A stretch of 37,765 nt of DNA, taken from an uncultured Pelagibacteraceae bacterium (GTDB taxonomy: Bacteria > Pseudomonadota > Alphaproteobacteria > Pelagibacterales > Pelagibacteraceae). A model generated the notes under the pieces. That model worked only from the letters and a program-made list of their open reading frames with translations. It was not told where the DNA came from and did no database searches. The stretch spans positions 1 to 37,765 of the forward strand of contig CACFKI010000008.1 of the NCBI GenBank assembly GCA_902566785.1. Direction: 5' to 3'. Shown here piece by piece: positions 1 to 37,765 of the stretch (positions are counted from its first letter, which is position 1; every line of letters begins with the position of its first letter). The position numbers were made by a program, and so were the translations under genes.

Positions 1-1893
1 CCTACTGACTTAACTGTTTTTGTTAAAAGATACAAAGTTACAAATGATAAAGAACTAAAATATATCCCTGATCCAATGTTTGACCCGCTAAATGAAATAA
101 ATATAGAAAGACAAACTGCAAGCTCATTCCAGGTTAAAGAAGGAGATTATATTCAGGTAATATCACCAACTGGAAGACAGTGCTCTGATTTTGTAGCTTT
201 TGATACATCTAAGCTCGGTAAAGGAATTGAAAAAGGTCTCGATTGGCAAACAACAAGAACGTTTATGGGAAATACCTTCCCAGGACCAGGTTTATTTTCA
301 AAATTTTATGATACTGATCATGAACCGTTAGTTGAGGTTATTAGAGATACTGTTGGAAGACATGATACTTTCAATCTTGCATGTACTTCAAAATATTATG
401 AAGATGCAGGTTATTTTGGTCATCCAAACTGTTCTGATAATTTAAACAAATCTATGGAAAAATATGGAGTAGAAAAAAAGAAGGGTTGGCATGCAATAAA
501 CTTATTTTTTAATACATCTGCTGGAGGGCTAAATTCAGTGTTATCAGATGAATCATATGCAAGACCTGGAGATTATGTAACATTTAGGGCACTTAAAGAT
601 TTAACATGTGGAACAACAGCTTGTCCAAGCGATATAGATGCTTGTAATTCATGGAATCCAACTGATATTTTTGTTAGAACTTATGATAAAAATAAAGAAT
701 TTACAAAATCTTTTGCATTTAGAATGAAAACAGATTCAGAGAGAAAATTGACAAGAAACACTGGTTTCTATGAAAAAACTTCAAAGCTTACTAGAAATTT
801 TGTTGATGCAAGAGGATTTTGGTTACCTAATGATTATACAAAGCATGGTATAATGAATGAGTATACCGCGTGTCGTGAAAAAGCAGTAATAATTGATTTA
901 TCATCTTTAAGGAAATTTGAAATATTAGGTCCTGATGCAGAAGAGTTAATGAATTATACACTAACAAGAAATATAAAGAAGCTCTCTGTTGGTCAAGTTG
1001 TATATTCTTCAATGTGTTATGAAAATGGCTTTATGTTTGATGATGGAACTTTATTAAAATTAAGTGATCATGGATTTAGATGGATTTGTGGAGATGAGTA
1101 CGCAGGTGAATGGTTAAAAGAACAAGCAAAAAAAAAGAATTATAAAGTCTTGATAAAAAACTCCACAGATCAGATTAACAATATTTCATTACAAGGTCCA
1201 AATAGTAGAAAAATTTTAGAGAAATTAATTTTTACTCCACCTACGCAGCCAAAAATATCTGAGTTAGAATGGTTTAGATTTACTATTTGTAGAATAGAAG
1301 ATTTAAATGGAATTCCTTTAATAGTATCTAGAACTGGTTACACCGGTGAACTTGGATATGAAATTTGGTGTCATCCATCTGATGCTCCAAAGGTTTGGGA
1401 TAAAGTAATGGAAGTTGGAAAAGCACATGGATTAATACCAGCTGGTTTTGCAGCTTTAGATTTATTAAGAATTGAGGCTGGACTGATATTATTTGGTAAC
1501 GAATTTGATGGACAAGTAGACCCTTTTGAAGCAGGAGTTGGATTTACCGTTCCACTAAAAACTAAAACTGATGATTTTATAGGAAAAGATGAACTTTTAA
1601 AAAGAAAAGAAAATCCACAAAAAAAACTTGTTGGTCTAGAATTAATAGGTAAAGAAACAGCTAATCATGGAGATTGTGTTCACATAGGTAGAGCACAAGT
1701 TGGAGTAATAACCAGTGGATGTATATCGCCAACTTTAAATAAAAATATTGCTTTATGTAGAATAGATATTGGACACTCTAATTTAGATACTGAAGTTGAA
1801 GTTGGAAAAATTGATGGACACCAAAAAAGAATTCCAGCAAAAATAGTAGCATACCCACATTTTGATCCACAAAAAACAAGGGTAAGATCATAG
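1..1893 (+). CDS. tdm: Trimethylamine-N-oxide demethylase-like protein (DUF1989 + GcvT domains), 5' partial
   Basis: This probably converts TMAO to dimethylamine and formaldehyde in the cytoplasm; Tdm is known to combine a DUF1989 metal domain with a GcvT-like tetrahydrofolate domain. The frame is open to base 1, so the true start lies left of the window; the first internal ATG (76) falls inside the domain and is not a credible start. The DUF1989 part shows cysteine motifs GRQCSD (nt ~172-189), FGHPNCSDN (nt ~414) and ACPSDIDACN (nt ~616), which fit the metal site of the family. The second half is a GcvT fold with SRTGYTGELGYEIW (nt ~1330) and a C-terminal region with DLLRIEAG. About 630 codons are visible, and I expect 130-180 more upstream. 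The stop is 10 bp before the next gene. An alternative is another DUF1989-GcvT N-demethylase acting on a related methylated amine. Confidence 0.82.
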   Translation, partial: PTDLTVFVKRYKVTNDKELKYIPDPMFDPLNEINIERQTASSFQVKEGDYIQVISPTGRQCSDFVAFDTSKLGKGIEKGLDWQTTRTFMGNTFPGPGLFSKFYDTDHEPLVEVIRDTVGRHDTFNLACTSKYYEDAGYFGHPNCSDNLNKSMEKYGVEKKKGWHAINLFFNTSAGGLNSVLSDESYARPGDYVTFRALKDLTCGTTACPSDIDACNSWNPTDIFVRTYDKNKEFTKSFAFRMKTDSERKLTRNTGFYEKTSKLTRNFVDARGFWLPNDYTKHGIMNEYTACREKAVIIDLSSLRKFEILGPDAEELMNYTLTRNIKKLSVGQVVYSSMCYENGFMFDDGTLLKLSDHGFRWICGDEYAGEWLKEQAKKKNYKVLIKNSTDQINNISLQGPNSRKILEKLIFTPPTQPKISELEWFRFTICRIEDLNGIPLIVSRTGYTGELGYEIWCHPSDAPKVWDKVMEVGKAHGLIPAGFAALDLLRIEAGLILFGNEFDGQVDPFEAGVGFTVPLKTKTDDFIGKDELLKRKENPQKKLVGLELIGKETANHGDCVHIGRAQVGVITSGCISPTLNKNIALCRIDIGHSNLDTEVEVGKIDGHQKRIPAKIVAYPHFDPQKTRVRS

Positions 1894-1903
1894 TAAATTT
1901 ATT

Positions 1904-2254
1904 ATGAATAAAGCCACTAAAGATCTTCTAGAGTTTTGGGAAGAGCAAATGAGACTTTCTCATACATCAAGCAATTATTTCTTTAGAAAATCTCCATCTC
2001 ATTATCACATGATGTTATTGGTTATGAGCGCGTATAAACTAAATCAAAATTTGTCTGTGGAAGAATTGAAAACAAAATTATTTAAAACTTCTCGACCTAA
2101 ATCTGCTTTAATTATTACTGAGGCATGTGAAAAAGGTTTTTTCTTTTTAGAGAAAACATCAAAAGATCAAAGAAAAAAATATATAAAACCAACTGAAGCA
2201 TTCATAAAAGAATTTAATGAATACCTAAAAACTCTTAAAAATCTAAGTTTTTGA
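1904..2254 (+). CDS. Small winged-helix (MarR-like) transcriptional regulator
   Basis: A 116-aa cytoplasmic protein with no signal peptide or membrane segment. The middle (residues ~50-100) looks like a winged-helix DNA-binding domain. It has a helical stretch with SRPKSALIITEACEKGFFF, a charged wing containing SKDQRKKYI, then KPTEAFIKEF, the layout seen in MarR-family wings (D-x-R followed by a T-rich C-terminal helix). It is shorter than a classical MarR protein (140-150 aa), mainly at the N-terminus. It lies 10 bp after tdm and just before the FAD oxidoreductase, so it may be a local regulator of methylated-amine use. Family membership is inferred from the motif pattern; the effector is unknown. 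Confidence 0.6.
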   Translation: MNKATKDLLEFWEEQMRLSHTSSNYFFRKSPSHYHMMLLVMSAYKLNQNLSVEELKTKLFKTSRPKSALIITEACEKGFFFLEKTSKDQRKKYIKPTEAFIKEFNEYLKTLKNLSF

Positions 2255-2279
2255 TGTAAACCTAGGGTAGAATTATATT
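2251..2279 (+). promoter_or_regulatory. Possible sigma-70 type promoter for the FAD oxidoreductase gene
   Basis: TTGATG (2251-2256) and TATATT (2274-2279) are separated by 17 bp, giving 4/6 and 5/6 matches to the -35 and -10 consensus. The predicted start would be near 2286, about 58 nt before the ATG at 2345. In an AT-rich genome such matches arise by chance, so this is tentative. Confidence 0.33.
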
Positions 2280-2344
2280 TACTTATAATTTTTATATATA
2301 AAAATAATAATATACTTTTGTCGCACAAAAAATATTGTTCACTT

Positions 2345-3670
2345 ATGTCATTACCGACAAAAGCAAAAGTTGTTATAATTGGTGGAGGTATCCACGGATT
2401 AAGTACGGCTTGGAAACTTTCAGAGACTTATAAAAATCCAGGAGACATTGTAGTTTTAGAAAAAAAAGATACAGCAGCAGGTGCAAGTGGAATTGCTTGT
2501 GGCGTTGTTAGGAACAATTATTTTCAGCCAGCAATGAGAGAATTAATGGCCCATTCTGTTGAAGTTTGGGAAAGTGATCCGAAGGCTTTTAAATACAATC
2601 CTGTTGGATATATGCAAATTTCTCCTGAAATTATGCACGAAGATGTTGCAAGTATTTTTAAACAACAAAAAGCAATTGGATATGAATCAGTTTTTATAGA
2701 AGGCGAAAAAGACTGTACAAAATATATGAAGAATATTTTCGATGACTGGCAGGCGCAAGGTATTACTTCAGTTCTTCATGAAAAAAAAGGTGGATATGCC
2801 TTTAATAAAGATTCTATAAAAGCATTAGAAAGTAAAGCAAACTCTAATGGGGTTAATGTTCATAAGGGTGTAAAAGTTACAGGATTTAAAAGAGGAAGTA
2901 ATAGCAATTCAGTTACCGGAGTAGTTACAAACATGGGAACGATCGACTGCGATCAAGTAGTGGTTGGAGCTGGTCCATGGGTAAGAGATTTTTGGAACAT
3001 GTTAGAACTACCTAAGACAACAGAAATAAAAGGTAAAGACGGAAAAAAACACGAGGTTGAAATGTGGAAGTATTGGTTTTTACAAGAGGGAGTTTTAGGA
3101 GTTGAGGCAGACTATCTTAGAACAAACGAAGGTAAACAACCTCCAGTGATACATGTTGATACAGATGCTCCTTTACATTCAGATGCAACTGGTAAATTAA
3201 TTACAGATGAACTTTGGGGAATTTACTACAAACCTGATATTGAAGGTTTGGGTGTTCAAGGTGGAACATCGCCTTATATAGTTGAAAAACATTTTGATAA
3301 AGTAAACGTAGATCCATATGGAATAGATTCACCTGAGTATCAAACAACAGATAAATTTGCAGATATGTGGACTTCTGCTTTAGCGCATTGTCAAAAAAGA
3401 TTTGTAGGAAAATCAAATTTATACCGAAAAGGTCCGTCAGGTGGTCTTGGATGTTTAACTCCAGACTCATTCCCGATCTTTGATAGATTTTTTGAAAACG
3501 TTTATATGATAGCAGATGCTAATCATGGTTATAAAATGATAGGAGTTGGACACCTTGTTGCACAAGAAATTTTAGGAACTGAGAGTGAACTATTAAAACC
3601 GTTTAGATTCAATCGATACGCGAAGGGCGAACTTCATCCCACTTCGAACAGTCCGTTTCCTTGGAGTTAA
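2345..3670 (+). CDS. DAO-family FAD-dependent oxidoreductase (sarcosine oxidase beta / NMG dehydrogenase-like)
   Basis: A 441-aa single-chain amine oxidoreductase of the D-amino-acid-oxidase fold. The dinucleotide-binding motif IIGGGIHGLSTAW begins at about residue 11, the beta-2 acidic end is VVLEKK (~37-41), and GASGIACGVVRNNYF (~46-60) resembles the SoxB-type FAD-contact segment. Further typical pieces are VVVGAGPWV in the middle and GYKMIGVGHLVAQ near the C-terminus. I chose ATG 2345 (MSLPTKAKVV) over an in-frame TTG at 2318, because the FAD motif normally starts within about 10 residues. It probably oxidises an N-methyl amine such as dimethylglycine, sarcosine or N-methylglutamate, passing formaldehyde to folate. 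Placed between a GcvT-containing gene and a GS/mgs set, it is the only local candidate for the dehydrogenase step. The SoxA/D/G-type partner subunits are absent. The substrate is inferred only. Confidence 0.75.
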   Translation: MSLPTKAKVVIIGGGIHGLSTAWKLSETYKNPGDIVVLEKKDTAAGASGIACGVVRNNYFQPAMRELMAHSVEVWESDPKAFKYNPVGYMQISPEIMHEDVASIFKQQKAIGYESVFIEGEKDCTKYMKNIFDDWQAQGITSVLHEKKGGYAFNKDSIKALESKANSNGVNVHKGVKVTGFKRGSNSNSVTGVVTNMGTIDCDQVVVGAGPWVRDFWNMLELPKTTEIKGKDGKKHEVEMWKYWFLQEGVLGVEADYLRTNEGKQPPVIHVDTDAPLHSDATGKLITDELWGIYYKPDIEGLGVQGGTSPYIVEKHFDKVNVDPYGIDSPEYQTTDKFADMWTSALAHCQKRFVGKSNLYRKGPSGGLGCLTPDSFPIFDRFFENVYMIADANHGYKMIGVGHLVAQEILGTESELLKPFRFNRYAKGELHPTSNSPFPWS

Positions 3671-3672
3671 TT

Positions 3673-3699
3673 CATCTAAGTAGACAGATGTTTTTTTTT
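3673..3699 (+). terminator. Short hairpin plus T-run after the FAD oxidoreductase gene
   Basis: CATCT (3673-3677) pairs with AGATG (3686-3690) across an 8-nt loop and is followed at once by nine T residues (3691-3699). The stem is only 5 bp, so it could be a weak terminator or attenuator before the GS-family gene at 3737. Confidence 0.42.
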
Positions 3700-3736
3700 C
3701 AGTTAACTTTCATTACTAATAATTAAGAGGGGTAAA

Positions 3737-5206
3737 ATGACTGATCTAGAAAAACATGTAAATCAACCTGGTAGAGCAAAGTTAGTAAAAAGAGTTAGAG
3801 AAAAAATTAAAGAATTGGGAATTACTTATATTTATTTTCAATTTATTTCTGTAACAGGAAGAGTTGTTGGTAAAGGTATACCAGCAGATCATTGGGAAAG
3901 AACTGCTGAAAGAGGGTTTCAATTAGTTTATGGTTCAACCGCAAATTTGTTTTTAGATCGTCACAACAATTATATTGGATATGGCCCTGAAGCAATGGAG
4001 TTGGTTGGTATCCCTGATCCAGAAACTTTTGTTCAATTGCCATGGGATAAAAGAGTAGGAAGAGTTTTTTGTACATGTTTTAGAAATAGAGAAGAAAGAA
4101 ATAATCCAGGTGGTCATTTGACGTCAGACTGTAGAGGAAATTTAAGAATTTTCATGGATGAGTTTCAAAAAAAACATGGGTTAGAATTAAGAGTTGGAAC
4201 AGAGCCAGAAATGATGTGGTTAACTAAGAACCCAGACGGTACACCAACTGGAAAGGGTTTCTCAAAACCTTTCTGTTATCATATTGATCAATTTGAGTCT
4301 TTAAGACCTGTATTTATGAAGGTAATAGAATACTCAAATGCAATGGGGCTAGATATGATTCAAGGTGACCACGAAGATGCTCCTGGCCAATTAGAATTAA
4401 ACTGGACTTACGATAATGTTTTAAGAAATGCTGACAGATTATCTACTTATAGACAAATCTGTGCTCAAGTAGCAAGGGAGCATGGTTTAATTGCTTGCTT
4501 TATGACTAAACCATTTATGGGTGTTTCTGCTAGCGGTTGTCATACAAATATGTCTTTGTGGAAAGGTGGAAAAATTTCCGTTAATAAACTTGGGCATAAA
4601 AATTTACCAGGTGTTGAGGAAGTATTTAGTTACGTTTCAGGGGGAACAAACACTTTTATGCCTGACACAAAGGATATGCAAATGCCTGGAAAAATTGGCT
4701 TGCAATCCATTGCTGGAATTATGAAACATTTGCCAGCATTGACTGCTCTTGGATCTTCAACTGTTAATTCATATAGAAGATTATGGGATCAAGGATTTTG
4801 GGCACCTGTTTATGCTGACTGGGGATATCAAAACAGAACTTGTGGATTGAGAGTTTCTGCTCCTGGAAGATTTGAATATAGATCTGTAGACTCAATGCAT
4901 AACCCTTATTTATTAGGAGCTGCTTTATTAAAAGCTTGTGATGAAGGTATATCTAAAAAGATGGTACCAGCAAAACCAGAGTCTAGAAACATTTATGAAG
5001 CCCAAAAAGCTGGTAAAGATGTTAAAAAGCTTCCACTAAGTTTAGGTGAAGCTCTTGATAGACTCGCAGAAGATGAAGTAATTAAATCAGCAATGCCAGA
5101 TGAAATGTATAAAGTTTTCCATTGGTATAAAAATGATGAGTGGGAAAGATTTTTAGGAGCAACTACACAATGGGATCTGGATACTTATCTAGATTGTTTA
5201 CCATAG
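3737..5206 (+). CDS. Glutamine synthetase-family ligase, possible gamma-glutamylmethylamide synthetase
   Basis: A 489-aa cytoplasmic ATP-dependent glutamate-amine ligase of the glutamine synthetase fold. Catalytic-site elements are in order: GTEPEMMW (metal glutamates, E156/E158), GDHEDAPGQLELNW (E213, E220), SGCHTNMSLW (H269), TVNSYRRLW and NRTCGLRV (phosphate/glutamate arginines), then RFEYRSVDSMHNPYLL. The DGSS loop carrying the ammonium-activating Asp of classical GlnA is replaced by VYGSTANLF, so the amine substrate may not be ammonium. The start is well supported by AGAGGGG 7-8 nt upstream. The gene is 18 bp before mgsA, which favours a role feeding the GOGAT-like complex, either gamma-glutamylmethylamide or glutamine. 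It is clearly distinct from the GS-family gene at 10815, and which of the two is the true GmaS cannot be settled from motifs. Confidence 0.78.
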   Translation: MTDLEKHVNQPGRAKLVKRVREKIKELGITYIYFQFISVTGRVVGKGIPADHWERTAERGFQLVYGSTANLFLDRHNNYIGYGPEAMELVGIPDPETFVQLPWDKRVGRVFCTCFRNREERNNPGGHLTSDCRGNLRIFMDEFQKKHGLELRVGTEPEMMWLTKNPDGTPTGKGFSKPFCYHIDQFESLRPVFMKVIEYSNAMGLDMIQGDHEDAPGQLELNWTYDNVLRNADRLSTYRQICAQVAREHGLIACFMTKPFMGVSASGCHTNMSLWKGGKISVNKLGHKNLPGVEEVFSYVSGGTNTFMPDTKDMQMPGKIGLQSIAGIMKHLPALTALGSSTVNSYRRLWDQGFWAPVYADWGYQNRTCGLRVSAPGRFEYRSVDSMHNPYLLGAALLKACDEGISKKMVPAKPESRNIYEAQKAGKDVKKLPLSLGEALDRLAEDEVIKSAMPDEMYKVFHWYKNDEWERFLGATTQWDLDTYLDCLP

Positions 5207-5224
5207 TATTGAAAAGGAAAAAAT

Positions 5225-6169
5225 ATGTGCGGAATAGCGGGATTAATTCATAGAGGAAAATCTTCAAAAGTAGGTCATGAACTTCAGGGAATGCTTCAAG
5301 CTTTGAAGCACAGAGGTGAGGACTCTACTGGCTATGCATTGTATGGGGACACAGAAGGAAAAAATTTTATAATGAGAGTTAAAATTGGAGAAAATGTTGG
5401 AGAAGGAAGTTCCTCTGTAGCTGAAGATGTATCTGTATATGATGAAAGAAAAAAAGTTGTTGAAAGCTGTATTTCAGAAATGGGAGCTAAAATTATTAAA
5501 GCAGACCGAGTTCTACCATACTCGTTAAGATATGAAATTGAATATAACAAAGACGATTTATTGAATTTTTCGCAAAAAATAGAAAGTATTGAAGGAGTAG
5601 AAATTCTTTCAATGGGTAAATCTTTAGAAGTAATAAAAGATCTTGGAAATGCAAAAATGGTTTGTGATAGATATAATTTAGATAAACTTGTTGGAACACA
5701 TGCAATTGGACATGCTAGAATGGCAACAGAATCAGGAGTAGATATTAAATCTGCCCACCCATTTTGGGGATATCCTTTTAGCGATGTATCAGTTGTTCAT
5801 AACGGTCAATTAACTAACTATTGGAACAATAGAAGGATTTTAGAAAATAAAGGTATGAGATTTATGTCAGAGTGTGACTCTGAGTTAATTGCTGTTTACC
5901 TTGCAGAAAAAATGAGAAACGGGGCTAGTTTAGAAGAAGGGATGAAAGACTCTTTAAGTGGTTTAGATGGTGTCTTTACTTATTTTGTGGCAACAAAAGA
6001 CTCTTTAGGAATGGCTAAAGATACAATGGCAGCTAAACCTTTGGTATTATACGAGTCAGATGATTTAGTTGCAATGGGATCTGAGGAAATAGCTATAAGA
6101 TCTTTACTTCCACAAGAAATAGATACTTATGATCCTTTTGATGGAGAGGTAAAAGTATGGCAAATTTAA
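5225..6169 (+). CDS. mgsA: N-methylglutamate synthase subunit A-like / class II glutamine amidotransferase
   Basis: A 314-aa Ntn-type glutaminase domain. Cys2 in MCGIAGLIHRG is the nucleophile after removal of Met1. Downstream are RGEDSTGYA, GHARMATESG with AHPFWGYP, VHNGQLTNYW (oxyanion Asn/Gly) and SECDSELIA, all standard for class II amidotransferases. The length matches a stand-alone domain rather than the N-terminus of full GltB. It hydrolyses glutamine or gamma-glutamylmethylamide and channels the ammonia or methylamine to the FMN subunit MgsC. The start has an AAAAGGAAAA ribosome-binding site. Its last 13 bases overlap mgsB, a sign of translational coupling. The three-gene split (mgsABC, equal to glxBCD in rhizobia) is the basis for the symbol. 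Confidence 0.85.
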   Translation: MCGIAGLIHRGKSSKVGHELQGMLQALKHRGEDSTGYALYGDTEGKNFIMRVKIGENVGEGSSSVAEDVSVYDERKKVVESCISEMGAKIIKADRVLPYSLRYEIEYNKDDLLNFSQKIESIEGVEILSMGKSLEVIKDLGNAKMVCDRYNLDKLVGTHAIGHARMATESGVDIKSAHPFWGYPFSDVSVVHNGQLTNYWNNRRILENKGMRFMSECDSELIAVYLAEKMRNGASLEEGMKDSLSGLDGVFTYFVATKDSLGMAKDTMAAKPLVLYESDDLVAMGSEEIAIRSLLPQEIDTYDPFDGEVKVWQI

Positions 6170-7011
6170 AAACATCAGAAAAAAAAACTAAAGCTCAATC
6201 AATGGGTCTTCATACTGAGGTCCTTACAGGTAAAACACAACAAAAATTCTTTAACCCTGATGAAGCAGAAAACTTTTATTATTGGGGAACATATGATGTT
6301 GATTTTAACAAAAGAATAGATCTTGATGTAAAAGATTTAGAATGTAAAGAAGCAAACAAAAAAATCGACGAATTAATGAGTCAAGGTTACGGAACTATTG
6401 TTATTAAAAATCCACAAGGAAAGCATAGTTTAGGGGTTGGTATACTTAATAAATTAAATTTAATTTTTGAAGGAAGTTTAGGTTATTTCGGAGTTGGATC
6501 AATAGATGGGCCAACGGTTAGAATTAATGGTAGAGTTGGATGGTCATGTGCGGAAAATATGATGGCTGGAAAAGTAGTAATAGAAAAAAATGCAGGATCT
6601 TGTTTTGGAGCAGCGATCAGAGGCGGTGATCTAGTCTGCAAAGGTAGCGTTGGTGCTAGAACCGGAATTGATCAAAAAGGTGGAACAATTATTGTAGGTG
6701 GAGATGCTGGTGCATTTACTGGATTTATGATGCAGAGAGGAAGAATAGTAATCTTAGGTGACGTTGGTATAAATCTTGGAGACTCTATGTATGATGGAAC
6801 TATATATGTAGGTGGAAAAATAGGATCTTTTGGAAGTGATGCGGTGGAGTCACCTATGACAAAAAGTGATATAGATTGGTTAAAAAGAAAACTTAAAGTA
6901 GCTGAAATCGGTGAGAATTATGATGTATCTAAAATGACTAAAGTAGTTGCTGGTAAAAAATTATGGAACTATGACGCTTTAGAGCCTACTGAGAAAAAAG
7001 GAGCTATATAA
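6157..7011 (+). CDS. mgsB: N-methylglutamate synthase subunit B-like (GXGXG beta-helix domain)
   Basis: A 284-aa protein corresponding to the C-terminal GXGXG domain of the large subunit of glutamate synthase, a right-handed beta-helix that holds the synthase complex together. Repeated Gly-rich turns are visible, for example GRVGWSCAENMMAG, NAGSCFGAAIRGG, GSVGARTGIDQKGG, GGDAGAFTGFMMQRG, GDVGINLGDSMYDG and GGKIGSFG (residues ~115-230). There are no catalytic residues of its own. The ATG at 6157 follows GGAGAGG inside the end of mgsA, and the stop TAA overlaps the ATG of mgsC by one base. This tight coupling suggests 1:1:1 synthesis of the three subunits. Confidence 0.85.
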   Translation: MANLKTSEKKTKAQSMGLHTEVLTGKTQQKFFNPDEAENFYYWGTYDVDFNKRIDLDVKDLECKEANKKIDELMSQGYGTIVIKNPQGKHSLGVGILNKLNLIFEGSLGYFGVGSIDGPTVRINGRVGWSCAENMMAGKVVIEKNAGSCFGAAIRGGDLVCKGSVGARTGIDQKGGTIIVGGDAGAFTGFMMQRGRIVILGDVGINLGDSMYDGTIYVGGKIGSFGSDAVESPMTKSDIDWLKRKLKVAEIGENYDVSKMTKVVAGKKLWNYDALEPTEKKGAI

Positions 7012-8405
7012 TGCCAAAGAAAAAAAATGGAAAATCAAACGGTCATTCAAATGGGAATGGCAAAAGCGGATTTGCAAAAAGAAATAAAAGTTTATTAGGG
7101 TACAATGCTATATTTACACCCGAAGTTATCGATGACATTCATATAAAAGCACAACTTGGAAGATATAGAATGCGTGGAATGGCATTAATGAAAAAAATTC
7201 CAACTTTTGACGATTTAGTTTTTTTACCAGGTACTCTTACAAGATTTGTAATAGAAGGTTACAGAGAAAAATGTGAGACTAAAACTGTAATAGGACCTAG
7301 ATGTGAAAATCCAATTGAATTAGATATTCCAGTTTACATTACAGGAATGAGTTTTGGTGCACTTTCTTATGAAGCAAAAACAGCTTTAGCAAGAGGTGCT
7401 ACTATGGCTGGAAGTGCAACATGCTCAGGTGAAGGAGGGATGATACCTGATGAGAGAAGATACTCTGAAAAATGGTATTATCAATGTATTCAATCTAGAT
7501 ATGGTTTTAACCCTCATCATGCTCAACTAGCAGACGGAATAGAAGTTTTCATAGGACAAGGTCAAAAAGTTGGTATGGGTGGACACCTTATGGGTCAAAA
7601 AGTTACTGATCAAGTAGCAGAAATGAGATCACTACCAGCTGGTATTGATCAACGTTCTCCAGCAAGACATCCTGACTGGTTAGGTCCAGATGATTTAGCT
7701 TTAAAAGTAGCTGAGCTTAGAGAATTAACTAAAAATAAAGTTCCAATACAATTAAAACTTGGTGCAGCAAAAGTTTATGATGACGTTCGTATGGCTGCAA
7801 AATGTGATCCAGATTCTATTTATTTAGACGGTATGGAAGGTTCAACAGGAGCTGGACCCCATATAGCAGCAGCAAATACTGGTATTCCTGGAATTGCAGC
7901 AATTAGAGAAGCAAGAAGAGCGATCGATGATGTAGGAAAAACTGGAAAAGTAACATTAATATACGCAGGTGGTGTTAGAGATGGAGCTGATATGGCAAAG
8001 GCATTAGCTCTTGGAGCTGATGCAATAGCTATAGGTACTGGTGCGATGATCGCACTTAATTGTAATAAAGAAATTCCAGAATCTAATTTTGAAAAAGAAA
8101 TGGGTGTTCCAGCAGGACATTGTTATCACTGTCACACTGGAAGATGTCCAGTTGGTGTAGCAACTCAGGATCCCAAATTAAGAAAAAGATTAAATCCTGA
8201 TGAAGCAGCTCTTAGAGTATATAACTACCTTCATACTATGACTCTAGAAGCACAATTGCTAGCTAGAGCGTGTGGTAAAACTAACATTCATTCTTTAGAA
8301 CCTGAAGATATGGCAGCATTAACAATGGAGGCATCTGCTTTAGCAAAAGTTCCATTATCAGGCACCAATCATACTGTAGGAGTAGACGACTTCCACAAAA
8401 TCTAA
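7011..8405 (+). CDS. mgsC: N-methylglutamate synthase subunit C-like (FMN, Fe-S glutamate synthase domain)
   Basis: A 464-aa catalytic subunit, the FMN-binding TIM-barrel domain of glutamate synthase. Visible are PVYITGMSFGALS (~107), CSGEGGMIPDE (~138), the IQLKLGAAK strand (~246), YLDGMEGSTGAGP (~271), IYAGGVRDGADMAKALALGADA (FMN phosphate region, ~317-338) and CYHCHTGRCPVGVATQD, with C371, C374 and C379 placed to bind the [3Fe-4S] cluster. In MgsABC it transfers the amine from the amidotransferase subunit to make N-methylglutamate. An alternative is a GltB-like activity making glutamate from glutamine and 2-oxoglutarate. The N-terminal ~28 residues are Lys/Asn/Gly-rich and probably disordered. 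The start codon overlaps the mgsB stop. Confidence 0.85.
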   Translation: MPKKKNGKSNGHSNGNGKSGFAKRNKSLLGYNAIFTPEVIDDIHIKAQLGRYRMRGMALMKKIPTFDDLVFLPGTLTRFVIEGYREKCETKTVIGPRCENPIELDIPVYITGMSFGALSYEAKTALARGATMAGSATCSGEGGMIPDERRYSEKWYYQCIQSRYGFNPHHAQLADGIEVFIGQGQKVGMGGHLMGQKVTDQVAEMRSLPAGIDQRSPARHPDWLGPDDLALKVAELRELTKNKVPIQLKLGAAKVYDDVRMAAKCDPDSIYLDGMEGSTGAGPHIAAANTGIPGIAAIREARRAIDDVGKTGKVTLIYAGGVRDGADMAKALALGADAIAIGTGAMIALNCNKEIPESNFEKEMGVPAGHCYHCHTGRCPVGVATQDPKLRKRLNPDEAALRVYNYLHTMTLEAQLLARACGKTNIHSLEPEDMAALTMEASALAKVPLSGTNHTVGVDDFHKI

Positions 8406-8409
8406 AATT

Positions 8410-8823
8410 ATGGCAAAGAAAAAAAATAAAAAGAAGATAAAAAAAGATAAAGAAGTTAAAGGTCAGCTTGGAAAAAAGAAAGAAACTGCTAGAGAGAAAA
8501 TGATTGGGCAGACTATAGGTTATAGATATGATGTAAACCTATTGCCAGACTACTCTAGACTTACTCCATTTTTAAAAAAATATATTGAAGCTATGGGTTG
8601 GGATGATCTTAATTGGCTTGAGGACGTTCACATGGGTTATGAGGAGGATAGACCAGCTGTATTCGATAGAAATGCTAATGGATGGGTAACTATTCCAAAA
8701 AAAATCAAATTACCAAATAATCAGCAAGATAGAGACATGATTGCGAGAGAATTGCTTGTTAAATTTCAGATGTCTCCAAATCACCCTTTAGTAGATCTTA
8801 AAAAAGCTTACAGAAAATTCTAA
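8410..8823 (+). CDS. Unrecognised Lys-rich small protein coupled to mgsC
   Basis: 137 aa, starting 4 bp after the mgsC stop. Residues 1-33 are almost entirely Lys/Asn/Glu (a very basic, likely disordered tail). The rest is a compact, mixed-charge domain rich in Trp/Tyr/Asp (MGWDDLNWLEDVHMGY at ~57-72), ending in LVDLKKAYRKF. No signal peptide, membrane helix, Cys pair or nucleotide motif is visible, and I do not recognise the family. The basic tail resembles the shorter basic N-terminus of MgsC. Its position, in step with mgsABC and before amt, suggests an accessory or assembly factor of the synthase or a GS/Amt regulator. That function is a guess from context. Confidence 0.7.
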   Translation: MAKKKNKKKIKKDKEVKGQLGKKKETAREKMIGQTIGYRYDVNLLPDYSRLTPFLKKYIEAMGWDDLNWLEDVHMGYEEDRPAVFDRNANGWVTIPKKIKLPNNQQDRDMIARELLVKFQMSPNHPLVDLKKAYRKF

Positions 8824-8898
8824 GAATCTATCAACAAATTTATCTAGTATAGGTTGTTCATTTAAAAATTTTTAGCGTATTTCATAGATTATTAGCGA

Positions 8899-8926
8899 TT
8901 GTAGAAACCTTCCTGTCAAATAATAT
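8899..8926 (+). promoter_or_regulatory. Possible promoter for amt
   Basis: TTGTAG (8899-8904) and TAATAT (8921-8926) are separated by 16 bp, inside the 135-bp gap before amt. The -35 matches 4/6 and the -10 matches 5/6. The predicted transcript would have a ~25-nt leader carrying the GGAGG site. No sigma-54 (GG-N10-GC) element was seen. Confidence 0.32.
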
Positions 8927-8958
8927 TCTTATGTTTTGTTTAAACAAATGGAGGTTAA

Positions 8959-10359
8959 ATGACTGACGAACTTGGTGCATTGACGACCATATTTACAGAA
9001 TTTTACTACTGGATAACAGTAGTTCTCATGTTTTTAATTCACGTGGGATTCTGTATGTACGAAGTTGGAGCTTCCCGATACAAACACCATCAACATACAT
9101 TAATGAAAAACACAATGCTGATACCTTTGGTAACAGTAACTTGGTTTTTATTTGGTTGGTGGATTTATTGGGCATTTCCAACTGGACCTGGTCTAGCACC
9201 TTCAATAATGAACGAAAGCGCAGCTTTAATAACAGATGACTCTGCTTTTAGTGCATCGTGGTATGTTCCTACCAGCGATTTAATGGCTGTTAACTTAGGA
9301 GACCACATCAGCGGTGTATTCTGGGCAGCGTTTTTATTATTCTCATGGACAGCAGCCTCAATTGTTTCAGGTGCGGTAATCGAAAGAATAACAACTTTTG
9401 CATTCGGTATCTTAGCAATTGCAATAGGTTCAGTTTTCTGGACTATTGATGCTGCGTGGGGCTGGCACTTTGACGGCTGGATGCTTAAAATACTTGGATA
9501 CCATGATGCTTATGCATCGGGTGTAATTCACGCAATTGCGGGAGGATTTGCACTGGGTATTCTGGTAGTTTTAGGTCCAAGAATTGGTAAATTTTCATCA
9601 AGCGGTGAACCGCGAAACATAGGACCAAGAAATCCTTGGTTGGTCACAATTGGATTATTTCTAATTTACACAGGTTTCTGGGGTTTTTACGCTGCATGTA
9701 ATATTCCAATTTTCGATCTAGGGCCTGAATACGGCATGGAAGGAGTAACTTTTTTCACTGCAACAAACATATATGTAACACCAACCACGCTTAGTGGAAT
9801 TACATTTAACTTTTTGATGTCTTTATCAGGAGGTTTGTTAGCTGGATATATTGTTTCTAAAGGAGATCCTTTCTGGACCTACTCATCAGGACTAGCAGGT
9901 ATAATTTGTGCTTCAGCAGGTAACGATCTATATCATCCAATTCAATCAATGATTATTGGAATGATCGGAGTAGTTATAGCTTACAAAATGCATTATTGGG
10001 TTGAACGTAAGTTCAAAATAGATGATGCAGTAGGTGCAGTAGCTGTGCATGGTTATGCGGGATTTGTTGGCTTAGTAATTTGTGGTTTTGTTTTAAATGG
10101 TTATCCATCATCTGGTTACAGTGTTGGGGCTATGTGGGATGGAACTACTTATGCTGCAATCAATCCACTAGGAATGTTTATTGGTGCAATAATTATGTTT
10201 TTTGTACTCGGAATGATTCCTGGATACATAATTGCTAAGATTCTTCATGGAATGGGTAAACTTAGAATTCCAAGAGAAGCTGAGTTAGCAGGTCTTGACT
10301 ATGAAATAATGGAAGCTGCGAAAGAGGATGAGAAATCCGTCGCATCGGCCAGTAGGTAA
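8959..10359 (+). CDS. amt: Ammonium/methylammonium transporter, Amt family
   Basis: A 466-aa inner-membrane channel with about 11 hydrophobic segments. The twin-His pore pair is present as H191 (GVIHAIAGG) and H364 (VAVHGYAGFVG), and D183 just before the first one matches the conserved pore-entry Asp. SGAVIERI (~137-144) is the Amt signature in TM3. The C-terminal tail LRIPREAELAGLDYE (~435-449) keeps the GlnK-docking consensus. The N-terminal helix (HVGFCMYEVGASRYKHHQ) differs from the usual FLEAGLVRAKN form, pointing to a divergent Amt subclass. An AATGGAGG ribosome-binding site supports the start. No glnK/glnB gene follows; instead a 73-aa membrane protein begins 12 bp later. Placed beside mgs genes, methylammonium as well as ammonium is a plausible substrate. 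Confidence 0.88.
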   Translation: MTDELGALTTIFTEFYYWITVVLMFLIHVGFCMYEVGASRYKHHQHTLMKNTMLIPLVTVTWFLFGWWIYWAFPTGPGLAPSIMNESAALITDDSAFSASWYVPTSDLMAVNLGDHISGVFWAAFLLFSWTAASIVSGAVIERITTFAFGILAIAIGSVFWTIDAAWGWHFDGWMLKILGYHDAYASGVIHAIAGGFALGILVVLGPRIGKFSSSGEPRNIGPRNPWLVTIGLFLIYTGFWGFYAACNIPIFDLGPEYGMEGVTFFTATNIYVTPTTLSGITFNFLMSLSGGLLAGYIVSKGDPFWTYSSGLAGIICASAGNDLYHPIQSMIIGMIGVVIAYKMHYWVERKFKIDDAVGAVAVHGYAGFVGLVICGFVLNGYPSSGYSVGAMWDGTTYAAINPLGMFIGAIIMFFVLGMIPGYIIAKILHGMGKLRIPREAELAGLDYEIMEAAKEDEKSVASASR

Positions 10360-10370
10360 AGGAGGATAAT

Positions 10371-10592
10371 ATGGCAACAGTTACAAACTGGATAGAACAT
10401 CTAAGTGCTGAAGAAGTGCAAGGTGCTATATATCCTGGAGTTGGATCTGAAGGAGTCCTAGTAATTTTAGGATTTATCATTTGGATTGGTTGGCACGTTC
10501 TCGCTGCAAGACAAGAAAGTGAAAAACTTTCTCAACTTGCTAGACGAAGACCAGGTGCTAACGACTGGAAAAATAATGTTACCGATGGGTAA
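10371..10592 (+). CDS. Small single-pass membrane protein co-transcribed with amt
   Basis: 73 aa with a very strong ribosome-binding site (AAAGGAGG) before the ATG, 11 bp after the amt stop. Residues ~1-25 are amphipathic and acidic, ~27-46 form one hydrophobic helix (GVLVILGFIIWIGWHVLAA), and ~47-73 form a basic cytoplasmic tail with LARRRPGANDWK. The charge pattern predicts N-out/C-in. It ends directly before a strong terminator, so amt and this gene appear to form one unit. I do not recognise the family. A role as an Amt partner or regulator is inference from the strict placement. Confidence 0.72.
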   Translation: MATVTNWIEHLSAEEVQGAIYPGVGSEGVLVILGFIIWIGWHVLAARQESEKLSQLARRRPGANDWKNNVTDG

Positions 10593-10600
10593 TTAAAATT

Positions 10601-10630
10601 AAAGGGCGCGGTTAAACTGCGCCCTTTTTT
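10601..10630 (+). terminator. Strong intrinsic terminator after the amt unit
   Basis: GGGCGC (10604-10609) pairs with GCGCCC (10619-10624), extended by AAA/TTT outside and G-C/G-U pairs inside, and is followed by a T6 run (10625-10630). It is the most GC-rich short stretch in the neighbourhood. The A-tract upstream may allow function on both strands. Confidence 0.85.
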
Positions 10631-10795
10631 ATGATGACAGAACAAAATTCAGATAACAATCAAAACAAAACGCCATCAAAAATGGCTAGGTTAGCTTGGC
10701 CTAAAGCAAAGTATGGTTTAATTATAGCGATTATATTAATTATTACAGTTAATGGATTTTATTATAAAGATTTCTTTTTATCACTTTTTAAATAA
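10631..10795 (+). CDS. Tiny membrane protein beginning immediately after the terminator
   Basis: A 54-codon ORF, ATG ATG at 10631/10634 to TAA at 10793-10795. Residues 1-18 are polar (Asn/Gln-rich). After a basic patch (KMARLAWPKAKYG) comes one hydrophobic helix (residues ~30-43), then a short tail YYKDFFLSLFK. The first codons abut the T-run of the terminator and no ribosome-binding site precedes them. Translation may therefore start at the internal ATG at 10682 (37 aa), or the gene may need its own leaderless transcript. The charge-then-helix design looks like a real small membrane protein. No function is suggested. Confidence 0.45.
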   Translation: MMTEQNSDNNQNKTPSKMARLAWPKAKYGLIIAIILIITVNGFYYKDFFLSLFK

Positions 10796-10814
10796 AACTA
10801 TGTTAGAATAATTT

Positions 10815-12140
10815 ATGTCAAAAAACTTATCTAAAGTTGCTAAACAAAAAAAAATAAAATATTTTCTAATTAGTTTTGTTGATTTTTTTGGAGTACTAAG
10901 ATCAAAGCTGGTTCCAGCTCAAGCTATCAACGATATGCAAAAAAATGGAGCAGGTTTCGCTGGTTTTGCTACATGGTTAGATATGTCTCCAGCTGATACT
11001 GATATGTTTGCAATTCCAGATCCAGATAGTTTAATTCAACTACCTTGGAATAAAGAAGTTGGATGGCTTGCATCAGATTTATGGATGGATGGAAAACAAG
11101 TTAAGGCATCACCAAGGGTTATGCTTAAAAATCAAATTAATCAATTAAGCAAGAGAAACTTAAATATGAAATCTGGAGTAGAATGTGAATATTTTTTAAT
11201 AACTCCAGATGGATTAAACATTGCAGATAGTAGAGATAATCAATCCAAACCTTGCTATGATCAATCTGCATTGATGAGAAGATATGATTTAATAAAGGAA
11301 ATATGTGATTGCATGATTGAACTAGGTTGGAAGCCTTACCAAAATGACCATGAAGATGCTAATGGACAATTTGAAATGAATTGGGATTATGATGATTGTT
11401 TAATAACAGCTGATAGGCATGTTTTTTTTAAGTTTATGGTTAAATCTTTAGCAGAAAAACATGGTTTAAGAGCTACATTTATGCCAAAACCATTTGAAAA
11501 TTTGACAGGTAATGGTTGCCATGCACATGTATCTTTGTGGAGCGGTAAAACAAATAAATTTTTAGATACAGGAGATAGATATGGTCTTAGCAAAACGGCT
11601 TATCATTTTGTTGGGGGCGTATTAAAAAATGCTAAGTCATTATCATCATTCTTCAATCCAACAATAAATAGCTACAGAAGAATAAATGCTCCAGCAACAA
11701 AATCAGGAGCCTCTTGGTCTCCAAGTAGTATTTCTTATACGGGTAACAACAGGACACATATGATTAGAATTCCTGACCCAGGTAGATTTGAATTAAGGTT
11801 AATGGATGGATCTACTAATCCTTATTTATTACAAGCAGGTATAATATCTGCAGGATTATTTGGTTTAGAAAATAAAATTGATCCTGGTGAACCTTTGTCT
11901 TGTAATATGTATACAGATTATAAAAATTACCCTAATTTAGAAAAACTTCCAAATAATATAGAAGAATCTTTGGATGAATTAGAGGAAAGTAAACATTTAA
12001 AATTATCTTTTGGTGAGGATGTTATCAGTAGTTACATAAAACTTAAAAGAAAAGAAATTGAGGATTTTAATCAAAACGATAATTTTGACAAAAAAAGACC
12101 AATTACAGATTGGGAAAAACAAAATACTTTGGATTGCTAA
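10815..12140 (+). CDS. glnT: Type III glutamine synthetase / gamma-glutamylmethylamide synthetase (GlnT/GmaS family)
   Basis: A 441-aa cytoplasmic ligase joining an amine to the gamma-carboxyl of glutamate at the cost of ATP. It has GVECEYFLI (E123/E125), NDHEDANGQFEMNWDYDD (E180, E187), GNGCHAHVSLW (H236), TINSYRRI, GNNRTHMIRIPDPGRFELR and MDGSTNPYLLQ. The KLVPAQAI and GFAGFATWLDMSP segments are typical of the GlnT (type III) group, which includes known GmaS enzymes with the same EDANGQF motif. The ammonium-site loop is FAGFAT rather than FDGSS. The length is normal. It lies 6 bp before dpaL. The substrate (ammonium or methylamine) is not decidable from motifs, and gmaS is the main alternative name. 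An extended -10 (TGTTAGAAT, 10801-10809) would put transcription start almost on the ATG. Confidence 0.8.
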   Translation: MSKNLSKVAKQKKIKYFLISFVDFFGVLRSKLVPAQAINDMQKNGAGFAGFATWLDMSPADTDMFAIPDPDSLIQLPWNKEVGWLASDLWMDGKQVKASPRVMLKNQINQLSKRNLNMKSGVECEYFLITPDGLNIADSRDNQSKPCYDQSALMRRYDLIKEICDCMIELGWKPYQNDHEDANGQFEMNWDYDDCLITADRHVFFKFMVKSLAEKHGLRATFMPKPFENLTGNGCHAHVSLWSGKTNKFLDTGDRYGLSKTAYHFVGGVLKNAKSLSSFFNPTINSYRRINAPATKSGASWSPSSISYTGNNRTHMIRIPDPGRFELRLMDGSTNPYLLQAGIISAGLFGLENKIDPGEPLSCNMYTDYKNYPNLEKLPNNIEESLDELEESKHLKLSFGEDVISSYIKLKRKEIEDFNQNDNFDKKRPITDWEKQNTLDC

Positions 12141-12146
12141 TTTAAA

Positions 12147-13286
12147 ATGAGTAATGCTGAAGTATTTGGATGGAAATTTTCTAAATTTATTAACAATAGT
12201 AATTATAATTTTTCAAGAGAAAAAATTCTTGATGTATGTGGAAAGGATAACGTTAATGATGCATTTAAGATCATTTCAAATTGGGAAAATTATAATTCAA
12301 CACCTCTTTTAAAATTAAATAAACTTTCAAAAAAATTAAATTTAAAAAATATTTTTTATAAAGATGAGTCAAAAAGATTTCATTTAAAATCATTCAAAGC
12401 ACTAGGTGGTGCATATGCTGTAGAGAAAATAACTAAAGGAAATAAGAATATTACTGTTGCTACAGCTACCGCAGGTAATCATGGAAGATCAGTTTCTTGG
12501 GGTGCTCAGAGGCTTGGATTAAAATGCAAGATATTTATTAGTGAGTATGTAAGTGAGTCAAGAGCTGATGTTATGAGAGACCTAGGTGCGGATGTTATAA
12601 GAGTGAAAGGTAATTATGAGGCATCACTAAAAGAATGTATAAAACAATCTCAAATGAATGGCTGGGAAATAATTCAGGATGTTGCATGGGAGGGTTACGA
12701 GGAAGTTCCAAGACTTACTATGGCAGGATACTCTGTTATGATAAAAGAAATTTCAATTCAGACAGACCAATATATAACACATGTTTTTTTACAAGCAGGT
12801 GTCGGAGGTATGGCATCAGGAGCAATTGCGGGTATAGCAAAATATTTTAAAAGAATTCCAAAAATTATAATTGTTGAACCTGAAAATGCTGATTGTGTTT
12901 TACAAAGTGTTAAAGAGGGAGAAATGAAAAAAATTGACATTAAAAAAGAGAGTATTCTGGGAGGTATGTCTTGTGGAGAAGTTTCCTTAGTTCCCTGGAA
13001 AATACTCAAGAATGGTGTAAATAATTGCATAAGTATATCAGATGAAAATATTGCTAAAACTGTAGCTATGCTTCAGAAGAAGCATTTAAGTGAAGAAACA
13101 ATAATTGGTGGGGAGTGCGCTACTCCTGGTATTATTGGTTTAATTGCCGCTTGTGAAGATCAAAATGTTAAAAATAATCTAGATTTAAATGAAAAATCCA
13201 ATGTTCTATTGATGGGTTGTGAAGGTGATGCTGATAAAGATCTTTATAAAAGATTATTAAATGAAGGGGTGAAAAAATTAATTTAG
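12147..13286 (+). CDS. dpaL: Diaminopropionate ammonia-lyase
   Basis: A 379-aa PLP enzyme of fold type II that splits 2,3-diaminopropionate into pyruvate and two ammonium ions. The Schiff-base lysine is K84 in RFHLKSFKALGGAYAV. The substrate-binding loop is TATAGNHGRS (~106-115), and D178 in IIQDVAWEGYEEVP matches the catalytic Asp of the family. The PLP phosphate loop QAGVGGMASG follows at ~215. The WEGYEEVP block separates it from threonine dehydratase and from the hydroxyectoine dehydratase EutB. It starts 6 bp after the GS-like gene, and its released ammonium could be recaptured by that ligase. Action on other diamino or beta-substituted amino acids is possible. Confidence 0.78.
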   Translation: MSNAEVFGWKFSKFINNSNYNFSREKILDVCGKDNVNDAFKIISNWENYNSTPLLKLNKLSKKLNLKNIFYKDESKRFHLKSFKALGGAYAVEKITKGNKNITVATATAGNHGRSVSWGAQRLGLKCKIFISEYVSESRADVMRDLGADVIRVKGNYEASLKECIKQSQMNGWEIIQDVAWEGYEEVPRLTMAGYSVMIKEISIQTDQYITHVFLQAGVGGMASGAIAGIAKYFKRIPKIIIVEPENADCVLQSVKEGEMKKIDIKKESILGGMSCGEVSLVPWKILKNGVNNCISISDENIAKTVAMLQKKHLSEETIIGGECATPGIIGLIAACEDQNVKNNLDLNEKSNVLLMGCEGDADKDLYKRLLNEGVKKLI

Positions 13287-13290
13287 AATT

Positions 13291-13737
13291 ATGATAAAAT
13301 TAGATGATGAGAATGTTTATAAATTATTTAAACCAGAATTAACTCCAAAAAAAATGCTTGAATTGGGAGTATTTGGGGGTTCATATTTTGGTAATAACAT
13401 TAAAGAATATCCAAAGAATTGGTTCGCTAAAGCTAAATTGAGTAAAAATTTTGATGTAAATATAAATAGATTTAAAATTAAGGCAGGACTATCTAGAAAA
13501 CATTGGATAGAAAAAGGATGGATATTCAAAGAAGATCCTTTGGGATGGTTTCAGTGGTATTGTAGATTTACAATGGGAAGACGTTTACCTAGTATTGATA
13601 TAACTCAAATTAAAAGATGGAAAAATTTTAGAAGACATGTAACAGCAATAGAAAAAAATTGCGAAAAAGGTAATCTAGAATGTAGGAGAAGGCAGAGACA
13701 AGCTATATTGCAATGGGCTTATAACCCATATCGATAA
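13291..13737 (+). CDS. Conserved protein of unknown function, Trp/Arg-rich
   Basis: 148 aa, 4 bp after dpaL, no signal peptide or helix bundle. The N-terminal half has LTPKKMLELGVFGGSYFG. The C-terminal half is strikingly aromatic and basic: EDPLGWFQWYCRFTMGRR (~90-107), IKRWKNFRRH, and CRRRQRQAILQWAY near the end. Such an Arg/Trp/Cys-rich tail could bind nucleic acid or a metal, but no known motif is complete. The block resembles a hypothetical protein family I have seen widely but cannot name. It ends 3 bp before the convergent yjbQ stop. Confidence 0.75.
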   Translation: MIKLDDENVYKLFKPELTPKKMLELGVFGGSYFGNNIKEYPKNWFAKAKLSKNFDVNINRFKIKAGLSRKHWIEKGWIFKEDPLGWFQWYCRFTMGRRLPSIDITQIKRWKNFRRHVTAIEKNCEKGNLECRRRQRQAILQWAYNPYR

Positions 13738-13740
13738 TTT

Positions 13741-14163
13741 TTATTTTTCACCTATAAAATGATGATTTATAATTCTTTTTCCAGATTCAAGTTTATGTTC
13801 AAACAGATATAATCCCTGCCAAACTCCTAGTACTAATTTTTTATCTTTTAAGCTTAAAGAAATTTGATTATTTGTTAATGATGATTTTATGTGGGCCGGC
13901 ATATCATCTTTTCCTTCAGTATTATGTTTATATAAATTTAAGTCCATTGGAACTAATTTATCAAAAAAATTAATTAGGTCCTCCTGAACATCAGGGTCTG
14001 CATTTTCTTGGACTAAAAGTGAGGCACTAGTATGTAAGATGCTTAGATTGATTATGCCATTTGAAAAATTATATTTCTCAATCCATTTATTTGTTTCATT
14101 TGTAAAATTATATAGTCTTTGGCCATTAGTAATTATTTCTAGATCAAAAAATTTTTGTATCAT
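13741..14163 (-). CDS. yjbQ: YjbQ family protein (UPF0047)
   Basis: 140 aa, matching the UPF0047/YjbQ family in length and motifs: LHTSASLLVQENADPDVQEDL (~43-63), the NTEGKDDMPAHIKSSL His block (~81-96), and KLVLGVWQGLYLFEH near the C-terminus. YjbQ proteins are annotated as secondary thiamine-phosphate synthases because of weak side activity; the true role is unsettled. It is the last gene of the csaA-acnA-bamB run and overlaps the cupin gene by 4 bp (ATGA). Confidence 0.85.
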   Translation of the reverse strand: MIQKFFDLEIITNGQRLYNFTNETNKWIEKYNFSNGIINLSILHTSASLLVQENADPDVQEDLINFFDKLVPMDLNLYKHNTEGKDDMPAHIKSSLTNNQISLSLKDKKLVLGVWQGLYLFEHKLESGKRIINHHFIGEK

Positions 14164-14591
14164 TTTACTTTTGTTTTAAAATCTATTCCGTACTCAGATC
14201 TTGGCCCCTTTCTTAAACCAAATGGACCTGGAATAAAAATTGTTAACGGTTTAGTTCCAGCTTTCAAATCAACTCTATGAAAATTATTTGCTGACCTAAA
14301 ACCAATATATCCTGGTGGTCTCCAAAATTTTCCTACTTTGGTTGTTTCCCAATAACCTCCTCTTAAAATAATAGTTATATAGGGACAAAGGTGATTATGT
14401 ACACCGTCTCCATGATCGTCATCTAACATTTCATGAATTAATATGTTAAATGGGAACCATTTTGGACGATTCCTAAGAAGCACATAATATCTGTTCATCC
14501 ATGGTTTCGCATCCTTAAATTTTGGGTGTGACGGACCTCTATCAAGAACAATTTTTTTTCTACCAATTTTTTCTAAAAATTTAAGAATCAT
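14160..14591 (-). CDS. Small cupin-like protein of unknown function
   Basis: 143 aa. A cupin-type metal pocket is suggested by HNHLCPYITIILRGGYWE (~73-90) and a second His in the NNFHRVDLKAG segment (~111), followed by a TIFIPGPFGLRKG strand. The N-terminal part (KPWMNRYYVLLRNRPKWFPFNILIHEMLDDDHG) is acidic and His-rich at its end, close to the pocket. It could be a small dioxygenase or isomerase-like cupin; no substrate is suggested. It is directly adjacent to bamB and overlaps yjbQ by 4 bp. Confidence 0.6.
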   Translation of the reverse strand: MILKFLEKIGRKKIVLDRGPSHPKFKDAKPWMNRYYVLLRNRPKWFPFNILIHEMLDDDHGDGVHNHLCPYITIILRGGYWETTKVGKFWRPPGYIGFRSANNFHRVDLKAGTKPLTIFIPGPFGLRKGPRSEYGIDFKTKVK

Positions 14592-15935
14592 TTAATTTAA
14601 TTTAAGTATTCCATTATCTTTGATAACAAACATTTCATTTTTAAAAATATATGGTCTTGATATTTTTTCACCATCTATTTTAACAACATCTAAGGATTTG
14701 CCAGTAAGTAAATCAACTGATACTAGCTTTCCATTGCTAAGGCTAATATAAATTTTTTTATTTGATACTATAAAACCAATAGGTAAAACTGTAGTTCTAT
14801 CAGCCAGTAAACCTTTTTGTTCATATCTTTTAATTCTTTCAAAAATGTTAGTCATTCTTAATATATTTCCATTACGTGCGTCTAGAACAGCGAGATAACC
14901 TTCTAATGTGACATTAAAAATTAAGTTTTCAATAAATGTTGATCTTAAATTGGAATTTAAAGTTTGTTTCCATAAAACTACACCTGTGGTTTCATCCAAT
15001 GCATAAAATTCATTTTGATTATTAGAAAAAAAAATACCTTTTTTGTCTAAAATTAAATCTGAATTTTTAAGTGAAAATGAACTTTCATAAATTTCATTAC
15101 TTTGAGTTGGAGTTTGCCATAAAAGTTTTCCAGTCTCAATATCTACAGAGCTAACATCTCCTAAAGTGTTTATAAATACAACTCTGTTATTGCTTATAAC
15201 TAAAGAGAGTTTTTGTTGAGATTTTATAAATGATTTATCAGTTTTGTAATTCCATAATTCTTTTCCATTTTCTAATGAAAAGCATCTTAAAATATTTTCT
15301 GAGTCTACTGCAAAAAACTTATCCTTAAAAATTTTTAATTGAGAGTTAAATGGTGATGAATTTAATCTTTCCCATAAAAGCTCTCCATTTGAAATGTTTA
15401 TTGCATAGTATTTTGCTAAATTGTCGGTGACAATCAAAATTTTTTTATTACCGGCAAAATACAAAATAGGATTATTTTTTTTTTCTGATTTAGAATAAAA
15501 ATTTTTTTTCCATACTATTTTCGAATTTTGGTCGAAATTTATAATTGTACCCTTATTATCAAAGAAAATAATACTATTAAGTTCTGTAAAGTATAATTCT
15601 GGTTGAGTAAATTCAAATTGTTTTATTTTTTTAAATCTATATCTTGAAACTTTTTTTAATTTACCATCAAAGTTAATTAAACCATTGTTATTGGTTAAAT
15701 TATTTACAAAACTATTTTTTTTAAAATTTTGTTTAAGATTAATTTTTAAATTTACATTAAGTTCTTTTTCAAATACTTCATCTTCATCAAATATTTTTTT
15801 TTGATTTGGGTCATTCGGATTAACTATTTTTTCACCAGTTCCAAAAATACCCCTTGAGGTATCTATCCAATCTGGTGCTGTACAGCTTGATAAAAATAGT
15901 ATTACTAATAATTTATAAAATACTTTATTCACCAA
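14592..15935 (-). CDS. bamB: Outer-membrane assembly lipoprotein BamB
   Basis: A 447-aa lipoprotein of the BAM outer-membrane protein insertion complex. The N-terminus MVNKVFYKLLVILFLSSC has a lipobox with Cys18; Thr at +2 favours outer-membrane sorting. The rest is a PQQ-type beta-propeller, with recurring W/A-x-D-x-x-TG-x-x-L-W blocks such as AINISNGELLWE, VDIETGKLLWQ, LDETTGVVLWKQ and LDARNGNILRM. The insert of ~80 residues before the first blade is Lys/Asn-rich. It overlaps the upstream YfgM-like gene by 11 bp, the usual neighbour of bamB in proteobacteria. Confidence 0.85.
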   Translation of the reverse strand: MVNKVFYKLLVILFLSSCTAPDWIDTSRGIFGTGEKIVNPNDPNQKKIFDEDEVFEKELNVNLKINLKQNFKKNSFVNNLTNNNGLINFDGKLKKVSRYRFKKIKQFEFTQPELYFTELNSIIFFDNKGTIINFDQNSKIVWKKNFYSKSEKKNNPILYFAGNKKILIVTDNLAKYYAINISNGELLWERLNSSPFNSQLKIFKDKFFAVDSENILRCFSLENGKELWNYKTDKSFIKSQQKLSLVISNNRVVFINTLGDVSSVDIETGKLLWQTPTQSNEIYESSFSLKNSDLILDKKGIFFSNNQNEFYALDETTGVVLWKQTLNSNLRSTFIENLIFNVTLEGYLAVLDARNGNILRMTNIFERIKRYEQKGLLADRTTVLPIGFIVSNKKIYISLSNGKLVSVDLLTGKSLDVVKIDGEKISRPYIFKNEMFVIKDNGILKLN

Positions 15936-16566
15936 TATTTACTAACCTTTTTTTTGCCTCTGTTTTTAATTTTTCATTTGCCGTATCAATACTTATAACT
16001 TGGCTAAAAAATTCTCTTGCTTTTTGGTTCTGATTTTTGTCAATAAAAAACTCACCTAACAAAATTAAAGCATGCGGTTTCCAAAAACTATCAGAATTAA
16101 TAATTGGTTTTAAAATAAGCAACAATTCGTTTTCTGATATAAATGAAGAATTAAATAAACCTTTTTTATAAATGTTTAAATTCTTAATTTCGATATCAAG
16201 ATTTATATCATTTATGATTATATCAAAATATCTATTAATTTCTTCATTTGTAGCCTCGATATTATTATCTATAATAAAATATAGTGCGAGAGGTGAATAA
16301 GTCTTGTCTTTGCTATTTATTATTTCAATCATGACTTTTTTTATTTCTAAATTATTTCCTTTTTCAAATTTAGTGACTGCAAGATTATATCTTGATGATA
16401 TTTTCTCTTTATTTTTATCTAGATAAATTTGATAAGAAAAAAAACTAAATGGAATTAAAATTAATATAATTAACAAAACTATTAATTTTTTTTTGTTATT
16501 TTTAAAAAATTTTATAGTCTTTTCTTTTGCAGTTTCGTTATTAATTATTGATATTTCTTCGTCCAT
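15925..16566 (-). CDS. YfgM-like membrane-anchored TPR protein
   Basis: 213 aa with one membrane helix at ~29-47 (KLIVLLIILILIPFSFFSYQ) after a Lys-rich cytoplasmic stretch, then a helical periplasmic domain. The C-terminal repeat PHALILLGEFFIDKNQNQKAREFFSQVI is a tetratricopeptide unit. YfgM-type proteins work with the Sec translocon/periplasmic chaperones and commonly sit beside bamB, as here (11-bp overlap). It directly abuts acnA upstream. Sequence conservation in this family is low, so the name relies on topology plus neighbourhood. Confidence 0.7.
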   Translation of the reverse strand: MDEEISIINNETAKEKTIKFFKNNKKKLIVLLIILILIPFSFFSYQIYLDKNKEKISSRYNLAVTKFEKGNNLEIKKVMIEIINSKDKTYSPLALYFIIDNNIEATNEEINRYFDIIINDINLDIEIKNLNIYKKGLFNSSFISENELLLILKPIINSDSFWKPHALILLGEFFIDKNQNQKAREFFSQVISIDTANEKLKTEAKKRLVNIGE

Positions 16567-19236
16567 TTAAATCATTTTCCTTAGAACATATTGTAGTATT
16601 CCACCATTTTTATAATACTCCAGTTCATTATTAGTATCTATTCTACACTGAGTTTTTACCTTTTTAATTTCACCTGAAAAATATTTTATTTCTAATTCTA
16701 CTTTATCTTGTGGAAAAAAACCATTTTCAATATTGTTTACACTGATTAATTCAGATCCTTTTAAATTTAAATTTATTCTATTTGTTCCATCAACAAATTG
16801 TAAAGGTAAAATTCCCATACCTATCAAGTTTGATCTATGTATCCTTTCAAAACTTTCAGCAATCACAACTTTTATTCCGAGTAATTTTGTGCCTTTTGCC
16901 GCCCAATCTCTTGAGGAACCTGTTCCATATTCCTTTCCTCCAATTACAACTAGATCAGTTCCTCTTTTTTTATATTCCTGAACTGCTTCAAATACTGGCA
17001 TAACTTTTCCTTCAGGATATAAAGTTGTATATCCACCCTCTGTCCCAGGTGCCATTTCATTTTTTATTCTTATGTTTGCAAATGTCCCTCTCATCATAAC
17101 TTCATGATTTCCTCTTCTGGAACCATAAGAATTATAATCCTTAGGTAAAATTTGATGCTTCATAAAATACTCACCTGTTGGACTATCTTTTTGAATTGTT
17201 CCAGCTGGTGAAATATGGTCAGTTGTTACACTATCTCCTAATATTAATAATGGTCTTGCATCTTTAATTTCCTTAAAACCCTCTGGTTTATCAGACAAAT
17301 TTTCAAAGAATGGCGGTTTCTTTACATAAGTTGAATTATCTTCCCAATCATAAATACTACTTTTCTTTGTTTTGATGTTTTGCCATTGAATTGGTCCTTT
17401 AGAAATATCAGAATATCTTCTAACAAACATTTCTGCATTAAGTGAAGCTCTAAGTGTTTCCTCTATTTCTTTGTTCGTTGGCCAAATATCTTTTAAATAG
17501 ACATCTTTTCCATCTTCATCTTTTCCTAAAGGTTCTTTATATAAATCAATTTGCATTGATCCTGCAATTGCATAAGCTACTACTAAAGGTGGAGATGCTA
17601 GATAATTTGCTTTAACCAATGGAGATATTCTGCCTTCAAAATTTCTATTTCCTGAAAGAACTGAAACTGCGTAGATATTATTTTTTTTTATAGCTTCTGA
17701 AATTTTCTCAGGTAATGGTCCTGAATTACCTATACATGTTGTACATCCATAACCAACCAGATTAAATCCTAATTTATCTAAATAAATATTTAAGCCAGCT
17801 TTTTTAAGATAATCTGTAACTACTTGTGATCCTGGTGCTAAAGATGTTTTTACCCAAGGTTTAGTAATTAATCCTTTTTCTATGGCTTTTTTAGCAAGCA
17901 GCCCTGCTCCAATCAAAACACTAGGGTTTGATGTGTTAGTGCATGATGTTATAGCTGCAATAACTATATCTCCATCCTTTATTTCATAATTCTCATTTTC
18001 AACTTTTGATACTGCTTCTTTTTCTCTACTCGTTATTTCTTTAAATACTTTTTTAAAATTATCAGAAGCGTCAGTTAATAACACTTTATCTTGAGGTCTT
18101 TTAGGTCCTGATATTGTTGGAACTACTTTTGACATATCTAAAGTCAAAGTATCAGTAAATTCAATTTCATCACTTGCCCATAAACCTTGCTCTTTAGAAT
18201 AAGTTTCAACTATATCAACATCATCTTGATCTCTACCTGAAAATATTAAATATTTTAACGTTTCATCATCAATTGGGAAAAAACCACATGTGGCTCCATA
18301 CTCAGGAGCCATATTTGCAATAGTTGCTCGATCTGCAAGAGATAAATTTTTAAGTCCTGAACCATAAAATTCAACAAATTTACCTACTACACCTTTGTCT
18401 CTCAACATTTTTACAACAGTTAAAACTAAGTCTGTAGCAGTAGTTCCCTCTGGTAATTTGTTTTTCATTTCAAATCCAATTACTTCTGGAATTAACATTG
18501 AAATAGGTTGACCTAGCATTCCTGCCTCGGCTTCAATACCACCTACTCCCCATCCTAACACCGAAAGTCCATTTACCATAGTGGTATGACTATCTGTTCC
18601 AACTAAGGTATCTGGAAAAATATAAGTGTCATCTTTATAATTTTCAGCCCAAACAACTTTAGATAAATATTCCAAATTTACTTGATGACAAATTCCAGTA
18701 CCTGGTGGGACAATTCTGAAATTGTTAAATGCTTGTTGACCCCATTTAAGAAAAGAATATCTCTCAGCATTTCTTTTAAATTCAATATCAACATTTTCTT
18801 TCAATGAATTCTCATTTGCAAATTTGTCTACTTGAACAGAATGATCAATAACTAAATCTACTGAAGATAAAGGATTGATAGTGTTTGGATCTTTATTTTT
18901 TTCTTTCACAGCCTCTCTCATTGCAGCTAGATCAGCGACAGCAGGTATACCAGTATAATCCTGAAGCAAAACCCTTGCAGGTCTATAAGCTATTTCAGTT
19001 TTAGATTTTTTATTTTTAATCCAATGTTTAATTGCTAAAATTTGATCTTTATTTACTGACAAATCATCTTCATATCTCAATAAATTTTCTAAAAGAACTT
19101 TTAAAGATTTTGGAAGTCTTGATATTCCAACAAGTCCATTTTTTTCTGCTTCTTTTAATGAATAATATTTATATTCTTTACTATTTATCTGTATTTTTTT
19201 TAAAGATTTAAATGAATCTTTTGTTCCTGGTTTCAT
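16567..19236 (-). CDS. acnA: Aconitate hydratase A
   Basis: An 889-aa TCA-cycle enzyme interconverting citrate and isocitrate. The [4Fe-4S] ligands lie in ITSCTNTSNPSV and GYGCTTCIGNSGPL, giving three cysteines. VGTDSHTTMVNGLSVLGWGVGGIEAEAGMLGQP is the substrate/aconitase signature region, and the swivel domain shows LGDSVTTDHISPAG, YGSRRGNHEVMMRGTF and GGKEYGTGSSRDWAAKGT. The length is exactly that of bacterial AcnA/IRP-type enzymes. The gene abuts the YfgM-like gene and is 4 bp from the LysE-type gene, so it appears to be read with them. Confidence 0.97.
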   Translation of the reverse strand: MKPGTKDSFKSLKKIQINSKEYKYYSLKEAEKNGLVGISRLPKSLKVLLENLLRYEDDLSVNKDQILAIKHWIKNKKSKTEIAYRPARVLLQDYTGIPAVADLAAMREAVKEKNKDPNTINPLSSVDLVIDHSVQVDKFANENSLKENVDIEFKRNAERYSFLKWGQQAFNNFRIVPPGTGICHQVNLEYLSKVVWAENYKDDTYIFPDTLVGTDSHTTMVNGLSVLGWGVGGIEAEAGMLGQPISMLIPEVIGFEMKNKLPEGTTATDLVLTVVKMLRDKGVVGKFVEFYGSGLKNLSLADRATIANMAPEYGATCGFFPIDDETLKYLIFSGRDQDDVDIVETYSKEQGLWASDEIEFTDTLTLDMSKVVPTISGPKRPQDKVLLTDASDNFKKVFKEITSREKEAVSKVENENYEIKDGDIVIAAITSCTNTSNPSVLIGAGLLAKKAIEKGLITKPWVKTSLAPGSQVVTDYLKKAGLNIYLDKLGFNLVGYGCTTCIGNSGPLPEKISEAIKKNNIYAVSVLSGNRNFEGRISPLVKANYLASPPLVVAYAIAGSMQIDLYKEPLGKDEDGKDVYLKDIWPTNKEIEETLRASLNAEMFVRRYSDISKGPIQWQNIKTKKSSIYDWEDNSTYVKKPPFFENLSDKPEGFKEIKDARPLLILGDSVTTDHISPAGTIQKDSPTGEYFMKHQILPKDYNSYGSRRGNHEVMMRGTFANIRIKNEMAPGTEGGYTTLYPEGKVMPVFEAVQEYKKRGTDLVVIGGKEYGTGSSRDWAAKGTKLLGIKVVIAESFERIHRSNLIGMGILPLQFVDGTNRINLNLKGSELISVNNIENGFFPQDKVELEIKYFSGEIKKVKTQCRIDTNNELEYYKNGGILQYVLRKMI

Positions 19237-19240
19237 AATA

Positions 19241-19828
19241 TTATAAATAAAAACTTGCTACACAACCTACGAGAAGAATTGACATAGCATAATTAAACCT
19301 TTTAATGAATTCATTATTTGTCGCAAATTTTCTCAAAAATTTACCCAAGCCTGCCCATAATGTAATGCTAACAAAGGCTGTAATTGAACAAACTACAATT
19401 ACAACGATTGATGAGTTTACATAATCATCATAAATTACAAATTTTGAAATCAAAGTAATTGCAGCCATAACACCTTTTGGATTAATAAATTGAAACAAAA
19501 ATGTTTCATAAAATTTTACGGGATTTTCTGTCTCACCATCAGATTTTCCTTTAGAGAAAGATATTTTGTAAGCTAGATATATTAAAAAAACAGATCCTAA
19601 AATTCTTATAATCTCCTGAATTAGAGGATATTTTTGAAATACAGAAATTAAAACTAGAATTAATAAAATTACTAAAGCAGTATATCCAAGACCAACTCCA
19701 AATATAATTGGTAAAGTTTTTCTAAATCCAAAATTAAATGCTGAATAAGAGGCAACAGCGTTATTTGGACCTGGAGTGAATCCCATTGAAATAGATATTC
19801 CTATCAATAAAAATAATTCAGGATGCAT
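19241..19828 (-). CDS. LysE/RhtB family amino-acid exporter
   Basis: A 195-aa inner-membrane protein with about six hydrophobic helices. The diagnostic N-terminal motif is GFTPGPNNAVASYSAFNFGFRK (~17-38), and FQFINPKGVMAAIT (~110-123) is the second conserved LysE block. It exports amino acids or related metabolites out of the cytoplasm; the substrate is not predictable. It is placed 4 bp before acnA and 3 bp after csaA. This is unusual company for aconitase. Confidence 0.88.
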   Translation of the reverse strand: MHPELFLLIGISISMGFTPGPNNAVASYSAFNFGFRKTLPIIFGVGLGYTALVILLILVLISVFQKYPLIQEIIRILGSVFLIYLAYKISFSKGKSDGETENPVKFYETFLFQFINPKGVMAAITLISKFVIYDDYVNSSIVVIVVCSITAFVSITLWAGLGKFLRKFATNNEFIKRFNYAMSILLVGCVASFYL

Positions 19829-19831
19829 AAA

Positions 19832-20173
19832 TTAAGCGATTGGTAAACCGTTTTCTGCTTTTTGAGAAGGATGCAATAAAGTTACTTTACCCTCATTATC
19901 AATTGATCCGAGTATTAATACTTGAGAGACTACACCAGCTATATTTTTTTCAGGAAAGTTGCAGACACCTATAACCTGCTTACCTATTAAATTTTCCTCA
20001 TTATAAAAATGTGTTATTTGAGCAGATGATTGCTTAATTCCAATTGTTTCCCCAAAATCAACCCTAACTACTAAGGAGGGTTTTCTTGCCTTTTCGTTTT
20101 TTTTTACAGAAATCACTGTACCTAGTCTAATATCTATTTTATCAAAAGTTTCGTAGGTTATTTGTTCTTTCAT
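19832..20173 (-). CDS. csaA: CsaA-type tRNA-binding/chaperone-like protein
   Basis: 113 aa, a stand-alone OB-fold tRNA-binding domain. FDKIDIRLGTVISVKKNEKARKPS is the start of the fold. FGETIGIKQSSAQITHFY, IGKQVIGVCNFPEKNIAGVVSQVLILG and the LHPSQKAENGLPIA ending are typical of CsaA. CsaA is reported as a Sec-related chaperone-like factor and binds tRNA; its physiological role is uncertain. It diverges from the M20 gene across only 27 bp. Confidence 0.9.
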   Translation of the reverse strand: MKEQITYETFDKIDIRLGTVISVKKNEKARKPSLVVRVDFGETIGIKQSSAQITHFYNEENLIGKQVIGVCNFPEKNIAGVVSQVLILGSIDNEGKVTLLHPSQKAENGLPIA

Positions 20174-20200
20174 ATAATTAATATATAATTGATTTTATAT

Positions 20201-21379
20201 ATGAGTACAGAAAATAATTTATACCAAAATTCTGTTGAAATTTTGTCAGATCTAATATCATTTAAAACTATATCAGGGCAAGATAACAATTCACTTATAA
20301 ACTATTGTGATGATATATTAAAAAAAAATGGTGCCACATCTTTTAAAGTTTATGATGAAGGTAAAAAAAGAGTAAATTTATTTGCAACATTAAAGGCAAA
20401 AAAATCTAACGGCAAAGTGCCAATTATATTGTCAGGCCATACTGATGTTGTTCCAGTTTCAAAAGGTTGGTCTTCAGATCCTTTTAAAGCTACTATTAAA
20501 GGAGACAAGCTTTATGGAAGGGGTTCATGCGATATGAAAGGTTTCATTGCTTGTGCATTAGCTTATGCTCCTATATTTGCAAATAGTAATTTAGATAGAG
20601 ATATTAATTTCTCTTTTACTTTTGATGAAGAAACAGCCTGCATTGGTGCACCATTATTAATTAAAGAGTTAAAAAATAGAGGTTTTAATAAAGGTATATG
20701 TATAGTTGGAGAACCAACAAATATGAAGATTATAGATGCACATAAAGGGGCATATGAGTATACAACTTACTTTGAAGGTTTGGCAGGTCATAGTTCTCAG
20801 CCACATAAGGGTGTGAGCGCAGTAGAGTATGCCGCAAGATATGTTACTAAACTAATTGAACTTAGAGAAAAATTAAAAGATAGAACTCCTAAAAATTCTA
20901 TTTTTACTCCTCCTCATTCAACTTTGTCTATTGGAGGAATTTTTGGTGGTATAGCTCATAATGTAATTGCAGATAAATGTCATGTTAAATGGGAAACCAG
21001 ACCAGTAGTTAAAGATGATGCTATTTTTCTTAACAAAGAATTAGATAAATATGTAAATGAAAAATTATTACCAGAAATGAAAAAAATTTACCCAGAATCA
21101 AATATTAAAAAAGAAATTATAGGTGAAATAATTGGTTTTGATCGTGAAGAAAATTCTGAGGCATGTGAATTTGTATCTAGTATAACAGGTGATAATTCAA
21201 GAGAAGTTGTTTCTTTTGGAACTGAAGCAGGTTTGTTTCAAGAAATCGGAATAAGTACTGCTGTTTGCGGACCAGGATCAATTGAGCAGGCTCATAAAAT
21301 AGATGAATTTATAGAGTTAAAAGAATTAAAAAAATGTTTGCAATTTTTAGAAGGAGTTAAAGAAAAATCAATAAATTAA
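20201..21379 (+). CDS. argE: Acetylornithine deacetylase-like M20 amidohydrolase
   Basis: A 392-aa cytoplasmic di-zinc hydrolase. Metal and catalytic residues are visible: H80 and D82 in SGHTDVVPV, D111 in GRGSCDMKG, E143/E144 in FDEETACIG, and a conserved E in VGEPTNMK. The dimerisation-domain His is in GLAGHSSQPHKG. The length and the SCDMKG/EPT pattern fit ArgE-type N-acetyl-L-ornithine deacetylase. I used ATG 20201 rather than an in-frame TTG at 20189. Apart from arginine synthesis, it might deacetylate other N-acetyl diamines, for example from ectoine opening. It is convergent with the aldehyde dehydrogenase gene (6-bp gap). Confidence 0.78.
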   Translation: MSTENNLYQNSVEILSDLISFKTISGQDNNSLINYCDDILKKNGATSFKVYDEGKKRVNLFATLKAKKSNGKVPIILSGHTDVVPVSKGWSSDPFKATIKGDKLYGRGSCDMKGFIACALAYAPIFANSNLDRDINFSFTFDEETACIGAPLLIKELKNRGFNKGICIVGEPTNMKIIDAHKGAYEYTTYFEGLAGHSSQPHKGVSAVEYAARYVTKLIELREKLKDRTPKNSIFTPPHSTLSIGGIFGGIAHNVIADKCHVKWETRPVVKDDAIFLNKELDKYVNEKLLPEMKKIYPESNIKKEIIGEIIGFDREENSEACEFVSSITGDNSREVVSFGTEAGLFQEIGISTAVCGPGSIEQAHKIDEFIELKELKKCLQFLEGVKEKSIN

Positions 21380-21385
21380 TATAGT

Positions 21386-22819
21386 TTAATTCCATCCTCC
21401 GACTGATTTAACCTCAAGAAATTCTATCAAACCTTCTTTTCCAGCTTCTCTACCGATTCCAGAATGTTTATAACCTCCAAATGGAGCATCAACTGCAATA
21501 CCTGCTCCATTTACATCAACCATACCTGACCTTAATTTTCTTGCTACTCTTTTAACTTTTTCTGGATCTTGTGTTTGAATATAATTTGTTAAGCCATATG
21601 GTGTGTCATTAGCAATTTCTATGGCTTGTTCTTCATTTTCAAATGGCATAACTGAAAGAACTGGCCCAAATATTTCCGTTTTTGCAATTTCCATATCATT
21701 ATTTACATCGGCAAAAACTGTGGGTTTTACATAATAGCCATTGTTTAATCCTTCAGGTTTTCCTGTTCCACCTGCAATTAATTTTGCTCCCTCATCAATT
21801 CCTTTTTGAATTAAACCTTGAATTTTATTAAACTGATTTTCTGATATAACTGGTCCAATATGGTCACCCTCTTTATTAGGATCGTCAACCTTAAAATCTT
21901 CAGCATATTTTTTTAATCTCTCTACAGCTTCTTTATACAAAGATTTTTCAACTAGCATTCTTGTTGGGGCATTACATGATTGACCTGAATTTCTAAAACA
22001 TCTTAAAGCTCCTCTTTCAATTGCCTCTGGATCTGCATCTTTAAAAATTATATTAGCTCCCTTTCCACCTAATTCTAAGCTTAAACGTTTAAAGTCCTTA
22101 GCAGCATTTTGAGAAATCAAAGCACCTGCTCGAGTAGATCCTGTAAATGAAATCATATTTACATCTGGGTGACTAGTTAGTGCATCGCCAGTAGTAGCTC
22201 CATCTCCATTAATTAAATTAAATACACCATTAGGAAATTTTGCTTCATCTATTAATTCAGCAAGGACTATTGCTGAAAGAGGAGCTAATTCTGAAGGTTT
22301 TAAAACCATTGTGCAACCAGCTGCTAATGCTGGAATAACTTTTAAACAAACTTGATTCATTGGCCAGTTCCATGGTGTAATTAGTGCACAAACACCTTTT
22401 GGCTCATAAATAATTCTTTGGTCTTTAGCATGATCACCTAAAGTTTTTTCAAACTCAAATTCCTTTAAGTATCTAATAAATGATTTTATATGACTGGCTC
22501 CAGTTCCTGTTTGGAGTTTTGATGCAAAGTCTTTTGGAGCACCCATTTCTTGTATTATGGCATCAGTTATATCATTCCATCTTTTTTTATATAAAGTGTA
22601 GAATGTTTCAAGTAGTTCAATTCTTTCTTCTTTAGAAGAAAATCCCCAAGTTTTAAATGCAGCTTTTGCAGCTAATACTGCATCATTAACATCTTCTTTT
22701 CCAGCTAAAGAAATTATCGCACATCTTTTTTCTGTCGCCGGATTTATTACTGAAATATCTTTTGGTCTGTTTGGAGCAATCCATTTGCCATTAATATAAA
22801 AGTTTTTCTTTTCTATCAT
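21386..22819 (-). CDS. NAD(P)-dependent aldehyde dehydrogenase
   Basis: A 477-aa enzyme of the ALDH superfamily. PWNWPMNQ (~148) carries the oxyanion Asn, SFTGSTRAG (~225) is the dinucleotide site, LELGGKGANIIF (~247) carries the catalytic Glu, NSGQSCNAPTRM (~282) has the nucleophilic Cys, and EIFGPVLSVMPF (~383) the second Glu motif. The substrate is not set by motifs. The neighbouring ureohydrolase suggests an aldehyde from diamine/guanidino-amine degradation (aminobutyraldehyde, guanidinobutyraldehyde or succinate semialdehyde). The start is 20 bp downstream of the agmatinase-family stop. Confidence 0.85.
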   Translation of the reverse strand: MIEKKNFYINGKWIAPNRPKDISVINPATEKRCAIISLAGKEDVNDAVLAAKAAFKTWGFSSKEERIELLETFYTLYKKRWNDITDAIIQEMGAPKDFASKLQTGTGASHIKSFIRYLKEFEFEKTLGDHAKDQRIIYEPKGVCALITPWNWPMNQVCLKVIPALAAGCTMVLKPSELAPLSAIVLAELIDEAKFPNGVFNLINGDGATTGDALTSHPDVNMISFTGSTRAGALISQNAAKDFKRLSLELGGKGANIIFKDADPEAIERGALRCFRNSGQSCNAPTRMLVEKSLYKEAVERLKKYAEDFKVDDPNKEGDHIGPVISENQFNKIQGLIQKGIDEGAKLIAGGTGKPEGLNNGYYVKPTVFADVNNDMEIAKTEIFGPVLSVMPFENEEQAIEIANDTPYGLTNYIQTQDPEKVKRVARKLRSGMVDVNGAGIAVDAPFGGYKHSGIGREAGKEGLIEFLEVKSVGGWN

Positions 22820-22839
22820 TTGGGCAAAATATCCTTTAT

Positions 22840-23793
22840 TTATTTTTTTGCAAATAAATTAGTTAATTCATAAACTATTGTAGCTGCAGCAAGAGAAGTA
22901 ACTTCTGCATGGTCATAAGCTGGTGAGACTTCTACCACATCTGCGGAGATTAAATTCATTCCTGAAAGTCCTCTTAAAACGTTCACCATCTCTCTTGTTG
23001 TCATTCCTGCTATTTCAGGTGTACCTGTCCCAGGAGCAAAAGCTGGGTCTAGAACATCTATGTCAATTGATAAATATAAAGGATTATCACCAACTCTTTT
23101 CTTTATTCTTTCAGAAATTTTTTCTGTTCCTTCAGTTTGGAATTCATCACAATGTATAATTTTAAATCCAAAACTTTCATCATTTTTTAAATCATTTCTA
23201 CTATACAAAGGTCCCCTAATTCCAACATGCATTGATGCATCATCTAAAAATAAATTCTCTTCTCTTGCTCTTCTAAATGGTGTTCCATGGGTATAAGGTG
23301 CTCCAAAATAAGTATCCCAAGTATCTAAATGAGCATCAAAGTGTACTAAGGCTACTGGCCCATTATTGACTTTGTTTACTGCTTTTAATAATGGAAATGC
23401 AATTGTATGATCTCCACCCATACTTATTATTCCACCAACTTTTGTTAATAGCTCAGATGCTCCTTCCTCAATTTGTTTAATAGCCTCATTTATGTTAAAT
23501 GGATTGCAAGCTATATCTCCTGCGTCAGCAACCTGTTGTTCAACAAAAGGCTCAGTATCATAATTTGGATGGTAATTTGTTCTTAAATGTCTAGAAGCTT
23601 GCCTTATACTTTGTGGCCCAAATCTTGCGCCTGGTCTATAGCTTGTGCCAGCATCAAATGGTATTCCAACAATAGCAACATCACATTTTTCAACATCTCT
23701 TAACTCGGGTAATCTTGCAAAAGTTGAAGGGCCAGCAAATCTAGGAACCTTTGTTCCACTTACTGGTTGAATTGTTTTTTTTTTGTCCTTCAA
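22840..23793 (-). CDS. speB: Agmatinase/guanidinobutyrase-family ureohydrolase
   Basis: A 317-aa binuclear metal hydrolase that removes urea from a guanidino compound. All six metal ligands are visible: H129 (GGDHT), D153, H155 and D157 (HFDAHLD), D244 and D246 (SIDIDVLD). YRPGARFGPQSIRQASRHLRTN (~52-73) and APGTGTPEIAGMTTRE (~253-268) complete the family signature. The product from agmatine would be putrescine, and from guanidinobutyrate it would be GABA. The neighbouring ALDH and ABC importer fit uptake and catabolism of such compounds. Arginase is unlikely, but agmatinase, guanidinobutyrase and related specificities cannot be separated here. Confidence 0.85.
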   Translation of the reverse strand: MKDKKKTIQPVSGTKVPRFAGPSTFARLPELRDVEKCDVAIVGIPFDAGTSYRPGARFGPQSIRQASRHLRTNYHPNYDTEPFVEQQVADAGDIACNPFNINEAIKQIEEGASELLTKVGGIISMGGDHTIAFPLLKAVNKVNNGPVALVHFDAHLDTWDTYFGAPYTHGTPFRRAREENLFLDDASMHVGIRGPLYSRNDLKNDESFGFKIIHCDEFQTEGTEKISERIKKRVGDNPLYLSIDIDVLDPAFAPGTGTPEIAGMTTREMVNVLRGLSGMNLISADVVEVSPAYDHAEVTSLAAATIVYELTNLFAKK

Positions 23794-23800
23794 AATAGGT

Positions 23801-23986
23801 TTATTTAATCATAGCTTTATTTTTTATAAAAGCTTCACATTGTGCTGAAATATGATCAACTCCCTCTTGTGATATATAATTATGTTTTGTAGCTTTCATG
23901 CAATTTGCATAATCATTATTGCTTGAGAAACCAAAATAAAGAATAGTTACTATAAAAAATACAGATAAAAATTTTAAAATACTCAT
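23801..23986 (-). CDS. 61-aa membrane-anchored or secreted small protein with two cysteines
   Basis: Residues ~4-20 form one hydrophobic segment (signal peptide or anchor). A short polar part follows with C29 (DYANCMKATKHNY) and C50 (SAQCEAFIKNKAM), which could form a disulfide in the periplasm. The ORF fills the gap between the importer ATPase (19 bp) and the ureohydrolase gene (7 bp), and has a clean signal-like N-terminus, which makes it more than chance. I do not recognise it. Its context suggests a periplasmic accessory of the importer, but this is speculative. Confidence 0.6.
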   Translation of the reverse strand: MSILKFLSVFFIVTILYFGFSSNNDYANCMKATKHNYISQEGVDHISAQCEAFIKNKAMIK

Positions 23987-24005
23987 AAATCACATTAACA
24001 TATCT

Positions 24006-24797
24006 TTAATTAGCGTCAAGAACTGCATGTAAAAATTGTTTAGTTCTCTCATTTTGAGGATCACCAAAAAGTTTTTCTGGAGGTCCTTGTTCAAATATTT
24101 TCCCTTCATTAAAAAAGCATACTCTATCTGAAATTTCTCTAGCAAAACCCATTTGATGAGTTACCATTATCATTGTTAAATTATGCTCTTTATTTAATGA
24201 ACGAATTACATTTAACACTTCTCCAACTACTTCTGGATCTAGTGCTGAAGTAATCTCATCTAACAACATAACTTTTGGTCTCATTGCTAAGGCTCTGGCG
24301 ATTGCTACTCTTTGTTGTTGTCCACCAGATAATCTTGATGGATGTTGATCTTTTTTATCTGTCAATCCAACTAATTCTAAAAGTTCCAAGGCTCTTTGCT
24401 CTGCCTCCTCTTTTTTCATCCCTAAAACTTCAATAGGAGCTTCAATACAGTTTTGAAGTGCTGTCATATGAGGAAATAAATTAAATTGTTGAAAGACCAT
24501 ACCAATTTTTGAACGTCTGTCCCTTAAATATTTTTCACTTGCTTCTACTAAATTTTTATTTGTTTCCATATGAGTTAGTGGTTCTCCATCCAAATGAATT
24601 ACCCCACCATTAATTTTTTCTAATGTCATCAAAACTCTTAATACTGTAGTTTTTCCTGATCCAGATGGACCAATTATTGAAACCATTTCATTTTTTTTAA
24701 TATCCAGGTTTAATTTATCCAAAACAACTAAATCACCATATTGTTTTGTTACTTGATCAAATTTTACAATAATTTCATCTGATTTTTTATTTTCCAT
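24006..24797 (-). CDS. Polar amino-acid/ectoine-type ABC transporter ATPase (EhuA-like)
   Basis: A 263-aa nucleotide-binding subunit on the cytoplasmic face. It has Walker A GPSGSGKTT (~39-47), the Q-loop VFQQFNLFPHM, signature LSGGQQQRVAIARAL (~154), Walker B VMLLDEITSALDPE and switch His in MVTHQMGF. The DEITSALD form (Ile for Pro) is common in the PAAT group including EhuA. It is the last gene of the SBP-permease-permease-ATPase set, 5 bp after the second permease. Confidence 0.88.
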   Translation of the reverse strand: MENKKSDEIIVKFDQVTKQYGDLVVLDKLNLDIKKNEMVSIIGPSGSGKTTVLRVLMTLEKINGGVIHLDGEPLTHMETNKNLVEASEKYLRDRRSKIGMVFQQFNLFPHMTALQNCIEAPIEVLGMKKEEAEQRALELLELVGLTDKKDQHPSRLSGGQQQRVAIARALAMRPKVMLLDEITSALDPEVVGEVLNVIRSLNKEHNLTMIMVTHQMGFAREISDRVCFFNEGKIFEQGPPEKLFGDPQNERTKQFLHAVLDAN

Positions 24798-24802
24798 ATA
24801 TT

Positions 24803-25480
24803 TTACTGTTTCGTCTTTCCTTGAGCTATATTGACTTTTGACTCTAATTTTCTAACCCACATAGCTGCTGGGATTGAAAGTGTTAAAAATATTATACCAA
24901 CCATCGTATAAGGTTCCAAGTATCTATAATTATAACCACCAACTGCTGTTGCAGCATGAAATAATTCTGCAACACCGATGGTTGATAAAAGAGGTGTATC
25001 TTTGAAAATCCCTACTAAATAATTCCCCATTCCTGGTATTGCGATTGGGAATGCTTGGGGCAAAACAATTTTTCTATATGTATATACAGTTGAAAAGTTT
25101 AAGGCTCTACATGCTTCCCATTGCGTTTTTGAAACGCCCTCCAGAGCACCTCGATATACCTCTGACAAATATGTTCCAAAATGCAAGCCAATAGTAATCA
25201 TTCCACAAATCCAAGCTGATAACTTGATTCCAAATTGGGGAAGTACAAAGTAAACAAAAAATAATTGTATTAACAGCGGTGTTGAACGTATAAATTCTAC
25301 AATTTCTCTATTAATTGCATTTACAATTTTTGAGGGAGTTCTTTGGCCAAGTAAAAAAAATAACCCAACAACTAAAGCAATTGCATATCCCACTCCAGCA
25401 GCAATTATAGTATTTAAAGTTGCCCACAACATTTGAGGCAAAATTTCATAAGCAAAATCCCATCTAAAACCCATTTCCAT
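24803..25480 (-). CDS. PAAT-family ABC permease (EhuD-like)
   Basis: A 225-aa inner-membrane permease with about five helices. The HisMQ-type signature is seen as FIRSTPLLIQLFFVYFVLP (~64-82), YLSEVYRGALEGVSKTQWEAC (~105-125) with the EAA-loop Gly, and LPQAFPIAIPGMGNYLVGIFKDTPL. It pairs with the permease encoded 3 bp upstream to form the membrane channel. Two ATGs (codons 1 and 3) are possible starts. Confidence 0.87.
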   Translation of the reverse strand: MEMGFRWDFAYEILPQMLWATLNTIIAAGVGYAIALVVGLFFLLGQRTPSKIVNAINREIVEFIRSTPLLIQLFFVYFVLPQFGIKLSAWICGMITIGLHFGTYLSEVYRGALEGVSKTQWEACRALNFSTVYTYRKIVLPQAFPIAIPGMGNYLVGIFKDTPLLSTIGVAELFHAATAVGGYNYRYLEPYTMVGIIFLTLSIPAAMWVRKLESKVNIAQGKTKQ

Positions 25481-25483
25481 AAA

Positions 25484-26155
25484 TTATACCTTTTCCCTCC
25501 CAACTTTCCTTGCTGCCACAACCTCTAACCATCTTAAAAAGGGTACAAGCGCAAACCTAGCCATAACATAATAAATTAATAATGCTGTACCAAAACACTG
25601 TGCGGAGAGCCAAGTAATTGAATTAATTTGTTTTGCTTCAAAAGTTAAGTCTACAACTGTAACAAGTGCAACAAGAGCTGTAGCTTTCAAAAGTTCAACT
25701 GTTAAGTTTGCTGCAGGAGGTAAAATTATTGGAAATATTTGTGGAACTATAATTCTTTTAATTCTCTTAGATGGACTAAAATTTAATGCATGAGCTGCTT
25801 CCCATTGGCCTTTAGGCACTGCAAGAATGCCGGCTCTAACTATCTCTGCACCATACGCTCCAAAATTCATTCCAAGAGCTACTACACCTGCAACAAAAGC
25901 TTCTAATGAAAGACCAAAAAAAGGTAGAACATAATAAACCCAAAATAATTGAACCAATAAAGAAGTCCCTCTAAAAAATTCAATATAGACAGTTGCTATC
26001 CCTTGAATTAATGGATTTTTAGATAAACGCATTAAACCAAAAATCATTGAGATGATTACATAAAGTATTGTTGAGCAAACTAAAACTTTGATTGTTGTAA
26101 CTGTACCTAGTAAAAGTGTAGGTCCATGCTCCGCTAGAAATGCAAAATAACTCAT
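25484..26155 (-). CDS. PAAT-family ABC permease (EhuC-like)
   Basis: A 223-aa inner-membrane protein homologous in layout to the gene downstream: FFRGTSLLVQLFWVYYVLP (~60-78), YGAEIVRAGILAVPKGQWEAAHAL (~102-125) and VPQIFPIILPPAANLTVELLKATAL. This is the partner channel subunit. It is separated from the binding-protein gene by a 71-bp gap containing a strong hairpin terminator, so permease expression is probably lower than that of the binding protein. Confidence 0.87.
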   Translation of the reverse strand: MSYFAFLAEHGPTLLLGTVTTIKVLVCSTILYVIISMIFGLMRLSKNPLIQGIATVYIEFFRGTSLLVQLFWVYYVLPFFGLSLEAFVAGVVALGMNFGAYGAEIVRAGILAVPKGQWEAAHALNFSPSKRIKRIIVPQIFPIILPPAANLTVELLKATALVALVTVVDLTFEAKQINSITWLSAQCFGTALLIYYVMARFALVPFLRWLEVVAARKVGREKV

Positions 26156-26170
26156 TAGAAAATTTAATTA

Positions 26171-26207
26171 AGTTTAAAAAAATCAGGCGGTTTTAAACCG
26201 CCTGATT
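26171..26207 (-). terminator. Hairpin terminator/attenuator between binding-protein and permease genes
   Basis: A near-perfect palindrome at 26181-26207: AATCAGGCGG pairs with CCGCCTGATT over a 7-nt loop. On the minus strand it is followed by a T-run (complement of 26174-26182). It lies 19 bp downstream of the binding-protein stop. It probably stops most transcripts after the binding-protein gene and stabilises its mRNA 3' end. Confidence 0.85.
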
Positions 26208-26226
26208 AAATAATTGTATTTTTAAA

Positions 26227-27072
26227 CTACTTAGTTGAGCAAGCCCACTCTGTTGTCATGTCAGGAGGAGGTAATTGAGCTTTATCATACCCATACTTTC
26301 CAGCTCTCTCTAACATCTTGTCAGGATTAGCCATTACTTTAGCTAAAGCAGCATTGAAAGCTTGTCTAAACTCATCATCACTTTTTCTAAAACCAATACC
26401 AACTACGTTTACAGTTTCTTTTGGCATTAACTTTGGATCAGTAACTTCAAACTGTCCGCCTGTTTTTTCTTCATGCTCTTTTGCACCAAAGAAAGTTTGA
26501 ACAGCAGCATCAGCTCTACCTGCTTTCATTGCAGCTAATATTCCAACTTCACCTTCAACTAACAACATTTGGCTATCAGGAACACCAAATTTTTTAGCTG
26601 CTTCTACAGTATTGAAACCAGCACCTGTAACTAATGTAGCACCTGTATCAATAACATCTTGGTAGTTATTAATATTTTTTGGATTTCCTTTAGGTACAAG
26701 CATAGCATCACCAAAAACCCCTATAGGATCTGAAAAGTTGATATTTGCACATCTGCTTTTAAGTATATACATACCACCAGTAATCATGTCTGATCTATTA
26801 GCATTGATACCTGGTATTAATCCTGACCATTCAAATACTTTTGTTTCATGTTCAGTAATACCCATCTCTTCAAGAACAGTTAGAGCAATCATATTTACAA
26901 ACCCTAATGCCTCACCATTATCACCAGCATATGCCCATGGCACAGCTGTTCCAAAACCTAATCTAAGCTTATGTCCATCTTTCAATCTTTGAGTAAGTGT
27001 CTCTGCATTTACAGATGAAATACTAAAAAGAATAATAAAGAGAACAGTTAAAGATTTAAAAAATCTAATCAT
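26227..27072 (-). CDS. ABC transporter periplasmic binding protein (EhuB-like)
   Basis: A 281-aa exported solute-binding protein. The signal peptide is residues ~1-23 (cleavage after VNA). The mature part matches the cluster-3 amino-acid type and is EhuB-like. It has AVPWAYAGDNGEALGF with W46 at the aromatic-cage position, GGMYILKSRCANINFSDP with Y102 and R107, VPKGNP, and AMKAGRADAA with D188. EhuB binds ectoine/hydroxyectoine through such a cage; here Trp replaces the usual Phe, so the ligand may differ (another cationic or zwitterionic osmolyte, or a basic amino acid). The start has a strong AAAGGGGG site, and a terminator follows. The specificity is inference. Confidence 0.8.
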   Translation of the reverse strand: MIRFFKSLTVLFIILFSISSVNAETLTQRLKDGHKLRLGFGTAVPWAYAGDNGEALGFVNMIALTVLEEMGITEHETKVFEWSGLIPGINANRSDMITGGMYILKSRCANINFSDPIGVFGDAMLVPKGNPKNINNYQDVIDTGATLVTGAGFNTVEAAKKFGVPDSQMLLVEGEVGILAAMKAGRADAAVQTFFGAKEHEEKTGGQFEVTDPKLMPKETVNVVGIGFRKSDDEFRQAFNAALAKVMANPDKMLERAGKYGYDKAQLPPPDMTTEWACSTK

Positions 27073-27175
27073 TTTTCCCCCTTTAAGTTATATTTAAAAA
27101 TATTCTAACAAATAATTTTTTTTGTTTGTATAAAAATATTTTAATTCAATCAGTGGTTGATCATTATTTACATTG

Positions 27176-27949
27176 TCATAATTGAATAGTATCACCAATA
27201 CTGACCAAACCATCACCAAGTGGTTTTAAATAAACCCCCATATCGAAATGGTTGTAAGTTTTTTTCAATGATTGTAATAAATTTAAAGAGTTATTGTCTG
27301 TTTTAGGTTTTAAATTTATAGCAACACATCGAGGTATATTTTTTTCAACTTTAAATTTTACGTCATTTATTTTAATTATTTTATTTAACCAATTTCTTTC
27401 TTCCCAAGCTTCAATACCTTCAATATAAAAATTTCCCCTGAATCTCGCTGTTTCAACTTTATTGTCTATTTTCTTTTCAAAATCCTTTACACTATTGATA
27501 TTTAATAAGGATATAGAATTAAATATATTATTTGAATGAGATGTATCAAAAAAAGGATTATTTTCATTTTTTAATAAGATTATAGGTTTGATAAGTGATC
27601 CTTCTAGTTCTGTTAACTTTGAAGATAGTAAATTTCTCTCATTTTCATCTTCGGGGTTTATAGATATTATTTTTTTTTCATTCAAAGTAAGTGTTAATTT
27701 ATTTTTTTCTAAATGAAAATTATATTTATTTAGCGCTGGAGAGTTTTTAAGTGTTAAAAAGAAATTTAATTTTCTTTCATTAGGATTATTTTGAATTAAA
27801 TGAGCTTTCTCAAAGTCTAAACCTCTAGAGAAAGCGTACAACCTGTCATTTATGATTCCTTTCTCTTTTGATACCTCACATGAGTCTAGGCTTTGAAAAG
27901 ATATAGATTTTACAGGACAATAATGAATAGAAAAAATTTTACATGACAT
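27176..27949 (-). CDS. MOSC-domain protein
   Basis: 257 aa with the MOSC N-terminal beta-barrel layout (HYCPVKSISFQSLDSCEV, GIINDRLYAFSR) and a C-terminal MOSC domain (TARFRGNFYIEG, ~167-178). C208 in KNIPRCVAINLKP is the conserved cysteine that can ligate the molybdenum cofactor sulfur, and DMGVYLKPLGDGLVSIGD closes the fold. It is probably a molybdenum-cofactor oxidoreductase of the YcbX/mARC type acting on N-oxygenated compounds; redox partner and substrate are unknown. No ferredoxin domain is fused, so an external electron donor is needed. It lies 3 bp after the PhyH-family gene. Confidence 0.78.
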   Translation of the reverse strand: MSCKIFSIHYCPVKSISFQSLDSCEVSKEKGIINDRLYAFSRGLDFEKAHLIQNNPNERKLNFFLTLKNSPALNKYNFHLEKNKLTLTLNEKKIISINPEDENERNLLSSKLTELEGSLIKPIILLKNENNPFFDTSHSNNIFNSISLLNINSVKDFEKKIDNKVETARFRGNFYIEGIEAWEERNWLNKIIKINDVKFKVEKNIPRCVAINLKPKTDNNSLNLLQSLKKTYNHFDMGVYLKPLGDGLVSIGDTIQL

Positions 27950-27952
27950 AAT

Positions 27953-28780
27953 TTAATATTTTCCTATTTTTTTTGAACCATTATAAAAAATTTTTGAAAG
28001 TTCTTCATTTGCTATATCTCTGCATTCAATATCTTTTATGTTCATAAATTCTTCTGGTATATTTGAATATTGATGATATTTATATCTGTCTTTACCTCTT
28101 GCTAATTGAACAAACATTTTTCCTAATACTTGATTTACATTATCACCAATATAACTTTGTACAACAAAACCAATTCTTCTATCATTACTTTTGTTTATAC
28201 CAGATCCATGTACTATAGTGGGATGATGTAAAGACATTTGGCCTGCTTTTAAGATTACAGGTTCAGTTTCTTCAATAGGTACGTTTTCAATTGTTTGTCC
28301 TCTTGTTAACAAATTATTTGCATCAAACTTTTGATTGTGATGTTTTAGATTATTTTTATGACTTCCAGGCCACATTCTCATACAACCATTGTTTTCATTA
28401 GCATCTGTAATTGCAACCCAAGCAGTAACCCAATTGTGTGGCTCTAATCCTATATATTTTGCATCTTGATGAAAGCTTACGAAACCCTTTTCATTGGCAT
28501 TTTTGATAAAAAGTGTTGTTCCACAAATAAGAATATTTTTACCAATAATGCTTTCAACAGCATCTAACATTCTTTTGTTTAGACAAGCCTTGTTAAAAAT
28601 AGGTGAAATTATGTGGACATAATTGCGTCCAAGACCTTCAAGAAAATTTGGCCATTTTTTTTCAATACTTTCTATCTCATCCCTTATCTCTTTAGCCTCT
28701 TTAGTTGAAAAAACATCAATAGGAGAAATATAGCCTTTTTCGTTATAAAAATTTATCTGTTGATCAGACAATTTAGGCAT
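27953..28780 (-). CDS. Phytanoyl-CoA dioxygenase (PhyH) family Fe(II)/2-oxoglutarate oxygenase
   Basis: 275 aa. The iron triad is visible: H104 and D106 in SFHQDAKYIG, and distal H191 in LHHPTIVHGSGIN, with the 2-oxoglutarate-binding Arg at ~201-202 (NDRRIGF). The MRMWPGSHK segment is typical of PhyH relatives. It is not EctD, as the ectoine-hydroxylase active-site pattern is absent. It may hydroxylate a small metabolite or osmolyte. It is sandwiched without gaps between the FadN-type gene (directly adjacent) and the MOSC gene (3 bp), so the three are likely one transcript. Confidence 0.85.
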   Translation of the reverse strand: MPKLSDQQINFYNEKGYISPIDVFSTKEAKEIRDEIESIEKKWPNFLEGLGRNYVHIISPIFNKACLNKRMLDAVESIIGKNILICGTTLFIKNANEKGFVSFHQDAKYIGLEPHNWVTAWVAITDANENNGCMRMWPGSHKNNLKHHNQKFDANNLLTRGQTIENVPIEETEPVILKAGQMSLHHPTIVHGSGINKSNDRRIGFVVQSYIGDNVNQVLGKMFVQLARGKDRYKYHQYSNIPEEFMNIKDIECRDIANEELSKIFYNGSKKIGKY

Positions 28781-31003
28781 TTAATTTACCAAAAGTTTAC
28801 CAGTTTTTAAGGTATGTTTAATTCTTTCTTGAGTTTTTTTTGTTTGTATTAATTTCATAAATGAGTCTAATTCTAATTTATATAAATCGTCTTCTGTAAG
28901 TGTTTTGTTTATATTTGTGTCACCTCCACTTAAAACATTTGCAAGTTCAGTACCAACTTCCATACCATGATCTAATATAACTTTTTCATTATAAAGCTTT
29001 TCTAAAACTTTTATCATTTTTTCTTTTAAAGGTTTTCCGGATAAATTAAATGAACATTCTTTGGGGGGTTTGAAGTCTGTATTTTCAAGTATAATATTTT
29101 TCGAAACCTCAAATAAGCTATTCCTATTCATTACTTTTTTGTCCTCTGGTCTTAGAAACTTTAATGGCTCAGCTTCAACAGTTGAGGTTGCTGTTGTTCC
29201 ATATCCTATAATGTTGAATACTTTTAAAGGTGCAAAATCTGGATCTTTTTTTGCTTCATCTGTTTGAAACCATCTCCACAAAACTTCCTTACAACCACCT
29301 CCTGCTGGTACCAGACCTACACCAGTTTCAACTAGTCCCATAACAATATTTGTATGAGAAACCACAAAATTTGATTGGATTGCCACTTCCTCTCCACCAC
29401 CTAATACTAGTCCTGATGGTGCTGAGATGACTGGATGTTCTGAATATTTTAAATGCTTACAAGTTTCTTGAAAATATTTTATAAACTTTTCAATAGACTT
29501 AAAATCACTTTTTTCTGCAAAGTTCATTGTATAGGACAAATTTACACCAGCAGAAAATTGCATACTTTCATTAATAATTATCAATGGTTTGTCAGTTGCA
29601 TTTTTCAAAGCATCCATTGAGTCATAATCTAAAGCACAAGCTTTTGTTGTAAATTCAACTATATTAAAATTTTTAAATCTATAAATCTCAGCAGATTTAT
29701 TTTTATCTATTTTTAAAGCTTTTGGTTTTATTTTACCTAGTGTTTCAATTTCTGTATAAAGTTGTCTTTCCCCATAAAAATTTTCGTTTTTTGTAGATGA
29801 TAAATTTTCTAAAAATTTATTATTTTTAAAATCATCAATTCTCTCAAAGAAATTTTTTACCCCTATAGACTTTAACATTTCAAATGGCCCCATTGCCCAA
29901 TTAAAACCAAGTCTCATGGCTTCATCTATATCGTTGAATTTATCTGTTATACCAGGAATTAACGATGAAGCATATTTTATAATCTTTGAAATTACTGACC
30001 ATGCATATTCGCCATATTTATCTTTTCTATTAATTAACAAATTCAAATTTACTGTTTCAATGCCTAAATCAATTTTTTTTGAGGTTGAATAATTTCCTGT
30101 TTGAAGATCAATTGCCTCTAATACTTTTTGATTATTTTCTTTATTCATTCTATAAAAACCACCTTTGCCTTTTCTTCCAGTATATCCAGTATTAATTAAT
30201 TTTGTTACTAGAGGGTTTTCTTTTGCAACTTCCTGAAATGGATCATTTTCTGAAAGTTCTTTTATAAAACTTTTTAAAACATCTGACATTAAATCTATCC
30301 CTATTAAGTCATAAAGACCAAATACCCCTGTTTTCGGTATCCCCATTGGTCTTCCAAAAACTGCATCTGCCTCTTCAATTGATAGCTTCATTTTAAATGC
30401 CTCAGTCATTGCGACCTGCATAGCAAACACCCCCACTCTATTTCCTAGGAAACCTGGGGTATCATTACAAACAATTGCACCTTTTCCCAATTCTTGTTCG
30501 CAGAATTTTTTTAAGGAATTTATTTTATTAAGGTCATTGTTTTCATTTTTTACAATTTCTAACAAACCCATGTAACGAACTGGATTAAAGAAATGAGTAA
30601 TACAAAAATCTTTTTTTTCTTCGTTGCTTAATTTTTCAGATAAAATTTTAATTGGTATTGATGAGGTATTTGATGAAACTATAGCACCTTCTTTTCTCAT
30701 TTTGAATATTTTTTCATAAATATTATGTTTTACATCAATCCTTTCAACTACAGCTTCTACAATCCAGTCAGCCTCTTTTACAATATTAAAATCATCATTT
30801 ATATTTCCTATATTGATATTATTTATTTTTGATTTATCTATTAATAGTGGTGGTCTAGATTTAAATATTCTATCTCTAGCCTTTTCAGAAATCTCTGTTT
30901 TTAAATCTAGTAGTGTTACTGGAATATTTGCATTACATAAATGTGCAGCAATACCGCTTCCCATTGTTCCTGATCCAATAATTACAACTTTTTTAATTTC
31001 CAT
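28781..31003 (-). CDS. 3-Hydroxyacyl-CoA dehydrogenase / enoyl-CoA hydratase fusion (FadN type)
   Basis: A 740-aa beta-oxidation protein with the dehydrogenase part first and a hydratase-like part second, the reverse of FadB. The NAD motif is VVIIGSGTMGSGIAAHLC (~6-23). SSNTSSIPI and THFFNPVRYMGLLEIV carry the catalytic Ser/Asn and His, and FLGNRVG lies at ~186. The C-terminal part has a crotonase-like core (FSAGVNLSY, ~479, and SGLVLGGGEEVAIQSN, ~530). A beta-oxidation acyl-CoA dehydrogenase or thiolase is not nearby, so it may serve a short-chain or amino-acid-derived acyl-CoA. It is preceded by the PotC gene (38 bp). Confidence 0.88.
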   Translation of the reverse strand: MEIKKVVIIGSGTMGSGIAAHLCNANIPVTLLDLKTEISEKARDRIFKSRPPLLIDKSKINNINIGNINDDFNIVKEADWIVEAVVERIDVKHNIYEKIFKMRKEGAIVSSNTSSIPIKILSEKLSNEEKKDFCITHFFNPVRYMGLLEIVKNENNDLNKINSLKKFCEQELGKGAIVCNDTPGFLGNRVGVFAMQVAMTEAFKMKLSIEEADAVFGRPMGIPKTGVFGLYDLIGIDLMSDVLKSFIKELSENDPFQEVAKENPLVTKLINTGYTGRKGKGGFYRMNKENNQKVLEAIDLQTGNYSTSKKIDLGIETVNLNLLINRKDKYGEYAWSVISKIIKYASSLIPGITDKFNDIDEAMRLGFNWAMGPFEMLKSIGVKNFFERIDDFKNNKFLENLSSTKNENFYGERQLYTEIETLGKIKPKALKIDKNKSAEIYRFKNFNIVEFTTKACALDYDSMDALKNATDKPLIIINESMQFSAGVNLSYTMNFAEKSDFKSIEKFIKYFQETCKHLKYSEHPVISAPSGLVLGGGEEVAIQSNFVVSHTNIVMGLVETGVGLVPAGGGCKEVLWRWFQTDEAKKDPDFAPLKVFNIIGYGTTATSTVEAEPLKFLRPEDKKVMNRNSLFEVSKNIILENTDFKPPKECSFNLSGKPLKEKMIKVLEKLYNEKVILDHGMEVGTELANVLSGGDTNINKTLTEDDLYKLELDSFMKLIQTKKTQERIKHTLKTGKLLVN

Positions 31004-31041
31004 AAGTGATTTTTATACAAATCTTGAGAAATATTTCAAAT

Positions 31042-31929
31042 TTATCTGTTCTTAATTCCTCTTAGTCTCTCTGATCTTCTTCTTAATAATTCAACCGTTG
31101 TTAGCAAAGCTATAGAAAGAGCTACTAGACAGGTTGCCATACATAAAATAACAGGACTTATTTCCTGTCTTAATCCAGCCCACATTTGTCTTGGAATTGT
31201 TACTTGTTCAACACTTCCTACAAACAAAACTACTACCACTTCATCAAAAGATGTTATAAATGCAAACAACGCTCCCGATATAACTCCAGGTAAAATAAGT
31301 GGCATTATAACTTTGAAGAATGTACGCATAGTATCTCCACCTAAGCTTTGAGATGCCCTGATAAGATTGTTGTCAAATCCAGTCAAAGTTGCCGTTACAG
31401 TTATAACTACAAATGGTGTTCCTAATGCTGTATGTGCTAGTATTAAGCCAGTATAGCTATGAGTAAGACCTAATTTTGAATAAAAGAAAAACATACCAGC
31501 TGCTGTAATTATCAAAGGTACTATCATCGGAGATATCAAAATTGCCATTATCAATCCCTTAAATGGCATATGGGGCCTACTTAAACCTAAGGCTGCAACA
31601 GTTCCTAATGCTGTGGCTAAAAAAGTAGAGACAAATCCAATATAAAAACTATTTACAGTCCCTCTCATCCATTTATCTGTACATACTGTTGTGATAACTG
31701 CATCAGGATCACATATTCCTAACATCTGTTTGTACCATCTTATAGACCAAGCTTCTGACTCGAACGACATAAACTCTCTTGTAAATTCAAAAAATGGTGA
31801 AGAACTAAAAGATAAAGGCAAAACAACAAAAATGGGCGCGATTAAGAAAAAGAAAACTAAACCACAATATGTTAAAAAACTATAGTAACCTATTCTCTGA
31901 CCTGTTGTTGCATAGACTGGTAAAGCCAT
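31042..31929 (-). CDS. potC: Polyamine-type ABC permease (PotC-like)
   Basis: A 295-aa permease with six hydrophobic helices and the EAA loop RASQSLGGDTMRTFFKVIMPLILPG (~190-214). An extra segment of ~45 residues (SFESEAWSIRWYKQMLGICDPDAV) lies between helices 1 and 2. It forms the channel with PotB, 5 bp upstream. The MOI-family assignment (spermidine/putrescine-like) is by order and motif; the substrate may be another cationic or zwitterionic compound. Confidence 0.83.
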   Translation of the reverse strand: MALPVYATTGQRIGYYSFLTYCGLVFFFLIAPIFVVLPLSFSSSPFFEFTREFMSFESEAWSIRWYKQMLGICDPDAVITTVCTDKWMRGTVNSFYIGFVSTFLATALGTVAALGLSRPHMPFKGLIMAILISPMIVPLIITAAGMFFFYSKLGLTHSYTGLILAHTALGTPFVVITVTATLTGFDNNLIRASQSLGGDTMRTFFKVIMPLILPGVISGALFAFITSFDEVVVVLFVGSVEQVTIPRQMWAGLRQEISPVILCMATCLVALSIALLTTVELLRRRSERLRGIKNR

Positions 31930-31934
31930 AATTA

Positions 31935-33191
31935 TTATCCTAACTTAATATTTTCTACTCCAATAATTTTGTTATAAACCCAATAAAAAACTAACATTAC
32001 AAATAGTAATACTGACCCAAGAGCAGCACATAATCCCCAATTTAAGGTAGTTTTTAAATGATAAGCAATCCAGTTACCTATCATTTGACCATCCTTACCT
32101 CCTACTAACTCAGGTGTAATAAAGTATCCAATTGCAATTATAAATACTAAAAGACCACCAGCACTTACCCCTGGCAAAGAATTTGGCATATAAACTTTCC
32201 AAAATGCATGTAGTGGCGAGGCACCTAAATTTAATGCAGCCTTCATATAGCTTGGTGAAATTGTTTTCATAACGCTGTAAAGAGGAAGAACCATAAAAGG
32301 TAGAAGTATTTGTGTCATCACAATAATTGTACCAGTTTCGTTGTACATTAATTTCCATCTGTTTTCATCAGCTATAAGACCTGCAATCACCATTAAATTA
32401 TTGAAGACTCCATTTTGTTGAAGAATTATCATCCAAGCTACTGTTCTTACTAATAAAGAAGTCCAAAATGGTAAAAGTACACAAATCATTAATAAATTAC
32501 TATATTTCAATGGAAGTGTGGCTAATAAATATGCAATAGGATATCCGAGCATTAAAGTAAACAAAGTTACTAATAAACTTACTTTAAATGTTTTAATCCA
32601 AGTATGATTATAAATCCTTCTGTTTTCGGGTTGAGCAATTATTTCTTTATTAGAGTCATATTTTAAATCAACTGAGTTTAAATAATAACCCATAGTCGTT
32701 GGATCAACCATTTCACCTAGGGCTTTCCAATACAGAGGGTCGCCCCACCTCTTATCTATTGCTATCATTTGTTCTTTGTATGGGCCTTCTTTAATTTTTT
32801 TAAATTTTCTCTGAGATTTCTTAATTAGACTTTTCCAACCAGATTTAGAATAATTCATTCTTGTGCTGGCTTTTCCTATTTTAAAACCTTTAGCTGCGTT
32901 AATTTCAAAAAACATTGTTTCATAAACTTCTTCAGGAGGTAGATCTTGCTTATCCCATTTTTTATATATTTCGAAAGTTTTTGGGAATACAGTGTTGATA
33001 TATCTATCATCAACACTTCTTGCTAACATATCTCCAATTGGAATAATAAAAGTAATGAGAATAAATGCTAAAAGAGGTAAGACTAATAGAAATGCTCTAA
33101 TTTTATTTCTTTTTTCAGCTTTTCTTAAACTTACTTTTAATGGAATTCCATCACTTGTGAGTATAGGTCCTGATAATGTTTCGCTGCTCAT
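31935..33191 (-). CDS. potB: Polyamine-type ABC permease with large periplasmic insert (PotB-like)
   Basis: 418 aa, longer than E. coli PotB (about 280) because of a ~140-residue loop between TM1 (~32-52) and TM2 (~203). The loop contains DRYINTVFPK and a Lys-rich stretch. The core permease has the EAA loop AALNLGASPLHAFWKVYMPNSLPG (~312-335). Long first loops are known in some rhizobial PotB relatives, so this is not damage. The start is 5-6 nt after the TATTATT spacer, and the region upstream holds the terminator that follows potD. Confidence 0.82.
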   Translation of the reverse strand: MSSETLSGPILTSDGIPLKVSLRKAEKRNKIRAFLLVLPLLAFILITFIIPIGDMLARSVDDRYINTVFPKTFEIYKKWDKQDLPPEEVYETMFFEINAAKGFKIGKASTRMNYSKSGWKSLIKKSQRKFKKIKEGPYKEQMIAIDKRWGDPLYWKALGEMVDPTTMGYYLNSVDLKYDSNKEIIAQPENRRIYNHTWIKTFKVSLLVTLFTLMLGYPIAYLLATLPLKYSNLLMICVLLPFWTSLLVRTVAWMIILQQNGVFNNLMVIAGLIADENRWKLMYNETGTIIVMTQILLPFMVLPLYSVMKTISPSYMKAALNLGASPLHAFWKVYMPNSLPGVSAGGLLVFIIAIGYFITPELVGGKDGQMIGNWIAYHLKTTLNWGLCAALGSVLLFVMLVFYWVYNKIIGVENIKLG

Positions 33192-33216
33192 ATAATAATA
33201 AACTTACTCCAATATA

Positions 33217-33250
33217 AAAAAAAAGGCGAGAACGAATCTCGCCTTTTTTT
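33217..33250 (-). terminator. Hairpin terminator after potD-like gene
   Basis: GGCGAGA (33225-33231) pairs with TCTCGCC (33237-33243) over a 5-nt loop. It is flanked by an A-run (33217-33224) and a T-run (33244-33250), so it can end transcripts in either direction. It lies between the binding-protein and permease genes, mirroring the arrangement at 26171. Confidence 0.88.
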
Positions 33251-33265
33251 AAATCAATTAAAAGT

Positions 33266-34321
33266 TTAGTTACCTTTCCAAACTCCAAATCTTTCAGAAA
33301 CTTCAGCTCCATTATCAGCCCACCAGAATGGGTCAGCAATAACAGATCTTCTTAGTCTCTTAGGTGTATTAGGCATATGCGGTAATACATCTACTCCAGT
33401 ATTGAAATATGGCTCACCTTTTTTGATGATATCAATACTTGACGATCTCATTGGACCATAAGGAATATATTTAGCTTGAAGAGCTAAAGACTCTGCAGTT
33501 GAAGCATGTTTTACAAACTCTCTAGCTTCAGCTTCGTTTTTAGTTCCTTTAACTACAACTAAATATTCTTGTTCAAGAACTTGTCCGTCCCAAATGTATT
33601 CGAAGTTTTTACCTTCTTGAAGAATAGCAGCACCAATTCTTCCATTGTAAGCTAATGACATTACAACTTCTCCTGATGATACTAACTCAAGTGGTTTAGA
33701 ACCAGCTGACCAGAACACAACATGATCTTTAATTGTATCAAGTTTTTTAAATGCTCTGTCAATTCCACCGTCTGAACTCATTACATCATAAACTTTGCTT
33801 GGTTTAACACCATCAGCAACTAATGCCATTTCTATTAAAGCATTTGCCCATGTATGAATTCCTCTTTTTCCAGGAAATTTTTTAACATCAAAGAAGTCTT
33901 TGATAGTTTTTGGTTTTTTTCCAGGAAATGCAGCTGGATCATAAAAAGCTACGTAAGACCAGAAGATCTGTGGTGAAATACACTCAGATACTGGTTTTAC
34001 TACCATGTCATCAATAAAGTGACTTTGGTCAACTTTAAGGAATAATCCCTCATCGCAACCAGTGATAGCTTGGTCAGGAAGTACGTCTACTACATCCCAA
34101 GTAACATTGTTTGCCTCTACTTGAGCTTTAATTTCTCCAAGACCACCGTTATAGTTTTCAACAGTTACTCCTGAACCTTTGCTCCAAGTATCTATGTAAG
34201 CTTTCTGTTGGCTGGCTGTATAAGCTCCACCCCAAGATACGAAAGTCATATCTGCATATGCAGACCCAACAAACGCTAATGAGATTAGACCAAGGAAAGC
34301 TAATTTGATTGTTTTTATCAT
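33266..34321 (-). CDS. potD: ABC transporter periplasmic binding protein (PotD-like)
   Basis: 351 aa with a clear signal peptide (residues 1-23, cleavage after AYA). The mature protein starts DMTFVSWGGAYTASQQKAY, typical of PotD/PotF-type cluster-D binding proteins, with AQVEANNVTWDVVDVLPDQA and VVFWSAGSKPLELVSSGEVVMSLAYNGR further on. The length is normal. The ribosome-binding site AAAGGGG is strong and the 111-bp upstream gap contains a 20-bp perfect palindrome. The ligand may be a polyamine, but the neighbouring doeA/eutA-like genes make ectoine or similar a rival. No residue evidence decides it. Confidence 0.83.
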   Translation of the reverse strand: MIKTIKLAFLGLISLAFVGSAYADMTFVSWGGAYTASQQKAYIDTWSKGSGVTVENYNGGLGEIKAQVEANNVTWDVVDVLPDQAITGCDEGLFLKVDQSHFIDDMVVKPVSECISPQIFWSYVAFYDPAAFPGKKPKTIKDFFDVKKFPGKRGIHTWANALIEMALVADGVKPSKVYDVMSSDGGIDRAFKKLDTIKDHVVFWSAGSKPLELVSSGEVVMSLAYNGRIGAAILQEGKNFEYIWDGQVLEQEYLVVVKGTKNEAEAREFVKHASTAESLALQAKYIPYGPMRSSSIDIIKKGEPYFNTGVDVLPHMPNTPKRLRRSVIADPFWWADNGAEVSERFGVWKGN

Positions 34322-34331
34322 TTTTTCCCCT

Positions 34332-34351
34332 TTAAATTAAATTTAATTTAA
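34332..34351. repeat. 20-bp perfect AT-only palindrome upstream of potD-like gene
   Basis: TTAAATTAAATTTAATTTAA reads the same on both strands and lies just upstream of the GGGG ribosome-binding site of the binding-protein gene. A partial repeat (ATTAAATTAAAT) follows at ~34360-34372. It might be an operator for a dimeric regulator, a hairpin leader, or a chance pattern in an AT-rich gap. Confidence 0.4.
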
Positions 34352-34432
34352 GTTTTTATAATTAAATTAAATCATATTGAGATATAGAGATCAAAGAGTT
34401 TTTTTAAAAAAAGTAAGCTATTTATGTTGAGT

Positions 34433-35533
34433 TTACGCCTTAAAGTCTAATGCTCTTGTATCATCTGCTTTCCAGGACAATTTTACTTTGGCACCTTCTT
34501 TTAAGTCAGATTGATCTGAAGAGTTTGGAATTTTTACAATAAACTGATCATTGCCACATACTTTAACTCTAGTTCTTACATGGTCACCAAGATAAATTAA
34601 TTCTTCTACTTTTGCTTCAAAATTATTTTCATAATTTTTTTCATCAACATTTACCCAAACCCTTTCTGGTCTTAAAGATAATAAAGATGTTTCTCCAACT
34701 GAATTTACATTTATTTTTAAAGAAACAATTTCATCACCATTTTCAGTTTTAACAACACAATTTTTACCATTCATAGATTTTACTGTTCCTTTTATTTGAT
34801 TATTTTCTCCAATAAATTGAGCAACGAATGAATTGTCCGGTTTTTCATAAAGAACATCTGGAGTTGATATTTGTTGAATTTTTCCATCATTAAATACTGC
34901 AATTCTATTTGACATTGTTAATGCTTCACTTTGATCGTGGGTTACATATACAACTGTTATACCTATGTTTTCATGAATATGTTTAATTTCATATTGCATT
35001 TGCTCCCTTAATTTTTTATCTAATGCACCTAGTGGCTCATCCATTAATACCAATCTTGGTTCAAAAACTAATGCTCTTGCCAAGGCAACTCGTTGTTGTT
35101 GACCACCTGATAATTGTAATGGCATTCTAGTTCCAAAATCTTGTAGCTCTACCATTGATAACGCCTTATGAACTTTTTCTTCAACTTCTGATTTTTCTAA
35201 TTTTCTTACTTCCAAAGGAAAAGCTAAATTTTCATTTACAGTCATATGAGGAAAAAGTGCATAGTTTTGAAATACCATACCAATACCTCTTTTATAAGGA
35301 GGTATAGAACTAATTGGTTCTCCTTCTAAATAAATTTCTCCACTAGTGGGTGTTTCAAATCCTGCTAGCATCATTAACGTAGTAGTTTTCCCTGAACCAG
35401 AAGGCCCAAGCATTGTTAAAAATTCTCCCTGAGGAATGTCTAAGTTAAGTCCCTTAACAACTAAAGATTCTCCATCATAGCTTTTGTCTACATTTTCAAA
35501 CTTTACGAAACTATCTTTTTCTGACATGCGCAT
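34433..35533 (-). CDS. potA: Polyamine-type ABC transporter ATPase (PotA-like)
   Basis: A 366-aa ATPase of the PotA/MalK type with Walker A GPSGSGKTT (~43-52), Q-loop VFQNYALFPHM, signature LSGGQQQRVALARALV, Walker B LVLMDEPLGALD, and a C-terminal TOBE-like domain (~260-366, with LRPERVWVN). Two close ATGs (35533, 35527) are possible starts. It is encoded first, before the binding-protein gene, and 35 bp after the M24 hydrolase gene. Confidence 0.88.
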   Translation of the reverse strand: MRMSEKDSFVKFENVDKSYDGESLVVKGLNLDIPQGEFLTMLGPSGSGKTTTLMMLAGFETPTSGEIYLEGEPISSIPPYKRGIGMVFQNYALFPHMTVNENLAFPLEVRKLEKSEVEEKVHKALSMVELQDFGTRMPLQLSGGQQQRVALARALVFEPRLVLMDEPLGALDKKLREQMQYEIKHIHENIGITVVYVTHDQSEALTMSNRIAVFNDGKIQQISTPDVLYEKPDNSFVAQFIGENNQIKGTVKSMNGKNCVVKTENGDEIVSLKINVNSVGETSLLSLRPERVWVNVDEKNYENNFEAKVEELIYLGDHVRTRVKVCGNDQFIVKIPNSSDQSDLKEGAKVKLSWKADDTRALDFKA

Positions 35534-35568
35534 TTAAAACATTAGATAATAGTTAATTCAAGGATTAA

Positions 35569-36738
35569 TTAACCTTTAATATGAAGCTCGGATTGAAACT
35601 TATAAAAATTTTCAGCTCCGTTTTCACTTACTCTTATTGACTCGCTACTCTCAACTCCCCAATCACCAAACTGCATAACTGCAATCATGTGAAAGCAAAC
35701 ATTTTTTTCTAAGATTGTTTTATCTCCTTTTTGGATATTTAAAGTATGCTCTCCCCAATCAGGTGGATAACCTATTCCAATTGAATATCCTGTCCTCGAT
35801 TTTTTTTCTATTCCGTATTTATCCAATACTGCCCAAAATGCTTGTGCTACGTCGTCAGCAGTATTTCCTGGTTTAGTGGCATCTATTCCAGCTTCTAATG
35901 CCTCTCTTGTTTTTTTCATAGTATCTATTTTTTTTTGGTCAGGTTTTCCTAAAAGTACTGTTCTAGCCATAGGGCAATGATATTTTTTATAAGCACCGGA
36001 AATTTCAATTATCGAAGCCTCTCCATCAACAAACTTATCATCTGACCACGTCAGATGTGAAGCTGAAGTTCCTTTACCAGTCGGCAAGAGAGGGACAATA
36101 GATGAATAATCACCACCATAATCTTTTGTACCACTAATTAAGGTAGAATAGATTTTAGCCACCGCATCACATTGTCTAACTCCAGGATTTATCACCTCAA
36201 AAGCTTTTTTCATTCCCAGTTCTGTTATTTCTGCAGCGATTTTCATAAATTTTATTTCCTCATTAGATTTAACTAGCCTCACCCAATTCACTAGCCTCTC
36301 AGAATCTTTAATTTTTGCATTTGGCAATCCATGAAGTAACTTTTGATGACAATATGCTGTATAATAGTGGCTATCCATTTCAACTCCTATGGAAAGATTT
36401 TCCCATTTTTTTTCTTTAATAAGCTCTACCAATCTGTCGTATGGATGCACCGGCCATACATGAATATATTTTTCATCATAAACAATAATATTTTCATGTT
36501 TTAAATAAGTTTTTATATATGCTCCACCAGCATCTTGTGCTCTTACAAAACACAGCGGTTCATCTGAGTTAACATGAACTATTACACACTGAGCATAGTA
36601 AAATGACCATGCGTCATAACCTGTTAGATAATTCATGTTATTTGTATCTTGAGAAATCAATAATTCAATGCCTTTCTCTTGCATTGAGGCCTGAACTTTT
36701 TTTAATCTTTTTTTGTATTCTTCTTTAGAAAATAACAT
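35569..36738 (-). CDS. doeA: Ectoine hydrolase-like M24-family protein (DoeA/EutD)
   Basis: A 389-aa creatinase/aminopeptidase-fold hydrolase. The block NYLTGYDAWSFYYAQ (~36-50), FVRAQDAGGA, HLTWSDD (~228) and IIEISGAYKKYHCPMARTVLLGKP (~243-266), then YPPDWGEHTL (~324), fit the DoeA/EutD ectoine hydrolases, which open ectoine to N-acetyl-diaminobutyrate. Glu245 (IIEISG) is in the position where an acyl-enzyme glutamate is reported in EutD. The usual M24 metal ligands (D, D, H, E, E) are not kept, as in creatinase-like members. It lies 2 bp after eutA and 35 bp before PotA. No doeB-type deacetylase is in the window. Confidence 0.78.
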   Translation of the reverse strand: MLFSKEEYKKRLKKVQASMQEKGIELLISQDTNNMNYLTGYDAWSFYYAQCVIVHVNSDEPLCFVRAQDAGGAYIKTYLKHENIIVYDEKYIHVWPVHPYDRLVELIKEKKWENLSIGVEMDSHYYTAYCHQKLLHGLPNAKIKDSERLVNWVRLVKSNEEIKFMKIAAEITELGMKKAFEVINPGVRQCDAVAKIYSTLISGTKDYGGDYSSIVPLLPTGKGTSASHLTWSDDKFVDGEASIIEISGAYKKYHCPMARTVLLGKPDQKKIDTMKKTREALEAGIDATKPGNTADDVAQAFWAVLDKYGIEKKSRTGYSIGIGYPPDWGEHTLNIQKGDKTILEKNVCFHMIAVMQFGDWGVESSESIRVSENGAENFYKFQSELHIKG

Positions 36739-36740
36739 AA

Positions 36741-37487
36741 TTAATTTTTTAAAAATAATTTACCAAAACCATTAATAGAAACGTTTCTACCAATATTTTC
36801 TAAAGTATCCCAAATTAAAGCTTGGTTACTTGATAAAACAGGTTTATTTAATTTTTTTTCAAGTCTATCAATTATTTGTAAAACAGGAAGAGCAGTACAG
36901 GAAACAAACAGAGCATCTGCTTCCTTTAAATCCATTTGTGATAATACTTCATACAAATATTCTGGATCTACTTTTCCAATATCAGTATCATTTTTTATAT
37001 CAAAATATGAATTTGAAGTTATACTAAAACTTTCTTTTTTAAGAAATTCGATTACCTCATTATTTAAATTTTTTATGTAAGGCGTAAAGACAGCAACTTT
37101 TTTTATATTTAATTTTTTTAAAGCTTTTACTGCAGCAGTACTTGGTGTTGTAACTTTTGCCTCAGGTTTTGCTAGATGGATTTTCTCTTCTATAGCATTA
37201 TATCCTGCTGCAATAGTTCCTGATGTGCATCCATAAACTACACAATCTATTTTCTGATTAGGTAAAATATCTTTTGTAACATCAGTAACTTTTTGGGACA
37301 TTTTAATTAGATTTTCACTGGTTAATGGATTATATATTTCTATTCGATTTACAAAAAAATCAATATCTTGATCTTTTATTATTCTAAGAAAATCTTTTTC
37401 AATTATAATATCACTAGCTAATGCAATTAATCCTATCCGTGGGTTTATGTTTGGATTGTATTTTGGTTCTACTTTTATTGAATTCAT
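36741..37487 (-). CDS. eutA: Asp/Glu racemase-fold protein, EutA-like (ectoine utilisation)
   Basis: 248 aa with the two active-site cysteines of the Asp/Glu racemase/maleate isomerase fold: C87 in VVYGCTSGTIAAG and C197 in LFVSCTALPVLQ. NPRIGLIALASD opens the fold. I chose ATG 37487 (MNSIKVEPK) over an in-frame TTG at 37547, since the latter would add an improbable hydrophobic tail. Its close pairing (2-bp gap) with a DoeA/EutD-like gene suggests EutA of ectoine use. A general maleate/arylmalonate isomerase is the alternative. Confidence 0.75.
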   Translation of the reverse strand: MNSIKVEPKYNPNINPRIGLIALASDIIIEKDFLRIIKDQDIDFFVNRIEIYNPLTSENLIKMSQKVTDVTKDILPNQKIDCVVYGCTSGTIAAGYNAIEEKIHLAKPEAKVTTPSTAAVKALKKLNIKKVAVFTPYIKNLNNEVIEFLKKESFSITSNSYFDIKNDTDIGKVDPEYLYEVLSQMDLKEADALFVSCTALPVLQIIDRLEKKLNKPVLSSNQALIWDTLENIGRNVSINGFGKLFLKN

Positions 37488-37574
37488 TAAATATCTTACA
37501 ATAAAGAATAATAAATGAATATATTTTTTTAATACAGATGTTGACAATTTTATAAACTTAAATAGATTTCAATT

Positions 37575-37765
37575 ATGCTTAAAAAAATTGTATTAGTAAT
37601 GGTCCTAAGTTTTTTTGCTACTTCACAGGCTCAATCAAACAGTTGTCCTGTTTTGTACCCAGAATTAATGGAAATGGTTCAAAATAGTAAATTACCTCAG
37701 GAAAAAATTGATGAGGCTAAAGCCTTAATTGAAAAAGGCTGGGCAATGCATCAAGAGGTTGAGGA
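37575..37765 (+). CDS. Exported small protein, 3' truncated by the window edge
   Basis: The ORF runs off the right edge after 63 codons. Residues 1-19 form a signal peptide (MLKKIVLVMVLSFFATSQA); QSNSCPVLYPELMEMVQNS follows and then a charged helix (EKIDEAKALIEKGWAMHQE). It is divergent from the eutA-like gene across an 87-bp gap. No family was recognised; C24 is the only cysteine visible so far. Confidence 0.65.
   Translation, partial: MLKKIVLVMVLSFFATSQAQSNSCPVLYPELMEMVQNSKLPQEKIDEAKALIEKGWAMHQEVE

Follow-up and report, generated by a model that had tools for sequence, protein, structure and literature searches.

What is the small protein encoded directly behind the last gene of an N-methylglutamate synthase-like operon in SAR11, and does it belong to the enzyme? 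The gene, here called P0001, is an open reading frame for 137 amino acids (8410-8823, + strand) in the window, by which we mean the whole stretch of 37,765 nucleotides analysed here, and it starts after a 4-bp gap behind mgsC, which ends at 8405. The window comes from an uncultured Pelagibacteraceae bacterium whose 939-kb genome has an estimated completeness of 78%. A sequence-only reading of this DNA had drawn attention to the protein, giving its length and its spacing from mgsC correctly, and had regarded it as a candidate component of the N-methylglutamate synthase system. From the comparisons presented here, we consider it probable that certain split glutamate-synthase-like enzymes, a distinct clade for which we have coined the label 'P-type', have P0001 as a fourth subunit, one that is obligatory and non-catalytic.

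Results

The operon and its neighbours

Upstream of P0001 on the + strand lie a DAO-family FAD oxidoreductase gene of uncertain start codon (2318-3670; PF01266, E 1.1e-33), the product of which is weakly similar to the sarcosine oxidase beta subunit (PDB 2gag_B, E 3.8e-14), and a gene for a glutamine-synthetase-like amide ligase (3737-5206, + strand; PF00120, E 8.7e-80) that is only ~30-33% identical to classic GlnT/GmaS and falls below the NCBIfam type III cut-off (297.9 vs 469.6 bits). The three enzyme genes follow on the same strand: an mgsA/glxB-like class II glutamine amidotransferase (5225-6169; PF13522, E 2.2e-15; N-terminal MCGIA kept), an mgsB/glxC-like GXGXG subunit with N- and C-terminal extensions (6157-7011; PF01493, E 1e-16) and an mgsC/glxD-like FMN synthase subunit of the P-type (7011-8405; PF01645, E 2.3e-89; CYHCHTGRC at residues 371-379). 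Behind P0001 stands amt, encoding an ammonium transporter family protein (8959-10359, + strand; PF00909, E 3.8e-52). In a pattern scan, positions 1800 to 9004 were free of terminator-like sites on the + strand, and a terminator-like hairpin of 12 pairs came up at 10601-10627 (+ strand), behind a 73-aa ORF; this hairpin is distinguished by its stem length alone, since the scan returned six sites in all against 4.3 expected by shuffling. Beyond it lies the true gamma-glutamylmethylamide synthetase homologue, glnT/gmaS proper (10815-12140, + strand), which is 53-61% identical to glnT of six classic loci and matches PDB 7cql (E 4.9e-171) and 9qur, a 'Glutamate--methylamine ligase' (E 1.5e-96).

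Of 20 class-wide regions, none lacked mgsA, mgsB, mgsC or P0001; 19 had the GS-like gene, 16 the FAD gene and 8 amt. We therefore count P0001 as part of an inseparable core, around which the other pathway genes vary. One of these regions, L166, has P0001 and no FAD-gene match, and there gmaS directly precedes the P-type genes. A regulator was present in 16 of the 20, of the GntR/FCD type according to a Pfam scan of one member.

Some further small genes were seen in passing. The 73-aa ORF after amt (10371-10592) has a hydrophobic stretch, and in Ruegeria conchae the classic mgs locus also has a related 71-aa ORF (45% over 38 residues) after its amt gene. A 148-aa ORF at 13291-13737 had no Pfam or NCBIfam match. 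In 12 of the 20 regions, a protein of ~190-220 aa (c7; L150:9565-10230 and relatives) is encoded on either strand, no more than ~5 kb from the P-type operon; the two members put through a Pfam scan matched no family.

A conserved core behind a variable tail

P0001 divides into a variable basic tail (residues ~1-27) and a conserved core (~28-137). In the window, residues 1 to ~25 are Lys-rich and the remainder is rich in Trp, Tyr and Asp. The sequence-only reading had remarked on both features: the Trp/Tyr/Asp-rich core is indeed there, and the basic N-terminus is real in the window and goes no further as a family trait. Orthologues at L234 and L235 are nearly tail-less, the whole P0001 being 112 and 113 aa, and many others begin with an acidic stretch like DVDxFLKxxGLDTEREK; on alignment, then, the Lys-rich start is a variable tail.

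The core itself changes little. Over its 110 codons, 80 SAR11-type copies (the truncated locus L044 left out, G207 (L082) included) differed from the window by a mean of 45.8 synonymous vs 2.35 non-synonymous codon differences, and 39 positions of P0001, no Cys among them, are invariant across 45 diverse sequences. P0001 is thus no chance ORF, and its core is, by this codon count, under strong purifying selection. Across the class, mean pairwise identity was 71.3 for P0001, taken over the whole protein including the tail, vs 83.1 for MgsC, 68.3 for MgsB and 66.0 for MgsA. Row set A1 comprised 31 rows, namely the window, 5 of the 54 other distinct SAR11-type copies and 25 of the 26 class-wide copies, the near-copy L099 being omitted; in the conservation figures, one of the 17 FAD-gene rows was a 20-aa fragment, the figures of which were not used.

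Family and fold searches

No family could be named when the protein was first noticed, and our searches agree. The best Pfam hit (E 0.16) was under the family cut-off, NCBIfam and PHROGs gave no match to P0001, and the best match among PDB sequences reached E 0.075 with the single sequence and 0.02 with a profile. The Pfam hit, PF08471 (class II ribonucleotide reductase N-terminus), was rejected as too weak at 12.7 bits vs a cut-off of 27, and was matched by 3 of 31 P0001 members at E up to 1; a Toxoplasma TLAP2 chain in the PDB was likewise too weak a match to be taken as a relative. At gathering score, Rfam had no match in the window. Open-licence full texts, searched by words and not by sequence, yielded no paper on this fourth gene.

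An AlphaFold model of P0001 has an alpha/beta core at ~50-137 with block means of 82-94 and a disordered tail; even the conserved residues 36-43 score under 50 in pLDDT. Foldseek found no PDB structure for this model at E <= 0.001 (best E 1.4), and VIA reached a best Z of 2.2. A read-through fold of MgsC plus P0001 had a mean pLDDT of 50.6 and was discarded, so no interface is predicted; its row set (A2) held 12 of the 30 listed read-through rows, 13 MgsC-only rows and 11 P0001-only rows, many of the remaining read-through rows being the same genomes again. For a detached GltB domain as the origin of P0001, hhalign against ten GltB sequences gave no signal (probability 0.3%), in a test that is insensitive (MgsB control 6.5%, MgsC control 99.9%).

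Linkage of P0001 to mgsC

In a class sample of 289 genomes, 27 bear P0001, the window's own included, and mgsC is directly upstream in all 27. Approached from the other side, 28 of the 289 genomes hold an MgsC at least 77% identical (among the best matches listed, with at most five candidates scored per genome), and P0001 is present in all 28; these are the 27 search finds plus G173, where the contig ends 17 codons into the P0001 gene. A 385-genome draw added 11 genomes and a sample of 303 genomes from a second class added 14, with mgsC directly upstream of P0001 in 11/11 and 14/14. An early view that P0001 is confined to one class was overturned by these 14. This makes 53 genomes (27 + 1 + 11 + 14) from two classes, in collections that may overlap in species, and in none of the 53 was there a P0001 copy away from mgsC. 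The same adjacency was seen in 80/80 Pelagibacteraceae loci, those that score best among at least 492 matches; within these listed matches, the closest relatives in named genomes are Pelagibacteraceae.

In the phylum sample, 4 of 398 genomes had P0001 matches, two of them chance matches. The matches in G409 and G443 (E 0.002 and 0.009, 42 residues) were judged to be chance, G409 giving no match with the P0001 profile. A separate match, in G262 (E 0.06), was judged in the same way.

The lock to the enzyme operon that the sequence-only reading had claimed is therefore borne out, P0001 being away from mgsC in 0/53 genomes. It had also named two outcomes that would tell against its proposal, a confident match to an unrelated family and frequent occurrence away from mgsABC; our searches turned up neither. 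Whether the gene always follows mgsABC, on the other hand, depends on the type of enzyme: it does so for P-type mgsC (28/28, best matches listed) and not for classic-type loci (0/6 and 0/15), to which we now turn.

Comparison with classic loci

Classic MgsABC (GlxBCD) loci of methylotrophs and rhizobia resemble P-type loci in having the same three subunits in the order GATase, GXGXG, FMN synthase, in a glutamine-synthetase-like ligase nearby and, for some loci of either kind, in amt. We compared plasmid loci of Paracoccus alcaliphilus, Methylobacterium sp. DM1, Paracoccus sp. MA, Rhizobium etli (glxBCD), Ruegeria conchae and Sphingobium xenophagum. Their MgsC is only 51-52% identical to the P-type protein and their MgsB has 218-229 aa vs 284; in all six, glnT stands directly after mgsC, whereas the P-type operon has a different ligase. 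P0001 was absent from 6/6 of these loci (best match E 0.81). It was likewise absent, at E 1e-8, from 15/15 loci of the 50-55% MgsC band, which are 12 classic loci and 3 of a neighbouring clade, representing 15 of the 41 band copies listed, and from five more distant mgsC-like loci at the same threshold (best E 0.86 over both sets). Among 72,556 plasmid records, P0001 was found in none at E 1e-5; MgsC relatives, all of them less than 60% identical, are present in 241.

An additional MgsC of the 50-55% band is encoded in 12 of the 28 P-type genomes (best matches listed), and each of these 12 has one P0001 only, beside the P-type mgsC. In a tree of 47 MgsC-like proteins without outgroup, the P-type forms one side of a branch with support 100/100, and the classic MgsC group one side of a branch with support 100/99. 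The trees took in 20 P-type MgsC (the window, which is L108, and 19 of the 28 loci), 17 of the 41 band copies and the 6 classic plasmid MgsC, with the MgsC sequences of M. extorquens DM4 and M. universalis outside them. With two distant outgroup rows, the P-type needs two changes on the tree, against one without them; the long outgroup branch attaches inside the P-type, and the single branch is therefore valid only for the unrooted, outgroup-free tree. By these sequence comparisons, the 'mgsABC' of the window belongs to a clade separate from classic MgsC, and P0001 is very probably the hallmark of an enzyme type other than classic N-methylglutamate synthase.

MgsB extensions and MgsC cysteines

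Two more features accompany the P-type. The N- and C-terminal extensions of MgsB occur in 21/21 P-type vs 0/6 classic plasmid proteins. In the second class, MgsB reaches into the N-terminal extension, as 13 of 14 matches start at query residue 21 or before, the remaining one starting at a contig edge. The CxxCxxxxC motif of MgsC has three cysteines, which in glutamate synthase we take to be the ligands of the [3Fe-4S] cluster; 21/21 P-type and 14/14 second-class P-type proteins have all three. By contrast, 9 of 20 classic MgsC (L138, L139, L140, L141, L142, L144, L208, L210 and L212) lack the three, including 6/6 from the classic plasmid loci; an example of the loss is YDDWHEGRDPAG where CYHCHTGRCPVG stands otherwise. 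The other 11 of the 20 keep them, as does a Burkholderia copy. An N-methylglutamate synthase lacking the iron-sulphur cluster would be notable if true.

Discussion

P0001 as a fourth subunit

Our reading of P0001 as a subunit is based on adjacency that had no exception in the loci examined, exclusive co-inheritance with P-type MgsC, a single gene order, purifying selection and the lack of a family. We take it to be probably non-catalytic because its partnership has no exceptions, its place is in an inseparable core, it is conserved and it matches no recognised catalytic family. MgsA, MgsB and MgsC correspond to domains of GltB in GOGAT; the P-type genes differ in being split, and P0001 differs in having no GltB counterpart detectable in the insensitive comparison above. 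By the analogy with GOGAT, which is established knowledge for these steps, MgsA would release the amine from the gamma-glutamyl amide and MgsC would couple it to 2-oxoglutarate at FMN. We infer that P0001 would bind this complex. Its most likely role, suggested by analogy, would be that of a small alpha/beta clamp seated on MgsC and acting jointly with the extra MgsB segments; the clamp would keep the glutaminase MgsA, the beta-helix MgsB and the FMN synthase MgsC in register. A chaperone or regulator dedicated to the enzyme could show the same adjacency and co-inheritance, and it counts against an obligatory role that the related classic enzyme works without such a protein, according to excerpts of PMC6237917.

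Several other roles can be weighed against the same data. P0001 could be an adaptor or docking subunit at which an electron donor, either a ferredoxin or the FAD oxidoreductase of the operon, takes over from GltD in supplying the MgsC cluster and FMN. The cysteines kept throughout P-type MgsC and lost in 9/20 classic proteins would suit such a dock, as would the FAD gene near 16 of 20 operons and the redox cofactor of the classic enzyme, stated to be unknown in the part of PMC6237917 that deals with it. We nevertheless think this role unlikely, as P0001 has neither an invariant Cys nor a recognised cofactor-binding family, the 11 classic MgsC with all three cysteines have no P0001 beside them, and L166 carries P0001 with no FAD-gene match in the region. 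Rather unlikely, too, is a dedicated assembly or maturation factor, for FMN or cluster insertion or for MgsC folding, that stays outside the finished enzyme: its exclusive pairing with a single clade of MgsC is just as compatible with a dedicated chaperone, and the small size and the charged, variable tail agree with it, but the identity of P0001 is as high as that of the catalytic subunits, suggesting a lasting interface, and three-Cys classic MgsC occur without such a gene.

That P0001 is a separate pathway protein, for instance a regulator or an amide- or amine-binding protein merely co-transcribed with the enzyme, appears improbable. The operon does carry other pathway genes, and the subunit contact is itself deduced; however, those other genes (GS-like, FAD, amt) vary or move between regions and P0001 never does, standing right behind mgsC in 53/53 genomes. 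Least of all do we favour P0001 as a general, overlooked component of N-methylglutamate synthase, which we regard as highly improbable. What stands of the sequence-only proposal is an unrecognised family locked to an mgsABC-like operon, in genomes of which 21 of 28 also have gmaS; what falls is its extension to the classic enzyme, for P0001 is absent from the 6/6 and 15/15 loci of other mgsC types and from all 72,556 plasmid records, the 241 with an MgsC relative included. Moreover, in excerpts of PMC6237917, mgsABC of M. extorquens DM4, with no fourth gene supplied, made N-methylglutamate in P. putida, at 2.5 times less without gmaS than with it, and a table in PMC5023235 gives mgdA as the next locus tag after mgsC in Methyloversatilis (M. 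universalis).

Which amine the pathway serves

If P0001 is indeed a fixed fourth subunit of the P-type enzyme, the functional label of the SAR11 enzyme needs checking. SAR11 oxidises methylamine, and the part of PMC3160333 that treats glxBCD proposes its role by BLAST best hit, which is what its identity as N-methylglutamate synthase rests on in print there. The same source places SAR11_1316 as glnT beside glxBCD and compares it with GMAS; as this position corresponds to the divergent operon ligase and not to the gmaS homologue, the name may be wrong.

Our own counts point both ways. The label is favoured by the methylamine oxidation of SAR11, by gmaS in 21 of 28 P-type genomes (E <= 1e-120) and by its adjacency to the P-type genes in L166. 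In six gmaS-bearing P-type genomes (G000, G207, G016, G185, G229 and G279), the P-type protein is, among the best matches listed, the sole MgsC-like copy to rank higher than ordinary glutamate synthase. Against it stand the 7 of 28 without a gmaS match (4 of the 7 being under 90% complete), the 12 genomes with both enzyme types, the other ligase and the operon's own FAD enzyme. With less confidence than for the clamp, we infer that an alkylamine would pass through a GS/GOGAT-like cycle that parallels the N-methylglutamate pathway and runs from the GS-like ligase through the P-type enzyme to the FAD oxidoreductase. It is a serious possibility, though we would not call it probable, that what is labelled N-methylglutamate synthase in SAR11, in other Alphaproteobacteria and in members of the second class is a glutamate-synthase-like enzyme of four subunits that has gone unrecognised and, together with its own GS-like ligase and FAD oxidoreductase, runs such a cycle on some amine different from methylamine; in SAR11 the operon may serve methylamine itself.

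With a fixed fourth protein of this kind, absent from the classic enzyme, an assay of the SAR11 enzyme built from glxBCD only might give no activity. A family with neither a name nor a fold match is now open to study in a small, defined complex.

Apart from the P-type and classic enzymes, we came across a further clade of MgsABC-like triplets (L213, L214, L215 and L151:3017-4234), with MgsC ~41% identical and no P0001 beside the mgsC-like gene. The triplet of L214 lies in the same region as a gmaS homologue.
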